64,000 nt of DNA from a virus. The stretch is from positions 1-64,000 of the IMG/VR virus record IMGVR_UViG_3300022752_005671. One strand, given 5' to 3'. This document shows positions 1-64,000 of the stretch, piece after piece. Both the position numbers and the translations under genes were made by a program. Each line of letters begins with the position of its first letter. Positions within the stretch are counted from its first letter, which is position 1. The notes beneath the pieces are model-generated. The model was not told where the DNA came from. It was given only the letters and a program-made list of their open reading frames with translations, and searched no databases.

Positions 1-306
1 GACGGTGCCCTCGTCTCCTCCACGAACGGACCCTCACCCTACCCTTGCCCAGAAGTCCACGCAGAAGCCCGACTATGCAACAAACTAACCCCCGGCTCAA
101 CAGTCTGGGTCGCACGCGTCCGACACGACGGAACTCTAGGAATGGCTCGCCCGTGCCACACCTGCCAAAAACGCCTCCGCTCGGCCGGCGTCACCAAGGT
201 CATCTACACGATCTCTGACGTAGAACACGGCGTCCTCGACCTCGGGCGCGACATCGAACGCGTCAGGCCCTCACGCGGGGCCCGTTTCAACAGAGCCATG
301 GCCTAG
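1..306 (+). CDS. zinc-dependent cytidine/dCMP-deaminase-like protein, 3' partial
   Basis: The + strand is open from base 1 to the TAG at 304-306, giving the last 101 residues of a protein that begins outside the window. It contains an HAE triad (residues 20-22 of the fragment) and, 31 residues further on, PCHTC (PCxxC). These are the two halves of the zinc site of the cytidine deaminase superfamily, with the HAE glutamate as proton shuttle. The following KRLRSAGVTKVIYT also fits the family (helix then strand). Such enzymes deaminate cytosine-type nucleotides or bases, but the substrate cannot be told here. Codons are strongly C/G-ending, unlike the AT-rich phage genes downstream, which suggests recent acquisition. 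A GC-rich foldback follows the stop. Confidence 0.72.
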   Translation, partial: DGALVSSTNGPSPYPCPEVHAEARLCNKLTPGSTVWVARVRHDGTLGMARPCHTCQKRLRSAGVTKVIYTISDVEHGVLDLGRDIERVRPSRGARFNRAMA

Positions 307-430
307 CACGGGCCCCCCATCCACACGGCCCAAACAGGCCCCTAAAAGGGCCCCCTTTCGGGCCCCTAAAATGGGGCCGGGGCCCCGCCCCCTGGAGAGC
401 AACTTGTGTGGGGCCTTTTAGGGCACCTGG
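307..430. repeat. GC-rich self-complementary intergenic element
   Basis: Non-coding stretch built from repeated GGCCCC/GGGGCC blocks. GGCCCC-TAAAAT-GGGGCC (361-378) is a perfect 6-bp hairpin. The block at 340-354 (CCCTAAAAGG, one bulged G, CCCC) pairs with 410-423, giving 14 bp around it. The two foldings are partly nested. It directly follows the deaminase stop and could be a strong transcription barrier or a REP-like element. No function is established. Confidence 0.5.
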
Positions 431-519
431 GGGCGCTATACCCTTCCGCGCATCTCGAGAACTTTTAGGATCGAAACGGACCTTCTCCTGACTCGCCATA
501 AAGCTTTGTGCCCTTGTTG

Positions 520-542
520 AGCGACATGATCGGTCGCTTTTT
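520..542 (+). terminator. Rho-independent terminator
   Basis: AGCGAC and GTCGCT form a 6-bp stem around a 7-base loop (526-532), followed by TTTTT (538-542). It lies upstream of the small gene at 567 and downstream of the deaminase. The stem is short, so strength is uncertain. Confidence 0.5.
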
Positions 543-566
543 GCTCGTGAAGAAATACTTTTTGTC

Positions 567-773
567 ATGAATTCGCAAAAAATCAATAGGGTCATCAGAG
601 AAAGCATCCGTCGAGCAGTGAAGAGAGAGCTACGCCGTGAATTGAGTCGAATGAGAATCATCGTGGGAACCGCACATGACGAAGAGTTGATCGATGACAT
701 TGAAGAATCTCGCGACACAGAGCCGAATCTCATTAGGGATCCCACCGATTCCTGGAGCGACGAAAATTCCTGA
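567..773 (+). CDS. hypothetical protein, basic N-terminus and acidic C-terminus
   Basis: A 68-residue frame. Its first half is an Arg/Lys-rich predicted helix (RRAVKRELRRELSR) and its second half is acidic (HDEELIDDIEESRD). I do not recognise the family; the charge pattern suggests nucleic-acid binding or a small accessory protein. The ATG has only a weak purine-rich stretch upstream (GAAGAAA). A TTTTTGC/GCAAAAA inverted repeat (538-544/575-581) brackets the start. An alternative + frame at 694-882 continues with plausible composition, so a frameshifted longer gene cannot be excluded. Confidence 0.4.
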   Translation: MNSQKINRVIRESIRRAVKRELRRELSRMRIIVGTAHDEELIDDIEESRDTEPNLIRDPTDSWSDENS

Positions 774-937
774 AGCCGCTGTTGGCTCTCGAGAATCTCG
801 GGAAAATTTTCGCATCGAAACGGCCGCGGTTCTATGTGTCTCAGATAATTCCAGATATATCGATGAAGTTTCCAGCATCTGATTAATTAAAACATTTTTA
901 TGAATGCATCTTGTATGATCGTAGGTGGAATGGTGAC

Positions 938-1135
938 ATGAAGTTGATTGAAGGCGTCGACTATTACATCGATCATGAGACCGGGAGGCTCGTGTGGACA
1001 GAGCGCCGCTTGTTGTTACGAGGATATTGTTGCCATTCCAGGTGTCGACATTGTCCATGGGGGTGTGGGCCCGAAGATGCATTGAACACGTCGAAAAAAG
1101 AATCATATAATGATGATTCAGGTAGGAGAGATTAG
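938..1135 (+). CDS. DUF5522-family small cysteine-rich protein
   Basis: 65 residues from the ATG at 938 (a TTG at 911 would add nine). The core GVDYYI..ETGRLVWTERRLLLRGYCC followed by CRHCPWG matches the DUF5522 pattern: YY, short strand, 'RGYCC', then CRHCPY/W. The four clustered cysteines suggest a metal site or disulfides. The family's function is unknown, and members are usually chromosomal and bacterial. The malate synthase promoter lies inside the 3' end of this gene, and the stop (1133-1135) falls just before the malate synthase start. The extra C-terminal tail (about residues 45-65) is not part of the usual short family core. Confidence 0.65.
   Translation: MKLIEGVDYYIDHETGRLVWTERRLLLRGYCCHSRCRHCPWGCGPEDALNTSKKESYNDDSGRRD
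1082..1111 (+). promoter_or_regulatory. sigma70-like promoter of malate synthase
   Basis: TTGAAC (1082-1087), an 18-base spacer and a perfect TATAAT (1106-1111). The predicted start of transcription, near 1118, leaves a short leader with a good ribosome binding site before the GTG at 1137. It lies inside the end of the DUF5522 gene, which implies malate synthase can be transcribed on its own by the host polymerase. Confidence 0.6.
1121..1128 (+). promoter_or_regulatory. ribosome binding site that selects GTG 1137
   Basis: GGTAGGAG ends 8 bases before GTG 1137. The in-frame ATGs at 1110 and 1113 lie upstream of this site, at or before the predicted transcription start, so the GTG is the better start. 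Confidence 0.55.
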
Positions 1136-1136
1136 T

Positions 1137-2684
1137 GTGATTCCGATAAGTTCCATTGTAGACCAGGGTGTGACGAAGTTTGTCGATGATTTTGTTCGAA
1201 CTTTTCGAAAAGACCACGAGACAGTTCTCGCAGTGCGAGACGACAGTCGCCATGATCCTCGAGGGCTTCAGGCGATAGTCGATCTACCGATTCCTTGGGC
1301 GATGAAGGATCCCCTGTGGAAGATCGCTCCCGTACCGACGGACTTGATCGACCGTAGAGTCGAGATCACCGGGCCGGCCATCGATCCGAAGATGGCGATC
1401 AATGCTCTGAACAGCGGGGCGTCTGGGTACATGGTCGACGGAGAAGACTCCTTGTCGCCGACGTGGGAGAACGTGCTGCGCACCCATTCTACATTAACAG
1501 GAATTTCTAGACGAACCCTTGAGTTTAACGTCGGAGGAAGCGTGCATCGAATGGCCAAGAAGACCGCGGTCCTTCATTACCGTCCTCGAGGGCTTCATAT
1601 GTTTGAGAAGCACTGGCTCGTTGATGGGCAGCCTGCCCCTGCGGCTCTCGTCGATGCCGGATTGTTCCTGTATTGGAATGCCGGTGAATTGTTGTCGCGT
1701 GGAACGGGGCCATATATGTACCTTCCGAAGCTTGAGACGGAATTTGATGCCAGGTTCTGGTCCAGGGCTTTGAAGTGGGCAGAGACAGCATTGGGGATTC
1801 CTGAAAATTCCGTGCGGGTGACGGTGTTGATCGAGACGTTGCCGGCTTTGATTCGAGCAGAGAGCATCCTGTGGTCATTACGTGAGCGCGTGACTGGATT
1901 GAACGTTGGTCGATGGGATTACGTGTTGTCGTTGATTCGCAACATGCACGCAGATCATGAGTACGTATTGCCGGATCGATCAGCCATGTCGATGGATGAG
2001 TCTCAGTTGGCTGAGTATGCTCGATGGGTTGTGAGAACGGCGCATCGCCGCGGTGCACATGCGATCGGCGGAATGGCCGCCCAAGTTCCGAGCAGGAAAG
2101 ATCCTGTTGCAGCGCAACGTGCGATCGATGCAGTGAGACGAGACAAATTGCGCGAGGTGGCGGCGGGGCACGATGGCACGTGGGTCGCTCATCCGGATCT
2201 TGTGCCTGTTGCGATGGATGTTTTTGATGTTGAGCTCGATGGTGCCCTCGAGCAGAGATGGAGCATCCATGGCTCGACAGAGTTGAATTTGAATTTGATC
2301 GTTGTTCCGATGTCAGGGCCTCGAACGGAGAGTGGATTGCGTGACGCCGTGAGGGTGACGTTGGTGTACGTTGATGCATGGTTGAGGGGAAACGGTTGCG
2401 TAGCGATGGATGGAAAGATGGAGGACGCTGCGACGGCAGAGATTAGTCGGGCATTGTTGTGGCAGTGGGTGGCTCGAGGGGCATTATTGGATGATGGAAC
2501 GAGGGTTGACGCAAATCGAGTGATAGGGGTGATACGGGGTGAGGCAGCAGCGCTTGCCGCTGCGGGAACCGAGCCCCGGGTAGAGACGATTGGATTATTA
2601 GAGAGATCAATTCTTGTTAAGCGATTGCCTGATCACATTTTGACTTCGGCATACGAAATTTTAGTGAATAAAAATTTTAGATAA
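1137..2684 (+). CDS. aceB: malate synthase A (glyoxylate cycle)
   Basis: Condenses glyoxylate with acetyl-CoA to give malate, the second step of the glyoxylate bypass. With GTG 1137 the product is 515 residues, close to the usual length of about 530. Family landmarks occur in order: VEITGPAIDPKMAINALNSG (about 75-94), EDSLSPTWEN, the RPRGLHMFEKH segment with the catalytic arginine (about 149), YLPKLE, the signature GLNVGRWDY (about 254-262), and MEDAATAEISR with the catalytic Asp (about 430). One oddity: the signature usually reads KxH or REH before GLN, and here it is RERVTGLN, so that His is Arg. All other core motifs look intact. No isocitrate lyase is visible in the window. Codon use is more GC-rich than in the tail and glycan genes, in line with transfer from a host. 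Confidence 0.93.
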   Translation: MIPISSIVDQGVTKFVDDFVRTFRKDHETVLAVRDDSRHDPRGLQAIVDLPIPWAMKDPLWKIAPVPTDLIDRRVEITGPAIDPKMAINALNSGASGYMVDGEDSLSPTWENVLRTHSTLTGISRRTLEFNVGGSVHRMAKKTAVLHYRPRGLHMFEKHWLVDGQPAPAALVDAGLFLYWNAGELLSRGTGPYMYLPKLETEFDARFWSRALKWAETALGIPENSVRVTVLIETLPALIRAESILWSLRERVTGLNVGRWDYVLSLIRNMHADHEYVLPDRSAMSMDESQLAEYARWVVRTAHRRGAHAIGGMAAQVPSRKDPVAAQRAIDAVRRDKLREVAAGHDGTWVAHPDLVPVAMDVFDVELDGALEQRWSIHGSTELNLNLIVVPMSGPRTESGLRDAVRVTLVYVDAWLRGNGCVAMDGKMEDAATAEISRALLWQWVARGALLDDGTRVDANRVIGVIRGEAAALAAAGTEPRVETIGLLERSILVKRLPDHILTSAYEILVNKNFR

Positions 2685-2696
2685 ATTCTCCGATAA

Positions 2697-2723
2697 TTAT
2701 CCATCGTAATTTCCGATGGATAA
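2697..2723 (+). promoter_or_regulatory. 10-bp hairpin enclosing a start codon
   Basis: TTATCCATCG (2697-2706) and CGATGGATAA (2714-2723) are perfectly complementary across a 7-base loop. The ATG at 2716 lies in the 3' arm. No Shine-Dalgarno sequence is visible. In mRNA this would hide the start codon. It could instead be a terminator-like stem after malate synthase, but there is no T-run. Confidence 0.5.
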
Positions 2724-2988
2724 AGACGACACCGTCAAGCCTGGAGATATAGTGATTTTAGATGAGACGAAGCTTCCTGGCGACGTCGAGGCTATTCCTG
2801 TTTGGAATTTAATTCACAACAATTTAATTGACCGTAAAGATCCAGCGTACATTCAAGTTGATTATGTCTTTTATAAAGACATCGTTTTAGTTTTATCTCA
2901 TCCTTTGAAAGATGGATCTGTCAACGTCTTAACTAGTCGAGGAAAGATCGGTATTTCATGGTTCGGTCATTTGCGAAAGTTTTTTTGA
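2716..2988 (+). CDS. hypothetical protein, small beta-rich
   Basis: 90 residues, not recognised. The composition looks coding: VKPGDIVILDETKLPGD resembles the opening strand of an SH3-like or KOW-like barrel, and IGISWFGHLRKFF ends it. An in-frame stop at 2707-2709 means ATG 2716 must be the start, yet there is no ribosome binding site and the ATG sits inside a 10-bp hairpin. It lies 31 bases after malate synthase and 35 bases before the vWA lipoprotein. Confidence 0.55.
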   Translation: MDKDDTVKPGDIVILDETKLPGDVEAIPVWNLIHNNLIDRKDPAYIQVDYVFYKDIVLVLSHPLKDGSVNVLTSRGKIGISWFGHLRKFF

Positions 2989-3000
2989 TAAGTTCATCTG

Positions 3001-3009
3001 TGATATAAT
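3001..3009 (+). promoter_or_regulatory. extended -10 promoter element before the vWA lipoprotein
   Basis: TGATATAAT is a TGn-TATAAT extended -10 box, 15 bases before the ATG at 3024. A TTGATA (2985-2990) is too close (13 bases) to be an ideal -35. The leader would be very short. Confidence 0.35.
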
Positions 3010-3023
3010 TATTCTTAGGTGAT

Positions 3024-4346
3024 ATGAGAAAAACTCCGCACAATATTGGAAGAGGCGGGTTGATTGGCATAGCATTGGCGACTGTTTTGGGTGCCTGTGC
3101 TGCCGCCGCGACCCTTTTGGATGCAGAAAAATCAGAGACAAATCTTTATGATTTGACGGATAGTGGCTCTGGAAAATCTTGTGTAGAATCCGTCGCGTCG
3201 AAGGTTTCTTCATCACGCCCTGTTGATATTATCTTCGTGATTGACAATTCTGGGTCGATGGTCGAAGAGCTCGATGCGATAAGAAACAATATCAACGATA
3301 ATTTCGCCAACGTGATGAACGCCGCTGGTTTGGATTATCGCGTGATCATGATTGTAAAACATGGTCCGCCCGGCACGTATTATGGAACGACGTGTATAGA
3401 AGCTCCATTAAGCACTATCCCCAAAGGAGGATGCGCGACGATAGGAGATTCGCCGCCCGGGAACAATCCTGGAAAGTTTTATCACTATAGCTATGACGTT
3501 CAAAGTAATGATTCTCCTTGCGTTATTTTAGATACGCTGTTTAATGTTAACTATCGTCCAGATGAATATGGACTTGCGCCTGATGGGTGGATCAAATGGT
3601 TGAGACCATCTGCGTTTAAGGTATTCATCGAAGTCACTGATGACGCGCCCGGCTGTTGGTGGTATCCTGATCAAAATGATACTTCAAAGAAGAAAATATT
3701 GAATGATTTTCAATCTTCTTTAGGCGGTCAAGTTTTTGCGATGGAGTTTGATAAGTTGTTGACGAAGCTAGCTCCTGAGCAATTTGGAATCCAAGAGGAC
3801 AGAAATTACGTTTTTTATAGCATTACTGGATTGAAAGAAAAGCCTGCTGCAGTTGATGAAGATTTTGGGGCTTTGATCGATCCGAATGGAAAACCTGATG
3901 ATCCTTTCTACCCTGGAGAAGAGGTTGTTAGTAACATTTGTTCAACAGCTGTTACTGCAGGACATGGTTATCAATCATTGAGTAAACTCACCGGTGGATT
4001 GCGTTTCCCTATCTGCCAAGCAGAGAAATTTGACGTAATTTTTGAGAAGATTGCAGAATCTATCGATTCGATAACAACGACGATCTGCACGCTTGAGATT
4101 CCCGACGCAGGTGATGAAGGCCTCGTCGATATTTCAACTGTGAAATTAAGAGTTGATGATGTCGGGGTTGATTCAAGTTACTTTACTATCGTAGAAGATG
4201 AAAAATCCTGTTCAGGAGCATCAAATGAATATTATATTGATCAAGTAGGTAATTATGTTATTCTATGTCCTGAAACGTGCAAGGCGGTTAAATCAGATTC
4301 AGATGACGTAAAGTTAACTGCTGGTTGTTTACCTCACACAAAATGA
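3024..4346 (+). CDS. lipoprotein with von Willebrand factor A domain
   Basis: 440 residues. The N-terminus is a lipoprotein signal peptide: a charged start, a hydrophobic stretch (about 12-24), then lipobox LGAC with Cys25 as the predicted lipidated residue. After a Ser/Asp-rich linker, PVDIIFVIDNSGSMVEEL (about 66-83) is a vWA MIDAS motif (DxSxS) that binds a divalent cation for protein contacts. Several Cys residues suggest disulfides in an exported protein. The arrangement resembles vWA lipoproteins of myxobacteria more than any phage structural protein. Possible roles are altering the host surface or superinfection exclusion. It precedes the HAD gene by 4 bases, so the two are probably co-transcribed. 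Confidence 0.8.
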   Translation: MRKTPHNIGRGGLIGIALATVLGACAAAATLLDAEKSETNLYDLTDSGSGKSCVESVASKVSSSRPVDIIFVIDNSGSMVEELDAIRNNINDNFANVMNAAGLDYRVIMIVKHGPPGTYYGTTCIEAPLSTIPKGGCATIGDSPPGNNPGKFYHYSYDVQSNDSPCVILDTLFNVNYRPDEYGLAPDGWIKWLRPSAFKVFIEVTDDAPGCWWYPDQNDTSKKKILNDFQSSLGGQVFAMEFDKLLTKLAPEQFGIQEDRNYVFYSITGLKEKPAAVDEDFGALIDPNGKPDDPFYPGEEVVSNICSTAVTAGHGYQSLSKLTGGLRFPICQAEKFDVIFEKIAESIDSITTTICTLEIPDAGDEGLVDISTVKLRVDDVGVDSSYFTIVEDEKSCSGASNEYYIDQVGNYVILCPETCKAVKSDSDDVKLTAGCLPHTK

Positions 4347-4350
4347 TCTA

Positions 4351-4896
4351 ATGAATTTAAAAGATAAAAAAAATCTCGTTTCAGAGCTTTCATTAAAATC
4401 TAGTGAGATTCACGTTTTTGATTTTGATGACACGATCGTGAAGACTGGATCTATGATTCATGTGACGGCTGCAGATGGAGAAAAGTTTTCTTTGACTCCG
4501 CGGCAGTATGCCATGTACGCTCCTGATCCTGGAGATTTGTTCGATTTTTCTGATTTTGAAGGATTGATTGATCCTCAACCTGTCAACAACACGTTATTAA
4601 AGCTTAAGATGGCAGTTCGTGACGTCGGTGTTCAAAATGTTTTTATATTAACTGCTCGTGGGAATCCTGTTCCGGTGAGAGATTTTTTACTCGATCAAGG
4701 TGTACCTAACATAAGAATATTTGCTGTTGGTTCTAGTAATCCTCAAGCTAAAGCTGACGTGATTGAAGATGAAGTTTTATCTCGAAAGATCAAACGAGTT
4801 TATTTCTATGACGATTCAGTGAAGAACATAATGGCTGTTCGAGCATTGAGACAAGATTTGCCTAACGTAGAAATTGTTGCTGTAAAAGTTGGATAA
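4351..4896 (+). CDS. HAD-superfamily phosphatase
   Basis: 181 residues. DFDDT (about 24-28) is HAD motif I with the nucleophile Asp and general acid/base Asp. ILTARG (about 98-103) is motif II (hydrophobic strand ending in Thr), and KRVYFYDDSVKN (about 148-159) is the motif IV DD pair. There is no large cap domain. Phage HADs of this size include polynucleotide 3'-phosphatase-like and 5'-nucleotidase-like enzymes, so a role in end repair beside UvsE and ligase is possible. The substrate cannot be told. Confidence 0.8.
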   Translation: MNLKDKKNLVSELSLKSSEIHVFDFDDTIVKTGSMIHVTAADGEKFSLTPRQYAMYAPDPGDLFDFSDFEGLIDPQPVNNTLLKLKMAVRDVGVQNVFILTARGNPVPVRDFLLDQGVPNIRIFAVGSSNPQAKADVIEDEVLSRKIKRVYFYDDSVKNIMAVRALRQDLPNVEIVAVKVG

Positions 4897-4963
4897 TCTC
4901 GTTTAATAAAAATTGCATTACATTGAGTGCAAAGTTTTTATTTTTAGTTGTAGAGTATGAAAC

Positions 4964-5902
4964 ATGTCCTTAGGTATTTGTTGTCATTGGCTTGACGAAC
5001 GTACGATACAGAGAACAGGCAGAGTTGAAGTGTACAATGCAATGGATGAGCGTACTTTGCAGCTCGGTCGTTACAGAACAGGAAAGTATTCCTCTGAGTT
5101 GATCGCTTCTACTTATGAACACAATGTTGAGGCCCTCGTAAAAATGTTGCCTCGGATTGTGAAATCCGGCATCAAATTGTTCAGAATTTCTTCTGCAATG
5201 TTTCCATTGGCTGATCAAGTTGATGTTTCATTGTGGAAAGGAAATGAAAATCTCTCGAGAATTCTTGCCCGTGCCGGGCAAATCATCAAGGAAAATGGTT
5301 TGCGCGTGACGACGCATCCTGGACAATTTTGTGTGTTGTCTTCTGACTCTGAATCAGTTGTGAAAAAAGCGATAACTGAACTTGAAATTCATGCATGGAT
5401 GTTCGATACAATGGGTCTTGAAAGTTCTGCAAGATATGCCATCAACATTCATGGTGGAAAATCAGATCGATCAGAACAATTGGCCCGCCGGATCGATGAA
5501 CTTCCTGACAACATTCGATGCAGATTGACTCTTGAAAATGATGAAACCGCATACTCTGTCGTGGATCTACTTCGGGTGCATCAAATGACGGGCGTGCCTG
5601 TCGTGTTCGACACTCATCATCATGTTTTCAATGAAGATTCTTTGTCAATGGAAGAAGCCATGCATGCAACGATGGAAACGTGGCGCAATGGTGTTTTGCC
5701 TCTTCAACACATCAGCAACACGGAACCTCATTTGGTGAACGGAAATTTTGTTGATCGAAGAAAACACAGCAATATGATTCATTACGTTCCAGATTGCCAA
5801 CTGAAATTTCTTCGTGAAAAAATTATTGATGTTGAAGTAGAAGCGAAGCAGAAGAACATCGCTGTCTTTGACATGTCAAAAAAGTTTGATATTCCTTTGT
5901 GA
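4964..5902 (+). CDS. uvsE: UV DNA damage endonuclease (UvsE/UVDE)
   Basis: 312 residues, the usual bacterial UvsE length. This TIM-barrel, metal-dependent enzyme nicks DNA 5' of pyrimidine dimers and other distortions and so starts an alternative excision repair. Family motifs occur in order: LGICCHW at the start, FRISSAMFPL (about 73-82), THPGQFCVLSS (117-127), INIHGGKSDR (160-169), LENDE (190-194), FDTHHHVFN (215-223) and QHISNTEP (248-255). These supply the His/Glu/Asp metal ligands. The ATG at 4964 gives the conserved N-terminus. The preceding gap (4897-4963) holds a weak TTGCA/TGCAA stem followed by a T-rich run. Confidence 0.93.
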   Translation: MSLGICCHWLDERTIQRTGRVEVYNAMDERTLQLGRYRTGKYSSELIASTYEHNVEALVKMLPRIVKSGIKLFRISSAMFPLADQVDVSLWKGNENLSRILARAGQIIKENGLRVTTHPGQFCVLSSDSESVVKKAITELEIHAWMFDTMGLESSARYAINIHGGKSDRSEQLARRIDELPDNIRCRLTLENDETAYSVVDLLRVHQMTGVPVVFDTHHHVFNEDSLSMEEAMHATMETWRNGVLPLQHISNTEPHLVNGNFVDRRKHSNMIHYVPDCQLKFLREKIIDVEVEAKQKNIAVFDMSKKFDIPL

Positions 5903-5981
5903 ATAAAAAATTTTCGTGCAGAGCAAAGAAAAAAGAAAGTTTGATAAAACATTAGAAGGAGGCCGAAAGGCAAAAAACAAT

Positions 5982-6317
5982 ATGGGTAAGAACAAGAAGA
6001 AGAATAAGAAGAGCGACGTTGAGATGATTGACAATGAAGTTGAAATGTTTGCTGATGTCGGGTATGAGGATGAAAGTCCTGTTCCTTATCCCGAAAAGTT
6101 TGATAAGGAAGTTTTGATTTCATTGAATGATGATGAGCTTCACAAGCTTGGTCGATCTCTGGACGATTCTATCTTGAGAGTATCTAAGATGAATCTTAAT
6201 CCTTATCCATGGGAGATTGAGTTGTGTTATGTCCAACAAGAGATGCAACTTCGTTCAACGAGGCGCGCGGCTCACGCAGATTGGATCAGCAAGCTTCCTC
6301 CTGTGGAGATGGAGTGA
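5982..6317 (+). CDS. hypothetical protein with Lys-rich N-terminus
   Basis: 111 residues from ATG 5982; a GTG at 5916 in the same frame would add 22 more Lys/Arg-rich residues. The N-terminus is a poly-basic stretch (GKNKKKNKK). The rest is acidic to neutral and helical, ending PPVEME. Not recognised. AAGGAGG lies rather far upstream (about 19 bases), so the start is uncertain. The stop is one base before the sigma factor ATG (6319), so the two are translated together. Confidence 0.6.
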
Positions 6318-6318
6318 G

Positions 6319-7158
6319 ATGGAATCAACCACAGTTCAGCAGACAAAGCCATTAAAGTTTAAAAAGTCTTCACTAGGTGAAGATCATAATGGTATGTCAA
6401 ATTATTTGACATCTTTGAAGAAATATCCTCAACTGTCTCATGAAGACATGATGGAGTTATTCAAACAATATGAGCTTGGAGGTGGTAAAGCAATTAGTGC
6501 GAAGAAGAAGCTTGTTGAATCCAATCTTCGATTGGTCGTTTATATTGCAAAACAATACAAGGGATATAACATTCCGCTTGAAGACTTGATTCAAGAGGGA
6601 AATCTTGGTTTGATGAAGTCAATCGAAAAGTTTGACTGGACCAAAGGATTTCGTTTCTCTACTTATGCTACTTGGTGGGTGAAGCAAGCCATCGGGCAGT
6701 ATATTCTAAAACGTAAGAGAATCATCCGTATGTCGGCTCATGCAGTTACCGCGCAGAAAAAAATGGCTGCGGCTGCAGAAGAATACAGGCAGATGATGGG
6801 TTGTGATCCGACTGCTGAAGAACTGAAAGAAATGACAGGAACTTCAGACGCGGTATATAATGCAACCACGTTTGCGGGTCGAAACATTATTTCTCTTGAT
6901 CAACCCATGTCGTCAGAGCCAGGAGGAGATACGCTTGAAGACAAGCTTGTCGACGACAAGAATGTTTCACCATTAGAGAAAATTTCATCTGAGCAATTGA
7001 TGCTTATTGCAAGATCTGTGTTGGAACAATTGTCTCCAAAAGAAGCTGCAATTTTGAGGCTTCGATTCGGATTGGTTGATGACGTTTTAGAAGACCCTTC
7101 ATATGATATTACGAACGAAGATGTTGGAATGATTGCATCTGGGTGCGGTTTAAAATGA
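6319..7158 (+). CDS. sigma-70 family RNA polymerase sigma factor lacking region 4.2
   Basis: 279 residues from ATG 6319. [35 protein letters not shown] and [14 protein letters not shown] are regions 2.1-2.4 (core binding and -10 recognition). [12 protein letters not shown] through the VYNATT segment is region 3, and [16 protein letters not shown] leads to region 4.1 ([15 protein letters not shown]). The protein then stops after [15 protein letters not shown], so the region 4.2 helix-turn-helix that reads the -35 box is missing. No other frame restores it. The stop overlaps the next gene (ATGA). Two genes downstream is a separate HTH protein. Likely directs polymerase to phage promoters. Confidence 0.9.
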
Positions 7159-7406
7159 TGATTAAAATCCTTTTAGGATTATCAGTGGCACAAATTATTC
7201 TTAATTTTTTGCAATATCTTTCAATTAAAAGATTAGTTTTAGAACTAGAAGAAGATTCTTCAAATGAAGATGAATCAAATCAAAATGAAATGGTTCAAAT
7301 AGAAAGTAATTTGAACACGAGATTGAGAGAAATTCAAACGACACAATTTTCGCCGCGAGTGTCTAGAATTCCAATTCGTTTGGTAAAACCACAAGGAGAT
7401 GATTGA
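7155..7406 (+). CDS. small membrane-anchored protein
   Basis: About 83 residues. ATG 7155 overlaps the sigma stop as ATGA (ATG 7158 is also possible). Residues about 3-23 ([20 protein letters not shown]) form one transmembrane helix; the remainder is acidic, then Gln/Arg-rich. No family recognised. Coupled to the sigma factor and followed by the HTH gene. The topology (short N-terminus, long soluble tail) would suit a cytoplasmic or periplasmic tether. Confidence 0.6.
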
Positions 7407-7407
7407 A

Positions 7408-7692
7408 ATGATGAGAAAAGGAAAAAAGTTTGAATCTGGATATGCTACAGTCGATGATGGCGTAAATTATAGAGATATTGCCGATACAATGACTGAAATT
7501 GGATATACAATGAATCATTCCTCTGCAAGGAACTATGTTTTGCGTGTGATGAAAAAATTTGCAGAAGCCATTGTAGATCAATATGGGATCAAGATGTCAG
7601 AAGAAGGATTGGATAGAGTAGCAAAATCTCCAATGTTTCAAAGCGGTATTGCAGAGGTTCTTCAAGACATTGAGTACGCAAGGAAGTTTTGA
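7408..7692 (+). CDS. small helix-turn-helix protein resembling sigma region 4
   Basis: 94 residues from ATG 7408, chosen because AAGGAG (7393-7398) lies 9 bases upstream; it directly abuts the ATG at 7399. The segment NYRDIADTMTEIGYTMNHSS followed by ARNYVLRVMKKFAEAI has the form of a sigma-70 region 4 / HTH unit ('IA..m...G..mn...ARn'). It lies two genes after a sigma factor that lacks exactly this part. Plausible roles are a detached region 4, a transcription co-factor or a DNA-binding regulator. The HTH assignment is by pattern only. Confidence 0.6.
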   Translation: MMRKGKKFESGYATVDDGVNYRDIADTMTEIGYTMNHSSARNYVLRVMKKFAEAIVDQYGIKMSEEGLDRVAKSPMFQSGIAEVLQDIEYARKF

Positions 7693-7693
7693 A

Positions 7694-8131
7694 ATGAAGG
7701 CCACAAAATATCAGATTAAATCTCAAATTAGGTTAGAAGACCTTCTTCGTCGAAGAAAGACGAACTTGAATCAATTCATTAAGGATCGAGGAATTACAAC
7801 GTATGAAGGCCTTGATTCCCTTTGTAAGAGATTAGGCGTTTTGACGCCGAATCAAGATTCTTTTTTTCAGTGCATTGAAAAATACGTTTCTAATCCATCT
7901 TCTGGTGTTGTCGTAATTCCTCCGCCTCTTGTAATTCATGAATCGACCGGAGAACCTGAACTTGTAGAAGAAGATTCTTTTGAAGATTTCAAACCTCAAA
8001 TTTCAGTAACAGATGAAGCTGAAGGCGGGGAAATTTCGGTAGTTTTAAAAGAAGCTGCGATCAACACAAGTAAGCAGTTGACAAAGAAACAAAAGAAACA
8101 ATTTAAAAAGCAGCAACAAGAAACTAACTGA
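7694..8131 (+). CDS. hypothetical protein
   Basis: 145 residues from ATG 7694, one base after the previous stop. The N-terminal part (IRLEDLLRRRKTNLNQFIKD..GITTYEGLDSLCKRLGV) looks like a small helical domain seen in phage virion-associated or regulatory proteins. The C-terminus is Lys/Gln-rich (LTKKQKKQFKKQQQ). No function assigned. It belongs to the sigma-HTH operon by spacing. Confidence 0.55.
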   Translation: MKATKYQIKSQIRLEDLLRRRKTNLNQFIKDRGITTYEGLDSLCKRLGVLTPNQDSFFQCIEKYVSNPSSGVVVIPPPLVIHESTGEPELVEEDSFEDFKPQISVTDEAEGGEISVVLKEAAINTSKQLTKKQKKQFKKQQQETN

Positions 8132-8146
8132 GTATTAGGAGGGGAA

Positions 8147-8443
8147 ATGAAGAGAGTCATTGTTTATGATGTAGAGCAAAAAAAACCTGAGAGTGCAACA
8201 AAACATTCTGAAAAAATTCAAGCGAATAACACGAAGCAGGAATCTTGGGAAAAAGAAAAGCGCATCAGGGCAATGAAAACAATAGAGAATGCTTCAGTTT
8301 TAAGTGGAATTGTTAAATCGATTGAAACGCTTAAGTTAAATGATCCCAACGAAGATGGGCAAGTTATTAAAGAAGCAGTAGAGAAAATTTCTTCTATTGT
8401 TGAAGAGATGAGAAAAGATTTTAAAAAAGACTATTGGGACTGA
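8147..8443 (+). CDS. hypothetical coiled-coil protein
   Basis: 98 residues with a strong ribosome binding site (AGGAGGGG, about 6 bases before the ATG). Charged and mostly helical: a Lys/Glu-rich middle and a C-terminal amphipathic stretch (IKEAVEKISSIVEEMRKDFKK) suited to a coiled coil. Not recognised. Last gene of the + strand regulatory run, meeting the GT25 gene tail to tail. Confidence 0.55.
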   Translation: MKRVIVYDVEQKKPESATKHSEKIQANNTKQESWEKEKRIRAMKTIENASVLSGIVKSIETLKLNDPNEDGQVIKEAVEKISSIVEEMRKDFKKDYWD

Positions 8444-8457
8444 TTCTTTTCATCTCT

Positions 8458-9222
8458 CTATTTTGGAAGTAGTCTGACGTTGTCTTCTTTTTTCTCTTCA
8501 AGCAATGATTTTAGATCTTCTTCAACAAGATCTGCATGATTTTTTGCGCTAGCTCTAATCCCCCAAAAAGCAACATTGGATTGATATATTTCTTGGTAAG
8601 CTACAGATGGTCGTATTAGAAACCCTCTTCCAGACTTAAATTCTTCATATAGCATGGTGTCAACTGGCATTATGCAGCATGAAAAGATTGATAATAGTCT
8701 TGCAGCGTGGACAGGATTGACTAGGTAAGCATGGGCTCCATAAGGAACCCAATCAATTTTGTTATATAACTTGTAAGATTCATGTTCTAATTTTGGTCGT
8801 TCTTTACTATATGAGCCCAAAGAAATGATGCTCCAATCGGAAGGAGCGTTTAATAAAGCCCACATAACCGCAAGTCTTGGGTTGAAAAGAAACCTGCAAT
8901 CGTCTTCAATGATTAACCACGCTTTACAATTCATGTATTGTTTATTACTGGTTAACATCATGTATCTGATTGCTGCTGCATGAGAAAGAGAACATGATAT
9001 CTCTGCGGTTGACATGCTCGTCGCGGGTAAAGAGATGTTCTCTACTGCATGAAGTTTTACGTGATGTATGTTCCACGCAGATAAATGTGTGATTAAATCT
9101 TCATATCGAGCTTGATCTTTTTCAAGATTGATGATAACCGCCGGCGGGACTAGAAAGTTTCCCTCGCGCAGAGGAGAAGTAGCCTCGAGCATATTACGCT
9201 CTAAATTTTTTAATTCTGACAT
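8458..9222 (-). CDS. glycosyltransferase family 25-like
   Basis: 254 residues. PPAVIINLEKDQARYEDL (about 26-43) is the family-25 opening ('vINL..s..R'). EISCSLSHAAAIRYMM (about 75-90) is the conserved 'E.gC.lSH' block, and AWLIIEDDCRF (about 102-112) holds the EDD-type motif that binds the metal and sugar nucleotide. Family members add galactose or glucose to LPS cores or to hydroxylysine. It is the only minus-strand gene in the first 11 kb and lies far from the main glycan cluster, which suggests separate acquisition. Divergent from the ligase across 91 AT-rich bases. Confidence 0.8.
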   Translation of the reverse strand: MSELKNLERNMLEATSPLREGNFLVPPAVIINLEKDQARYEDLITHLSAWNIHHVKLHAVENISLPATSMSTAEISCSLSHAAAIRYMMLTSNKQYMNCKAWLIIEDDCRFLFNPRLAVMWALLNAPSDWSIISLGSYSKERPKLEHESYKLYNKIDWVPYGAHAYLVNPVHAARLLSIFSCCIMPVDTMLYEEFKSGRGFLIRPSVAYQEIYQSNVAFWGIRASAKNHADLVEEDLKSLLEEKKEDNVRLLPK

Positions 9223-9313
9223 GTCTTTGTTGAATATACGTTTCGATTAAAATATTGTTAATTTTCATTTGTTCTTAGTGCAAGTTTGTCATTGCTTGTG
9301 GTAGATTATATCC

Positions 9314-10648
9314 ATGCAAACAGTCATCGACATTTTGGAGAGGCTTGAGTCCGACAACTCTCGTTTGTTCAAGGAAGAACTTCTCGAATCGCAAGTTGAC
9401 AACGGTCTTCTTAAGAGAGTTTTTGTCGCCGTAGGAGATCCGTACCTTAACTTCTACGTGAACAAATTCAAGATGCCTTCCGCGGAAGGCATGGGTCACG
9501 ATGACATGGTATTGCAACAATTCCTTGATGAAGTCTACGAAAATCTGCCGACGCGAAAGAAAACAGGCAACTCCGCTAAAGAATTCGTAGAATATCTTTT
9601 TAAGGGTATGACGCATCTGCAACAGAAGTGGTGTCAGCGAATCCTTCTCAAAAACCTTCGTTGCGGTGTACAGGCAACGACAGTCAACAAGATTTGGCCG
9701 GGAGCAATTACGGGATTTTCTGTTCAGCTCGCCGAATCTTTGAAAACTCATTATGAAAACGGAAGCGGAATCATCATAGATGATGATGTCAGCTATCCTA
9801 TCAGAATTGAACCAAAGCTCGATGGTCTAAGATGCGTTGCGGTGAAACACAACGGTGAAGTGACGATGTTCACGAGGAATGGCACTGTTCTAGAGACCTT
9901 ACCTCGGATCAAGTTGCTGCTCGAGTCGGCTCCTTGGGATAACTTCGTCCTCGATGGCGAAATCATGGGTGCAGACTGGAACGAGTCTGCGTCGGTCGTC
10001 ATGTCGCACAAGAAAAATAAGGATGATTCTAACATGATCTTTCACGTCTTCGATGCCATGTGTTTTGAAGACTGGCGTGACCAAGAGAATTTCCTTCCCT
10101 TGAAAGATCGAGTAGAACTTGTTCAAGAGTTGGTGTCTCAGGTTTCAAGTTCTTCCATTGTTCAAGTTCAAGGTAGAACTGTTAATGATCAGGAAGAGCT
10201 TCTTGCAATGTATCTTCGTGACACTGACGACGGGTATGAAGGTGTCATGATCAAGGATCTAGATGCTCATTATGTCTTTAAGAGGACTTCGAATATTCGG
10301 AAAATGAAACCAGTGGCGACATATGAAGGAGTTATCGTGGGTCATTATGAAGGGCGTCGAGGTTCGAAACGAGAGGGGTTATGGGGCGGGTTCGATGTTG
10401 TTCTACCAAATGGTGTGACGACCCGCGTTGGGAGCGGTTTCACAGACAAGCTGAAGGCAGAGATCAACTTGAATCCTGATTCATGGATCGGTAAGATTGT
10501 TGAAATGGAAGGCCAACCTGATCCGCTGACTGGTGATGGTCTGACGAAAGACGGAAAGGTTCGATTTCCTGTTTATATTCGTGAAAGAGATCCAAGAGAT
10601 GTTGACCTCCGTGTCGTCGAAAGTTTCGAAAAATTAAAGAACCAATGA
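9314..10648 (+). CDS. ATP-dependent DNA ligase
   Basis: 444 residues, T4 gp30-like size. Seals nicks through an enzyme-AMP intermediate. EPKLDGLR (166-173) is motif I with Lys168 as the adenylated residue, and FVLDGEIMG (about 211-219) is motif III. MIFHVFDAM lies between, DDGYEGVMIKD (305-315) is motif IV, and the NIRKMKP segment carries motif V lysines. Residues about 334-430 form the OB-fold domain (EGVIVGHYEGRRG..). The N-terminal 130 residues are helical, as in the T4 enzyme. Probably serves replication and UvsE-started repair. Confidence 0.93.
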   Translation: MQTVIDILERLESDNSRLFKEELLESQVDNGLLKRVFVAVGDPYLNFYVNKFKMPSAEGMGHDDMVLQQFLDEVYENLPTRKKTGNSAKEFVEYLFKGMTHLQQKWCQRILLKNLRCGVQATTVNKIWPGAITGFSVQLAESLKTHYENGSGIIIDDDVSYPIRIEPKLDGLRCVAVKHNGEVTMFTRNGTVLETLPRIKLLLESAPWDNFVLDGEIMGADWNESASVVMSHKKNKDDSNMIFHVFDAMCFEDWRDQENFLPLKDRVELVQELVSQVSSSSIVQVQGRTVNDQEELLAMYLRDTDDGYEGVMIKDLDAHYVFKRTSNIRKMKPVATYEGVIVGHYEGRRGSKREGLWGGFDVVLPNGVTTRVGSGFTDKLKAEINLNPDSWIGKIVEMEGQPDPLTGDGLTKDGKVRFPVYIRERDPRDVDLRVVESFEKLKNQ

Positions 10649-10752
10649 ATTGTAATATTTTGTAAATTTGCAGTACAAATTGCTTGATCATGTATATTTT
10701 ATGATCGAGTAATCTTAGTGATTACATTTGGTTACATTAACGGAGAAAAAAA

Positions 10753-10953
10753 ATGAAAAATTTTGCATTACTTTTAGTTGCCGCTTGTTTCGTTGCTGGA
10801 TGCCCTGGAAAAGATCCTGTCGCAGCTGACGCATCAGCTTCCGCCGTCGTGACAGCATCAGCAGCACCTTCAACTGTTCCATCAGCAGTAGAGACAGCTG
10901 CACCTGCAGTTTCAGCATCAGCAGCAGTTGAAGCAGCACCTGCAAAGAAGTGA
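10753..10953 (+). CDS. small Ala/Ser-rich lipoprotein
   Basis: 66 residues. A signal peptide (MKNFALLLVAACFVAGC) ends in lipobox VAGC with the lipidated Cys at 17. The mature part is almost all Ala, Ser, Val, Pro and Thr (ASASAVVTASAAPS..). GGAG lies 7 bases before the ATG. Low-complexity Ala/Ser lipoproteins of this type are typical of myxobacteria. Other options are a superinfection-exclusion lipoprotein or an Rz1-like spanin, though no Rz partner is visible. Confidence 0.65.
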   Translation: MKNFALLLVAACFVAGCPGKDPVAADASASAVVTASAAPSTVPSAVETAAPAVSASAAVEAAPAKK

Positions 10954-10974
10954 AAACTAATTAATCACAAATTA

Positions 10975-11044
10975 GGTCCTGTGGTTTAAAGGAACACCTT
11001 GTGTATCAAGGAGGAATAAGCTTCGATGCTTATCAGGACCACCA
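10975..11044 (+). tRNA. tRNA-like element, shrunken arms (possible tRNA-Tyr GTA)
   Basis: GGTCCTG (10975-10981) pairs perfectly with CAGGACC (11034-11040) as a 7-bp acceptor, followed by A and an encoded CCA. GTTT/GAAC forms a D stem with a 4-base loop. CCTT/AAGG encloses the 7-base loop GTGTATC, reading anticodon GTA (Tyr). ATAAGC/GCTTAT is a 6-bp T arm around TTCGAT. The total is only 70 nt with CCA, with D and anticodon arms shorter than canonical, so it may be a degenerate tRNA or a tRNA mimic. The anticodon call is tentative. Confidence 0.5.
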
Positions 11045-11060
11045 TGAAGAGATTTCAATA

Positions 11061-11306
11061 TTAAGATCTTACAATTTTACCATTCTCTTCTTCAATTACG
11101 TCGTTTTCATTCAATTTATATTTTAAGTAAATTCGTAACGTCGTGTTTTCAAGACTCAATTTTGCAATTTGAGTTTGAAGACTTAGCGTTTGAATTACGT
11201 TTTTTTGTGAAGTAATTACTTTCAAATCTTCTTTTGAAATGTATTCTTCAATTACATTTCTATTTAAAATAGAATTATCTTCATCGTTTTTTTCTATTGG
11301 TTTCAT
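11061..11306 (-). CDS. hypothetical protein
   Basis: 81 residues, acidic and helical (VIQTLSLQTQIAKLSLENTT suggests a heptad-like coiled coil). Not recognised. The start codon overlaps a TACGATT/AATCGTA palindrome (11306-11321). It follows the long tail fibre on the same strand and ends tail to tail with the tRNA-like element, so it may be the last cistron of the fibre operon. A small fibre chaperone is one possibility, with no direct support. Confidence 0.5.
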   Translation of the reverse strand: MKPIEKNDEDNSILNRNVIEEYISKEDLKVITSQKNVIQTLSLQTQIAKLSLENTTLRIYLKYKLNENDVIEEENGKIVRS

Positions 11307-11321
11307 ACGATTTTAATCGTA
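11306..11321 (-). promoter_or_regulatory. palindrome at a start codon
   Basis: TACGATT, two bases, AATCGTA. On the minus strand the A of the ATG of the 81-residue gene is the last base of the repeat. As RNA it would form a 6-bp stem with a 4-base loop; as DNA it could be an operator half-site pair. Confidence 0.3.
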
Positions 11322-11360
11322 ATTTATTTTTTGTATTGTCAGTAGTAAATTTGTTAACTC

Positions 11361-14300
11361 TCAACAAACTATAAACTTTATCTTCAACGTTCCATTCAAC
11401 GCGTTCGTTGCGTGAGAATTATAAATTCTGATGTTGAATGAACCATTAGTAATAGAATCTACGTAAATTAAAGGGACTCCGTTCGTATCATATGTTCCGC
11501 TATAATCACCCATCGATGCAATTACAGCAGACGAAGATCTAACAGCACTGTTGGTTACAGTAAATGATGATGATGAACCTGCTGTAATTGTTGCAGATAC
11601 AGTCGTAATAACACCTGAAGTTGAGTTTATAGTAACTCCATTCGTAATGCCTGTTTGTTGCGTAATAGATGCTTGTCCGAGGTTAGCAGAGCTGCCTTGA
11701 GCTATCGTGAAGTTACCTGTGTTCAAGGAACCACTTATGAATACATCACCACCAAAGATAGACTTTTTAGCTGATGTTCCCGAAACTCCAATCGTTCCGC
11801 TGACATACATGCTGGTTTCATTTGGCAACGATGAGACGCCGATTACGACCGAAGACGTAGTGTAAGTATAATAATTTAGTGGACCAGTTGTCGTAGTTTG
11901 ATAAGTCACCAACACGAAACCATTACCGCCGCCTGCAACAAAATTGCTTCCAGTGCCGACTCCTGTCACGTAATATATGCTATTTGTTTGAGCAGGCAAA
12001 GTAGGAGAACCGCTCAATCCGTCAGATCCTGTTTGTAAAGATCCACCAGAGACTTTAGAAGGATGATAATAACCTGAACCTCCACCGCCTCCTGAACCGT
12101 CAGAAGCCCCTCCACCGCCGCCAAAGTATCCTGAGCCACCGCCTCCACCATCATTAGTGCCTGACGTTGTATTATCATCTTGTCCTGTTCCACCTGCATT
12201 ACCACCTGTTAATGCACTTCCTGCCCTGGGAGGAGATGTATCACCATTTCCGGCAGTTCCGCCGGCTAATTGAGTACCTCCTTGTCCTGGGTTACCGCCG
12301 TTACCTCCCGTGTTGCCAGTGGACCCCCCGCCGCCTCCGCCACCTTTATATCCTGTACCGCCGCCGCCGCCACCAGCGATTAATAACGCATTTACTTGTT
12401 GAGGAGTGCTACTACCGCTAAAAATGCCTGAATAACCGCCACCACCACCACCTGATGCATCTCCGCGAGTTCCAAATCCTGCATTTGGCCATCCTCCCAG
12501 ACCACCGTTACCTGCAGTTGATGCGGCATCGCTTCCGCCTCCACCGACAACGATATACAAAGTATCACCTGGTGTGACAGATATTGAACCAGATGCAAAA
12601 CCGCCTGCACCACCTCTGAAACTAGAATACCCACCCGTTCCGCCGCCGGCGGCCCAAACGTATGCATTTACGCTAGTAACGCCAGCTGGTACTGTGAAGC
12701 TTTGTACTGTTCCACTGATATAAGAGAAAGATGTAGAAGCAGCAGTTATAATGTCTGAGCCTTGGCTGCTTGATAGAGTCCAACCCGTGTTAACTGTCGC
12801 TCCACCTGATGCCGTAGAAGAAATTGTCACAGCCCCATTCGACGCGGAGGTAATTGTTACGTTCGATCCAGCAATGAGGTATGAAGTTCCATCAGTTAGT
12901 CGAGTAAGAGAACCTGACAGTCCATTCAACGCATGAATGGTACCTGATGCTATTAAGTCACCACCGAAGGTAGAAACTTTTCCTGTTGCAGTTCCTTTAT
13001 CACCTATAGTACCTGAAACATAGAAGCTAGTATCTGCTCCGACGTTTACATTAAAGAAAGAAGAACCAATTCTTACACCGGACGGCGACAACAATCTAAC
13101 GAGGTTATTCTCATTGATATCAATACCCCCACCATTTGCAGATATGTTTAAGAATGTCTTTGCATCGAGGTAAGTGACAACGCCCGGGATTGATGCAACT
13201 TCAAGTCCGTTATTTCCAACCTTTAATGTGCCTGAAACTACGAGGTTTCCACCGAAGACCGAGTCATTGATACCGGTTGCTCCTAGGCTACCCCTAGAAC
13301 CTGAAACAAAGAAGAAAACGTTTGAGCCCACGTCGGTCGGGGCATCAATGCTGTTGTCTGTTCCTCTGAAGGCAGCTGATCCTGTAGTAAAAATTGCACC
13401 ATTGGTTGTGCTATCAAAGAAGTCGTCAATAGCGGATATATTTGCGCTAATCGTAACAGCCCCGTTTGATGCAGAAGTTATTGCAACGTTGTTACCAGCG
13501 ATGAGGTAAGAAGTTCCGTCAGTCAGCTTGGTGAGAGATCCACTCAGGCCGGCACTATGCTTAGTGACACCGGTAAACATCGTACCGCTGACGGTAGCAA
13601 CAACAGAGTCATTAATGTTGAGTGTTACGTCACCTGATGTTCCCCCACCTGACAAACCAGTTCCAGCAGTGACGGCGGTGATGTCGCCTGCTCCGCCGGC
13701 AGCTAATAAATCGGTTCCTACACCGGCAGAACATGCTGTTAAATCGATGTACGCTCCTCTGGCCGTTCCACCTTGCTCAAAGATTCGAAGTTTATTTCGA
13801 TAGGAGTCAATTGTGATACCAACGCCAACAAGCGTTGTGTTCGTTACTGCTTTTGCTAATAATATTTCGCCGCCTTCATCACCTGAAGAGTTGTCGGACC
13901 TAAGTTTGCTGCCTGCTGCAATATCTACCCCTGCCGCAGTGGAAACTTCTCCTGTGAATCTAGAACCGCTGATTGTAGCGACAACAGAATCATTAATTGA
14001 TAATGTAACGTCTCCCGAAGAACCCCCTCCGGTCAAGCCAGTGCCAGCTGTAACTGAAGTTATATCGCCAGCTTGACCGCTGATCGTCACCGCGCCATTG
14101 GATGCGGATGTTATCGTTATGTTGCTTCCCGCTATCAGATACGAAGTTCCGTCAGTTAACTTGGTAAGCGAACCGCTTAATCCTGCATTATGTTTAGTTA
14201 TTCCAGTAAACGTTGTCCCACTAACTGTTGCAACGACTCCATCATTGATTGCTAAAGTTACAGCCCCTGATGTTCCTCCACCGGTTAATCCTGTTCCAGC

Positions 14301-16070
14301 AGTGACAGATGTTATGTCTCCAACTGTTCCATCATTAGTAATTGTGATAGCACCGGATGAACCTGTTACGATAGAGATACCACTTCCTGCGATGAGGTAT
14401 GAAGTTCCGTCGGATAGCTTTGTATGAGAACCTGAAAGCCCTTGAGAGAACTTGGTCTGCCCAGAAACCGTATTTGTTCCAGATGAGTTACCGATGTTTA
14501 ATGCCGTTGATGCTCCACCTGCAAAATTCACAGTCGTTGCACCGGTGTTAAAAAGAGTAGCAGAAGCACCTGATGTTGAAACTAACCCGCTATCTCCTAT
14601 TGAAACATCGCCTATCGTAAGGATGTTTGTAGTTTTGTTGTATGTAAATTCTGCATCACCACCAAAGGTCGATCCACCATCGTTAAACTGAACGTACGTG
14701 TCTAAGCCTCCCGGAGTTGTGGTGCCTGCGCCGCCACCGCCACCAGCACTAACGATGTTACGAAATAAACCGCCTTGAACAAATCTTGCTTGTGCTGTGT
14801 TTGAAAGATCAGTGGCATTTCCTTTTACAGCAACAACTCCGACGAATATTGCTGAAGTCCTTGTGTTGTCTCCTTCAGTAAACGTCTCTGATGATATCCC
14901 AGTTTCTGCAGCATCTAAGGTATTATATGTTTGATTTCCATAATATACGTAAAGTGCTCTATCAACAGAATTAGGGAACCAGTAGACCCTTTGGTTAGTA
15001 TATTGTCCTGCAGCAACAGCTGCTAGAGTGCCGTTGTTATTATACTGTGATGGGTCTATGACAGTATATCCTGCACCGGCAACTCCGATGTCGATGCGGT
15101 ATGTCGAACCGCTGACATATTCTCTATAGATCTTTGATGTTGTTACAGCAGAATCAGACGTGGAAGAAACATAGTTTGGATCATCAGGATCCGTTCTGTA
15201 GTTTCTACCTTCGGCATATGAATCACCGGATGTCTTTGTCAGACCCAATGTCGATCCGCTGTGTGTCAGTGTGTGGCCGGAAATTTTTAAAGGACCGAAT
15301 GCCCTTATGAAGTGACCATACTGTTGGGAAACTCCATATGATGTGACTGGATTTGTTACCGCTGCGTTGGTGATAGAACCAGACTGATGCAGAATTCTTC
15401 CTATGGATAGGTAATCTAGATAATCTCCATTTGAAAAAGGAGTGGTTCTTTGTATCAATCCGCCCGAAGGATTGATTCCAATATATGTTATCTGCGAAGA
15501 TGTTACGTAAGTCAATGACTGACTGACATATGTCGGCCAATTAACGAATGCAACCGTTGGATATGGATCCGAGGTTGTCGTAGCGTTTTGAGACACAATC
15601 AGGCCAGAACCTGATGTTAGTGAGAATGTTGTCGATCCAGCGGCCGTAGATAAAACTCCACCGTGAAGAAGGCCAGTAGACAACGTGGATTCCAACCAAC
15701 GAAGACGTGTCGTGTTGGTGTAACCAGTTCCAGGTTCATACTGAGTAAAATACAAGTCGTTGGTAGAACCGGAGGTGTAGATGTATGAAGCAGAGACATC
15801 AGTAGGAATTCTAAGATTACCCACCGGTTTCATCTGGATGTAATCGGAAACTCCGAATGCACCGGAGATGAATGTATCTCCCTTAAGGATTATTGATGGG
15901 TTATTTGCTCCTGTAGAGGTATTGCTACCTGAGACGAAGAATGTTACCGTTGGGTTTGGAAAGTCAGGAAAGGAAGAACCAGGGTTGTTTGCGAATATTA
16001 CACTTCCGGTTATTCCTATCTTTGAAGAATTACTCGCAGACCCAGAAATATTATTTGCAATTAACGCCAT
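11361..16070 (-). CDS. long tail fibre / adhesin with repeated modules and glycine-rich domain
   Basis: 1569 residues, Ser/Gly/Thr-rich and almost free of charged runs, typical of trimeric beta-structured fibres. AGGAAGG lies close to the ATG. The N-terminus (MALIANNISGSASNSSKIGITGSV) matches the paralogue at 16111-17607, so both probably attach to the same tail site. Residues about 540-1130 hold repeated units: DITSVTAGTGLTGGG (three copies) and KLTDGTSYLIAGS with its TITSASNGAVTIS strand (four copies). Residues about 1135-1390 form a Gly-rich domain opening with VPAGVTSVNAYVWAAGG and containing GGGGGG runs, as in Gly-rich adhesin tips. Probable receptor-binding protein. Confidence 0.85.
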   Translation of the reverse strand: MALIANNISGSASNSSKIGITGSVIFANNPGSSFPDFPNPTVTFFVSGSNTSTGANNPSIILKGDTFISGAFGVSDYIQMKPVGNLRIPTDVSASYIYTSGSTNDLYFTQYEPGTGYTNTTRLRWLESTLSTGLLHGGVLSTAAGSTTFSLTSGSGLIVSQNATTTSDPYPTVAFVNWPTYVSQSLTYVTSSQITYIGINPSGGLIQRTTPFSNGDYLDYLSIGRILHQSGSITNAAVTNPVTSYGVSQQYGHFIRAFGPLKISGHTLTHSGSTLGLTKTSGDSYAEGRNYRTDPDDPNYVSSTSDSAVTTSKIYREYVSGSTYRIDIGVAGAGYTVIDPSQYNNNGTLAAVAAGQYTNQRVYWFPNSVDRALYVYYGNQTYNTLDAAETGISSETFTEGDNTRTSAIFVGVVAVKGNATDLSNTAQARFVQGGLFRNIVSAGGGGGAGTTTPGGLDTYVQFNDGGSTFGGDAEFTYNKTTNILTIGDVSIGDSGLVSTSGASATLFNTGATTVNFAGGASTALNIGNSSGTNTVSGQTKFSQGLSGSHTKLSDGTSYLIAGSGISIVTGSSGAITITNDGTVGDITSVTAGTGLTGGGTSGAVTLAINDGVVATVSGTTFTGITKHNAGLSGSLTKLTDGTSYLIAGSNITITSASNGAVTISGQAGDITSVTAGTGLTGGGSSGDVTLSINDSVVATISGSRFTGEVSTAAGVDIAAGSKLRSDNSSGDEGGEILLAKAVTNTTLVGVGITIDSYRNKLRIFEQGGTARGAYIDLTACSAGVGTDLLAAGGAGDITAVTAGTGLSGGGTSGDVTLNINDSVVATVSGTMFTGVTKHSAGLSGSLTKLTDGTSYLIAGNNVAITSASNGAVTISANISAIDDFFDSTTNGAIFTTGSAAFRGTDNSIDAPTDVGSNVFFFVSGSRGSLGATGINDSVFGGNLVVSGTLKVGNNGLEVASIPGVVTYLDAKTFLNISANGGGIDINENNLVRLLSPSGVRIGSSFFNVNVGADTSFYVSGTIGDKGTATGKVSTFGGDLIASGTIHALNGLSGSLTRLTDGTSYLIAGSNVTITSASNGAVTISSTASGGATVNTGWTLSSSQGSDIITAASTSFSYISGTVQSFTVPAGVTSVNAYVWAAGGGTGGYSSFRGGAGGFASGSISVTPGDTLYIVVGGGGSDAASTAGNGGLGGWPNAGFGTRGDASGGGGGGYSGIFSGSSTPQQVNALLIAGGGGGGTGYKGGGGGGGSTGNTGGNGGNPGQGGTQLAGGTAGNGDTSPPRAGSALTGGNAGGTGQDDNTTSGTNDGGGGGSGYFGGGGGASDGSGGGGGSGYYHPSKVSGGSLQTGSDGLSGSPTLPAQTNSIYYVTGVGTGSNFVAGGGNGFVLVTYQTTTTGPLNYYTYTTSSVVIGVSSLPNETSMYVSGTIGVSGTSAKKSIFGGDVFISGSLNTGNFTIAQGSSANLGQASITQQTGITNGVTINSTSGVITTVSATITAGSSSSFTVTNSAVRSSSAVIASMGDYSGTYDTNGVPLIYVDSITNGSFNIRIYNSHATNALNGTLKIKFIVC

Positions 16071-18110
16071 GGTTCTTCCTTCCTGTTTCTTTTGATTTAA
16101 ATAACTGTCATCAGAACTTTAGAGTTGGTGATTCATCAAGTTCTGGCACTGCTTCGAGAAGGAACTTATAACGTTTACCTGTTTTATTGAATCGAATCGT
16201 TAACATGTCCTCTTCTTCAATCAAGGTATAGTCACCGCGGTCGTTTTTGAGATGTAAGTCGCCTGTATATACGTTAGCCCAACGTTGAGTTGCTGAACCT
16301 AGATCTACTGAGTTATCAACAAGCGGAAGAACGCTGGTATCAACTCTTGCAGTAAAAGACACTGTGTCCGTAGTTGCGTTTCCAAGATCAACGTCTCCGT
16401 TGAAAGTAGCAGTGCTGCTAACGCCCAACGTTGTGGTTTGAGTTCCGCCGTTTAAGAGTGCTGATCCAGCTATCGTGAGGGTCGATGAACCTGTGATGCT
16501 TTGTGTGACGTTTAGCGTACCTGTTGTAGAAACGTTGCCAGTCGTATCGGCGACCTGGAATACACCTGAATCAGCAATTATTCCACCATTGAGAAGTGCT
16601 GCACCGGCGATGGTAAGAGTTGATGAACCTGTGATGCTTTGTAATACTTGCAAAGTACCGATTGTCAAAATGTTACCAGTTGCATCTGCAACTGTGAATG
16701 CGTTAGTATCAACAGCTATGCCGCCATTTGCATTCAATAAACCTGCAACCGTTAAAGCGTCTGTAGTTTTATTATATGTTAAACCTGAGTCGCCTCCGAA
16801 AGTTGAACCTCCATCATTAAATTGAACTTGAGTGTCTGTTCCTCCTGGAGTTCCGCTGCCGCTAGTTGACGATATTGTAATTGCACCATTTGAAGCTGAT
16901 GTGATGGTGACGTTGCTTCCAGCGATAAGATAAGAAGTTCCATCCATTAATTTTGTTAAAGAACCTGAGAAACCCAAGCTTGCTGAAACTATGTTACCTT
17001 GAATGTTATTTGCATGCAAATTAGAATAGTTTGAAATTGTCAAGCTTCCCGTTGCGCTTGAAGTCGTTGTGGCGAACGCAAACTCAGAGTTTGTGTTGTC
17101 CCATTTTGACATGACATTAACTCCGCCAGTTGCAAGACCACCAATCCACCCACGATCGCCATTGGTTTGTTGAATGGTACCTGAAGCGAAGCCTAGCCCG
17201 ATGACAGAATCTTTAACTTCAAGATTTGTAGTGTTGACGGTCGTCATTGCACCATTGACTGTAACGTCACCAGTAACAGTTAGATTACCTCCAACTGTTG
17301 CATTTCCTGTCACACCGACTGATGCTAATGTCGTGGCTCCTTGAACGCCTAATGTACCCCCGACGGTTGTATTACCTGATGCGGCGGTAACTGAGAATGT
17401 TGGGGTCCCGGTTGCACCTTTAACTGTTACGCTTCCTGAAGATACAAGCGTAGATTTAAAAAGGCTCGCTTCATCAACTAAAAAGTTAATCCCAGAATCT
17501 AAAGATGGGAATGTTGCCGCAGGTTTTGAAGCGATAACGACAGAACCTGTGATGCCTATTGCAGAATTTGATAATGCACTACCTGATATGTGTCCAACTA
17601 AAGCCATGAATATTTACTCCCGTTATGGTTAATGTAAATATTCAATAGAGAATTAATCCAGCGGTTGAAGCATCATTTTGTACTTTTTACCTGTGATATT
17701 GTTTACAACGCACAGATAATCTTTTTCTTCTACGATGGTCCAATCCCCTCTTTCATTTCGAAGATGAAGATCTCCCGTGTAAATGTGTGCCCAACGTTTG
17801 TCTGGGGTTCCTAACGTATACGTTGAATCTAAATCGGGGGTTATACTTCCTTGTATTCCAAACGAGCCTGTTAAAGATAATGTATTGGTTGAAGAATTAA
17901 AATTAAGATTTGCTGAGGCCCCGAAAGATCCGCCGTTATTAAATTGTATTTGTTGATCACTTCCAGCAGGAGTTCCTGAACCTCCAGTTGATGAAATTGT
18001 TACTGCACCATTTGAAGCTGATGTGATGGTAACATTGCTTCCAGCGATAAGATAAGACGTGCCATCGACAAGTTTCGTAAGAGAACCGCTCAATCCGTCG
18101 TTGAAAACAG
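12775..18110 (-). repeat. six copies of a fibre module shared by three genes
   Basis: A unit encoding SGSLTKLTDGTSYLIAGSN plus TITSASNGAVTIS occurs near 12780-12930, 13430-13580, 14070-14210 and 14330-14450 in the first fibre. It recurs near 16865-16985 in the second and 17990-18110 in the third. The copies are similar at DNA level as well (for example the block encoding DGTSYLIAG), so they could support recombination between genes. Confidence 0.75.
16111..17607 (-). CDS. tail fibre protein, paralogue
   Basis: 498 residues. The N-terminus (MALVGHISGSALSNSAIGITGSVV) is a paralogue of the long fibre's. The middle has VTGNATVGGNLTVTGDVTVN-type beta repeats, one SYLIAGS module, and two copies of QSITGSSTLTIAGAALLNGG. 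The C-terminal about 70 residues (DLGSATQRWANVYTGDLHL then NDRGDYTLIEEEDMLTIRF) form the short domain seen at the end of many environmental myovirus fibre proteins, shared with the next gene. Probably a fibre segment or side fibre. Confidence 0.8.
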   Translation of the reverse strand: MALVGHISGSALSNSAIGITGSVVIASKPAATFPSLDSGINFLVDEASLFKSTLVSSGSVTVKGATGTPTFSVTAASGNTTVGGTLGVQGATTLASVGVTGNATVGGNLTVTGDVTVNGAMTTVNTTNLEVKDSVIGLGFASGTIQQTNGDRGWIGGLATGGVNVMSKWDNTNSEFAFATTTSSATGSLTISNYSNLHANNIQGNIVSASLGFSGSLTKLMDGTSYLIAGSNVTITSASNGAITISSTSGSGTPGGTDTQVQFNDGGSTFGGDSGLTYNKTTDALTVAGLLNANGGIAVDTNAFTVADATGNILTIGTLQVLQSITGSSTLTIAGAALLNGGIIADSGVFQVADTTGNVSTTGTLNVTQSITGSSTLTIAGSALLNGGTQTTTLGVSSTATFNGDVDLGNATTDTVSFTARVDTSVLPLVDNSVDLGSATQRWANVYTGDLHLKNDRGDYTLIEEEDMLTIRFNKTGKRYKFLLEAVPELDESPTLKF

Positions 18111-18747
18111 CCGCACCATTTGCGATAATTTTCCCAGTACCAGCATTTAATGTAAGAGATGATGCGCCTGTTGTCTGACCCAATGTTACTGTCTGCGCAG
18201 TCGAAGCTACACCCGCAAGGTTGATTATCGTGTCTGTAAATTGGGCAATTTGATTGTCATTGTTGCTTATTATTACTGAGGTACCCGTAGGAGCATTTAA
18301 ACTTGTTGTGCCTCCTGCCGATTGATAAAGCGCGTAGTTACCTGAATTTCCAGCGCCGACGTGCGAGAGAGAAGAATTACCAAACATCGCAGCATTTGTC
18401 CACCACGGATGAGTACCGACTGCAGCTTTTCCTAAGAAAGAATCTGGGCTTGCGGCACTTCCACCGGCCGCTATTAAAATTCCCGTAAATGTTGAACCAG
18501 TTATCGTAGCGACAACAGAATCATTTATAGCTAACGTGTAATTTCCGTTTGCTCCACTATCTGTGGCTTTTAATCCTGTGCTCGGAATAAATACTCTTTC
18601 ATTAGGTAATGAAGAAGTTAAAGCTAGAACTAGATAAGAAGCTCTTTCATCGGCGCCTCCTGCCCCACCTCCGCCCCCTGAAGCATAAACCGGTTGCTGT
18701 CTGAAGAATGAATATGTTTTTCTTAATCTGTTTTTATCGTCGGCCAT
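17653..18747 (-). CDS. tail fibre protein, paralogue
   Basis: 364 residues, the first gene of this minus-strand block. The N-terminal part has a Gly stretch and ASYLVLALTSSLPNERVF, a motif also present in the 836-residue fibre at 20378 (ASYVVLGINGTLTNERVL). One SYLIAGS module lies near residues 218-245. The C-terminus YTLGTPDKRWAHIYTGDLHL followed by NERGDWTIVEEKDYLCVV is homologous to that of the preceding paralogue. A TATAAATA box lies about 120 bases upstream. Confidence 0.8.
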   Translation of the reverse strand: MADDKNRLRKTYSFFRQQPVYASGGGGGAGGADERASYLVLALTSSLPNERVFIPSTGLKATDSGANGNYTLAINDSVVATITGSTFTGILIAAGGSAASPDSFLGKAAVGTHPWWTNAAMFGNSSLSHVGAGNSGNYALYQSAGGTTSLNAPTGTSVIISNNDNQIAQFTDTIINLAGVASTAQTVTLGQTTGASSLTLNAGTGKIIANGAAVFNDGLSGSLTKLVDGTSYLIAGSNVTITSASNGAVTISSTGGSGTPAGSDQQIQFNNGGSFGASANLNFNSSTNTLSLTGSFGIQGSITPDLDSTYTLGTPDKRWAHIYTGDLHLRNERGDWTIVEEKDYLCVVNNITGKKYKMMLQPLD

Positions 18748-18780
18748 TTTTATGACAGCTCATGAGATTGTATTACGTAT

Positions 18781-18813
18781 TGAGTAAAATTATATACTAC
18801 TGAGTAAAATTAT
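18781..18813. repeat. short direct repeat in a divergent intergenic region
   Basis: TGAGTAAAATTAT occurs at 18781-18793 and again at 18801-18813, exactly 20 bases apart (two helical turns). It lies between the first fibre gene and the NADAR cassette. The spacing is suited to two protein molecules binding one face of the DNA. Candidate operator. Confidence 0.4.
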
Positions 18814-18866
18814 TTAGCTTAAAGCATTAATCATCCGTTTTTGTGTCAACATAATAGAAAAAAGCA

Positions 18867-18874
18867 TATTTATA
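18867..18874 (-). promoter_or_regulatory. T4-type late promoter element TATAAATA
   Basis: The minus strand reads TATAAATA, the -10 element used by T4 gp55-class late sigma factors, which need no -35 box. It lies upstream of the first gene of the 11.1-18.7 kb fibre block, and this window encodes a gp55-like protein (40689-41438). The distance to the gene start (about 120 bases) is longer than usual in T4. Confidence 0.4.
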
Positions 18875-18884
18875 TTCATTAGAA

Positions 18885-19421
18885 ATGAACGCTGTCAAGC
18901 ATTATTGGGGTATGCTTGTTAAACATCAACAAGATGATCCTGATTACCTAAAAAATATTTTTCAAAAAGAATTTAATGGTAAAATAGTAGGATTTAATAA
19001 AAAAAATAGGGTTGAGTTTCTTTCAAATTTTTATCCTTCTACCATATCTTTTGAGAACGATTTATATCCCACGGTAGAGCATGCGTATCAATCTTCTAAA
19101 ACGACAAATCAACAATCAAGGTTGTTGATTAAAAAAGCTAAAACTCCTTATGATGCAAAAAAGCTTGGTAGATCTCTAGTTTTGCATGAAAAGTGGAATG
19201 ATATGAAAATTGATATCATGAGAAGCTTAATACGAGAAAAATTTAAAAATCCGTTTTTAAGGCATTTATTGTCATTGACAAATGATAACCAGCTTATTAA
19301 CGAAAACAAATGGAATGATAAGTTTTGGGGTATGACGAATGGCGTTGGAGAAAATTGGCTAGGTAAAATCTTAGAGGAGGTGAGAAAAGAAATTATTGTT
19401 GAAGATTCTTTAGATTTTTAA
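18885..19421 (+). CDS. NADAR-domain protein
   Basis: 178 residues. After about 33 extra N-terminal residues, the NADAR (YbiA/DUF1768) fold is clear: EFLSNFYPSTISF (about 44-56), LYPTVEHAYQSSK (60-72) with the key Glu, GRSLVLHEKWNDMKIDIM and GENWLGKILEEVR near the end. Known members cleave N-glycosidic bonds of ADP-ribose-type or riboflavin-pathway intermediates, and some remove ADP-ribose from guanine in DNA. In a phage this could undo ADP-ribosylating defences such as DarT-type toxins (inference). First of three + strand genes placed between minus-strand tail blocks. CAAGCAT/ATGCTTG (18896-18918) forms a small hairpin just after the start. Confidence 0.85.
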   Translation: MNAVKHYWGMLVKHQQDDPDYLKNIFQKEFNGKIVGFNKKNRVEFLSNFYPSTISFENDLYPTVEHAYQSSKTTNQQSRLLIKKAKTPYDAKKLGRSLVLHEKWNDMKIDIMRSLIREKFKNPFLRHLLSLTNDNQLINENKWNDKFWGMTNGVGENWLGKILEEVRKEIIVEDSLDF

Positions 19422-19436
19422 TAGAGAGGAACGGAT

Positions 19437-19811
19437 ATGTCTTCATTAAAGCAAGCCATAGTAATTAGAAAAGATTTAAATTTTAATAAAAGACAAGTTG
19501 CGCAACAAGTTGCAAAAGCTTCATTAAAATTCATTATAGAAAATAATGAAGCAGAAAGAGGAGGAAAACTTGTCGTTAGTTTGTCCAATGATGAGGTTGC
19601 ATGGTTAACAGGTTCATTTTCGCAGGACATACTAGGGGTAAAAAATAAAGATCAATTGGACGATATTATGTTCCGCGCCCAAATTCTTGGCATTGAAGCA
19701 TATCCTGTTTTTACAAAAGGAGAAGATGAGACAGAAACTTCTTGTATAGCATTAGGACCAGATGAGTCTGGTGTCATAAATAAGCTTATTCATGGATTAA
19801 AACCATTTTAA
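19437..19811 (+). CDS. pth2: peptidyl-tRNA hydrolase, PTH2 family
   Basis: 124 residues, the full size of the archaeal/eukaryotic-type PTH2. KQAIVIRKDLN..KRQVAQQVAKAS (about 5-28) matches the catalytic N-terminal block ('K.viVvR.DL.m..GK.aAQ..HA'). ETSCIALGPDESGVINKL (about 101-118) matches the C-terminal 'T.laigP.....id..t' block. The enzyme frees tRNA from peptides dropped by ribosomes. Bacteria normally use the unrelated Pth1, so a PTH2 in a phage is notable. It follows NADAR by 15 bases, with a GAGGAA site upstream. Confidence 0.82.
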   Translation: MSSLKQAIVIRKDLNFNKRQVAQQVAKASLKFIIENNEAERGGKLVVSLSNDEVAWLTGSFSQDILGVKNKDQLDDIMFRAQILGIEAYPVFTKGEDETETSCIALGPDESGVINKLIHGLKPF

Positions 19812-19816
19812 ATTTA

Positions 19817-19831
19817 AACTGTTAAACAGTT
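19817..19831 (+). promoter_or_regulatory. inverted repeat, operator-like
   Basis: AACTGTT-A-AACAGTT, a perfect 7-bp palindrome directly after the PTH2 stop. It is followed by an AT-rich TATAGATTATAAA stretch before the next ATG (19854). Better suited to a dimeric DNA-binding protein than to an RNA hairpin. Confidence 0.35.
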
Positions 19832-19853
19832 ATAGATTATAAAAAATACATAA

Positions 19854-20330
19854 ATGAAAAAGTGTAAGATAACGCTGGAACCTCGAGCTAAGCAAAAATG
19901 TTTTTATTTAGCTCCAAACGCTGAAATGTTATATTTGGTTTCTGCTGTTTCTACAAATAAAACGTTGATAAAAAATTTAAGGTCTAATCCAGACATAGAA
20001 GTAATTTCATTAGAACATGATCAATGGATAGAAGCAGAATGGAATGGATGCCAAAATATTAGAGACGATTTTGAAACAGTAAGAATGAATTTTGTCAGGT
20101 TAATAAGAGTTGCAAAATTAACTTCAGGAAAAGATTCTGATGCTTTAATTTCACTTCACTTTGGATGGATTTTGGGAAATCATTTGAAATTTAATAACCA
20201 CAAAAAAAGTGGTATGAAAGTCACATTGTTGTCCAAAGACGATGAGCAATATAATTTTTCTGAATTATTTCAAGACAATGACACGCATGAAGAAATAACC
20301 AAAAAACTAAAAATAGAAAATTTGTGTTAA
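19854..20330 (+). CDS. unknown protein of the NADAR-PTH2 cassette
   Basis: 158 residues, not recognised. Mixed alpha/beta character: LEPRAKQKCFYLAPNAEMLYLVSAVSTN, an aromatic/acidic centre (LEHDQWIEAEWNGCQNIRDD), then helices and an acidic tail. No signal peptide or membrane helix. It ends in a convergent, T-rich 47-base gap before the 836-residue fibre. Position in a three-gene cassette suggests an accessory or anti-defence role, which is inference only. Confidence 0.6.
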   Translation: MKKCKITLEPRAKQKCFYLAPNAEMLYLVSAVSTNKTLIKNLRSNPDIEVISLEHDQWIEAEWNGCQNIRDDFETVRMNFVRLIRVAKLTSGKDSDALISLHFGWILGNHLKFNNHKKSGMKVTLLSKDDEQYNFSELFQDNDTHEEITKKLKIENLC

Positions 20331-20377
20331 AATTTTTTATTTATTATTGAAGATTATTCTATTTTCTATTGATTTTT

Positions 20378-22888
20378 TTATACTATCAATCCGTAATTCC
20401 TAAGAGCTGTATAAAGATTTGCTAACGTGTCACTCGCAACTGATTGTTTAGCAACTGGTGCAGTTCCAAAAAAACCTATTCCTGTCGAATCAGTCTCTAT
20501 TCTAGTTGACGTTGACATGGGACCAACATACTGTAATTGAATCGAATCGGTCGAATTTAATTCGATATCCCCCGTTCCTGATTGTATAACGACTGATGAG
20601 GCTCCATTAGTATTGCCTATTGTAATTACTGATTTTCCTGTTCCTGCAGGTGAACCGGAACCAATATTTATCGTCTGCGTATTTCCTGTCGACGTATTTG
20701 CGTTACCAATGTTTATCGTATTTGAAACTGTAGACTGTCCTAAAGTTATTGTTCCTGCACCTGATGCACTCCCCATTGTGTAAGACGTACTCGTAGAGCC
20801 GGAAAAAATCATGTCACTTTTGGATTCTAATAACATTCCTGCTGATCCTGCAAAAACATGCGTGTATGAGCTTCCTGACAAACTTCCAAGAGCAGTTAAA
20901 CATGTGTCAGGGGTCGTACCTATTCTGACGCTATGAACCCCTCCTGGATCAACTACGGCTCCTTCGCTGATTATTCTAACTTCGTGTCCGGTCGACGAAG
21001 TTCCATCACAAACTGCTACATAGTTACCAGTCAAAACAGCTTTTGCTCCGATGTAAATGCTCTGCTTGTAGGCTGATGAAATATCAATGTTCGAACCAAT
21101 CATGATTCTTCTAGCAGAGTTTGTGCAACCTATTCTAATGTCGCCAGTTCCGGAATTAAGAAACAGTTCAGAAGCTCCTGTTCCACTTCCTAATGTTACA
21201 TATTGAGTCGCGGTACCTGTGGCAATATTACAAGTCCTTTGAGATGCAGTTGTAGCAATTTCAAGAGCCCCTGTCCCACAATCTATTTGCATGCTAGAGG
21301 TTCCGGTAGAACTACCTAATGTGACGTTTGTTTGCATCGAGGGTGTGGATCCAATTTTTACTAGCCTTGTTCCTGCAAACGCTCCTGTGGTTCCTATTTG
21401 AATGTAACCAGTTCCGGATTCAATGTTGATATTTTCGCTTCCGCTTCGTATATTGACCTCAGAACTATTAGAACTGCTGCCAATATTAACAACCTGTGTC
21501 GCAGCGCCTGTTCCTAAGTTGACTGTTCTTGCAGCAGCAGTAGTACCCATATTGAGAGTTGAGGCGCCATTCGACAAATTAAATGTTGATGATGTCGTTG
21601 TTATGTCGCCACCATTGACTGCAATGTCGCCATCAAACGTTGTTGTTACAGACGAACCAACAAAAGTCGTCGTTCCGTTTGCTGTAATTGTATCTGCAGA
21701 TGAATCTCCAAGCGTCACATTGCCATCAACCGTCAGTGCGTTGTTGATTGAGGTTGTTCCAGTTGCTGCTCCTATTTCTATCGTGGTCGCTGCTCCACCA
21801 ATATTAAGAGTAGTCACTGTAGAATTTAAGAGATTAAATGTAGTTGCCGTAGAAGTAATCTTGTTCGTTGAAGAAGCAGCAGTACCATTGACAGCTAAAC
21901 TGCCAGCTACCGTAGTGGTATCTGTTGCTGCATTACCCAGCGTCGAATTACCATCAACCGTCAGTGCGTTATTGATTGAGGTTGTTCCAGTCACTGCTCC
22001 TATTTCTATTGTGGTCGCTGCGCCGCCTACGTTAAGGGCAGTCACTGTAGAATTTAAGAGATTAAATGTAGTTGCTGTAGAAGTAATATCTCCGCCATCT
22101 ACCTCAAGATTTCCAGGAGTTGTTATGTCATCTGAATCGCTAATCAATACTCCTGAATTTTGTATTAATTTTCCTGTAGTTAAATCAAATCTAACAATCG
22201 CATTATCAGTAGACGATGAAGGGCCTACAACATCTCCGCTTCCGCCTCCACCGCCGATGGCTGAAATTGTTACAGTTGATCCAGCACCTCCATCTGAAAT
22301 AGAAATTCCTGATCCGGCCGTCAATACTCTTTCATTTGTTAAAGTACCATTTATACCTAAAACAACGTAAGATGCATCTGCCGGGGCTCCTCCGCCACCA
22401 CCGCTGATCGATGAAGTAGAAACTGAGAACCATGATGTTCCATTCCAAGATAATTGAATACACCCGTAATTTATTGAAATAGATTGATAGTTTGATCCGT
22501 CTATCGTCCCACCATTTGAGCCATATATCCTTATGGGATATGTTCCTGATGTACCAGAAAAATCTTTAACAATTACTAATTGTCCGACACGAGGACTTTT
22601 TGGTAATGTTATTGAAACATAACCTGATGGTGGTGCAGATGTATTTGATATGTTGGCAATTGTTATATGTTCATCAACTGTAGAAGACCATGAATTTCCA
22701 GCATTAACGAAATAATCTTTTTCAGATAAAGACACTTTACCTTTTAGTACAAAATCAGCTGGTTGTGAATTTAATCCAACTTGAAAAGCTTTAGGTGACA
22801 CGACAAGTTGAACATCATTAGTTGTATTATCACGAACAAATAAGAGCGTTGATTCGTCAACTTGCTGTTGTGTTTTTCCTGTCGCCAT
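20378..22888 (-). CDS. tail fibre / surface protein with tandem repeats
   Basis: 836 residues, very rich in Ser, Thr and Gly. The N-terminal 150 residues (VDESTLLFVRDNTTNDVQLV.., SWNGTSWFSVSTS) resemble an attachment or beta-sandwich region. ASYVVLGINGTLTNERVL is shared with the fibre at 17653. Residues about 265-400 hold two near-identical units (ITSTATTFNLLNSTVTALNV then TTSINNALTVDGN), followed by many short beta-helix-like units (ASELFLNSGTGDIRIG and variants). The C-terminus SDTLANLYTALRNYGLI is a common phage structural ending. Last gene of the large tail block. Confidence 0.8.
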   Translation of the reverse strand: MATGKTQQQVDESTLLFVRDNTTNDVQLVVSPKAFQVGLNSQPADFVLKGKVSLSEKDYFVNAGNSWSSTVDEHITIANISNTSAPPSGYVSITLPKSPRVGQLVIVKDFSGTSGTYPIRIYGSNGGTIDGSNYQSISINYGCIQLSWNGTSWFSVSTSSISGGGGGAPADASYVVLGINGTLTNERVLTAGSGISISDGGAGSTVTISAIGGGGGSGDVVGPSSSTDNAIVRFDLTTGKLIQNSGVLISDSDDITTPGNLEVDGGDITSTATTFNLLNSTVTALNVGGAATTIEIGAVTGTTSINNALTVDGNSTLGNAATDTTTVAGSLAVNGTAASSTNKITSTATTFNLLNSTVTTLNIGGAATTIEIGAATGTTSINNALTVDGNVTLGDSSADTITANGTTTFVGSSVTTTFDGDIAVNGGDITTTSSTFNLSNGASTLNMGTTAAARTVNLGTGAATQVVNIGSSSNSSEVNIRSGSENINIESGTGYIQIGTTGAFAGTRLVKIGSTPSMQTNVTLGSSTGTSSMQIDCGTGALEIATTASQRTCNIATGTATQYVTLGSGTGASELFLNSGTGDIRIGCTNSARRIMIGSNIDISSAYKQSIYIGAKAVLTGNYVAVCDGTSSTGHEVRIISEGAVVDPGGVHSVRIGTTPDTCLTALGSLSGSSYTHVFAGSAGMLLESKSDMIFSGSTSTSYTMGSASGAGTITLGQSTVSNTINIGNANTSTGNTQTINIGSGSPAGTGKSVITIGNTNGASSVVIQSGTGDIELNSTDSIQLQYVGPMSTSTRIETDSTGIGFFGTAPVAKQSVASDTLANLYTALRNYGLIV
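21720..22078 (-). repeat. tandem duplication inside the 836-residue fibre gene
   Basis: About 128 bases near 21720-21847 recur near 21949-22078 with few changes. Both encode the FNLLNSTVT..LN.GGAATTIEIG unit plus TTSINNALTVDG. This is consistent with recent intragenic duplication. Confidence 0.6.
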
Positions 22889-22890
22889 GA

Positions 22891-24267
22891 TTATATTGTT
22901 ACATTTCCATCTCCATCTACAGAGATGCTAATAAGAGTTAAATTTGAAGTAGAGGATCCTTGAGTAATTGGATCAACATTTCTTTGTTCTAAATCAAAAT
23001 ATGGTAGAGATGAAGTTGCATATTCACTCAAATTTTGAGATAAAGTGTTTTCAGGAGGTGTACGGACGTTGTTTTTATCAAAAAACTTAACTGTAACCGG
23101 TGCATCATTTGTGTCATTTTCTGATACGATTGTTTTTGTCACGTCATCATAAAGAAATTTAGTATACAAACGCTGCTCTAGCATGTCCCTGTATTGACCG
23201 TACCTACCTTGCCTATAATAAGCCGAACTGTAATCAGCCAATCCACTATGCAATCCGTATTTCCATCCTCTGATTACTGGACCTATCACGAAGAAGCTGC
23301 CTGTTATTGCTTGATATCCGATTGCAAGTTTAGGGATTTTTTTTTCTCGAAATTCTACTAAATTGTTCGTTCCTCTAGATAAAAATCCCGTAGGGCTGTT
23401 AGAATCTTGAATTTGTCGATCAAAAAAAACAGACTTTGCGTCTCCAAACCCGAATAAAACTTTTATCAAATCTTGATTTCCAGCAGAACCAGTTTCAAAA
23501 GTTCCGGATTTTGTAGAACAATCTGAAAAAACGTAATGATACCATGTAGCGTTTGAAACAGTAATAGCATTTAACTCATGTCTATTAACTTTGGAAGTTC
23601 CAAAAAAGCCGACGTAGAGACCAGCTTTTTTTACTCTTGTTCTATTTGTAGTCGATGCATTTGGGGTAGTAAAATTAAGTACATTTAAAACTTCTAAGTT
23701 GTTAAAATATATTGTTTTTAATCTTTGCACTTGAGAATATCTAGGTTCAAAAGGATATGATTTTGTCCAATGTCTGTCTATTCCTACGTTTAGATATGAT
23801 CCTACGTTCGAACCACTCGTAACGTACCCATCCAACATAATAATGGCATTTTTAACGTAATTTATTCCATTTGGCGACCCACCTCCAGGTCCATCATTTC
23901 TAAAAGGAGAAAAAATGTCTGCACCATTTTGTTTAAAACATGCTAATGGATTTGGGACAAGAGTATCAAATATTCTTTCATCGAAACAAATATGCTTTGC
24001 TGCCCTACAATTTCCTGCTTTTTCTTTATAGGGTTGTAACGAATAAGACGTAGAATCATATGAATCGAATATTGTGGATCCTGGTGTTGGCGCTTGATTA
24101 CTATTGATTAATCCGTAAACAACACCTCTATTTCCTGGCTTCAATACTTTATTGCTATATCTGTCTTTTTCTTCAGTCAGCATTTTACCCATTACGACTT
24201 GGTCATAAGTTCCTGAAGTGTATGTTTCTTTATATTCAACTTCATATTGATCTAGAACAGTTATCAT
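22891..24267 (-). CDS. probable tail/virion structural protein
   Basis: 458 residues, not matched to a known family. Soluble, rich in aromatic residues and Asn/Gly, with NNLVEFREKKIPKLAIGYQAITGSFFVIG and similar strands. Placed between surface-fibre genes and overlapping the upstream gene by 4 bases (ATGA at 24264-24267), it is almost certainly a virion tail protein. The short gap of 2 bases to the next fibre supports coupled translation. Confidence 0.6.
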   Translation of the reverse strand: MITVLDQYEVEYKETYTSGTYDQVVMGKMLTEEKDRYSNKVLKPGNRGVVYGLINSNQAPTPGSTIFDSYDSTSYSLQPYKEKAGNCRAAKHICFDERIFDTLVPNPLACFKQNGADIFSPFRNDGPGGGSPNGINYVKNAIIMLDGYVTSGSNVGSYLNVGIDRHWTKSYPFEPRYSQVQRLKTIYFNNLEVLNVLNFTTPNASTTNRTRVKKAGLYVGFFGTSKVNRHELNAITVSNATWYHYVFSDCSTKSGTFETGSAGNQDLIKVLFGFGDAKSVFFDRQIQDSNSPTGFLSRGTNNLVEFREKKIPKLAIGYQAITGSFFVIGPVIRGWKYGLHSGLADYSSAYYRQGRYGQYRDMLEQRLYTKFLYDDVTKTIVSENDTNDAPVTVKFFDKNNVRTPPENTLSQNLSEYATSSLPYFDLEQRNVDPITQGSSTSNLTLISISVDGDGNVTI

Positions 24268-27215
24268 GTGTTTGTACCCCCAATAACAACTTCATGAATT
24301 GCATCAGAAGATAAAGGTTGATTTAAGGTATCGTGAAATTCTCTTCCATTTGCGACGAGGCTGCCATATAAAGTGATATTAATGCTTCCTGTTGTTAATT
24401 TAATGTCATGTTGAATTTGATTCATCGTAAAAGGGCTAAGAGCTTCTGTGGATAAGAAAAATGGTCTTGACTTTGAAATTGAAAGAATTAATCTATCATT
24501 CGGAAGCAACAAATATGGTGAAGGAGTGTTGTTTTGCTTTTGAGCTACAGAAATGGCTATGGCAGCCTGCGCTCCTCCGCCACCGGCTCCTAATTCTGGT
24601 ATTGCTTCCGTGACAAGATCTTTTGGAGATTCTGAAATTGGTCCAGTTGTCATGTGATCTAATTTTACAATAGAATCTCTGTATAAATAGAAAGGATTTT
24701 CATATTCATTTGTTTTCCTTGAAGTCGTATATTCTTTTCCTAATACAGACCTTCCAGATGGCTCAAATCCAGACATGGAACGTCCCATGTTATTCACATT
24801 CGTCAAAATTGTTTCTCTGCTTCCATACCCAATAGTATTAGAACTTGTAAAACCTGGAATGCTATTAAAAGGTAGAGCTTCACCGCTCCCGGGTAATTTA
24901 AGTTTTTGAGAATTAAACAAGATTTCTAATGACCCGGTCGCGTAATCATAGTATGAAACTCTGTCTTGATCTATGAAAAAAGTATCTCTTATCAAGACAC
25001 CATTTGAAATAGACGCTTGACATTTAAATTTTGCACTTCCAGTAAAGAAATAATTACTTCCGCTGATTATCCCTGAGGGAGTTGCATATGCTAAAAATCC
25101 TCTTGGGACTATTTGATAAACATCACCAGTTACTATAGGATAGTCATAATGCGAAGTTCCATAAACTGGTTGGAAATAAGCTATTTTTGCAGAATTATCC
25201 TCTTGGTGAGTTACTACACCACTAAGAATTAGATCTCTAACATACTTGTTTGGACCAACCTTTATTTGATTGAATAGTCCGAATGTTAAACCTGGTCCTC
25301 CGATATCAAATGTAACTCCATCTCCTGCAGATGCGTTCAAAGGTTTTGGAGAATTAAGCGCAGTAGGCATAACACACTGCGTTCTATCATAGAACCATCC
25401 CGGTCCTGCTTCGATCGGTATTTCAATAACAGCTTTTTCTAATAAGAAAGGTTGATTGATAGGTATCGTTATGCTTTCATCATCATTCGCATTATATTCT
25501 TGATTTAATGTTATACTTTTTTCAAACTTAGTTGTTAGAAGTTGAATTTCAGATTCTCTATTAAAATAATTATTAAAATATGCATTTGTTGAAAATGGAA
25601 ACGTTGAACGGTCTGAAGATCCAGAGGCTATATTAAATCCAATTGCATTAAACCCTCTATCAACTTCCATCAACCTTCCGCTTGGAGAAGCTCCTGGATC
25701 CATAAAGGGTTCTGCTATATCAAATTTCCCACCAGCAAATGAAGCTGTTGGATATTGCCATCTTCCCGTTCTTTTATTAAAGTAATAAATACTTGATGAA
25801 GCACCAAACATTGTGGTTTTGTGATCAACTCTATAAGATAATCTAATTTGAGTTTTTGATCTTAAAGGTTGTGAAAATCCTTCCCCTACATCTTTGATGC
25901 TGGATCCTGTCATGAAGAAGCTATCCGCTGTCGCTGTGGGATCATTTTCAAACAACTTGTATTCTGAAAATGGAGCTATGTATTTCTTTTCATTATCTTC
26001 TAGATATTCTTGAACGTTAGAAGAGATTACGCTGCCTGTCAAAACAAAATCTTCTAAAAATAAATCTTGGTTTCTTGAAACGTCGATTAACGAAGATGCG
26101 TAAAACCTAGGTAGAGTTGTTGGGTAATTTACTGAAGAATTTGTTCCATATGCTATTGATTTTCTATCATCAAAATAAACCCCATCTGAACCTGACCTAT
26201 CTTTATCTCCAGTTCTAGATACGGTGGGTAATGTAATTCTTGAATCTTTTTCTCTCAAAGACAATCTTGGTAAAACTTTTCTTCTATTAAGAGGTGGTTG
26301 AAATGTAAAAATTGCTCCCGATGTTCTTTGTCCGGGCCAATATGTTGCTGCATTTAAATGAATTCCGTAAGGAACAGTAAAAGGAAATTCTTGTTCTGAA
26401 TAAGATCCTGAAACCGTTCCTCCTAGTCCGTATTTTGACCTTGCGTCTCTAGCATATCCTAATTCATAAGAAAAATCCCTAAATCTCCATGATCCATTGG
26501 GCATAAAGACGCCGATGGTTGCAGACTCATATACGCTTGTAATTGAAGAAAAGCTATCGTTTCTGGGACAATATCTATATTCAATTTTTCCGTTTTCATA
26601 AAGAACAAATTCAAATGTTAATATGCTTGTCGACAATGGATCGATATAACTAGATATAGAATGCCATCTGATGATTAATCTTCTTCCTTCGTTAGAAAGA
26701 TTATCGTTGTAATATTGAATTCCATATTTTCTTGGATTAAGTCTTTTTTCAGGTTGAGATAATCCCTTTTCGTATGCATCTATTTGTTTTTGATCAACAA
26801 TAAGACCGCTGGTCGATGAATATAAACTGCGTATGTCATCAAACCAAACTGCACATAAAACGTGGTTTGCTGAAAATGTTTCTTTTATTGATTCATTTTG
26901 ATTAGAACTATCCATAACTTCGGACACAGTAGTATTAGCATCCGCTGTTGATCCAGGAGCAACTAATATTACCCATCCATTAGTACATACTCTGAATTTA
27001 GTATGATTTCTACCATCAAAAGAAAAAGTAAATCCGATATCTAAAGCATCGCTTACTACATCATCTTGTCCACCTTGTCCGGCAGTTCCTGGAATTTGTA
27101 AAAATTTTTCTTGCGGTGTTTTTGTTAGTCCTACGTTTGGTCCAACAGACAACGTTAAAATGTAATTTTCAAACGTTCTTGGAGGTGCAGCTCGCAATGA
27201 TTTAGGAGATGGCAT
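24264..27215 (-). CDS. large tail surface protein with nidogen-like N-terminal domain
   Basis: 983 residues. The N-terminal about 270 residues (DALDIGFTFSFDGRNHTKF, CTNGWVIL, VLCAVWFDDIRSLY, RLIIRWHSISSY, FEFVLYENGKIEYRY) follow the pattern of NIDO-like beta sandwiches ('f.F.g..y....v..nG.i'), which usually act in extracellular adhesion. The rest is Ser/Gly/Tyr-rich beta structure with many TGS and SGS turns. It overlaps its neighbours at both ends (1 and 4 bases). Likely exposed on the tail or baseplate; the domain call is by pattern. Confidence 0.6.
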   Translation of the reverse strand: MPSPKSLRAAPPRTFENYILTLSVGPNVGLTKTPQEKFLQIPGTAGQGGQDDVVSDALDIGFTFSFDGRNHTKFRVCTNGWVILVAPGSTADANTTVSEVMDSSNQNESIKETFSANHVLCAVWFDDIRSLYSSTSGLIVDQKQIDAYEKGLSQPEKRLNPRKYGIQYYNDNLSNEGRRLIIRWHSISSYIDPLSTSILTFEFVLYENGKIEYRYCPRNDSFSSITSVYESATIGVFMPNGSWRFRDFSYELGYARDARSKYGLGGTVSGSYSEQEFPFTVPYGIHLNAATYWPGQRTSGAIFTFQPPLNRRKVLPRLSLREKDSRITLPTVSRTGDKDRSGSDGVYFDDRKSIAYGTNSSVNYPTTLPRFYASSLIDVSRNQDLFLEDFVLTGSVISSNVQEYLEDNEKKYIAPFSEYKLFENDPTATADSFFMTGSSIKDVGEGFSQPLRSKTQIRLSYRVDHKTTMFGASSSIYYFNKRTGRWQYPTASFAGGKFDIAEPFMDPGASPSGRLMEVDRGFNAIGFNIASGSSDRSTFPFSTNAYFNNYFNRESEIQLLTTKFEKSITLNQEYNANDDESITIPINQPFLLEKAVIEIPIEAGPGWFYDRTQCVMPTALNSPKPLNASAGDGVTFDIGGPGLTFGLFNQIKVGPNKYVRDLILSGVVTHQEDNSAKIAYFQPVYGTSHYDYPIVTGDVYQIVPRGFLAYATPSGIISGSNYFFTGSAKFKCQASISNGVLIRDTFFIDQDRVSYYDYATGSLEILFNSQKLKLPGSGEALPFNSIPGFTSSNTIGYGSRETILTNVNNMGRSMSGFEPSGRSVLGKEYTTSRKTNEYENPFYLYRDSIVKLDHMTTGPISESPKDLVTEAIPELGAGGGGAQAAIAISVAQKQNNTPSPYLLLPNDRLILSISKSRPFFLSTEALSPFTMNQIQHDIKLTTGSINITLYGSLVANGREFHDTLNQPLSSDAIHEVVIGGTNT

Positions 27216-28099
27216 CAGTAACCCAAGCCTCCGAATGCTATAGAGTCTGTTCCTGTTAGTGTTACATCATCATACATCCATCCACAAGCTGCTGAAACTT
27301 CATTTTCAGAAATATAATTTTCTGTAGATCCAATAAGTTTTAAAACTTCATCTGTCATATCTAATGGTAAATTTGTTGATAATTGTACTTTGGTTGAAGT
27401 ATCATTAAACGGATTAACATAAGTTTTATCGTCATTAAAAAACGCCATGGTTGGAACCTTTTTTGCAGTTCCGACCATATCAACTAAATCCATCCATGGA
27501 GGAATTGAGTAATTTTCTACCTTAGGTTTTAAACTTAATATTCTGCTGTTTGACATTGTTATATCAGAATTTCCATCCATCATCATTCCTTTTACTGAAT
27601 GAGCCTCGAATGGAACATCTATGCTATAAAGCGCTGCAACAGCTCTGATCGTGAGAGGTTCAATTACGCCGTTAAAATTATAATTTTCAGTTTCATCACT
27701 ATCGTGAGTAATAATCGGATATGTAAAAATACTTTCGTTTTGAATATATTTTAAACTATTAAAATACTCTAAATCTTTAAATTCATTTTGCTTTAAAAAA
27801 TTTCTATCAGCTCCATAAAAATTTTTACGTAAAACATGTCCTGGTTCACCGGCATGAATTTTTGTTGAATTTCCTGCATAAAAATGTTTTTCTTGGGTTA
27901 TTTCTACGCCCTGTCTATACCCATCAATTAAAGTTGTGTCGATTGATCCTGTTATCAAATATTGACTTACAGTTGAAGCTTTAATTCTTTCATTTAAGTT
28001 ATCATAATCATTAAGAGAATCATTAAAAAACGTCTTGTCTTTTTTTGGCAAATAATGATAAAAAAATAAAGTTTCTTTATCAGGTTTTGAGTTTATCAT
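27215..28099 (-). CDS. probable tail/baseplate structural protein
   Basis: 294 residues, unrecognised. Opens with charged/aromatic segments (DKETLFFYHYLPKKDKTFFND). The centre holds TIRAVAALYSIDVPFEAHSV and MDGNSDITMSNS, and it ends TLTGTDSIAFGGLGY. Its stop shares one base with the next gene's start. Its position among tail genes makes a structural role likely. Confidence 0.55.
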   Translation of the reverse strand: MINSKPDKETLFFYHYLPKKDKTFFNDSLNDYDNLNERIKASTVSQYLITGSIDTTLIDGYRQGVEITQEKHFYAGNSTKIHAGEPGHVLRKNFYGADRNFLKQNEFKDLEYFNSLKYIQNESIFTYPIITHDSDETENYNFNGVIEPLTIRAVAALYSIDVPFEAHSVKGMMMDGNSDITMSNSRILSLKPKVENYSIPPWMDLVDMVGTAKKVPTMAFFNDDKTYVNPFNDTSTKVQLSTNLPLDMTDEVLKLIGSTENYISENEVSAACGWMYDDVTLTGTDSIAFGGLGY

Positions 28100-28137
28100 T
28101 TTTATAGAACCTTTACTTAATATTCATTATATTAAAT

Positions 28138-31100
28138 CTATTTTGATATTTTAGAATCAATAGAATTGATGTTTGAAGGTTTATTTTTTTCTTTTTTCTT
28201 AATGTCTTTAGTCATATTTGTAGAAAACTCATAATTATTAACAGATTTATATTCGTATTTGTGTCTTTCTAGAACATGAGACTCTACTAAAAAGTTTGAT
28301 CCTTTAAATACTGTTTTTCTAGGTACTAGTTGTTCAATAAATGTGCTTATGGATGAATCAAACCATGAATAAAACTCAAAAAAAGCTTTAAAATTTAACT
28401 TACTTTTTAATCTGTTGAAGTAAACATTTCTTAACGTTTCTAATTCTGGATAGTTTGTAGAAAATAGTAATTCTGGTTTTCCGATATAGTTTTGTAATGA
28501 ATCGAATGAAGAAAAGATATTAATTATATCTTTGTTTAATGCATCGACTAATGAAAAATCTATGGAAAACCTAGCGTCATCTATAGGAGATTCTGATCTT
28601 ACAATTTCGTATACAGGAGTTTTTTGAGCCCATCTATTTTTATCAATCAAATCTTCATTTTTGTATCCTCTAACTCTTATTTTTTCGTTTGATATTGATT
28701 CATCAAAATATGGTGATAAATGAGAATATCTAACTATTTCAGGAGTTATGCAGTTTCTATCGACGGGAAATCCGATCCCTGATAAATGCATTTCATTCTC
28801 GCTGAAGTCTAAAAATTTAATTTTTTCATTAGAATCCGCGATAGAGATAGTTTGTTTTGCTAAAGAATCTAATCTTAATCTTTCAAATGATCCAGTTGCA
28901 ATTTTTTCATAATTGTAATTAGTTAAAGGATTATCTACTCCCAATGATTGATAGTTTTTTATGTGTTCGATCCACTCATTTTCTTCAAATGATTTAGACC
29001 AAAACCTGAGTTTCATGGCTTTTCCATCAAAAGCAGTTTGCCTTGTATCATCAGCACAGTTTAATGTGTTATTTAAAAATCTATAAGACGTAGAAGAACC
29101 AGCCGGTATCGTTTGATTAGATCCTAAACAAATAAATGATCCGGACGCATTTGTCGAGTGGGTTAAATCAACTTGTCTAAATGCATTACAATTTAAAGGC
29201 GATGATGATCCTGTAAGTTCATAAAAATAAGAAGATGTATGTAATAGATAACTTATTTCTCCTTCATTCTGTAATCCTGCTCTCAAAAAATAAGAAGATG
29301 ACAAAACTGAATTTATAGAATCGTTTCTTTGGCATCCAAATGAAATATTCCATATATCTCCGTTAAAGATTGCATCTTTAGGCAAATCTAATGATAGGTT
29401 TAATAGAGGAGCAGAAAAGTCGTTACCCGGTCTTAAAAACAATGATATTTTTGGAGAAATTTCATCGTAATAACAAACAAGATTTGTTATAAGTCCTGGA
29501 TTTTGTATTCCTGATCCTGTTACACAAAATCTTGCTAGGCTTTGAGTTAATGAACTTAATTTGACGGTTTTTAAATTATATTTGTAAGAACATTCAAAAG
29601 TCCACGAACCTGAAGTTAATAACCCATCGTTTATAGAATTTGATATACCATGAGGAGAATATACACTTTTTTGAACGAAATTACCCGATGGGTATGGGAA
29701 TCCTATCTCTATTCTAGAGCCTGATAAAAACGGCGAAACAATTAATGATCCAGTTGAAAAATTCACCATTCCAACAGTATCTGTCTTTTGTTCACGAGAA
29801 TTTAGAATGTTTTTATAAGTTGCACCGCCGTATTCTCTAAATCTCATGCTAGAATCTGGTTCGATTCCGATAGAACGAATGAAGGCTTTTATGCTGTGTT
29901 GTGTTCCTTTGGATTTAATTACAGCAGGTAAATTAATCAATATTCTTCTTAATATTTCATGTTGTACTGATTGAAGAGATAACGATTCATTCCCTTTCGT
30001 CAAAGGATCAATATTTTCTGCTGAAATATATTGTTCAACAGTAGAGGAAGTAAAAAGAGGAGGCAAGAAAAAGCCATAATGTTTTGCGATATCAAACAAA
30101 AAATTGTTAGGAATGCTTTTGTTTAGGTCGTAATCTACTGTTTTTAAAGTACTGAATGTATCTAAAAATAATTTAATTTCATCAAAAAATTTCGCCCAAA
30201 TGTAGAGCAAAGACAACATAATTTGAGAATTATTTAATTGACCTTGTCCCGGGATGCCTTGTCCTCCGTATACATCTCCATCTTGAGTTTCTGATTGTAG
30301 GCCGGCATCTGCTGCTCCTTGGACAAGATAATGTTGAGGTACAAGCCTTGTAATGACATTCGGATTAATAGAATCGTAGCTTGAAGCGCTTGTTAGTAAT
30401 TCTAAATTTAATAAGATAACATCTTCTTGAGCTGGAAAAAGAACAGGACAAAAACTGTTCTTTTCATAAATCATATTGCTTGTTTCATCTTCTAAGGCAT
30501 TTTGCCTTAGACTGCCAGTAAAATTTGAAATATAAGCATGTAAAGAATTTCCAGAGCTATCTAAAACTACAGAATTAATTAAATCATTTGTGATAGGAGA
30601 AAGTGGAGGAGGAGGCTCGTTAAATTTATAGTAAAGTTTTAAATCAGGAGTTTGATAAATCGACTTACTCGAGTAAGATGTTTGTTGATCTAACGTTCTT
30701 ACGGAATGAAAAATTCTTAATTCATCCATACTTCCAGACAAAGTTTGTTGAGGAGCAACTGTAGAACCATTTAAGATATAAGATGACCCGCTTCCTATTA
30801 GCAAATCAGCATAATCTATATTCAAGTCTTTAATATTTGTGACAGAAGTAGTTTGCGCGACAAGCGATTCTTTATTGTAAATTTTTAAGTTATGTAATCC
30901 AGAATCTTTATCTAAAACGAAACATAAGTGATTGAATATTCCTTTATCTATGTTTGAAGAAACAGACATAGATGATGATCCGGAAAAAACATCGAATGTT
31001 GTATTAACTATAGAAGTTGATACTGTGGGAGATAACCTAATGCAAAACCCATGATTGTCATTAGAATTAATCTTTTGTAATATTACTTGTGTTCCATCGG

Positions 31101-31653
31101 TCTGAATTTCAGGAATTTTTAATTGCATTTCTATGCTTAAAGATCTGCCGTTTTTTGGATTAATAACAGATGCTTCAGCATTTGTGTTTGTACTTAGGCT
31201 GGGGAATAAAGAGCCAGGTAAATCTTTTACTTCGATGTATGTCCCCTTAGTTGGAGACGTTTCTGACATTTGCGTTCCAGAAAAATGAAGTTGTCCTCGA
31301 AATTTTGGAAATCTATCAAAAACCCATTTATCAAATCCTGTTAAGTTAGAAAAAAAATCTTCGACTTCTTTTCTATTTCCATCAAACGGAAATCCGTTAA
31401 TGATTTGTTCAAATGCTAAATTAACTTTAGCTTCAGCTGACATGAAAAAAGTATGATTTTCAAATTTTGACCAGTCAACGTTTAATTGTTGGGTTGACTT
31501 CAATCCAGTTCCTTGTACAGAATAACCGAATGAATTTTCATTATTGATGTTTGATCCAGAAACGTCTGCAAACGATAATGAAATTGATCTACCACCTGAA
31601 GAAGCAGCGCGCAAAAATGATGGGATATAAGGTGAAGATTTATAGTTTGACAT
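28138..31653 (-). CDS. large tail protein with LamG/concanavalin-like domain
   Basis: 1171 residues. Residues about 165-320 (SLSIEMQLKIPE.., HLCFVLDKDSGLHNLKIYN.., LSGSMDELRIFHSVRTLDQQ) show the LamG-like jelly-roll pattern with its 'G.iDelriwnraLs' ending, a fold used for glycan or protein binding. A similar sequence (ELTGSSSPLN.., MKLRFWSKSFEENEWIEHIKN) recurs near 820-925, suggesting a second copy. Other segments are helical (VQHEILRRILINLPAVIKSKGTQHSIK), resembling proteins next to gp6 in other large myoviruses. Probably a tail or baseplate-associated glycan-binding component. Confidence 0.65.
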   Translation of the reverse strand: MSNYKSSPYIPSFLRAASSGGRSISLSFADVSGSNINNENSFGYSVQGTGLKSTQQLNVDWSKFENHTFFMSAEAKVNLAFEQIINGFPFDGNRKEVEDFFSNLTGFDKWVFDRFPKFRGQLHFSGTQMSETSPTKGTYIEVKDLPGSLFPSLSTNTNAEASVINPKNGRSLSIEMQLKIPEIQTDGTQVILQKINSNDNHGFCIRLSPTVSTSIVNTTFDVFSGSSSMSVSSNIDKGIFNHLCFVLDKDSGLHNLKIYNKESLVAQTTSVTNIKDLNIDYADLLIGSGSSYILNGSTVAPQQTLSGSMDELRIFHSVRTLDQQTSYSSKSIYQTPDLKLYYKFNEPPPPLSPITNDLINSVVLDSSGNSLHAYISNFTGSLRQNALEDETSNMIYEKNSFCPVLFPAQEDVILLNLELLTSASSYDSINPNVITRLVPQHYLVQGAADAGLQSETQDGDVYGGQGIPGQGQLNNSQIMLSLLYIWAKFFDEIKLFLDTFSTLKTVDYDLNKSIPNNFLFDIAKHYGFFLPPLFTSSTVEQYISAENIDPLTKGNESLSLQSVQHEILRRILINLPAVIKSKGTQHSIKAFIRSIGIEPDSSMRFREYGGATYKNILNSREQKTDTVGMVNFSTGSLIVSPFLSGSRIEIGFPYPSGNFVQKSVYSPHGISNSINDGLLTSGSWTFECSYKYNLKTVKLSSLTQSLARFCVTGSGIQNPGLITNLVCYYDEISPKISLFLRPGNDFSAPLLNLSLDLPKDAIFNGDIWNISFGCQRNDSINSVLSSSYFLRAGLQNEGEISYLLHTSSYFYELTGSSSPLNCNAFRQVDLTHSTNASGSFICLGSNQTIPAGSSTSYRFLNNTLNCADDTRQTAFDGKAMKLRFWSKSFEENEWIEHIKNYQSLGVDNPLTNYNYEKIATGSFERLRLDSLAKQTISIADSNEKIKFLDFSENEMHLSGIGFPVDRNCITPEIVRYSHLSPYFDESISNEKIRVRGYKNEDLIDKNRWAQKTPVYEIVRSESPIDDARFSIDFSLVDALNKDIINIFSSFDSLQNYIGKPELLFSTNYPELETLRNVYFNRLKSKLNFKAFFEFYSWFDSSISTFIEQLVPRKTVFKGSNFLVESHVLERHKYEYKSVNNYEFSTNMTKDIKKKEKNKPSNINSIDSKISK

Positions 31654-31664
31654 TTTTTGATTGC

Positions 31665-33200
31665 CTATACATCATTAATTTTAAACGCTGGTGATATGTC
31701 TTTAAATACTTTTTTCGTTTTACCGATGATTAACATTACGTCTATAGTATAACTTCTTTCTTTCATCAAATTTGCACAATCAATAACAAAATACATCCCA
31801 CTTGCATCGCTGCTGATTCTAGTCGATCCATTTATCTCATCAAACGCAAGGATTATTTCATTAGTTAAAATATCTCTTATTTGATAATAAGCTTTACGAA
31901 GAACGATACCAGATAATTCTACTGGTTTTCTTACAAGCTTAATGTATGGAGATGTATGATCAAAAATGTTGACTCTAACGAAAACATTTTCATCTGACTT
32001 GTGCGAATCTTGCAATCCTGAAGTCGTTACAACATAATTTTTAAAATCTATCGCAGAGTTCGAACGTTGCGGCGGATAAACAATTATTTTACTGCCAGTG
32101 AAATATGCAACAGATTCATCTAAAGACAACCAAATAGGCGTGAAAGTGACAGATCCAGAATAAGCAAGCTCTTTATATAAAGTTTGATTTGTTTGCTGGA
32201 TTGTGAAAGAAGCTGAGTATAATCCCGTAGAATAATTTAATCCATCTGAGTGTTGAGATCCAGTAAATATTAAAGAATAATTTCCATTTCCTGAGACAGC
32301 TGTAACCAATTTTAATAGTAAGCTATTGGATCCAGTTATAGACGTCGCGCTTGATCCGCTTGTTATATTCGCCAATTCACCATGAGAATAATTTCTTAAA
32401 AATATTGTTGAGTTTTGATCAAAACGAAGATTTTGAGTATCATCTTGTATTGAATCGTCGTATTTTATAATCAACCTTGGATGTTTTGTAACATCATATG
32501 CAGCTCTACTTGAAAACCTTTTTACGAAGTAAGAATATTGATCTTGCTCTTGAGAAGATTTTAATGATAATCTGAATCCGCTATCTGGTAATACTCCTGC
32601 TAACGTTGCAGAAACTATTTTTGTTACGTTTACGATCAAGTCTTCTTCGCCTGTCGTGAAATGTTGAGTGGCTTCTAGGTTTGATCCTCCAAGCAACGCA
32701 GAAGAAGTGATATAATCACAAATTTCTTCTGCGCCGCCGCCTTTTCCAGATCCTGATAATTCCCAAGCGCTCAATGATGATGCAGACATGAAATTGCAAA
32801 CATCATAATCAGAATAATAAACGACATCTCTTCCTATTCCTTCATCAAAAGATTTTGACAACGGAAATACTGAAACGTCAAAATTTGTTGGAGTCGTTTG
32901 ACCTCCATATACGTCAAAAAGTTTCAATGTGCAGTTAAATGTGTTGTGATTAATGTTGATAGAATTAGAAAAAATTAAATCTTTTAATGGCTGTAAGTCA
33001 AAGTGTAATAGTAATCTGCTTAATTCAAGATTTGGAAGCGAAGAATCATTATTAGTAAATGTTGTTCCATACAATTTAAATAAATCTAACGTTCCAGCTG
33101 CTCCGACGTTTGAACCAGTATGAAATGAACCAGAATTAGCGATTTTTAAAAATCTATTTGTTATATAAGCGTCTTTATCTGCTTTTAAAATTTTATACAT
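31665..33200 (-). CDS. tail structural protein with DNRLRE-like N-terminal domain
   Basis: 511 residues. The start KILKADKDAYITNRFLKIAN, then LSRLLLHFDLQPL.., LKLFDVYGGQTTP.. and HPRLIIKYDD follow the DNRLRE / carbohydrate-binding-like pattern ('DayI....n.G....l.v......R.ll.FDl', with a closing 'rp.L.v.y'). Residues 240-510 are further beta domains. It follows the gp6-like gene by one base, so a baseplate-linked surface protein is likely. Domain assignment is by pattern. Confidence 0.6.
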   Translation of the reverse strand: MYKILKADKDAYITNRFLKIANSGSFHTGSNVGAAGTLDLFKLYGTTFTNNDSSLPNLELSRLLLHFDLQPLKDLIFSNSININHNTFNCTLKLFDVYGGQTTPTNFDVSVFPLSKSFDEGIGRDVVYYSDYDVCNFMSASSLSAWELSGSGKGGGAEEICDYITSSALLGGSNLEATQHFTTGEEDLIVNVTKIVSATLAGVLPDSGFRLSLKSSQEQDQYSYFVKRFSSRAAYDVTKHPRLIIKYDDSIQDDTQNLRFDQNSTIFLRNYSHGELANITSGSSATSITGSNSLLLKLVTAVSGNGNYSLIFTGSQHSDGLNYSTGLYSASFTIQQTNQTLYKELAYSGSVTFTPIWLSLDESVAYFTGSKIIVYPPQRSNSAIDFKNYVVTTSGLQDSHKSDENVFVRVNIFDHTSPYIKLVRKPVELSGIVLRKAYYQIRDILTNEIILAFDEINGSTRISSDASGMYFVIDCANLMKERSYTIDVMLIIGKTKKVFKDISPAFKINDV

Positions 33201-33201
33201 A

Positions 33202-35037
33202 TCAGAAAGCAGTCCTTCCTATAATGTCAAATTCTGGATATTTAAATTCAAATATTCCGCCTGCTGGAGGATATAAAATTCCTCTTCTTGTGTTATTTTT
33301 AATGTCTAGGCTAACGTCACTATACATTCTTCCATTAACTTTTCCAGACATATTTCTAAACTCTATTTTATTTACAGATATGACTCCTTGAGCCGCGTAA
33401 ATTAAACTTTGTATTTCAGATAAGACAATGGGTTGATCAATATAAAATCTTGTAGTTTGGAATTGAGTTACTAAAGAATTAATAATAGTTTGCAAGACTA
33501 TTTGTTGGTTTAACGAAGGATCGATAACTACGTCAAATTGAAATGACAAATTAACTATTTTTGAATCTAAAATGTCTATCGCGTCTGTTATTAAACGATA
33601 CGGAGCTAAATATTTTCTTATATTTTCTTTTAGCGTATCTGGTGCATGAATTAGTCTAGATGAAGAATTTCTACAAATCAAGAACAATTGCGTCGATAAG
33701 GGATTATCTGGATTTGGTCTTACTGCTACCCTAAATGGCCGTCCGAAGTTTGATGGAATCGAATAAACTCTTGAAAGTAAATCTTCTCTTGTAACTATTC
33801 TTTCTTGAGAATTTCTTATTGACGGTATCAAAGCTTTTAATTCATTTACAGAAAGTGCGTCTTCACCTCCAGCAGCAGATGTTGAGTTGTCACAAGCAAA
33901 ACTTTTTCTTACAAAATTTATTGTTTCAACATTGGGATTTAATGGAAACTCTAACGTTAATCTAGTCACTGTTGTTAAAGAATTAGGAGGAATATTGTGA
34001 CGTAATCCCCCGCCATGTCTATATGTGACGCTTAAAACAGAGTTAGGAGCATAAATTCCTAAAGTTTTTGAATTTAATAATCTAAGGGGATTTACTGATA
34101 CTCTCGAAAATGTTTTTGAGTAAGGAAATGAAATTGCAAAGTCTGAAGGGTCCGGCACTGCATCGTCATCTATGCTCGTATCATCTCCTCCTCCTAAAAT
34201 TATTCTTGTAGAACGTGTTGCAAGATCAACAGACGTAATAAATCTATACGCAGCAGGAACGACCTTTAATGCATCAGATACTTCATTTGAGTCATCTGCC
34301 GTATTAAGAACATTTCTATAAACAACATCATCAGTTAACGATGTAACTTCATAATATGAATTTCCGAAATTATCATCTACTGATAAAACATCTGTAACAT
34401 TAGGCTGCGATAATGAAATCGATTTGAAAGGAACGAACGCTCCTAAATTAAATTTTTCAGTAACTTGCATACCAGAGATGCATAATCCATTTCTGGCCAT
34501 CGTGAAAGTATTTGGAGAACCATTTTGATTTATTTTTCCAACTTTTATTTCTGCAACATAATTTCCAGATGCATCTTTTAAAGCAAAATCTACATCTGCT
34601 AATAACATAAAATCTATCCCGGTTATTGAAGTAAAAACAGAATTTGCTTTTACGATTGGAAGAGAACCAGGACTAGGAATATACTGGTTGTTTGATAATA
34701 TCGCTGGAACTTCTATAAAAAAAGTTGCTTCTACAGTTGCTGGTGATGCGCCTGATATAGGGACGCCGGCAGATCTTATTAATCTCTCAATGTTGTCTGT
34801 TTCAATAGCAGTGTCTGGGTCTAGTTCGTTATACTGATGATCCATATAGAAAGACATTACGTCTCCCGTATATGCCGCCATATCTAGTAACAATCCGCCT
34901 AAAGAAGCTTCTGAAAAATCTTGAATTTTATCAGGATAGTATAATCTCGCGTATTGTACTAAATTTGCGCGCAATGCATCGAAATCTTTTGCAAGATAGC
35001 TTCTATTTCTAAACTGTTTTAATGCTGCTTTTGACAT
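33202..35037 (-). CDS. baseplate wedge protein, gp6-like
   Basis: 611 residues. The N-terminus (KDFDALRANLVQYARLYYPD, then LGGLLLDMAAYTGDVMSFYM and DTDNIERLIRSAGV-type sequence near residues 50-92) is the classic start of T4 gp6 / P2 gpJ-type baseplate wedge proteins. The C-terminus with VNKIEFRNMSGKVNGRMYSD and FEFKYPEFDI fits the wedge-forming domain. Gp6 multimers build the inner baseplate ring. The adjacent gp25-like gene is the expected partner. Confidence 0.85.
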   Translation of the reverse strand: MSKAALKQFRNRSYLAKDFDALRANLVQYARLYYPDKIQDFSEASLGGLLLDMAAYTGDVMSFYMDHQYNELDPDTAIETDNIERLIRSAGVPISGASPATVEATFFIEVPAILSNNQYIPSPGSLPIVKANSVFTSITGIDFMLLADVDFALKDASGNYVAEIKVGKINQNGSPNTFTMARNGLCISGMQVTEKFNLGAFVPFKSISLSQPNVTDVLSVDDNFGNSYYEVTSLTDDVVYRNVLNTADDSNEVSDALKVVPAAYRFITSVDLATRSTRIILGGGDDTSIDDDAVPDPSDFAISFPYSKTFSRVSVNPLRLLNSKTLGIYAPNSVLSVTYRHGGGLRHNIPPNSLTTVTRLTLEFPLNPNVETINFVRKSFACDNSTSAAGGEDALSVNELKALIPSIRNSQERIVTREDLLSRVYSIPSNFGRPFRVAVRPNPDNPLSTQLFLICRNSSSRLIHAPDTLKENIRKYLAPYRLITDAIDILDSKIVNLSFQFDVVIDPSLNQQIVLQTIINSLVTQFQTTRFYIDQPIVLSEIQSLIYAAQGVISVNKIEFRNMSGKVNGRMYSDVSLDIKNNTRRGILYPPAGGIFEFKYPEFDIIGRTAF

Positions 35038-35047
35038 TTTTTAATCT

Positions 35048-35512
35048 TTATGTGACGTACATTGATATTTCAAGAGCTTTTTCTCTTATTGCCGCAGATG
35101 GAACGTCATAAGTTATTTTTATTTTTACAATACCTACTTCTTCATTTTCTTGTCTATCAATAGAAGATGAAAAATTTTTCAAACTTACGAAAGGCATCCA
35201 TTTTGAAACAGAATTTCTTATTCTTGCAATCGCTTCTTCATCAAATGAGTCAATGTTCGTAAATTCAGAAGTTAATTCCTTTAGATTTGCTCCAAATTCA
35301 TAAAATCCTAATCTATCACCCCAGTTTGTTAGAAGTAAATTTTTTAAATTATCTTGAATTTGATCGCCTAGATCATAATGCATCGCAAAGATGTTTTTAT
35401 CATCTAATCTTAAAGGAGTTTTAATTCCAATAGGCAGTTGAAATGGAGGTATAAGCTCTTCTTGAATAGTAGAAGCAGTTTTTCCTACACTTTTAAACTT
35501 ATAAACAGACAT
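35048..35512 (-). CDS. baseplate wedge protein, gp25-like
   Basis: 154 residues, gp25/gpW-lysozyme-like family size. QIQDNLKNLLLTNWGDRLGF (about 52-71) followed by YEFGANLKEL is the family hallmark ('v..nl..lL.T..GeR.....fG..l..llfe'). VGIVKIKITYDVPS is the C-terminal strand. T4 gp25 joins the wedge to the sheath. A CATGAA/TTCATG hairpin (35533-35550) lies about 20 bases upstream of the start. Next to gp6, as in other contractile systems. Confidence 0.88.
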   Translation of the reverse strand: MSVYKFKSVGKTASTIQEELIPPFQLPIGIKTPLRLDDKNIFAMHYDLGDQIQDNLKNLLLTNWGDRLGFYEFGANLKELTSEFTNIDSFDEEAIARIRNSVSKWMPFVSLKNFSSSIDRQENEEVGIVKIKITYDVPSAAIREKALEISMYVT

Positions 35513-35583
35513 GGTATCATCGGTAAATATAACATGAATGTTTCTTCATGACCGTAAATTAATATGTATGAATTTTTTGTTGG

Positions 35584-38583
35584 TCAGCTTCCGTTGGCGG
35601 GCGCAGGACTTTTCGGTGTAGCATATTTGCCTGTACCAGTTGCTTTTTCGTATGCGTCTTGTTCCTTAGGGGTGCGCTTTATTTTTCCATCATTAAAAAC
35701 TTTAAAAGCAAAGTTTTTTCTTATTGAAGGAATGTTTAAATAAACTCTAAATACATCGTTTACTATCGTTTCATCGATATACTTTTTAAGCAAATCAGAA
35801 AAAGGACTTTTGTTTTCTGCATAATTACAAAAGTTGTTCGTTTTAAAAATCCCTATAATTCTTCTTGATCCTGGATGCAGCCCTACACTCGTTCCAGACT
35901 TAATCGTTTGTATATTTTTTTCTGGTTTTGTTCTTGATAATACCGTACAACCCAAAAAGAATCCTACACCATATTCGTTATTTAAAAATGTATCGCTTGC
36001 TTTATAAAACTTCATGTCGTCGTCGTTATGAGATATTGTTCCAGCATAACCTAGATCATTGTTTGACTTTACTATCGCTGTAGGAGAGGGAGTTTCAATG
36101 TCTCCTTGTATTCTAAATTTACCTTTTTCTACGTCCCAACCAATTAGTTTTTCTCCGGTGTCAAATGCGTTTATTATAGCATTCTTTGTACCTTCGTCAA
36201 TTTTACCGTTAAATTTAAAGTTCTTTGCATCGCCACGCGGAGGGTTTTCTGCTGCGGCAGTAAGAAGCGCGACGAGCTGGTCCCTATTCTGAATAACATA
36301 CTTTTGCGGTACCATTTCCATGTTATGATCATCTAAAGAGCCGCCTTCAACCCCACGTATAGGATTTTCTAATTTAAATGAGTTAGGTTTTTTATTTTCG
36401 CTAACTTTAAATCCTGCAGGTCGTTTTGACTCTACCAATAAAATGTGTTCACCTCCTGGTTCCCAATCTATTATTTTCGCCGTCTTTTTTTCTTTAACTT
36501 TAATCACTAAAATTGCATCTCCTTGATCAAGAGCAGGAAATAAGTTTTCAGGATCTTTGAGCATTCTCCCGATGTCGAAACCAAAAAAAAAGGCTCGTTC
36601 TTCTTCAGGCTTTAAATACGGTGACAAAAATGTCAAATTTTCCGATGGCATCATTTTTTTTTGCTTACGATCAATTTGAAGAGACCAATCACCTGAAAAT
36701 TGTGTAGTGGCTTCTCCGAATGCATTCTTTTTTTCTTTTTGTTGGGCTGAATTTGCTTGTGTAATTGCTTCATTTATAATTCTATCGTAAATTTGTTTGT
36801 AACGAGTGTTATCGCCGATAAATCCAGCGTTGGTTCCATCACCAAATAATTTTTTTCTAAGATCTCCAACAGTATGCGAAGTTGAACCACCCGGCGGAGA
36901 GGGGAGATTAGGCAATATAATGCCTAAAAGAGTTTCATCTGGTCGTGGGGTCGGCGGGGTCCATTCGCCTTGTTCATTTTTTGTAATTTCAAAAAGATCA
37001 TTTAAAATTGCTCTTTTCCCATCAGGGGGATTTGCTAGATCATATTGATCCCACTTTTCAGACACCCATCTATAATTTCGAATGAATCCTATGTTTTGAA
37101 TCATTTGAATTGCCTGTCCTAGAGGATAAAAATCAAGAAAAAAGTCATTATACGCACCGGCGGCGGCGTAGCATGATCTAACAAGCATTCCACAAGAAGA
37201 TAGTTTTCCTGCAGTTAGTGGATTAGAAACTACTTCAAAAAATCCGGGTGGATAATCTATTGGAGTAGCTTTTAATTTTTCTTCTATTCCTGTTGCTACA
37301 AGCTCTTGATCAGCTTGTTCATTAAAATTTAACGGTTCACCCTGTTCAACTAATCTACCATAAACGTTTAAAGTTTCTGGACGATATCCTGCTAACAAAG
37401 ATTCTTTATAAAATAGACCTTCAAGATATCTTGTTCGGGTGTTACTATTTCCATATGAGCTTCCTTGAGGTCCTGCCGCCAATGATGATCCTCGTTGATA
37501 TGCTTTTTCACCAGGGGTTAACACCTTCGGTTTTGTAACTTTTTTTCTTTTTGGCGCTAGATATTTAAATTCTTGCCTAGGGCTGCTGGTTACTTGCGTT
37601 ATACCGACAGTTGCGCATCCAGGGGCGGAGCCCATTGTACTAGCATATGCTGCAACAAGTTTCATTTCTGCAATTTTTATAGACAACACTGCTTGAGCAG
37701 CTTTTTCTAGATAAGATGTCTCTTTAGGCTTTGGACCAAGCATCCCAGAATCTTTAACTATTTTTGCAACTTCTCCAATCATTTCCCCAGGATTTGAAAT
37801 TTTTGAAAGAAAACTAGGTATTTTTGACACGACGTCAGCCAAAGCTTTTGGTAAATTTTGAACAGCAGAAAATTCTTTTTCTGATAAAGCGGAAAGTTTA
37901 ACTTCAGGAGGCTTCGGAAGGTTTGCAATAGCTTGTTCAGGAGATAAAGAAAAATTAAATTGTGCACTTTGTGATGGGTCTGGAGATGGTAAAGAGAACC
38001 CTGGCGGGGGAGGAGGAGGAGTTATGACCGGAGGAGCAGGAGATGGTGGAGAAGGAGGAGAAACTAATTTTGATAATTCTGTAACAATCGTTACAGGTCC
38101 AGCTGGAGAAAGAAATTTAGCTTTAGTGTTATCATCTCCTGACTCGACCAAATCTCCAATCAGTTTTAAAGGAAGCGCACCTGTGAAATATGAAGCGAAT
38201 CCATCAGGGAAAGTTGGAGATTCTATTTCTGCTTTAAAACCTGCGCCGGCAACTGCTATTGGGTCAGCTAACATCGGCAATAAGCTAAAGTTTGGTTTAA
38301 CGTTTAAGTCTCTAGCTAACTTTTCATATCTTCCTATCCAGTTTTTGTGAAAAGCTGCAAATTTTTGTTTGTCTCTTAAATATGATGGATTGTTCTTAAC
38401 GTTTTTAAATGTTGGATCTGGTTCCAATTTTTCTGGAAATGGTACTTTGGGTTTATCGTCTTCTGGTATGTTTTCAGTTCCGTATTCTAAAACAACCAAA
38501 ACCATGTGAATGAAATTGTTTTTTGCTTGTTCAGTGAGATTCCCATTTGCATCTAAAATTCCTACATCTTGTTGCGCAGACAT
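35584..38583 (-). CDS. large tail protein with NlpC/P60-like peptidase segment
   Basis: 999 residues. The N-terminal about 160 residues are followed by a Pro-rich linker (about 175-200, PPSPPSPAPP and a six-Pro run). SSCGMLVRSCYAAAG (about 462-476) resembles the NlpC/P60 nucleophile block ('dCSglv.y.y...G'). QGDAILVIKV (about 690) and GGEHILLVES (about 709-718) resemble its 'GD...f' and His strands. This makes a cell-wall peptidase in the tail tip plausible. Located between gp25-like and spike-like genes, where tail lysins are often found. The catalytic assignment needs structural confirmation. Confidence 0.6.
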   Translation of the reverse strand: MSAQQDVGILDANGNLTEQAKNNFIHMVLVVLEYGTENIPEDDKPKVPFPEKLEPDPTFKNVKNNPSYLRDKQKFAAFHKNWIGRYEKLARDLNVKPNFSLLPMLADPIAVAGAGFKAEIESPTFPDGFASYFTGALPLKLIGDLVESGDDNTKAKFLSPAGPVTIVTELSKLVSPPSPPSPAPPVITPPPPPPGFSLPSPDPSQSAQFNFSLSPEQAIANLPKPPEVKLSALSEKEFSAVQNLPKALADVVSKIPSFLSKISNPGEMIGEVAKIVKDSGMLGPKPKETSYLEKAAQAVLSIKIAEMKLVAAYASTMGSAPGCATVGITQVTSSPRQEFKYLAPKRKKVTKPKVLTPGEKAYQRGSSLAAGPQGSSYGNSNTRTRYLEGLFYKESLLAGYRPETLNVYGRLVEQGEPLNFNEQADQELVATGIEEKLKATPIDYPPGFFEVVSNPLTAGKLSSCGMLVRSCYAAAGAYNDFFLDFYPLGQAIQMIQNIGFIRNYRWVSEKWDQYDLANPPDGKRAILNDLFEITKNEQGEWTPPTPRPDETLLGIILPNLPSPPGGSTSHTVGDLRKKLFGDGTNAGFIGDNTRYKQIYDRIINEAITQANSAQQKEKKNAFGEATTQFSGDWSLQIDRKQKKMMPSENLTFLSPYLKPEEERAFFFGFDIGRMLKDPENLFPALDQGDAILVIKVKEKKTAKIIDWEPGGEHILLVESKRPAGFKVSENKKPNSFKLENPIRGVEGGSLDDHNMEMVPQKYVIQNRDQLVALLTAAAENPPRGDAKNFKFNGKIDEGTKNAIINAFDTGEKLIGWDVEKGKFRIQGDIETPSPTAIVKSNNDLGYAGTISHNDDDMKFYKASDTFLNNEYGVGFFLGCTVLSRTKPEKNIQTIKSGTSVGLHPGSRRIIGIFKTNNFCNYAENKSPFSDLLKKYIDETIVNDVFRVYLNIPSIRKNFAFKVFNDGKIKRTPKEQDAYEKATGTGKYATPKSPAPANGS

Positions 38584-38590
38584 TCGTCAC

Positions 38591-40267
38591 CTATTTAATT
38601 AAAACCTTGTTAGCGTAAGTTCCTAAATCTAAAGTTTTATCTTGAGGAAGAGCTGGTATATTTCCTGTAGGCGAAGGATTTGATGATCCTGCCATTTGTC
38701 CTCCGTCAGTTGTTAATAAAGGACTTCCAGCAACTCCTCCATTTGAAGTAACGACGGGTTGTGTCGTACAAACTATTCCTCTATTAGCATCTTCTCCGCC
38801 TAATTTTATGTACCCCATATCGGAAGGTTGAAACACTATGTCTCCATTAGATTTAATCGTTATGGATGCCCACTTTTTTGAATCTCGATTTTCAGTTTTG
38901 ATTTTATTGTCGCTTATAAGTTGATCAAAGTTTTCGATATCATCAATTTCATATTCGCCTGTTTGATATGTTACGCTTTCATCTTGATACCCAGTTACTA
39001 ATATTTGAACGTCTGATCTAGCAAAAATTCTAACTTTATCTGATTTGATTATGATTCCAGCATCTCCTTCGGGAGAGTCTTTTATTGCAGGTCGTCTAGA
39101 CTCATTTGATCCTGTTAGTTCAAGCGAAGAATCAATCAACGTGTTTTGGGAAACATAAATTCTGCTTCTGTCATTTATAAAATCAGGATTTCCCTCATCA
39201 GGAAATTCATTATAAGATTTTTTATCTTTTGCTAATTCTTCATTTTGAAGATGATTGATAACTTTTTTTCCACCAGTCTGTGGTCTTTGTCCTCTACCTG
39301 CGACTATGTCTATTGAACCAGCATTTTTCTTTTTTATTTGAGGATTAGAAGGGTTGTTTTTAACTTGAGAAAAGCTTATAGTTTCTGAAATTTCTCCACC
39401 TGCTATTTCTAAAACTTCATTTATAGTTTCATATTCAGCGATATTTCCAGTTCTATCTCTTCCTAAAACGATTAGAGCGTTATTACTTCCTTCTAGGGCT
39501 ATATCTCCAGGTCTTTTTTTAAATCTTGGAACAGATTCATATACTGAAATTCTTCCTGCATCAGATTCTTTAATAATAGTAGAGTATTGATCTTCTCCTC
39601 CTTGTATGTAATAAGTTTGAGGGAAAATGAAAGATACTTCTTCCTCACCAGGCTCTTTATCAAGATCTGAAACTTCAGTAAAAATTCCATTTTTAAAATG
39701 GTATCTAGGTTTTTTTATCTTTCCTTGATGCTTTGTACCGGCGTCGACATTTTCTTCCGTCGCCAAAAACGTTTTTTCAAATTCTCTCGGCGAATGGACA
39801 TGATTTACATCATCGATATGTCCTGGTCCAACGATTGAACACACCCAATATCCTAGATTTTGTCTTTGTGTTAAAGATTCAAACATTACCCATACGTGCT
39901 CTCCTGATTTACAGGGCATAGACAATGAAGAAGGAAACATGGGAAATAAAAACATCAAATTGATGTTTGCATCTGTTTCATTTCCTTGTCTTGAGCTGTA
40001 TATGGGTCTAGCTAATATTGAATTTCTTGGTAATGTCGTTTTTATAGCGTGCTGTACATTTAAAATTTTTCCGTGAATTGTTTGTAACTGGGCAATTTTG
40101 TTTTCGTCTATAATTGATGGATCAAATATTGTTTCTAAAACAACCCATCTTTGGAAAACAGGAGGTAGATTTAAATTATTCTTTTTTAAAGAATTGTAGA
40201 TAGAATCTAAGTAGTTATCTCTATTAAAGTATCCTTCTGCAATTCTTGTAGATTCTGAAGTTGTCAT
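38591..40267 (-). CDS. baseplate hub/spike protein with OB-fold-like segment
   Basis: 558 residues. INLMFLFPMFPSSLSMPCKS then GEHVWVMFE (about 100-132), followed by YWVCSIVGPGH, matches the OB-fold-like region of gp5/gpV-type spike proteins ('v.lP.fs....pl..GE.Vwv.fe'). Residues 370-480 (RIYVSQNTLIDSSLEL.., IIIKSDKVRIFARSDVQILV, SITIKSNGDIVFQPS) look like a beta-helix shaft. The tail ends with a Pro/Gly-rich linker and DLGTYANKVLIK. It precedes the NlpC-containing gene by 7 bases in the same operon. Confidence 0.65.
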   Translation of the reverse strand: MTTSESTRIAEGYFNRDNYLDSIYNSLKKNNLNLPPVFQRWVVLETIFDPSIIDENKIAQLQTIHGKILNVQHAIKTTLPRNSILARPIYSSRQGNETDANINLMFLFPMFPSSLSMPCKSGEHVWVMFESLTQRQNLGYWVCSIVGPGHIDDVNHVHSPREFEKTFLATEENVDAGTKHQGKIKKPRYHFKNGIFTEVSDLDKEPGEEEVSFIFPQTYYIQGGEDQYSTIIKESDAGRISVYESVPRFKKRPGDIALEGSNNALIVLGRDRTGNIAEYETINEVLEIAGGEISETISFSQVKNNPSNPQIKKKNAGSIDIVAGRGQRPQTGGKKVINHLQNEELAKDKKSYNEFPDEGNPDFINDRSRIYVSQNTLIDSSLELTGSNESRRPAIKDSPEGDAGIIIKSDKVRIFARSDVQILVTGYQDESVTYQTGEYEIDDIENFDQLISDNKIKTENRDSKKWASITIKSNGDIVFQPSDMGYIKLGGEDANRGIVCTTQPVVTSNGGVAGSPLLTTDGGQMAGSSNPSPTGNIPALPQDKTLDLGTYANKVLIK

Positions 40268-40268
40268 G

Positions 40269-40652
40269 TTAATTCTTGATCTTGTCGAATAAATCCTCTG
40301 GATTTATTGATTCAGCAGCTATTTCTGCTCTAGCAACTAACTCTGCAAGTTTGATCAATTGATCGTTCGCTTTACTCATTCTTTCGATATAAGATGAAAT
40401 TGCTCTACCATGAACAGCATGTTCTGTGCTCTTATCTTGAACTATCATTACTAATTTTGTGAACATTATGTAAGCATTTTGACGATCACAAATTGCATTT
40501 TCATAAATTTCTTTCCATAATTGTTTCTTTTTATCGTTGATAGATTCAATTTGATTTAAAAGACCGCTAAAGTCCTTTATTCTTTCCTTTATGCTTCTAT
40601 CAGATACTTCAACAAGTTCTAGTTGCGCGATGTCTGAATCTGTGTCTGACAT
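40269..40652 (-). CDS. hypothetical helical protein
   Basis: 127 residues, almost all predicted helix (LLNQIESINDKKKQLWKEIYENA.., YIERMSKANDQLIKLAELVARAE). An unrecognised small protein between the late sigma and the spike genes, ending one base before the spike gene start. Often such genes are baseplate chaperones or sigma accessory factors. No direct evidence for either. Confidence 0.55.
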   Translation of the reverse strand: MSDTDSDIAQLELVEVSDRSIKERIKDFSGLLNQIESINDKKKQLWKEIYENAICDRQNAYIMFTKLVMIVQDKSTEHAVHGRAISSYIERMSKANDQLIKLAELVARAEIAAESINPEDLFDKIKN

Positions 40653-40688
40653 GTTATTAGTTCCTCACACTTTATCTTTAAAAATTAT

Positions 40689-41438
40689 TTAATAACTAGA
40701 ATTTTGTTCCACTTTCAACTTATTATAATGTTTTTTAACAGCCTGCATGGATGTAGTTAATTGTTTTGGACTTAATCCTGATAGTTCTCTTATGTAGAGA
40801 AGAATTGCGCTTTTATTTAGAATGTCAATGTCATTAATATTTTCAAAAATTGTTATGACGGAATTGATGCATAAAAGTTCATTTTCAACTTTAACTCTAG
40901 AACGTATTTCGTACATCATCTTCAATATTCCAGCAACATTCTCTGCGTTTTCTAGAAAAAAATCTTGAGAAGGTACTGTTCTTTTTTCTTCTACAATTTG
41001 AATTTCAGAATTGCTTAATCCTTTTGGATCGTCTATGCTAACGTCTCTACGTCCTCTTTGAACTTTTTGCTTCGTTTTTATTATTAACCAATTCTTAGCT
41101 ACAACGTTGAAATAAGAAAATGCGTTTGTTCCCATGTCAGGATTAAATTTGTGAATTGTTTCGAACAAGAAATTAACACAATCATTTTTCAAATCTTCAT
41201 AAGTGTCATGAAGTCCGCTAAACTTATGGATATTGATTAAGTTTTCAACTAACTTTTCAAATGCTGGCAATATCTTACCAACATAAAGTTTTTCTCTAAC
41301 TTTGCGATCCAAAGATTTTTGAAACTCTACAATTGCATCTTGAGTTTCATTGGTAAAATAAAATTTAGGATTTTGCGGATCTGATTTTATTTCTTCATTT
41401 TTAGCTTTTCTTCTTGTTCTTTTTACTTTTTCTGTCAC
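40689..41438 (-). CDS. late transcription sigma factor, T4 gp55-like
   Basis: 249 residues. YEDLKNDCVNFLFETIHKFNPD (about 81-102) then TNAFSYFNVVAKNWLIIKTKQK (about 106-127) is the divergent sigma region 2 of gp55-type late sigma factors ('l.....kFnp.kg.nafaYf....k...i'). An Arg-rich RGRRDVSIDD follows. The C-terminal part (LLYIRELSGLSPKQLTTSMQAV) has an HTH-like pattern. The N-terminus is basic (KRTRRKAKN). In T4, gp55 reads TATAAATA late promoters with sliding-clamp help; a TATAAATA is present at 18867-18874. It sits at the head of the tail gene block. Confidence 0.75.
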   Translation of the reverse strand: MTEKVKRTRRKAKNEEIKSDPQNPKFYFTNETQDAIVEFQKSLDRKVREKLYVGKILPAFEKLVENLINIHKFSGLHDTYEDLKNDCVNFLFETIHKFNPDMGTNAFSYFNVVAKNWLIIKTKQKVQRGRRDVSIDDPKGLSNSEIQIVEEKRTVPSQDFFLENAENVAGILKMMYEIRSRVKVENELLCINSVITIFENINDIDILNKSAILLYIRELSGLSPKQLTTSMQAVKKHYNKLKVEQNSSY

Positions 41439-41443
41439 AACTG

Positions 41444-41746
41444 TTATTTCCTATCTTTTTCTTCTTGTTTTCCAAATGGAATTACAATTTTATTTGCAAT
41501 TAATAGCATAGCTTCTCTAGCATTTTTTACATCTTTTATCATCATTGTAACTACAGGATCATCAAATAAAACTGGTGATTTTAAATGTTTTGATACATCT
41601 TGATAAGATTCATCAATCATATCTAAAGACTCTTCGACTTGAGCTCCAATTTCATCAATTTTCTCCATTAACTTTAATGATTTTTTCGTCATTATAAACA
41701 AAGCGAATAAAGAAATGATGTTCGTTATTGTTAAAATGTATATCAT
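41444..41746 (-). CDS. small membrane protein
   Basis: 100 residues. One N-terminal transmembrane helix (IYILTITNIISLFALFIMT), then a long helix with coiled-coil character (LKLMEKIDEIGAQVEESLDM) and DPVVTMMIKDVKNAREAMLLIANKIV. It overlaps the upstream glycosyltransferase by 4 bases and lies 5 bases before the late sigma gene. Similar membrane-anchored proteins beside gp55-type genes occur in other environmental myoviruses. Function unknown. Confidence 0.6.
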   Translation of the reverse strand: MIYILTITNIISLFALFIMTKKSLKLMEKIDEIGAQVEESLDMIDESYQDVSKHLKSPVLFDDPVVTMMIKDVKNAREAMLLIANKIVIPFGKQEEKDRK

Positions 41747-42906
41747 GCAGTTAGATATCTAGAGAGTTTTTCATCATATATTTTTGAAATTTCCGAATGT
41801 CTAAATTGCTCAATTATCTTTTTTGATCCTTCTTGAGCCCATTCTTTTGGAGCAGTAGACGCGCTTCTAAACTTTAATATTTTTTTCTTGAAATCTGATT
41901 CAATTACTTCTGCCCATTTTGAGTTTTTCATAAAAATCTTATCATCTACTCTACTGGGATGAATTTCTTTTAATTCATAATCGACGCCGATGAACTTTGT
42001 ATGCTTCATAAACTCAAGATGACCAGACCAATTAGTCGCGACGACTGGTAAAGCTGATGCAGCGGCTTCTAATATCGGTAATCCGTAACCTTCTCCTCGG
42101 GTCAAAGAAACCAAAGCTTTTATTTTAGGGTGTCGATATAAAGAAGCGACGTCTTCGTCACTCATATCTCCATGAAGTAAATAAAACTTTGGGAATTGTG
42201 TTTTTCTTACTTCTTTTAAAAGAGTTTGTAGGTTTTTTAAGACGATATTTCTATCAATCTTGGTGTTTCTTCCAGAATTAGTTTTTATAATGATTCCAAC
42301 TTCTTCGTCTTTAGAAAAAGATTCGCACAACCATTTAATCGTAAAAAGTAAATTTTTTCTGTCGTTGTATGGATTGTTTCCCGTTAATTGTCCAAACAAC
42401 AAAAAATTAAACGATGTTTCTACTTCGGGTAAATCAATTTCTTTTTTTGTTGTGATTATTTCTTCGCAAAATGACTCTGGTATCACATAAGCTGGTACGT
42501 CTAAGCTAGCAGCATTTTGTAAACTTGAAAGAGCGTGTGATGAAGGAACAACGACGCATGACATCTTGTTACAAGCTGAAACCCAAGAAACGTTAGCTAC
42601 ATCTGTTTCTACTGAGGCTGTAATTCCTATGTTTGTTTTGCAAAGGTTCGGATCCCATTCATTTGGAAGTTGCAGTTGAACAGAAACATCTGCCTTATAA
42701 TCAGGACTGACTGTTCGCTCCATGATTTTTGAAATCAATCCTTCATCTTTACTTTTATCTAAAATCCAAGGAGTATCTCCCCATGGCGTTAATAAAAACT
42801 TGACGTCAATATCGTTTCTAGATAAAAGCCATTTTGCAACTTGCCGACTATGAACGCCGTATCCTGATTGAGTTAAAGCTGGTCCTCTGAAAATAACTTT
42901 TTTCAT
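41743..42906 (-). CDS. glycosyltransferase, GT4-type (GT-B fold)
   Basis: 387 residues. Opens KVIFRGPALTQSGYGVHSRQVAKWLL, the usual donor/acceptor N-domain start with a Gly-rich loop. FNFLLFGQLTGNNPYNDRKN begins the second Rossmann domain, and TRGEGYGLPILEAAASALPV (about 271-290) is the E-x7-E sugar-nucleotide motif of family 4. Transfers a sugar from an NDP-sugar. First of the glycan cluster next to the tail genes, overlapping the small membrane gene. Confidence 0.85.
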   Translation of the reverse strand: MKKVIFRGPALTQSGYGVHSRQVAKWLLSRNDIDVKFLLTPWGDTPWILDKSKDEGLISKIMERTVSPDYKADVSVQLQLPNEWDPNLCKTNIGITASVETDVANVSWVSACNKMSCVVVPSSHALSSLQNAASLDVPAYVIPESFCEEIITTKKEIDLPEVETSFNFLLFGQLTGNNPYNDRKNLLFTIKWLCESFSKDEEVGIIIKTNSGRNTKIDRNIVLKNLQTLLKEVRKTQFPKFYLLHGDMSDEDVASLYRHPKIKALVSLTRGEGYGLPILEAAASALPVVATNWSGHLEFMKHTKFIGVDYELKEIHPSRVDDKIFMKNSKWAEVIESDFKKKILKFRSASTAPKEWAQEGSKKIIEQFRHSEISKIYDEKLSRYLTA

Positions 42907-42912
42907 TTTTCC

Positions 42913-44157
42913 TCAAATCTTTGTGATTCCCCAACCTTTGTAGTTGTTCTTCCAATTTTCTGATAGATCAGTTAATGTTCTATCCCATTCTGAAATAACA
43001 TTTTCCAGATTATAGTTTTTTCTTGCGTGTTGAAGAGCTCTTTCTCCAACTTGTTTTCTTTTTTCTGGTCCCCATTCATACATTTTCATAAATGCGTTAG
43101 TTAAAGACTCATGAGTTACATAGTCTTCATAAATGTAAGGGACCATTTGATTTCCTACCAACGAGCTTGCGTCTGGATTTAATCCTATTCCAAATTGCTC
43201 TCCAGTTTCATGATCCTCTACTTGTCTTGTAAGGCCACCAGTTTTTATTGCGATGATCGGTTTTGCACACATCATTGCCTCTAATGTAGAAAGACCAAAC
43301 CCTTCATTACAGCTACGATTGATAACCGTGTCGACGCAGTTATAAAGTTTATTCATGTCTTGAAATTCAATTCTATTTTTTGAAAACACGACTGAGTCTT
43401 TTATGTTTAGCATATCAACGACATGATAAAGATTAGGACCTTCTTGATCCAAAGGCTCTGTGTGCATTATTAAAGTCGCTTTTGAGTGACCATGCTTTTC
43501 TTTTAATTGATCCATGAATTTTTTCCATGAAACTAATATGTCAGAAGGCATTTTTCTTCTAGCATTTCTGGAAACGAACATAGCAGTAAAATGATCTGTT
43601 TTGTTTTGTCCTAATAAAGATGCCTTATATTTTTTTTGTTCGTCTTCAGGTAGGGGATGGTAGACGTCAGTGGGAATTGCGTGAGGAATATAATTTGTTT
43701 TTTCAGGAAACCTCTGCTTTACCATGTCGTACGTTGGCCAATTAATACAGTTGATTAAATCTGTTGATTCATATAGAACTTTGTTAAAGTCTGGCCAAGG
43801 GTAATTGTCCCATAAATGATTATATGCTATGGGACATACTTGATGAATTTCATCCTCCATTTCCCAAGCCCAAATGAAAAACCGTGGATCTGTGAACAGA
43901 AGTAGAACATCAGGATTTTCTGTTGCAAGAACCTGACGTAACATATTTCTATCACCAAACCCATCAGTCGGTTTGATAATAAAGTCTTCATTTACTACAA
44001 CTGTCCTGTAGTCATCATGCCGAACGGCCCCACCGAAACACTTAAACTTCCATTTGCCAGTTGCAATTAATCCGTGAATTAACCATCTAGCTTGAGTTCC
44101 AACTCCAGAACTGGACAGTGGGTGGTCTGAAAGTAATAATATTGTTTTTTTCTGCAT
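42913..44157 (-). CDS. glycosyltransferase, GT4-type
   Basis: 414 residues from ATG 44157 (a TTG at 44175 would add six). KKTILLLSDHPLSSSGVGTQARWLIHGL is a GT-B N-domain start. KTDHFTAMFVSRNARRKMP starts the C-domain, and SCNEGFGLSTLEAMMCAKPI (about 285-304) is the family-4 motif. A C-terminal helix (RALQHARKNYNLENVISEWD) completes the fold. It precedes the 41743 gene by 6 bases; the two may act in turn on one glycan. Confidence 0.85.
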   Translation of the reverse strand: MQKKTILLLSDHPLSSSGVGTQARWLIHGLIATGKWKFKCFGGAVRHDDYRTVVVNEDFIIKPTDGFGDRNMLRQVLATENPDVLLLFTDPRFFIWAWEMEDEIHQVCPIAYNHLWDNYPWPDFNKVLYESTDLINCINWPTYDMVKQRFPEKTNYIPHAIPTDVYHPLPEDEQKKYKASLLGQNKTDHFTAMFVSRNARRKMPSDILVSWKKFMDQLKEKHGHSKATLIMHTEPLDQEGPNLYHVVDMLNIKDSVVFSKNRIEFQDMNKLYNCVDTVINRSCNEGFGLSTLEAMMCAKPIIAIKTGGLTRQVEDHETGEQFGIGLNPDASSLVGNQMVPYIYEDYVTHESLTNAFMKMYEWGPEKRKQVGERALQHARKNYNLENVISEWDRTLTDLSENWKNNYKGWGITKI

Positions 44158-44197
44158 CAGTCGATATATTACCAACTTTTAAGAAATTTGTAATAAA

Positions 44198-45016
44198 TTA
44201 AGTGCAATGCTCACTATTTTTAAATTCACAATAAGTGCAAGAATCTCTATTTTTCAATGAAATTCCTCTTTTAACTGACGTCAACATATTACTCACTACT
44301 TTGAGAGATCTTTTAATTGGTACTTCTCCTAAAGAAACAGAAAATAATTCACAATGTTCGCCAGGTTTTGCAGACTTTTTCAAAAGAACAAATCCACAAC
44401 GGACATCTTTCATTGGAACTTGCGGATTTTTTTGGCACCAATAATTCTTATAAAGAGCTAATTGAGCTTTGACCATGTCATCAGAACGTTTTTCTCTGAA
44501 CCACCCTCTAGCTGTAGTTTTCCAATCTAAAATCCAATAAATAGTTTCTCCACGTTTTCCCCTTGCTTTAATGACTCCATCGATGAAACCCTTGAAAGCT
44601 TGCGAATGATTTTCTACTGCTTCGTAGAGCTGATGTTCTGCATCAACGACTTCCCATTCAGGAAATGTTTCATCAAGAAACTTTGGTACTTCTTTTAAAA
44701 TCAGCTCTGCTTCTGTTTTGGCTTTTTCAAGCGATTGAGATGTAAAATCTGGATTACCTTCGTGAGAAGCCCACGCTTTTTCCATGTGGTTATAGGCAAC
44801 TTCTAAATCCATCTCACGGGTCAAAAGATATTTTTCGCAAGAAGCATGAACCGCTGTGCCAAAATCTAATACTGGCGATGGTTTAGAAAGATCAATTTTT
44901 TTTACATGAATCAAATTGTGGCGGTACGAACATTCTTTCCAGAGTTTCACTTCTGAAAAAGAAATGTGCGGCTTTCCTGTAGGTAAAATTTCAAAAGTGG
45001 ATGTTACTTCTTGCAT
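44198..45016 (-). CDS. PD-(D/E)XK nuclease, Cas4/RecB-like with Fe-S cysteines
   Basis: 272 residues. HISFSEVKLWKECSYRHNLI (about 17-36), FGTAVHASCEKYL (about 52-64, conserved His57), FKGFIDGVI (141-149, Asp146) and ILDWKTTARGW (162-172; Asp164, Lys166) are the PD-(D/E)XK active-site motifs, with QLALYKNYW as the 'Q.a.Y' helix. Cys29 plus Cys260, Cys263 and Cys271 fit the 4Fe-4S cluster of Cas4/AddB-type nucleases. Cuts or resects DNA ends; in phages such proteins serve recombination or replication. Its place inside the glycan cluster is odd. The start codon lies in the loop of a 13-bp hairpin. Confidence 0.85.
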   Translation of the reverse strand: MQEVTSTFEILPTGKPHISFSEVKLWKECSYRHNLIHVKKIDLSKPSPVLDFGTAVHASCEKYLLTREMDLEVAYNHMEKAWASHEGNPDFTSQSLEKAKTEAELILKEVPKFLDETFPEWEVVDAEHQLYEAVENHSQAFKGFIDGVIKARGKRGETIYWILDWKTTARGWFREKRSDDMVKAQLALYKNYWCQKNPQVPMKDVRCGFVLLKKSAKPGEHCELFSVSLGEVPIKRSLKVVSNMLTSVKRGISLKNRDSCTYCEFKNSEHCT

Positions 45017-45038
45017 TTATTGATGGTAACATCCACTT
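44995..45038 (-). promoter_or_regulatory. 13-bp hairpin presenting the nuclease start codon
   Basis: 44995-45007 and 45026-45038 are perfectly complementary over 13 bp (AAGTGGATGTTAC / GTAACATCCACTT) with an 18-base loop that contains the ATG (45016-45014). No Shine-Dalgarno sequence is visible in the loop. The 3' arm is the coding sequence for residues 4-7. Such a structure could control translation or be a protein-binding operator. Confidence 0.6.
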
Positions 45039-45048
45039 CTTATTTAGT

Positions 45049-46011
45049 TCAACCATTTGATTTCTTAGAAATTGCTCGACCGACAAGCTTCTCCCAATCT
45101 CTTTGTGGCCTGACTTCCATGTTCTTGTGCCATGCACCGTTCATAACTTTTGGATCAATACCCAAAGTTTTTGCAATTGAAATAAGTGCATTAATGTCCT
45201 TAACAAAACAACTCCCGCCGAACCCAAATGCAGGTTCTCCAGTGTCGTCTGCAGGCATTGGACCAGGAACTTTCCAATGAGAATTACCGAGACGTTTATC
45301 AAGCGTCGCATACTCAACGACCTTATCATAATCAATGTTTGCGCCTGTTTTGTCAAGAGCCGTGCATATCTGATAAAACTCGTTTGCTAGCGCCACCTTG
45401 ACTGCAAGATGCACGTTAGTGACATATTTCACCATCTCTGCGGTTGTACTAGATGTTTTGATAATTGGCACATTTGGGAATGCGGCTTCAAAGACTTGCT
45501 TCACTTTATTGATCCATGGACGAGGTCCACCGAGGATGATGCGATTTTGATTTCGCATGTCATCCACCGCGTTCGCTTCTGTCAAAAACTCAGGATTAAA
45601 AACAACGCGGAGACCGGTCTCTGAGAACTTCTTGTTCCACATCTCCACAGATCCAGGTGGGACCGTAGATTTAACAACCGCAATTCTTTCTCCAGGAACA
45701 GCAGCCAATTCAGAAAGGGCACTTTCTACGATCGAAAGGTCAGCAGAGCCATCATCATACATGGGTGTAGGAAGGCACACGAAATAAACATTAGAAAACC
45801 CCGGTGTTCCACTTTCCTCATTATCTCCAATTAATTCTGCAATGGACCCAGGATATCCAGCAACGGAATCTCCATGAGATGGCAATGCACCTTTGGCATA
45901 CTTACCCGCCTTATCATATGCATAGACGTTAAACCCTCTTTCAGAGAACACTGTCGTAAGCGAACCGCCTACAAAGCCTTGTCCAATAACTGCAATTGAT
46001 CTATTTTTCAT
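45049..46011 (-). CDS. UDP-glucose/GDP-mannose dehydrogenase-like, lacking C-terminal domain
   Basis: 320 residues. IAVIGQGFVGGSLTTVFSERG is the N-terminal Rossmann site (GxGxxG). VCLPTPMYDDGSADLSIVES, VVKSTVPPGS and NPEFLTEANAVDD are family motifs, and FGFGGSCFVKD (262-272) carries the catalytic Cys268. Full-length enzymes are about 430-450 residues; here the C-terminal NDP-sugar-binding domain is absent after the central helix domain. It oxidises an NDP-sugar to the uronic acid, or a variant of this. Codon use is less AT-rich than in its neighbours. A second short paralogue lies at 60581. Confidence 0.85.
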   Translation of the reverse strand: MKNRSIAVIGQGFVGGSLTTVFSERGFNVYAYDKAGKYAKGALPSHGDSVAGYPGSIAELIGDNEESGTPGFSNVYFVCLPTPMYDDGSADLSIVESALSELAAVPGERIAVVKSTVPPGSVEMWNKKFSETGLRVVFNPEFLTEANAVDDMRNQNRIILGGPRPWINKVKQVFEAAFPNVPIIKTSSTTAEMVKYVTNVHLAVKVALANEFYQICTALDKTGANIDYDKVVEYATLDKRLGNSHWKVPGPMPADDTGEPAFGFGGSCFVKDINALISIAKTLGIDPKVMNGAWHKNMEVRPQRDWEKLVGRAISKKSNG

Positions 46012-46043
46012 AAGTTTTTTATATTAACAATCTAACGAATGTT

Positions 46044-46123
46044 TCATTTTTTAAAAATAGAAAAACAAACAGGAGGCGTAAACGTTTCTGGAAAATATGT
46101 TAATGAATTTTCATTTCCTATTA
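46044..46123 (-). pseudogene. displaced C-terminal end of the methyltransferase
   Basis: On the minus strand the sequence beyond the methyltransferase stop reads IGNENSLTYFPETFTPP then VCFSIFKK to a TGA at 46044-46046, in the frame one base off. It joins naturally at the C5 run (46147-46151). If that run were C6 the product would end here. It explains the only sizeable gap in this part of an otherwise tightly packed operon. Confidence 0.6.
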
Positions 46124-46813
46124 CTATTCTTTCAGGATGAGCTTCCGGGGGTAAATAATAAAACTGTTATGCTTTTTTAAGTTAGAAACTTGACACACCA
46201 TATCTGAAAAATCTTTTGGAGAATAAACTCTTTGACCGTTAAGTTCAATTCTAGAAGTTATCGCTGTCGGAACTCCAGTTATTAAGAAACCATCATCCTT
46301 TAAAACCCTGCAAAATTCTTTAATTCCTTTTTGATCTCCGTAATAATCTAGAGTGTCTCCATATCTTCCTAATCCAAAATGTTCAATCGCATGTAATGAA
46401 GTTATAACATCAAAAGTTTCTTTTTCAAATGGAAGATTTTGAGCTTCTCCTGAAAATCCTTTCAAGTTACAAATGTTTTGTACATTTAAATTTAATCCTT
46501 CAAATCTTGGCTCTAGGTACGTTACTTCAAAGAAAGAAGCAGCAAACGAAATAAAAGAAAATTGACTTCCAACGTCTAACAGCTTATTAAGATTACTATT
46601 AGAAACTCTAATTTCTAATAAAACCTTTTGAGCAACTAAGTGCATCATTGCATAAGTCCAATCAATAGAGATTGAACTTGTAGAAAAAGAAACTTTCTTT
46701 TTTTCTATGTTTTCTTGAAATATATCATTGAATTTTTCATGATTTTTTTTAGTTTCAAGAAACTTTTCAAGATAATCATAATATTCGTCCTCGTTAAACA
46801 TGGATGATATCAT
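46124..46813 (-). CDS. SAM-dependent methyltransferase, C-terminus frameshifted
   Basis: 229 residues as read. LLDVGSQFSFISFAASFFEV (about 77-96) replaces the usual 'LDvGcG.G' SAM loop (SQFSF in place of the Gly-rich turn). TYLEPRFEGLN follows, EAQNLPFEKETFDVITSLHAIEHFG (about 122-146) is motif II, and FCRVLKDDGFLITGVP is the post-motif strand. The family methylates sugars, lipids or small molecules. After IIYP the frame changes to KLILKE and stops. In the -1 frame it continues YPPEAHPERIVIGN for 30 more residues, so a base is probably missing from a C-run at 46147-46151. Confidence 0.75.
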   Translation of the reverse strand: MISSMFNEDEYYDYLEKFLETKKNHEKFNDIFQENIEKKKVSFSTSSISIDWTYAMMHLVAQKVLLEIRVSNSNLNKLLDVGSQFSFISFAASFFEVTYLEPRFEGLNLNVQNICNLKGFSGEAQNLPFEKETFDVITSLHAIEHFGLGRYGDTLDYYGDQKGIKEFCRVLKDDGFLITGVPTAITSRIELNGQRVYSPKDFSDMVCQVSNLKKHNSFIIYPRKLILKE

Positions 46814-47748
46814 AGTTCAGTCCAATCTTCAGGTTTAGCGCTTTCTGGTCTAATCGGGTTCTTTAACCAATTTCCATTTGCATCAACTGGCTTTTTAAAT
46901 CCTATCGGAGACGCAACTTCTTCGATCGGGTTTGGTTTGGTCGTGTCAAATTTATTTTGATTGATGTATTCATAATATTTCCACTTTGTTTCATCTTTAG
47001 CTTCCCAATATGACCCATATCTTCTGTTTCCTCTAACACGACCTTGCGTTCCTCTAGCGTCCGTATAAATTGCTATTGCTTGAGGAACTGCAGGTATTGC
47101 AGTTACATATCTTGGAAGCTTTCCTTGCGATATTAGCCCATTTATTCTGTGTCTCATTTCATTTTCTGAGTCCATTCCTCCTTCATGATTTAAGTTTCTT
47201 TCGTGCCAAGGAGAAACTTGTTCAATGACTTTTCTACTAAAAAAAGCGTCGCCCGCAAAACTGACTGGGTCTCTTGAAAGATCTGCAAAAAATTTATTTT
47301 GGCAGAACAAAGGAATTCTATCTTCAGGAAAAGGTTTGATTACATTTGCTTTATGAGTAATTTTTCTTTGTGCGTCCAAAGTAATACTACCGACGACGTC
47401 TAAATTTTTTTCATAAAAACTTATGACGTCGTCCACCCACCCATCTAAAACAAACTGCATGTCACCTTGCAACATGCATAGATAATCTCCAGTTGACTCA
47501 GAAACAATTGTGTTTAATCCTATTGCAAACTCATTAGCAAAATTTCTTTCTAATTTTCTAATGACTTTGATTCCTCTATTTTGTATTTCTTCAAGATATT
47601 CTTTTGTTCCAGGTTCAACAGAAGCATTATCAACAACAATTACTTCTTTATTGTCGTAGAGTTTTGTAGTGTCCAATAAAGATTCTAAACAACTTTTTAA
47701 ATAGAAAAGACGATTACAATTGATTATTCCAAAAGTTACTTTCTTCAT
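46810..47748 (-). CDS. glycosyltransferase family 2 (GT-A fold)
   Basis: 312 residues. KVTFGIINCNRLFYLKSCLESLL (1-25) and KEVIVVDNASVEPGTKEYLEE (about 33-54) are the GT2 nucleotide-binding start. YLCMLQGDMQFV (about 90-101) contains the DxD-type region (GDM). Uses an NDP-sugar to extend a glycan. Overlaps the methyltransferase start and the upstream epimerase stop by 4 bases each. Confidence 0.85.
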   Translation of the reverse strand: MKKVTFGIINCNRLFYLKSCLESLLDTTKLYDNKEVIVVDNASVEPGTKEYLEEIQNRGIKVIRKLERNFANEFAIGLNTIVSESTGDYLCMLQGDMQFVLDGWVDDVISFYEKNLDVVGSITLDAQRKITHKANVIKPFPEDRIPLFCQNKFFADLSRDPVSFAGDAFFSRKVIEQVSPWHERNLNHEGGMDSENEMRHRINGLISQGKLPRYVTAIPAVPQAIAIYTDARGTQGRVRGNRRYGSYWEAKDETKWKYYEYINQNKFDTTKPNPIEEVASPIGFKKPVDANGNWLKNPIRPESAKPEDWTEL

Positions 47749-48779
47749 TTTGAAGATTCTATAATTTCATTTAAAATTGTTTTTAAATTTTTTGTTATTT
47801 TCCAGCTTGGATAATCAGATTTGAATTTACTCATATTTGAAATATAACAAATATGATCTCCTATTCTTGGTGAATCTGATAGCGTATAATTTAGAGTATG
47901 TCCCATGTCGTCTAGTTCTTTTATTATTTCTAGAATTGATGCGCTGTTTTGTCGACATCCTCCAATGTTGTAAACTTCTCCTGGTTTTGGAGATTTTAAG
48001 AATTCATGAAATGCAGTGCAAACGTCGTATGAATGAATCTGATCCCTAACTTGTTTTCCTTTATAGCCATAAATCGTATAATGCTTTTTTTGAACAGCAC
48101 ATTTTACAATATAAGATAAGAACCCATGCAATTCAACGCCTGCATGTTGAGGACCTGTCAGACATCCTCCGCGAAATATTCCAATTGGCATATTAAAATA
48201 CCTAGCATATTCTTGTGCTAAAAGATCGCCTGCGGTTTTTGAAACTCCAAATAAAGAATGAGTCGTTTGATCGATCGACATTTTTTCATCAATTCCGTTT
48301 TCAAACGCTGAATCAGCATAGTCATATCTAAATTCTTTTTCTACAAGATTTAGCTTGTTGGGGGTATCCCCATAAACTTTGTTAGTGCTGACGTGAATGA
48401 ACGGAGATTCTGGACATAATAATCTAGCAGCTTCTAATATGTTTAAAGTTCCTGTTGCATTAGTATGAAAATCATCATGAGGAATTCTTGCAGCTAGATC
48501 ATGCGAAGGTTGTGCAGCAGTATGAACGATGAAAGATGGTTTATATTTTGAAAATATTTCTTTTATTTTTTCTAAATCTCTAATGTCACAAAATTCATGA
48601 ACGTAGTTTTTATTTTCGCATAATTCTTTTGTAACATGAGAAGTATCTCCAGAAATTCCGAAGAATTGCTTTCTCATATTATTGTCTATTCCTATAACTT
48701 GATAATTTAATTTAAGAAAATGTTTTGAAACTTCAGAACCTATTAATCCAGATGAACCAGTAATTAAAACTTTTTTCAT
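47745..48779 (-). CDS. NAD-dependent epimerase, CDP-paratose 2-epimerase-like
   Basis: 344 residues. VLITGSSGLIGSEV is the Rossmann GxxGxxG. The segment GIDNNMRKQFFGISGDTS (about 34-51) is characteristic of CDP-paratose 2-epimerases (RfbE-type). HTAAQPSHD (about 86-94) and the TNKVYGD strand follow. The classical YxxxK position is in FGVSKTAGDLL, with Tyr replaced by Phe/Gly context, so catalysis may differ. VRDQIHSYDVCTAFHEF and VYNIGG complete the family pattern. Supplies a dideoxy-sugar or related nucleotide sugar. Confidence 0.8.
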   Translation of the reverse strand: MKKVLITGSSGLIGSEVSKHFLKLNYQVIGIDNNMRKQFFGISGDTSHVTKELCENKNYVHEFCDIRDLEKIKEIFSKYKPSFIVHTAAQPSHDLAARIPHDDFHTNATGTLNILEAARLLCPESPFIHVSTNKVYGDTPNKLNLVEKEFRYDYADSAFENGIDEKMSIDQTTHSLFGVSKTAGDLLAQEYARYFNMPIGIFRGGCLTGPQHAGVELHGFLSYIVKCAVQKKHYTIYGYKGKQVRDQIHSYDVCTAFHEFLKSPKPGEVYNIGGCRQNSASILEIIKELDDMGHTLNYTLSDSPRIGDHICYISNMSKFKSDYPSWKITKNLKTILNEIIESSK

Positions 48780-49243
48780 TTTTTTAAAACTTTTTTCATA
48801 TCAATGTTTATTGTATTTTTGTTACTTCCCAATTGAGTATAAGAATTTTTAGACAATTCTTCAAATCCAAGTTTTTTGTATAGAGATATAGCTCTAACAT
48901 TAAATTCTAAAACGCTTAAAAAAACAGTTTTTATATTTAATGTTAATAATTTTTCAAATAAAAGAGGATAAGCTATTTTCATATAGCCTTTTCCTCTATA
49001 GTCTTTGTGTAAATCTCCACCAACAAAACAGGAATTGTCAGTCCATTCTGAAGTTCTAAAATATCCAATTGGAGCGTTTTCTTTTTCTATTAAAAAAAAC
49101 TTTGGCTTTGTGTCATTAAACCATTTTTTACAGCTGTCAATAGAAAATTCAGATGCATTATGTAAAAAATCTTTGCATTCGTTTCTTACTTCTACTAAAA
49201 AATTTAAATCTTTTTCTTGTAAATCTCGTAGAGTAATTGTCAT
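48776..49243 (-). CDS. GNAT-family N-acetyltransferase
   Basis: 155 residues from ATG 49243 (AAGGGG upstream; ATG overlaps the previous TAA as TAATG). ITLRDLQEKDLNFLVEVRNE is the GNAT beta1-alpha1, GDLHKDYRGKGYMKIAYPLLFE (about 73-94) is the acetyl-CoA loop (RGKGY), and VLEFNVRAISLYKKLGFEEL (about 111-130) is the closing motif. Likely acetylates an amino sugar made by the adjacent aminotransferase, as in O-antigen clusters (inference). Confidence 0.85.
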   Translation of the reverse strand: MTITLRDLQEKDLNFLVEVRNECKDFLHNASEFSIDSCKKWFNDTKPKFFLIEKENAPIGYFRTSEWTDNSCFVGGDLHKDYRGKGYMKIAYPLLFEKLLTLNIKTVFLSVLEFNVRAISLYKKLGFEELSKNSYTQLGSNKNTINIDMKKVLKK

Positions 49244-50385
49244 TACCAACCCCTTTTAATACAATCAGCTATGTATTCTCTTTGTTCTTCAGAGATCCAC
49301 CAACCTACAGGGATTGAGATTAAGCGTTGTTCAACATTATCTAACGTTGGTAAAAACTTTTTATATTCAGCAACGCAAGTATGCGTATCATTTCTAGCAT
49401 GAACTTGAGACACTGTTATTCCTTTGTCTGACATGTATCTCATAAAATCAGATTTCTTTTCAACCAGCATGCTATAAATCCAGAAAGATGATTCAAATCC
49501 TTCTTGCCTTTTTAATAACTTTACGCCATTAACATTGGATAATTCATGATCATAAAATGATGCATTGTTTTGATGAGTTTTTATTATACCATCAACTTGT
49601 TTTAAGTTTTCAATTCCAATAGTAGCGCATACATCATTCATGTGAAATTTAAATCCCCATTCCTTGATGTCAGCTTCGCATCTAAAGTCTTTTCTATTTG
49701 AAGTCCTATCAATTCCGTACCATCTTATTAGTTTCCCCCTGTCATAAAAATCTTGATTAGGACAAACTAAAAGTCCACCATCAACTGTAGTTAAGTGTTT
49801 AATTGCTTGAAAACTAAATGTGCAAAAATTTCCATGAGATCCGATAGGAGTTTTTTTGTACTTTGACCCAAAAGCATGTGCACAGTCTTCAATGATTGCC
49901 GGTTCAAATCCGTATAAAACTTTTGTCTCTTTTTGTATTTTTTTTAATTCATCCAAATCAACAGGATAACCGCCCCAATGAACGACCATTATGACTTTCG
50001 TTTTTGATGTTATTTTTCTTCTTAAATCAGTTAAGTCTAGATTTAAGGTTTCTGGATCTACGTCCACCCATTTAATTGCTAAATTATTAGCCAATATTGG
50101 CCAATTTGTTGCAGTACATGTTAAAGCAGTCGTTAAAACTTCATCTCCATCTTCTAGCCCGGGCCATCCTAGGGTAGGATTTGGTTTTTTTAAAAGATGA
50201 AATGCTAAATGTTCTGCTGACGTGGCTGAATTAACCGTTAAAACATGATCTTTTTGCAATCTTTTTGATAGTAAAAGTTCAAACTCATCTACTTTTGGTC
50301 CTTGTCCGATAAATCCAGAGTTTAGCGTTTCAGCTACTTTTCCTGAAGCGGTTTCTGACATGAAGACTTTAAAAAGTGGTATCAT
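49243..50385 (-). CDS. DegT/DnrJ/EryC1/StrS-type sugar aminotransferase
   Basis: 380 residues, full length. LTVNSATSAEHLAFHLL is the PLP phosphate-binding region ('tnSaT.Al..al'), and DEVLTTALTCTATNWPIL follows as 'vi.p..Tf.At'. IIEDCAHAFGS (164-174) holds the Asp contacting PLP, and FCTFSFQAIKHLTTVDGG (187-204) holds the Schiff-base Lys196. Transfers an amino group to a keto-sugar nucleotide, giving the likely substrate of the next-door acetyltransferase. Confidence 0.9.
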   Translation of the reverse strand: MIPLFKVFMSETASGKVAETLNSGFIGQGPKVDEFELLLSKRLQKDHVLTVNSATSAEHLAFHLLKKPNPTLGWPGLEDGDEVLTTALTCTATNWPILANNLAIKWVDVDPETLNLDLTDLRRKITSKTKVIMVVHWGGYPVDLDELKKIQKETKVLYGFEPAIIEDCAHAFGSKYKKTPIGSHGNFCTFSFQAIKHLTTVDGGLLVCPNQDFYDRGKLIRWYGIDRTSNRKDFRCEADIKEWGFKFHMNDVCATIGIENLKQVDGIIKTHQNNASFYDHELSNVNGVKLLKRQEGFESSFWIYSMLVEKKSDFMRYMSDKGITVSQVHARNDTHTCVAEYKKFLPTLDNVEQRLISIPVGWWISEEQREYIADCIKRGW

Positions 50386-50422
50386 AAGTAATGAATTCCT
50401 TTAGCTTTGTTCGCGTTGTATC

Positions 50423-51388
50423 TCAATATTGTATTACACATTTGTCAATATTGTTTATTTTTGTTTCAATTGCGTTTTTTGCTTTTTTTACTAAAGCTTC
50501 TAACGTTAATTCTTCTGTTATCTTTTTAACGTTCATTTCTATTTTTTTATAATTGTCATTTTCTAGTAAATAATCTATTTTTGATTCTAACCTTTCAAAA
50601 TCTAAATCTTCACCTAAAGATGCATAATGTATGTCTTCTTCACAAGGCCAAGAAGTCAACTGTTGTTTGACTGAAACGACACATTTTCCTAAAACTAAAC
50701 ATTCATAAAATTTTCTTGATGACATACTTCCAGGTAAGTCGGGACAAATTTTTGAACGATTTAATAAATCATAAAATTGTTGTGATGATAATACGTCATC
50801 GAATAAAGCAAATTTTATATCCGGTCTTCTGCTTCTTATTTCTAATAATTTTTCATATCCTCTAGTAGCAGCACCGCATTGCCATTTTCTTATATCTCTA
50901 TTTTTTGGCCATGCATAAGGACGTTTGTTAGTATGTTTAAACCCTCCAGCAAAAAAAACATCAATGTCTTTTGGTTTTTCTACCCACTTGTTTTTTACTT
51001 CAAAAATCCTGCGAGGATCATTGCTGAATATTCCAATAGGATAAATGTCTTCTTTAAAAGGATAAAATTGATTATACTCTTGATCTGAGTTTACTTGAGA
51101 TTTTAAAATCATCATGTCATCTGGTCTATATGTTCGTTGAATATCAACCAATGTTGACCAAATGATTTTACAATCAGAAGGCGTTCCTCCGCAACCATCA
51201 TCAGCATCTAAAATAACGAGAAGCTTTTTACCGTTTTTTTCGCAAATGAATGAAGATAGGTTTTTACCCAATCTATGGGTACACATTTTTTCATCAAATG
51301 TAGCATTTTGAGCATTTAAAGATTTTAATAAAAAATCCTGAAATATCAAAATGTGATCTCTGTCATTTTTTCCGAATGATGTAATCAT
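50423..51388 (-). CDS. exostosin/GT-B-like glycosyltransferase
   Basis: 321 residues. The C-terminal half (RPDIKFALFDDVLSSQQFYDLLNRSKICPDLPGSMSSRKFYECLVLGKCVV..) follows the exostosin-like / GT-B pattern, with a small-sugar-binding loop and 'R..E.l..G.vpV'. The N-terminal half is less typical (KLLVILDADDGCGGTPSDCK). It follows the aminotransferase in the operon and overlaps the upstream gene by 4 bases. Family assignment is moderate. Confidence 0.65.
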   Translation of the reverse strand: MITSFGKNDRDHILIFQDFLLKSLNAQNATFDEKMCTHRLGKNLSSFICEKNGKKLLVILDADDGCGGTPSDCKIIWSTLVDIQRTYRPDDMMILKSQVNSDQEYNQFYPFKEDIYPIGIFSNDPRRIFEVKNKWVEKPKDIDVFFAGGFKHTNKRPYAWPKNRDIRKWQCGAATRGYEKLLEIRSRRPDIKFALFDDVLSSQQFYDLLNRSKICPDLPGSMSSRKFYECLVLGKCVVSVKQQLTSWPCEEDIHYASLGEDLDFERLESKIDYLLENDNYKKIEMNVKKITEELTLEALVKKAKNAIETKINNIDKCVIQY

Positions 51389-52059
51389 TTTATTTCCTTC
51401 AACTTATGCCCAGTTTTGCTCATATCTAGCAACCCGATCCAGAATTCAGCAATGTATCTTTCTGGCTTTAAATCCAATCCTGACTTACTTTTCTTTGTTC
51501 GTCTCATTTCAACTAAGAAGTAAAAATCTTTTTTTGCATTATTTGGATGCGGAAGATTTCTAATATGTTTTGAAGTTGACCACCAAAAATTTCCTGAAAA
51601 ATGCCACGGGAATTTTCCTTTTGCTTCATAAGGCATTGACAGCAATGTTCCTGCTGCATGGTATTCATTTAAACAAGATAAACACTCTTCATGTTTATCA
51701 ACTACTACATCCAACATTTTGCTTCTCCACTCATTTCCTCCGCTAGTTAATCCTTTAAGATGAAGATACAAGACTGAAAAATTTTCATTAGTTGAATCAC
51801 AATCTTCTTTCATTCTAGATAAAGTTGGAAATTCATAGTCATCAAATTTTTTATTCGTTTCTATTATTCTACATTTTTCGTATTTTATAACGTCAAATTC
51901 TTTTTTTTCATCAGTTCCACAAAGTACTATTCTAATTTCTTCAAGTTTATTGAACAACTTACTTTTGAAAATTCTATAATAAATCTCTTCAAAAATCTTA
52001 ATAGAATTTTGAGAATTTTTATTATCAATCATGTAATGAATGTAACAATAACTTTTCAT
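51385..52059 (-). CDS. uncharacterised glycan-cluster protein
   Basis: 224 residues. Starts SYCYIHYMIDNKNSQNSIKIFEEI; VLYLHLKGLTSGGNEWRSKML (about 96-116) and WHFSGNFWWSTSKHIRNLP (about 153-171) recur as a pair in environmental phage and bacterial glycan proteins of unknown function (from memory of the pattern). ERYIAEFWIG near the end adds a conserved acidic/aromatic site. Possibly a GT-A-like transferase. Overlaps both neighbours by 4 bases. Confidence 0.55.
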   Translation of the reverse strand: MKSYCYIHYMIDNKNSQNSIKIFEEIYYRIFKSKLFNKLEEIRIVLCGTDEKKEFDVIKYEKCRIIETNKKFDDYEFPTLSRMKEDCDSTNENFSVLYLHLKGLTSGGNEWRSKMLDVVVDKHEECLSCLNEYHAAGTLLSMPYEAKGKFPWHFSGNFWWSTSKHIRNLPHPNNAKKDFYFLVEMRRTKKSKSGLDLKPERYIAEFWIGLLDMSKTGHKLKEIK

Positions 52060-53027
52060 TTAATCTGTTTTTTAATCCAAGAGTATGTTTTTTCTAATCC
52101 GTCTTTTAAGCTTGTTGATGGTTTCCAACCAAGCTTTTCTAAAATTAAATTATTATCAGAATTTCTTCCTCTTACGCCGACAGGACCTTGAATGTTTTTT
52201 ACGTTTATATTTTTGTTTGCAATGTTTGAAATAATTTCGACAAGTTGATTTATTTTTACCATTTCTTCGGACCCAATATTAACTGGTCCTTCAAATTCAG
52301 AATTCATCAAACGTCGAACCGCTTCAATACATTCATCAATGTACAAGAAAGATCTAGTTTGTTGACCATCTCCCCATACTTCGATTGTGCCGCCATTTTC
52401 ACACTCTGCAATTTTTCTGCATAATGCAGCAGGCGCTTTTTCTTTTCCACCTTTCCATGTACCTTCTGGCCCAAAAATGTTGTGAAAGCGTGCTACACGG
52501 ATTGACAACCCATAATTTCTAGCAAAAGAGAAATATAATCTTTCGCTGAATAACTTCTCCCATCCGTACTCACTATCTGGTGCTGCTGGGTAAGCAGAAC
52601 TTTCTGCACACATGGGATTCTCTGGATCTTCTTGGTTGTATGCGGGATAAATGCAAGCTGAAGAAGAATAAAAAATTTTGGGTGGAGTTTTAAATTTTGA
52701 AGCAGTATGAGCAACATTCAGATTTATTGTTGCAGAATTATGCATGACGTCTGCGTCATGCTCTCCAGTAAAAATATATCCTGCACCACCCATATCTGCA
52801 GCAAGCTGATATACTTCATCAAATGTAGTAAAGTCTTTTAATGTAAGACTTTTTTTTACTGTTTCAACATCTCTTAAATCTCCTATTAAAAATTCATCAG
52901 CTTCTGTCTTAGAAAATTCAGGATGTTTTAAGTCAACGGCTCTAACCCAGTAACCTTCTGACTTAAGACGTTTAACTAAATGAGAACCAATAAACCCGCC
53001 TGCTCCACAAACTAATGCTTTTTTCAT
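52056..53027 (-). CDS. GDP-mannose 3,5-epimerase-like / NAD-dependent epimerase
   Basis: 323 residues. ALVCGAGGFIGSHLVKRLKSEG is the Rossmann start. FDEVYQLAADMGGAGYIFTGEHDADVMHNS (about 71-100) is the distinctive GME block. YSSSACIYPAYNQ (about 121-133), YGWEKLFSERL (154-164, YxxxK) and RFHNIFGPEGTWKGGKEKAP are all GDP-mannose 3,5-epimerase hallmarks. Converts GDP-mannose to GDP-L-galactose or GDP-L-gulose. Good TGGAG site before the ATG. Confidence 0.88.
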   Translation of the reverse strand: MKKALVCGAGGFIGSHLVKRLKSEGYWVRAVDLKHPEFSKTEADEFLIGDLRDVETVKKSLTLKDFTTFDEVYQLAADMGGAGYIFTGEHDADVMHNSATINLNVAHTASKFKTPPKIFYSSSACIYPAYNQEDPENPMCAESSAYPAAPDSEYGWEKLFSERLYFSFARNYGLSIRVARFHNIFGPEGTWKGGKEKAPAALCRKIAECENGGTIEVWGDGQQTRSFLYIDECIEAVRRLMNSEFEGPVNIGSEEMVKINQLVEIISNIANKNINVKNIQGPVGVRGRNSDNNLILEKLGWKPSTSLKDGLEKTYSWIKKQIK

Positions 53028-53038
53028 ATTTGCTCCAT

Positions 53039-53171
53039 TTAATAATTGTTCAGAGATATCATTGCAATGACTTTTTTTACTTTCTTAGCAAGAATATTAG
53101 TTGACCAACCTTTATAAATTTCCAATTCCTTCTAAACTTTTACAATCAGAATCTGTTGAAAAATAAGTCAT
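53039..53171 (-). pseudogene. small frameshifted ORF after the SGNH hydrolase
   Basis: The ATG (53171-53169) overlaps the SGNH stop as ATGA, the same coupling used across this operon. It opens MTYFSTDSDCKSLEGIGN. The frame then stops, but continues one base off as YKGWSTNILAKKVKKVIAM and ISLNNY to a TAA at 53039-53041. The total of 133 bases (44 codons plus one) implies one extra base near 53115. Either a real small gene with an indel or the remnant of a longer one. No family recognised. Confidence 0.4.
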
Positions 53172-53863
53172 ATTAGATTTAACCTTTTAAATTCATTTAT
53201 CCAAATATCAATAGTTTTATCATAACTTAAATGAATAAAGTCAGAAAAAAGATTCTCTTTTGTTTTTCCTTGTTCATCTACTAGACTATTATAAATGGAA
53301 ATATATGGAATACAATCTTTATCACATAAAGATTTGTGAAAGTCATCCCAATGTTTTGATATTTTGTTTCTAATTTCAGAAGTTCCTGAAACATTGTATC
53401 GTTGTTCATCAATAGGCATTAATTTTTTTATTGATTCATCACATAAACTTGGCAAAGCGCCTATCACTCCAACATTTTTTACGTTATTCTTTAAATCAAT
53501 GATTGATCTATGATATCTGCTAACACATTCTTCTACAACATTTTGATATGTTCTATCTTTTGAAACATACTTTGGTAAATGAACTCTACAATCAATTTCT
53601 CCAACAAACATTAGAATAAATGACTCATCATTAAAAAATGATGAGTGATCATTCATTAATGAATAAATTTTATGAAGATGATGTTCATAAAAGTTATAAG
53701 CAAGAACTGGGCCTAAAAACCAAGTTCTAAAAGGTAAATCTGGGTTTATGTCTGTAAATGATCTTCCTCTAGGCTTTTCTTTTTGTTTTGAAACCTTATT
53801 ACCGCATGGCGGCGCGCCCGTTAACGTAGCTGCATGACTATTACCAAAAACTTCAAATATCAT
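53168..53863 (-). CDS. SGNH/GDSL-like hydrolase
   Basis: 231 residues. FGNSHAATL (about 5-13) supplies the block I nucleophile Ser. FVGEIDCRVHL (about 86-96) fits block III ('G.nD/E'). The segment FSDFIHLSYD (about 210-219) provides the DxxH catalytic pair. SGNH enzymes remove or add acetyl/acyl groups on sugars, so it may deacetylate the glycan made here. Overlaps the GT upstream by 4 bases. The start is preceded by a plausible AT-rich site. Confidence 0.7.
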   Translation of the reverse strand: MIFEVFGNSHAATLTGAPPCGNKVSKQKEKPRGRSFTDINPDLPFRTWFLGPVLAYNFYEHHLHKIYSLMNDHSSFFNDESFILMFVGEIDCRVHLPKYVSKDRTYQNVVEECVSRYHRSIIDLKNNVKNVGVIGALPSLCDESIKKLMPIDEQRYNVSGTSEIRNKISKHWDDFHKSLCDKDCIPYISIYNSLVDEQGKTKENLFSDFIHLSYDKTIDIWINEFKRLNLI

Positions 53864-54672
53864 TTTGAATTAACCAAATATTTTGCGCTTTCTATACAGT
53901 TGGTCTTAGCATCGTGACCATAACAGTGATGATCAAACCATTCTTGCGTGTCCTTTATTGGAATTTTATGTTTATCTAATGTATAACAAACTGCCGTTTG
54001 TTCACTAGCATTCCAGGTTTTTGCTTTTAACCCCGGAGCTTCAGGGAACTTGCTGACTGAAGATATGTCAACATTCGCCAATTTATTACAAACTTCTGGA
54101 ATATCTCTTAAGCATTCGATCCATTTTTGTGTGCAACCTAAAGTCCCTGCATTCCATATGGGAAAATCTGTTTTTCCTAGCGCGGTTTGAGCAGCGTATT
54201 TTTCACCCCAATAGTCTCTTCCATTATTACAATTTCTTTCAAACTTCCACATAAATGCTCCGTCATGTTGTAGGAGGTCATCTATTGGTTTTTTACAAGT
54301 TAAATCATTATCTAACTTTAGAAATCCGCAATCTTTATTGATGTAATGTTGGACAACTTCAACCAATGGCCAAAATCCATATTCATGTTTATTCATCCAA
54401 GATACAATCAAATCTTTATCTTGAATCAAGTTTAAATTTTCAAGCGAAACAGCATATTTTTTCATTTTTGAATATAGAAAATCTTTATCATCTGTCAAGA
54501 TTTGATATTCTAAATTTGGATTATGGTGTAAAAATGTTGCAACTGATGCTGACGTATATTCAAATATAAAATTTTTATCTACATAGGCTTTTTTTGCCCA
54601 ATGACGACCTGAAGTTTCAAGAGATTTAATGTTATAGTCGAAGACAAGGCTGAAAATATTAAAGTTTTTCAT
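53860..54672 (-). CDS. GT-A-like glycosyltransferase
   Basis: 270 residues. NIFSLVFDYNIKSLETSGRH and YQILTDDKDFLYSKMKKY form the first half of a GT-A domain. FLKLDNDLTCKKPIDDLLQH (about 116-135) carries a DxD motif (DND) for the divalent metal and sugar nucleotide. WNASEQTAVCYTLDKHKI (about 217-234) is typical of the acceptor side. Related to small GT32/GT8-like enzymes. Its stop overlaps the SGNH start by 4 bases. Confidence 0.65.
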   Translation of the reverse strand: MKNFNIFSLVFDYNIKSLETSGRHWAKKAYVDKNFIFEYTSASVATFLHHNPNLEYQILTDDKDFLYSKMKKYAVSLENLNLIQDKDLIVSWMNKHEYGFWPLVEVVQHYINKDCGFLKLDNDLTCKKPIDDLLQHDGAFMWKFERNCNNGRDYWGEKYAAQTALGKTDFPIWNAGTLGCTQKWIECLRDIPEVCNKLANVDISSVSKFPEAPGLKAKTWNASEQTAVCYTLDKHKIPIKDTQEWFDHHCYGHDAKTNCIESAKYLVNSK

Positions 54673-55397
54673 CTGATTCTTATGCCTCTTATCTTAGGGT
54701 TTATGTTGTAAGTTAAAAATAGATTTTTCATAATTTCTGGGTATTCGTCAACGTTCCATTGCCCTTTGTTAATAGCTGTGCAAACGTAAGGATAAACTTT
54801 AGAATCATAATGAGCTTTTCCTATTTTTGGTTCTCCATTATAAATTAAAGTTCCTTTTATTCCTATTTCTCTAGCACCAGAATTCCATGACTCTGACTCC
54901 AACCACTTTTGAGATTTTACATGCTCATAAAGTTTTTTTAATGATTGTTTTTTCCATAAAGTAACTTGCATGGAAAATGCATCCGCTGTGTTCATATGAA
55001 CTTCATAAATGTCATCTTTAACATGCATGTCAAGAGGAGTTTGATATCCACATCTGATTAATCTAACATAATCATAACTGGATTCTTCAAGAAATTGTTG
55101 ATATCTTTTTATTGACTCATAATCAATTTCTGAAAATAGAATGAAGTCTTCTTGGGAATAAATTACAAAATTTTCTTTAACCGATTCTAGACATCCCAAA
55201 TATTGTTTCCAATAAGGATCTAAATTTGAATAAGTGATTAGTTCATGATCTTTATATGTCCAAACTGGAATTGACTCTTCATCTGAAAATGCATAACTTT
55301 TCATCTTCGAAGCATTAATGCTTAATTGACCGAAATGCATAGGCCAAACATCTGAATATTTTGATGTTGTGTATGTTATTATTGAAACGTCTTTCAT
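54669..55397 (-). CDS. putative GT-A-like glycosyltransferase
   Basis: 242 residues. VSIITYTTSKYSDVWPMHFG and ENFVIYSQEDFILFSEIDYESI (about 76-97) resemble the nucleotide-binding and DxD-adjacent strands of small glycan transferases (EDF near the strand end). AFSMQVTLWKKQSLKKLYEHV follows. No classical DxD is evident, so assignment rests on pattern and context between two cluster genes. Confidence 0.55.
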   Translation of the reverse strand: MKDVSIITYTTSKYSDVWPMHFGQLSINASKMKSYAFSDEESIPVWTYKDHELITYSNLDPYWKQYLGCLESVKENFVIYSQEDFILFSEIDYESIKRYQQFLEESSYDYVRLIRCGYQTPLDMHVKDDIYEVHMNTADAFSMQVTLWKKQSLKKLYEHVKSQKWLESESWNSGAREIGIKGTLIYNGEPKIGKAHYDSKVYPYVCTAINKGQWNVDEYPEIMKNLFLTYNINPKIRGIRIR

Positions 55398-55404
55398 AAA
55401 AAAA

Positions 55405-56172
55405 TCATTTATTTGTAGTTAGGTTTTCTAGTCTTCCTATTTTTCTAAGTTCTCTTAAATCATCTAACCCATCATCATTATTAGGAAGCTTTTTATAAGA
55501 AGTTGATCTATATGGAATTTCATTTATATTAGGATGTTCAACATAATAGTAAGTTGCAAGAGAGATTCTATAATTGTTATCTGGGCACGATAATGGATGA
55601 GGGTGTCCATGATTTGAACCCATGTCTGTTCTAAAAATAACAGCTCTATTAAAAATCGGAGAAATTTTTTGGCACAAATTCTTCATGTCTTTATCCCATA
55701 ATTCTAAGTGCCCGCCCCATTCTTCTTGCCAGTTTTCATTAAGATATAAAATTAAATTAACTTTTCTTAACATCATTAATTCTTTATGAATATTGTAATC
55801 TTCATGTACATCTAGCTTTCCTCCTTTTTTTATAAGATGTAATCCTCCTCCATTTAAGCTTGGGTCTGATTTTAATCTTTTTATTTTTGTTAATGAAGTT
55901 AACCAATTTAAAAATTCTTGAGAATTAACTAAAGAAAAATAATCAAAAAAGTTATCATTTAGCTCTTCAATTTTATTAAAAGCTAATTTTTTCTCCAACG
56001 GATTATCATACATCCACCACAATTTTTCATTGGGGCTAGGGAAATTTTGTCTTAATTTTTTTGCAAAATCATCAACTAAAAAATTATCAATTATAATGTG
56101 ATCAAATGGCGAAGATGATACAAATTTAGCAGATAGATCTTCTACATTAAATTTGTTAATTAAATTTTTCAC
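55405..56172 (-). CDS. 2-oxoglutarate/Fe(II)-dependent oxygenase
   Basis: 255 residues. DHIIIDNFLVDDFAKKLRQNF is the typical N-terminal start of prolyl-4-hydroxylase-like enzymes. LDVHEDYN (120-127) gives the HxD iron ligands, EWGGHLELWD the beta strand, and HPHPLSCPDNNYRISLATYYY (190-210) the distal His and the Arg that binds 2-oxoglutarate. Hydroxylates or oxidises a protein, sugar or lipid. These are common in large phages. Overlaps the upstream GT by 17 bases. Confidence 0.85.
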   Translation of the reverse strand: MKNLINKFNVEDLSAKFVSSSPFDHIIIDNFLVDDFAKKLRQNFPSPNEKLWWMYDNPLEKKLAFNKIEELNDNFFDYFSLVNSQEFLNWLTSLTKIKRLKSDPSLNGGGLHLIKKGGKLDVHEDYNIHKELMMLRKVNLILYLNENWQEEWGGHLELWDKDMKNLCQKISPIFNRAVIFRTDMGSNHGHPHPLSCPDNNYRISLATYYYVEHPNINEIPYRSTSYKKLPNNDDGLDDLRELRKIGRLENLTTNK

Positions 56173-57049
56173 AAAAATCCTTTATTATTTGGTCATAATA
56201 ATCTTTTATTTTTGATATGTGATATTTTTCTCCAACTTTTATTGATTCTTTTGATAACGAAGAATACGCATCTAGATCATTTTGAAGATCAATGATTGTT
56301 TGTTTTAAACTATCAAAATTTTCTACAAAAATACATTTATCTTCTCCAAATTGTTTATAACTTTCATATGGAAGACATATCGTTGGGACTCCATAACTTT
56401 GAAAATTAGTTAATTTTGTATTTGGTTTATACCTAATCGTTCTTTGATATACGCCTGAATTTATTGATTCTTTTTCAAAGAAAATAATTCCTATGTCTAT
56501 TTTTTTAAAAACTGAGTCAAGTTCATAATGATTTTGCGGGTTATAAGATGTAAAAGTAAGGTTTTGCTTACTACAAAAATCTTGCAAGCTTTTTTCATTT
56601 AACGTATATTCAGGAACTCCTACATATCCTAAATTTATTGGTCGTTCTTTTAATTCATTTATTCTTTTTGAAAAATTACAATTATGATGAGGTATTACAT
56701 AGATTTTTTTATCTGTTACTTTTGAAAGTTCTTCTTTACATATATCATTATTTACAATATAAAAATCGCAAAATTTACTTGTATATCTTGAAAAATCGTC
56801 CTCTTTTACTCTTCCGTAAAGATAGTCAGTTACTGGGTTATCTGCAATGTCAAACCCAACTATTAAATTATTTAATTTGCAGTATCTCGCGTAGTCTTCA
56901 TTAAATTTTCTAACATGAATTACTATTTCATTTTTTGGATCTATGGGAAAATCAATATCAACAAAGTCAGAATGCGGAATGATTTCAGATATTTGTTGTC
57001 CTCTAATGATTCCTGAACTTCTTTTTGAAAACCCAGCAAATGTTATCAT
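56156..57049 (-). CDS. putative glycosyltransferase, GT-B
   Basis: 297 residues. Divergent GT-B: IVIHVRKFNEDYARYCKLNN, VDIGIIFFEKESINS, RYKPNTKLTNFQSYGVPTICLPYESYKQ (about 219-246). The KP.TKL.N.qa.G.P pattern marks the donor site. The closing helix LSKESIKVGEKYHISKIKDY is GT-B-like. Between the 2OG oxygenase and a CgeB-like GT, with overlaps at both ends. Confidence 0.65.
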   Translation of the reverse strand: MITFAGFSKRSSGIIRGQQISEIIPHSDFVDIDFPIDPKNEIVIHVRKFNEDYARYCKLNNLIVGFDIADNPVTDYLYGRVKEDDFSRYTSKFCDFYIVNNDICKEELSKVTDKKIYVIPHHNCNFSKRINELKERPINLGYVGVPEYTLNEKSLQDFCSKQNLTFTSYNPQNHYELDSVFKKIDIGIIFFEKESINSGVYQRTIRYKPNTKLTNFQSYGVPTICLPYESYKQFGEDKCIFVENFDSLKQTIIDLQNDLDAYSSLSKESIKVGEKYHISKIKDYYDQIIKDFCEKFN

Positions 57050-57987
57050 AATTTACTCATTCTTTCTATCACTGTTTTTGCTCTATTGATTGAAGTATGA
57101 TATAGCAATCCATGCTGTTTTCCAGCTATCCCAATTTTTAGTGATAATTCTTTTTCTTTTAATAAGAAATTTAAATTATTTGAAAATGAACTCATATCAT
57201 CATATGAAACAGCATGAACAAAATCTTCAAATTTATCTGGAAATTCTATTTGATATTTTTGATATAAGCAGCAAGCTCCTGCTCCAATTGCTTCATAAAA
57301 TCTATCGCAATTGTCTCCACCACCCCATGCATCAATTACTATTCTAGATCTTGATAAAACTTCTCTATACTCTTTTTCATTTAAAGAATTTGAAACAACT
57401 ATGTTGTAATTTGTTTTTTGTTTTAAATCATAACAATAATTTGTTATTTCTTTTCTCATTCCTGTACTATGTTGACCGAAGACACACATGACGTCGATGT
57501 CTTTTTTTTCATCATTTAATAAATGCCGAGGAGTCATTCCAAAAAGAAGAGGAATAATACCTAAGTCTAAATCCTGTTTGTAACATTCTCTTTTAAAATA
57601 AAGATCACAAAAATTTAGCATATCATGATTTATCCAAGGATGTCCTCTTCTTTTAGAAGGATCAACCAAAGAATTAATCATTTGGTCTTTCATCTGATAT
57701 CCAGTGTAAGTCCACTCGCTTCCATCAATGTAAGCAATTTTAAATTTATTTTTTAAAGAATTTAAAAGGTAGTATTTTGGAGATTGATTATCCCTAACTT
57801 TTCCAAAAAATGCTAGAACAAAATTAGCGTCATTAACTTTTAATATTTCTTCATCACTGAATGATTTTGTTATTCCATTTCCTAAATCTGAAGCAATTAT
57901 TTCAACGCCTAAATTCAAAAGACCATCAACTACTAATTCAGTAGTGTAATCTCTTTTTTTATTAGGAGTTATTGCTATGATTTTCAA
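57046..57987 (-). CDS. CgeB-like glycosyltransferase
   Basis: 313 residues. VVDGLLNLGVEIIASDLGNG is the N-domain. RIVIDAWGGGDNCDRFYEAIGAGACCLYQK (about 211-240) is the 'l....g....R.fEa...Ga.ll' donor loop of CgeB/GT1-like proteins, and FLLKEKELSLKIGIAGKQHG ends the family pattern. It overlaps the next gene by 26 bases. Confidence 0.7.
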   Translation of the reverse strand: MKIIAITPNKKRDYTTELVVDGLLNLGVEIIASDLGNGITKSFSDEEILKVNDANFVLAFFGKVRDNQSPKYYLLNSLKNKFKIAYIDGSEWTYTGYQMKDQMINSLVDPSKRRGHPWINHDMLNFCDLYFKRECYKQDLDLGIIPLLFGMTPRHLLNDEKKDIDVMCVFGQHSTGMRKEITNYCYDLKQKTNYNIVVSNSLNEKEYREVLSRSRIVIDAWGGGDNCDRFYEAIGAGACCLYQKYQIEFPDKFEDFVHAVSYDDMSSFSNNLNFLLKEKELSLKIGIAGKQHGLLYHTSINRAKTVIERMSKL

Positions 57988-58921
57988 AACAATTCAAAAA
58001 TACTTCCATATATGATTTGTTTACATTAATATTGTCTAGTAAATCATAGTTAATTTTTGAAATTAAAGATTCTCTTCTTTCGTAAGCGTTAAAAATTTTT
58101 TCAACAACGTTAGTTGAATCATCCATTTGAATACCATGAGCTTGACATATTTCAGGTATAGCTCCACCGTCTTTGTGATAAACAATAGGTAATCCGCAAG
58201 ATGAAGCTTCAATATGATGCATTCCGCAAGCTTCCCATCTTGCTGCAGTTAAATAAACATCATGTTTTCTAAGCTCATCTCCTAATTCTTTTCCATACAA
58301 TGGAGAAATTAGTTTAGTGTTTTTAGGCACATATTCTTTGTAGTATCTACCGATGTAAGTAAATTCAATATTTTGATGCAAATTAAGCTTTTTATCTAAC
58401 TCGATATAAGCATCAAATCCTTTATTATAGTTGTTCGACCAATGATGGGTTACAACTTTAATTTTTTCATTTTTTTCTTTTTGTTTTGAAGGATAAAACC
58501 ATTGATGATTGCAGCCATTTCTAATAACATGACTTTGTTTATTAAATCCATGCTGCTCATAATGATTTTTTAACCAATCGCTTATAAAAATTGTTTTATC
58601 AGCTATTGCATAATTTGCTTTTATGTTTAAATTTACTAAAAAGTTAGTTCCTCGAGGGACATCAGAATCATTTATACGATGAATGACTTTAACGTTTTTA
58701 TTTTTTGATTTTAAAAAAGTCTTGTATTGAATCAGCTGATTTATATCTCCAAACCCATCATCATCTCTCGGATCCATCATTAAAATGACATCGACATCAT
58801 CTTCATAGCTAGTCGTGACTTTATGTCCGATTGATTCAGCGTAGTCAGTAAACCCTGTAGCAAAATGTATTCCACCGCCCCATGGATTTCTTCTAAGCTT
58901 TCTATTAATAAAAATCTTCAT
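57962..58921 (-). CDS. glycosyltransferase, GT4-type
   Basis: 319 residues. MKIFINRKLRRNPWGGGIHF is an N-domain Gly-rich start. KVVTHHWSNNYNKGFDAYIELDKKL and FTYIGRYYKEYVPKNTKLI are C-domain strands. YLTAARWEACGMHHIEASSCGLPIVYHKDGG (about 223-253) is the family-4 'E..g....Ea...G.Pvv' motif. Probably extends the cluster's glycan. Confidence 0.8.
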   Translation of the reverse strand: MKIFINRKLRRNPWGGGIHFATGFTDYAESIGHKVTTSYEDDVDVILMMDPRDDDGFGDINQLIQYKTFLKSKNKNVKVIHRINDSDVPRGTNFLVNLNIKANYAIADKTIFISDWLKNHYEQHGFNKQSHVIRNGCNHQWFYPSKQKEKNEKIKVVTHHWSNNYNKGFDAYIELDKKLNLHQNIEFTYIGRYYKEYVPKNTKLISPLYGKELGDELRKHDVYLTAARWEACGMHHIEASSCGLPIVYHKDGGAIPEICQAHGIQMDDSTNVVEKIFNAYERRESLISKINYDLLDNINVNKSYMEVFLNCFENHSNNS

Positions 58922-60555
58922 TTTCTCTTTAAGATTTTAGAATATTCTGGAAAATAAAGATAATCAATTCTAGTACCTAGGAAACACTTAATTGAATGAG
59001 AAACATCCTCGCATATTGGTTCTCTATCATTAAAGCTAGTGTTTAAAATGATAGGAACCCCAGACTTTTCTTTCCATTTTAGTAAGAAATTATGATACCA
59101 TTGGTTGTCTTCTTTTCTAACGGTTTGAAGTCTTGCAGTACCATCTTGATGAACTACCGCTGGGACTAATGATTTCTTTTCTTCTTTAAAATTCAATACA
59201 AATTGCATGTATGGACTTTCTTGATAGTTTAAAAACCACTCATGAGCATCTTCTTCAAGAATAGAAGGAGCAAACGGTCTGAACCATTTACGATGCTTCA
59301 CTTTTTCATTGATGATATCTTTCATATCTCCGCGGCGAGGGTCAGCAAGAATGCTTCTGTTTCCTAATGCTCTCCGACCTGATTCACTTTTTTCATTGAA
59401 TACCGCAACGATGTTTCCGGCCGCTAAAAGATCTGTCATTTGATCTAGTGTGCAGCCTGAAACGTCAACAGGAAAATTTTTAACAACATTATTAAAATGT
59501 TCTTCTCCCCAAAGTTCTCCTAAATACGGAGTAAAATTGTGTTTCCATTGAATTCTGGGATTTCCTAAAATTTCATGCCAAAGTATTTGTGCTGCTCCGA
59601 TAGGTAAACCTCCGTCATACGGAACTGGAGGTATATAAACATTTTCTATGTTATCTGGAAACCAAGATTTGATCTTTCCCATGGCAACAGAGTTTAATGC
59701 TACTCCGCCTGAAATGCATAAATTTTTTGATTTAATTGGACTAACATCTATTGCAAACTTTATAATTTGCTTCAACAATTCTTCAGTAGATGATTGTAGT
59801 CCTGCGGCAAGATCAAATTTATCTTGTTCTGATTTTCTTGCAATTGCTGCCCATGGTTCAAGATATGGATGTGAAGGATCAGCATCACTAGTTGCACCAG
59901 GAGGTTGATTATGAGGTTTCATGCTTGATGGCATAATATCGGTTGTCAACATTTTTAAAAAATCTTGGTGGTACTTTTTCGCATCACCAAATGCCGCCAT
60001 AGCCATCACCGTACCTTCTTCACCTCCTAACGGCCATCCGTTTTGAAGTTTAAAAACATATCTAGTAATTCTTGTCCAGACACCTCCGATGTTAATTTCG
60101 TAAGGTTTAAAAGTCTTTAAGTTTTTCATGGTGCAATCTTTTGCATACCATATTGTGCAAGCTGTCTCTGCACCATGTTCATCTTCAGAACCGCCGCCGT
60201 CTATTGTTAGAACAATTGCATCATCAAAATTGCTGGAATAAAATGCGTTAGCTGCATGAGATCTATGATGAGAAAAGAAATGTATTCCTCCTCCATTTTT
60301 TTCTACTATACCTTTTATTTTTTCATATGAATCTTCGTATTGCTTTAGCTTCTTTGTCGGATAAGTTGTTGCAATATGAGAAATATCATCTACATTTTCT
60401 ACTGTATCAAACATGAACTTTACTGAATCACCAGGAGGAGACTTTTCACGATTATAGCGTTCATATTCTGCGTGAATAGTTGGTTGACCATTTTCTAAAA
60501 TGCAAAATGAACAATCATGTCCAGACCAAACTCCAGCGACTTTTATAGATTTCAT
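58918..60555 (-). CDS. carbamoyltransferase, NodU/CmcH family
   Basis: 545 residues, full length. AGVWSGHDCSFCILENGQPT (about 7-26) and FFSHHRSHAANAFYSSNF (93-110), with the conserved His pair, form the N-terminal Kae1/YrdC-like domain. IDGGGS is its nucleotide loop, and CISGGVALNSVAMGKI follows. ESGRRALGNRSILADPR and WFRPFAPSILEEDAHEWF are C-domain motifs. IILNTSFNDREPICEDVSHS closes the family pattern. Transfers carbamoyl from carbamoyl phosphate to a sugar hydroxyl, as in Nod-factor and antibiotic decoration. It indicates a carbamoylated glycan. Confidence 0.93.
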   Translation of the reverse strand: MKSIKVAGVWSGHDCSFCILENGQPTIHAEYERYNREKSPPGDSVKFMFDTVENVDDISHIATTYPTKKLKQYEDSYEKIKGIVEKNGGGIHFFSHHRSHAANAFYSSNFDDAIVLTIDGGGSEDEHGAETACTIWYAKDCTMKNLKTFKPYEINIGGVWTRITRYVFKLQNGWPLGGEEGTVMAMAAFGDAKKYHQDFLKMLTTDIMPSSMKPHNQPPGATSDADPSHPYLEPWAAIARKSEQDKFDLAAGLQSSTEELLKQIIKFAIDVSPIKSKNLCISGGVALNSVAMGKIKSWFPDNIENVYIPPVPYDGGLPIGAAQILWHEILGNPRIQWKHNFTPYLGELWGEEHFNNVVKNFPVDVSGCTLDQMTDLLAAGNIVAVFNEKSESGRRALGNRSILADPRRGDMKDIINEKVKHRKWFRPFAPSILEEDAHEWFLNYQESPYMQFVLNFKEEKKSLVPAVVHQDGTARLQTVRKEDNQWYHNFLLKWKEKSGVPIILNTSFNDREPICEDVSHSIKCFLGTRIDYLYFPEYSKILKRK

Positions 60556-60580
60556 TTTTTTTCTCTTTTTATGGCTGTTA

Positions 60581-61375
60581 CTAAATTCTCATTCCATTAT
60601 ACACGGTTTTTTTAAATTTATCGTTATCATCATTAATAGATTCTATGATTTTAAAATCAAGATTATTATCAATTAATAACTTAGCAAAAGCTTTTGTGTC
60701 TTTAGGCAAACACATTCCTCCATAACCACGTAAAGAATCAGAAACGTCTAAGTACATGTCTAAAGCTTTTCCTGTTTTTATATAAGCATTTTTTATAGCA
60801 TCATAATCGCAGTTTAGCTTTTTAGAAGCTTCAAAAAAAACATTGGCAAAAACTATTCTTAATGAAGCGTAAACGTTGTTGAAATATTTAAGTAATTCTG
60901 CTTCAGTAGGAGACAGTCTTACAGTTTGTTTGGGTAAAAAACCGTGAATACTTGAAATAGTTTCATAAACGTAATCGTTGTTAGTACCAATCGCTAGAAC
61001 GTTATGGTTTTTTATAAAGTCTTCGACTGCGCACCTCTCTCTTAAAAACTCAGGAACAAAGCAGATAGAATTATTGCTGTATTTTTCTACCATTGTTTGT
61101 GTAAATCCAGGTACTGCTGTTGATCTTATCGCTATGATACCAGCATAGTTTAATTCATGCAAATCATGAATTACGCTTTCAAGAATTGAAGTATCACATC
61201 CACCATCTTCTAAACTTGGTGTTGGGACGCAAATAAATACAGCTGAAGTATTCAAGACATCTTCTAACTTTGTGTTTAATTTTATGTCATGAAAAGATAC
61301 TTCATGATCTAAAGTTTCAAATCCTTTTTTATTAGCATTTCCAACGACACCAAGACCAATTATTCCTACTCGCAT
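60581..61375 (-). CDS. short UDP-sugar dehydrogenase-like protein
   Basis: 264 residues. RVGIIGLGVVGNANKKGFE is the Rossmann start. VFICVPTPSLEDGGCDTSIL, IAIRSTAVPGFTQTM and FVPEFLRERCAVEDF are UDP-glucose dehydrogenase motifs, and RGYGGMCLPKDTKAF (216-230) holds the catalytic Cys222. It lacks the C-terminal NDP-binding domain, like the 45049 protein but even shorter. Either a minimal enzyme of its own class or a partner subunit. Follows the epimerase with a 10-base overlap. Confidence 0.82.
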   Translation of the reverse strand: MRVGIIGLGVVGNANKKGFETLDHEVSFHDIKLNTKLEDVLNTSAVFICVPTPSLEDGGCDTSILESVIHDLHELNYAGIIAIRSTAVPGFTQTMVEKYSNNSICFVPEFLRERCAVEDFIKNHNVLAIGTNNDYVYETISSIHGFLPKQTVRLSPTEAELLKYFNNVYASLRIVFANVFFEASKKLNCDYDAIKNAYIKTGKALDMYLDVSDSLRGYGGMCLPKDTKAFAKLLIDNNLDFKIIESINDDNDKFKKTVYNGMRI

Positions 61376-62229
61376 AATAATGATTCGACCGTTCTGCGGA
61401 GTCCTTCTTCAAGATCGATTATACTATCAACATTTACAAAATTATAAAGTTTTTTTGTATCAGGACATCTTCTTTTTGCGCTTCCAAGAGGACTTTTGCG
61501 TATTTCAAGCTTATCTGGATTGACTTCCATTATTTTCATTATTATTCTTGCGACGTCACTTATTTTTACTTCTTGCTGGTTCCCAACATTCACAATTTCA
61601 TTTGTACAGTTTAAAACTAAATCATGTGTAAATTTAACTGCATCATCAATATAACAAAATGAACGTGTGTCATCCCCGTTTATGTAATACTCTCCAGTTA
61701 GTACTCTCTCTACAAACTCAGAGATAAAATGATCTTTTTGTCTTGGACCATATACGTTAAAATATCTAATGATTAACCAAGGTAATCCAGAATTTGAAAC
61801 TAAATTTTCTCCTAATGCTTTTGGAATGCTATAACTCCATCTAGGATTTAAGATGTTATCAAACATAATTGGAACTTGTTCATCAGTAGGAATTTTATAA
61901 ATTCCTTTATCTGTTGCACCATTAAAAATTTCGCATGTAGAAGTAAAAACAAATTTTGTTTTAGATCTTGAATATCTTTTTACTAGATTAAAAGTTGGAA
62001 TCGTGTTGTTAAACGCAACCATCGTTGGAGATTCATAAAAAAGTCTAGTTCCATTAGTTGCAGCCATGTGAACTAAAACATCACATTCGGGTAAGTTATT
62101 AACTACAATTTCAGAGCAAAGATCTTTTCCATCAACTAAATCTGCGGTAAAAATTTCGTTTGAATGTTTAATAAAGTCGTAATAATGACTTCCTATAAAC
62201 CCTTTATCTCCAGTTAATACTATTTTCAT
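61366..62229 (-). CDS. NAD-dependent nucleotide-sugar epimerase/dehydratase
   Basis: 287 residues from ATG 62229 (an upstream in-frame ATG at 62274 would overlap the previous gene). MKIVLTGDKGFIGSHYYDFI is the GxxGxxG start. VHMAATNG, FTSTCEIFNG, WSYSIPKALGENLV (YxxxK: Tyr in SYSIPKA) and IIRYFNVYGPRQ are extended-SDR motifs. VERVLTGEYYINGDDTRSFC and EIVNVG complete the family. Product sugar not determinable. Confidence 0.82.
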   Translation of the reverse strand: MKIVLTGDKGFIGSHYYDFIKHSNEIFTADLVDGKDLCSEIVVNNLPECDVLVHMAATNGTRLFYESPTMVAFNNTIPTFNLVKRYSRSKTKFVFTSTCEIFNGATDKGIYKIPTDEQVPIMFDNILNPRWSYSIPKALGENLVSNSGLPWLIIRYFNVYGPRQKDHFISEFVERVLTGEYYINGDDTRSFCYIDDAVKFTHDLVLNCTNEIVNVGNQQEVKISDVARIIMKIMEVNPDKLEIRKSPLGSAKRRCPDTKKLYNFVNVDSIIDLEEGLRRTVESLLCE

Positions 62230-62233
62230 AATT

Positions 62234-63133
62234 TTAAAGTTGATTAAAAAGATCTCTATATGCTTTATATCCAAATGGCAATAATATCTCTTTTACGTTA
62301 GGTATTGCAGGAATTGCCTTTATTACATCGTCATGTATTGCAGAAGATGGTAAAACTGCTTCTGCCATTCCCATGCTTCTAGAAATCATTGAAACATCTA
62401 ATAGTCCACACTCTATTAAAGATTGAGGACCCCCTTCATACCTAGAAGTAACTGGATACAAATCAAGAGTTTGATACAGCTCATTTACGATTTCTTGTGA
62501 AGGCAATTCTATGTACGTAAAAGGTATTGATAAATCGTTCAGTTTGCTAATGATATATTGCCTACGCCACCCAGATAAAACTACATGAATTGATGGAGAT
62601 GTTTCTTTTAGTTTAGTTAAATATTCAGCTAATAAATCTGGTCCTTTTTCTAATTTTGGACTTTTTAAGTCGCTTCCTTCTGTGTCTCTCTGAAATGATC
62701 CTATAACTGTTGCATCAAGAGGAATGTTATATTTTTTTCTGAATTCTTCTTTCGTACCAGTCTTTTTCCATATTTTTTGATTTGCCCAATATGGGATCAC
62801 TTTAATAGGTTTATTTGTATAACTTTCGATAAACTTTTTGGTGTGAATGCTTGGCGTGTGATAAATATGAGTAATTGAATCTCTTTCCTTAAAGTCATTA
62901 ATTTGATCAATACCAAACTTTTCAGGCACGATGTGGTGGATTGTAGTTACTACTTTTTTTGTTTTTAAAAACTGTATTGGTAAATTTCTCCAGCACCAAT
63001 CAGAAAACAACCAAATTACATCTGCTTGTCTACAATCAAAAACGCTAATATCGCTGTTGTCTTCATACCATTCTTTTGTAAATCTATCAATAATCCAGTT
63101 TTCTTTTGGAGGTAAAACGTAAACTTTATTCAT
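62234..63133 (-). CDS. glycosyltransferase, GT4-type
   Basis: 299 residues from ATG 63133, with CAGGTGAT upstream (a GTG at 63142 is in frame). WKKTGTKEEFRKKYNIPLDATVIGSFQRD is the linker to the C-domain. VVLSGWRRQYIISKLNDL and DLYPVTSRYEGGPQSLIECGLLDVSMISR (about 227-256) are the family-4 donor motif ('R.EG...sl.Ea'). Confidence 0.78.
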   Translation of the reverse strand: MNKVYVLPPKENWIIDRFTKEWYEDNSDISVFDCRQADVIWLFSDWCWRNLPIQFLKTKKVVTTIHHIVPEKFGIDQINDFKERDSITHIYHTPSIHTKKFIESYTNKPIKVIPYWANQKIWKKTGTKEEFRKKYNIPLDATVIGSFQRDTEGSDLKSPKLEKGPDLLAEYLTKLKETSPSIHVVLSGWRRQYIISKLNDLSIPFTYIELPSQEIVNELYQTLDLYPVTSRYEGGPQSLIECGLLDVSMISRSMGMAEAVLPSSAIHDDVIKAIPAIPNVKEILLPFGYKAYRDLFNQL

Positions 63134-63161
63134 GTAGATCACCTGAAGGTTTTAAATATTT

Positions 63162-64000
63162 TTAATTTTCTATTATTCGTTTAAAAAAATTGATGTAGTT
63201 TGATAAACAGTTTGTCATGCTGACATCAAATGGATTTTTTAATTCTTCTTTTTTTGGAAGTTTTTCAGTTATTTGAGTTATATCGATAGAAGGGGGATCA
63301 TCATAGTTTGCTAATTCAAAATTATAATCGTTCTTTTCTTTAAGAATTATTCCATAACCTTGCACTAGCTCTTTTGTTCCACCATGTTCTGAACATATAA
63401 CAGGAGTTTTTTGAGACAATGATTCAACAACAGTATTTGGACAATGATCTAGCCATGCTAGATGCAGCATCCAATTTGCTGCAGAAAATATTTCAAGACA
63501 TACTTCATGCGGTTGCGAACCAGCGTAAAAAATGTGAGGATCTGCAATTTTTGTTGCATTTGATCCCAACACTATCAGCGCTGCCGATGAATAAAAATTT
63601 CTTAAATGTTTATATAATTCTACGTTTTCGTTTAAACGTTTTTGTGGATGCCAATTTGCAGAACAGACAAACAACATTTCGTATTGCTTTCTGATTTGTT
63701 CTAATGTCGGTATATGAAATTTTTTAATTTCAGGTGCATTAATACCGTTTCTAATTATTGAACCATTTTTATGATGACCCCACCACTTCGTAGTCATTCC
63801 TTTATCAAACTCAGATTGCCATATTACTGCATCTGAATTTTGATATAGATTTTTTATTGATGAATTTTTTGTTTCAAATTCTTCTGGTTTGAACCAGATT
63901 CCATCTAGTCTTTGAACTACTTTTTTTGCTAAAGGTCTTCCTGAAGGTTCGATAAAAACTATTGAAACATCAGCTTGTCTACCATCATACAATTCAACTT
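63162..64000 (-). CDS. glycosyltransferase, GT4-type, N-terminus outside window
   Basis: About 279 residues are visible. The frame is open to the window edge, so the true start lies beyond (a TTG at 63992 is the first usable start inside). LFVCSANWHPQKRLNENVEL, ALIVLGSNATKI, HIFYAGSQPHEVCLEIFSAANWMLHLAWLDHCPNTVVESL and KTPVICSEHGGTKELVQGYG are the C-domain with the family-4 motif. Continues the glycan operon leftward out of view. Confidence 0.8.
   Translation of the reverse strand, partial: VELYDGRQADVSIVFIEPSGRPLAKKVVQRLDGIWFKPEEFETKNSSIKNLYQNSDAVIWQSEFDKGMTTKWWGHHKNGSIIRNGINAPEIKKFHIPTLEQIRKQYEMLFVCSANWHPQKRLNENVELYKHLRNFYSSAALIVLGSNATKIADPHIFYAGSQPHEVCLEIFSAANWMLHLAWLDHCPNTVVESLSQKTPVICSEHGGTKELVQGYGIILKEKNDYNFELANYDDPPSIDITQITEKLPKKEELKNPFDVSMTNCLSNYINFFKRIIEN

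Follow-up and report, generated by a model that had tools for sequence, protein, structure and literature searches.

The malate synthase gene at the left end of the window probably (probability about 0.8) serves a lineage of large T4-type phages as an auxiliary metabolic gene, encoding a predicted-active malate synthase A (MSA) that would be used in the infected cell. The window is the whole 64-kb stretch of DNA that we analyzed; it is the first part of a 187,069-bp viral record that may be incomplete. The enzyme is ordinary and its place is less ordinary: the gene is a divergent version of a known phage auxiliary metabolic gene. Coordinates of the features discussed below are collected in Table 1.

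Table 1. Features of the malate synthase region. Positions are those of the window, except for the last line, which refers to sister phage L159.
Feature	Position	Strand	Evidence and remarks
DUF5522 gene (PF17653), 65 aa	938..1135	+	Pfam, 4.5e-18; stop 1 nt from malate synthase GTG
-35-like hexamer TTGAAC	1082..1087	+	Within DUF5522 gene; 18-nt spacer to TATAAT
-10-like hexamer TATAAT	1106..1111	+	Within DUF5522 gene
AGGAG ribosome-binding site	1124..1128	+	Sequence; 8 nt upstream of GTG
Malate synthase A (MSA) gene	1137..2684	+	GTG start, TAA stop, 515 aa; Pfam, TIGR01344, AlphaFold, and PDB match
Small conserved gene, 90 aa	2716..2988	+	Right flank of cargo slot; 61% identity in L002, 57% in L159 (malate synthase absent)
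440-aa protein	3024..4346	+	N-terminal signal-like stretch, VWA-like DxSxS motif; neighbor in L002 and L159; no Pfam match
HAD/polynucleotide-kinase-like phosphatase, 181 aa	4351..4896	+	phrog_415, 6.8e-5; synteny
UV damage endonuclease UvdE	4964..5902	+	Pfam, 1e-57; phrog_8420
RNA polymerase sigma factor, phage-encoded	6217..7158	+	Regions 2 and 3; Sigma70_r2, 1.2e-22; phrog_351, 1.5e-54
409-aa ORF in malate synthase slot of sister phage	L159:4597-5826	minus	No Pfam match; unrelated to malate synthase

The protein matched the Pfam domains MS_TIM-barrel (E value, 4.6e-79) and MS_C (8.5e-25), far over the cut-offs, and its domains and length are typical of MSA (PF01274 plus PF20659; ~510 to 530 aa). 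The NCBIfam model TIGR01344 (malate_syn_A) covered residues 11 to 509 with a score of 515 bits, which is below the equivalog cut-off of 594.5. Hence, we regard the protein as a divergent member of MSA and not as a separate family. Its closest solved relatives by sequence are the MSAs of Bacillus and Escherichia coli, and among PDB structures, an AlphaFold model of the protein (mean pLDDT, 92.6) was most similar to E. coli MSA (3cuz; TM-score, 0.92). PHROGs holds no family for malate synthase. An ATG in L002, a relative described below, aligns with the GTG at 1137, which favors this start over the longer frame beginning with the ATG at 1110. The dN/dS ratio was ~0.11 between the window and L002 and 0.14 to 0.23 in the remaining measurable pairs, with dS near saturation; the low ratio against L002 fits purifying selection on the gene.

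We scanned IMG/VR with a four-member alignment and identified 56 viral contigs that encode malate synthase. Six of these (L002, L003, L004, L016, L017, and L057) belong with the window. L057 is a copy of the L016 region, so that orthologues are found at five distinct other viral loci, with 58 to 74% identity and mostly the same neighbors; the remaining 50 contigs have 39 to 47% identity. The sequence-only reading had proposed a phylogeny against bacterial AceB. In the resulting tree of 121 sequences, the six distinct window-type sequences formed a separate phage clade with 100% support; its stem is long, at 1.34 changes per site. The 38 other viral sequences lay apart from this clade and mostly grouped with enterobacterial AceB. 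The best cellular identity was ~50% among the matches listed; on this and on the support for the clade, we rejected a recent transfer from a host. An approximately unbiased (AU) test did not reject a single clade of all viral sequences (p = 0.55). We therefore leave the number of acquisitions at one or more and do not claim two independent acquisitions by phages. As a separate observation, L003, a relative with both malate synthase and isocitrate lyase (ICL), carries an adenylosuccinate synthetase gene (L003:14452-15444; PF00709, 1.1e-80).

Residues R151, E233, D261, E429, and D430 were invariant in the alignment in all clade members that span them, and R151, E233, D261, and D430 were also kept in the other viral sequences and in nearly all cellular ones. 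From MSA and MSG structures, we take the roles at these sites to be those of the catalytic Arg (RPRG), the Mg-binding Glu (IET) and Asp (GRWDY), and the catalytic Asp (MEDAAT). The protein also retained 106 of 123 positions that are near-invariant across 77 cellular enzymes. Together with the Pfam domains, the span of the TIGR01344 match, and the fold, these residues bear out the earlier description of a full-length MSA with intact catalytic residues. The reading frame, from the GTG at 1137 to the stop at 2684, encodes 515 aa.

That description had also singled out one signature residue as changed from His to Arg. This change is at residue 251, which is Arg in all six clade members and His in 70 of the 77 cellular sequences; outside the clade, Arg occupies this position in two of the 77 cellular sequences and one of the 38 other viral ones. 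Because it is fixed in the whole clade and rare elsewhere, we interpret H251R as a lineage trait rather than a lesion. What we take to be the PROSITE-type malate synthase signature, [KR]-[DENQ]-H-x2-G-L-N-x-G-x-W-D-Y-[LIVM]-F, is unmatched, with H replaced by R in six of six clade members and the final F by L (F264L) in four of six. Further clade-specific changes are M241A, the fixed G116T, and, next to the catalytic MEDAAT loop, the likewise fixed L427K/R/Q. Given these substitutions and the long stem, the kinetics or specificity of the enzyme may differ from those of its relatives.

A T4-type major capsid protein of the gp23 family (PF07068, 4e-65; 105.8 to 107.4 kb) and a large terminase (phrog_2, 1.9e-50; 96.4 to 98.0 kb) identify the record as viral, and we assign it to the T4-type tailed phages (Caudoviricetes). 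It further encodes an SbcC-like protein, ribonucleotide reductase, and tail/structural proteins. The most similar capsids among phage records, from Flavobacterium, Microcystis, and other phages, share at most ~47% identity and are not decisive for a host call. Several other features of the record were seen in passing. A long co-oriented block on the minus strand (window positions 41444 to 63992) includes, among the genes scanned, a glycosyltransferase and a NolO/NodU-type carbamoyltransferase, suggesting phage-encoded surface-sugar chemistry. The phage also has an IMP-dehydrogenase-like gene (L010:6639-7718), and its gene for DNA polymerase III alpha is split into two parts (L010:10693-15489; record positions 170693 to 175489). 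The first polymerase part has an N-intein-like tail (NPHR/CLNPETLVKT), the second has a C-intein-like start ending in LLTHN/SGAPD, and between them lies a free-standing endonuclease-like gene with a weak, sub-cut-off match to Phage_endo_I. Metagenomes are known to contain similar split-intein arrangements, called "fractured genes."

The GC content of the malate synthase gene is 0.54, above that of most of its neighbors (~0.38 to 0.45 around it), and the gene sits at the end of a contig that starts within a dCMP-deaminase-like gene. Both observations would fit an assembly chimera, in which a phage contig had gained a bacterial fragment at its left end. However, L002, which comes from a separate metagenome, keeps the gene order of window positions 1 to 9946: deaminase-like, DUF5522, malate synthase (74% identity), 90-aa gene, VWA-like, HAD-like, UvdE, sigma factor, and ligase. 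The order in L016/L057 and L004, from other metagenomes, is near-identical. Moreover, cellular sequences reach at most ~50% identity among the matches listed, against the 74% of L002. The sequence-only reading had called the gene phage-borne and had named a chimeric join near 1 to 2.7 kb as what would overturn this. Synteny in other metagenomes effectively excludes a chimera, and the gene can be taken as phage-borne.

We next consider the site that the gene occupies. Related records were fetched via the sigma factor and the ligase; most are short, and the lack of a gene carries weight only in those that span the interval. Malate synthase was present in 2 of the 38 related records searched, namely, the known G005 and one aceBA record, and was not found in the other 36, mostly short, records. 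L159 does cover the interval. It has the deaminase gene, DUF5522, a 409-aa minus-strand ORF, the 90-aa gene, and then the usual order. Since the slot is replaced in L159 and both flanks are kept, malate synthase is accessory cargo at a defined variable site.

The sequence-only reading had given the gene its own sigma70 promoter. The two hexamers, the N18 spacer, and the ribosome-binding site are indeed present, and TTGAAC-N18-TATAAT matches a sigma70 host-type promoter at 10 of 12 positions. However, this match lies wholly within the DUF5522 coding sequence, and sigma70-like matches in the region occur at chance frequency (21 seen versus 19.9 ± 4.4 expected). The -35 TTGAAC was absent from all relatives compared, and L002 has neither a -35 nor a -10 box ahead of malate synthase. 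On these grounds, a dedicated sigma70 promoter is no more than a candidate. The -10 element alone has some comparative support: the window, L016, and L003, but not L002 or L017 (3 of 5 clade members), have an exact TATAAT no more than 60 nt from the malate synthase start, with a chance of ~1 to 3% for each of the three. In the window genome, TATAAT is seen upstream of genes 27 times versus 9.9 expected, and other AT-rich words are enriched too. The earlier suggestion that host polymerase alone could transcribe the gene is unsupported; the phage encodes its own sigma factor, 4 kb downstream, and recognition by host polymerase alone is hence only a candidate reading. DUF5522 also lies upstream of malate synthase in L002, L016, and L017 and upstream of the replaced slot in L159. 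The gap between the two genes is ~47 nt in L002, ~48 nt in L016, and ~314 nt in L017; therefore, read-through from DUF5522 would not be obligatory. We rejected GTGTAC as a phage-specific -35 box for the window genome, where its matches did not exceed those in shuffled sequence. GTGTAC is found 16 to 19 nt ahead of TATAAT or TGTAAT in L003:8878, L016:2588, and L017:2856, as a possible phage promoter element.

We searched the rest of the record for ICL, as the sequence-only reading had advised. Neither a family search nor a protein search found ICL in the 187-kb record; the same family search was positive in controls and in 46 of the 50 other malate-synthase-carrying viral records. The claim that the enzyme would draw carbon through the glyoxylate bypass is therefore incomplete. 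In 48 of 53 newly fetched viral malate synthase loci, ICL shares the strand of malate synthase, and in 45 of these 48 the two genes are no more than 300 nt apart. Such an adjacent same-strand ICL, by which we define an aceBA operon, is absent for the window malate synthase. Within the reach of the contigs, ICL is also absent from L002, L016, L017, L057, and L004, of which L016, L057, and L004 are short.

How the enzyme would obtain glyoxylate can be read in two ways, neither of which we rate at even odds. It is possible that the phage, like other marine phages, encodes the complete glyoxylate shunt (both aceB and aceA), with ICL outside the 187-kb contig. The L003 contig (G002) has ICL 9 kb from malate synthase, and in the relative G078, ICL lies ahead of the dCMP-deaminase/sigma/ligase block. 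In both, ICL lies 4 to 6 kb past the deaminase gene, on the side missing from the window contig. Since that contig starts inside the deaminase gene, ICL could lie directly beyond the record, and chiefly for this reason the label stand-alone must be used with caution for this malate synthase. Other relatives are 298 and 324 kb long, so that the 187-kb record may be only part of a genome. Against this, the 7 kb left of the L002 deaminase gene is without ICL, as is the 30.5-kb G005, which spans malate synthase through deaminase, and so are L016, L057, and L004, though these are short. Tentatively, a phage-specific, long-diverged malate synthase lineage may instead work without a viral ICL on host glyoxylate (from glycolate, purine, or the host shunt), with large T4-type phages exchanging the gene as a cargo module at one fixed site. 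If so, this metabolic strategy would differ from that of the aceBA operons found elsewhere in phages.

It is unlikely that the enzyme has drifted to another acyl-CoA/keto-acid substrate or removes glyoxylate outside the shunt. The stem of 1.34 changes per site, the fixed changes L427K/R/Q by the catalytic loop and H251R within the signature, and the lack of a neighboring ICL are consistent with such drift. However, all of the presumed Mg-, glyoxylate-, and acetyl-CoA-binding residues that we checked are kept, and the closest fold is that of MSA.

We therefore favor an auxiliary metabolic gene whose product would, in infected cells, make (S)-malate and CoA from glyoxylate and acetyl-CoA. The gene occupies a variable cargo slot in the early/replication region, between DUF5522 and the 90-aa gene and near UvdE, the sigma factor, and DNA ligase, and would be expressed during infection. 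Because a viral ICL was not found in the available record, glyoxylate would be host-derived, supplied by host isocitrate lyase, glycolate, or purine breakdown. The predicted benefit is a flow of C4 acids (malate, oxaloacetate, and aspartate) into nucleotide and energy supply.

The earlier reading knew of no well-studied phage with this gene. The novelty that this implied is reduced by two studies. Hurwitz et al. (2013; PMC4053976), working with the Pacific Ocean Virome, listed ICL and MSA (aceA/aceB) among photic-zone viral genes, and Nishimura et al. (2017; PMC5332604) described an aceBA operon in a T4-like viral genome of 179 kb. Malate synthase has also been noted in Mimiviridae (PMC9270025). 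What stands is that no genuine isolated phage in our copy of INPHARED carries malate synthase. Four INPHARED matches were rejected as phage precedents: two are 500-kb Salmonella whole-genome shotgun contigs, and two are unannotated records of <1.7 kb. The latter (OR845746.1 and OR851757.1), labelled phages, match bacterial-type malate synthase and are probably host DNA. We conclude that phage-borne malate synthase is already known and that the unusual feature here is a divergent type without a neighboring ICL.

Phage malate synthase is thus no single curiosity: a common aceBA type exists alongside a separate divergent type without a neighboring aceA, and the latter has persisted long enough to form a clade of its own. 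The slot swap offers a natural with/without comparison for the role of the gene in infection, and the clade provides a defined sequence set for enzyme assays.

Compared with bacterial MSA (E. coli AceB, 3cuz; Bacillus anthracis, 3cux; TIGR01344), the phage enzyme is alike in length, fold (TM-score, 0.92), and catalytic residues. It differs in having ~37 to 40% identity to the enterobacterial enzymes, in H251R, which is fixed in the phage clade, and in its score below the TIGR01344 equivalog cut-off. The aceA/aceB families of the Pacific Ocean Virome (PMC4053976) likewise include a viral-fraction MSA proposed as an auxiliary metabolic gene; they are virome gene families, without the genome context or clade structure given here. 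A further parallel is TARA_ERS478052_N000008 (PMC5332604), which is also a large T4-like environmental phage genome with MSA and surface-sugar genes. By its published description, that genome has aceB and aceA in an operon, whereas the gene described here belongs to a separate divergent clade and lies, with no neighboring aceA, behind DUF5522 in a variable slot.
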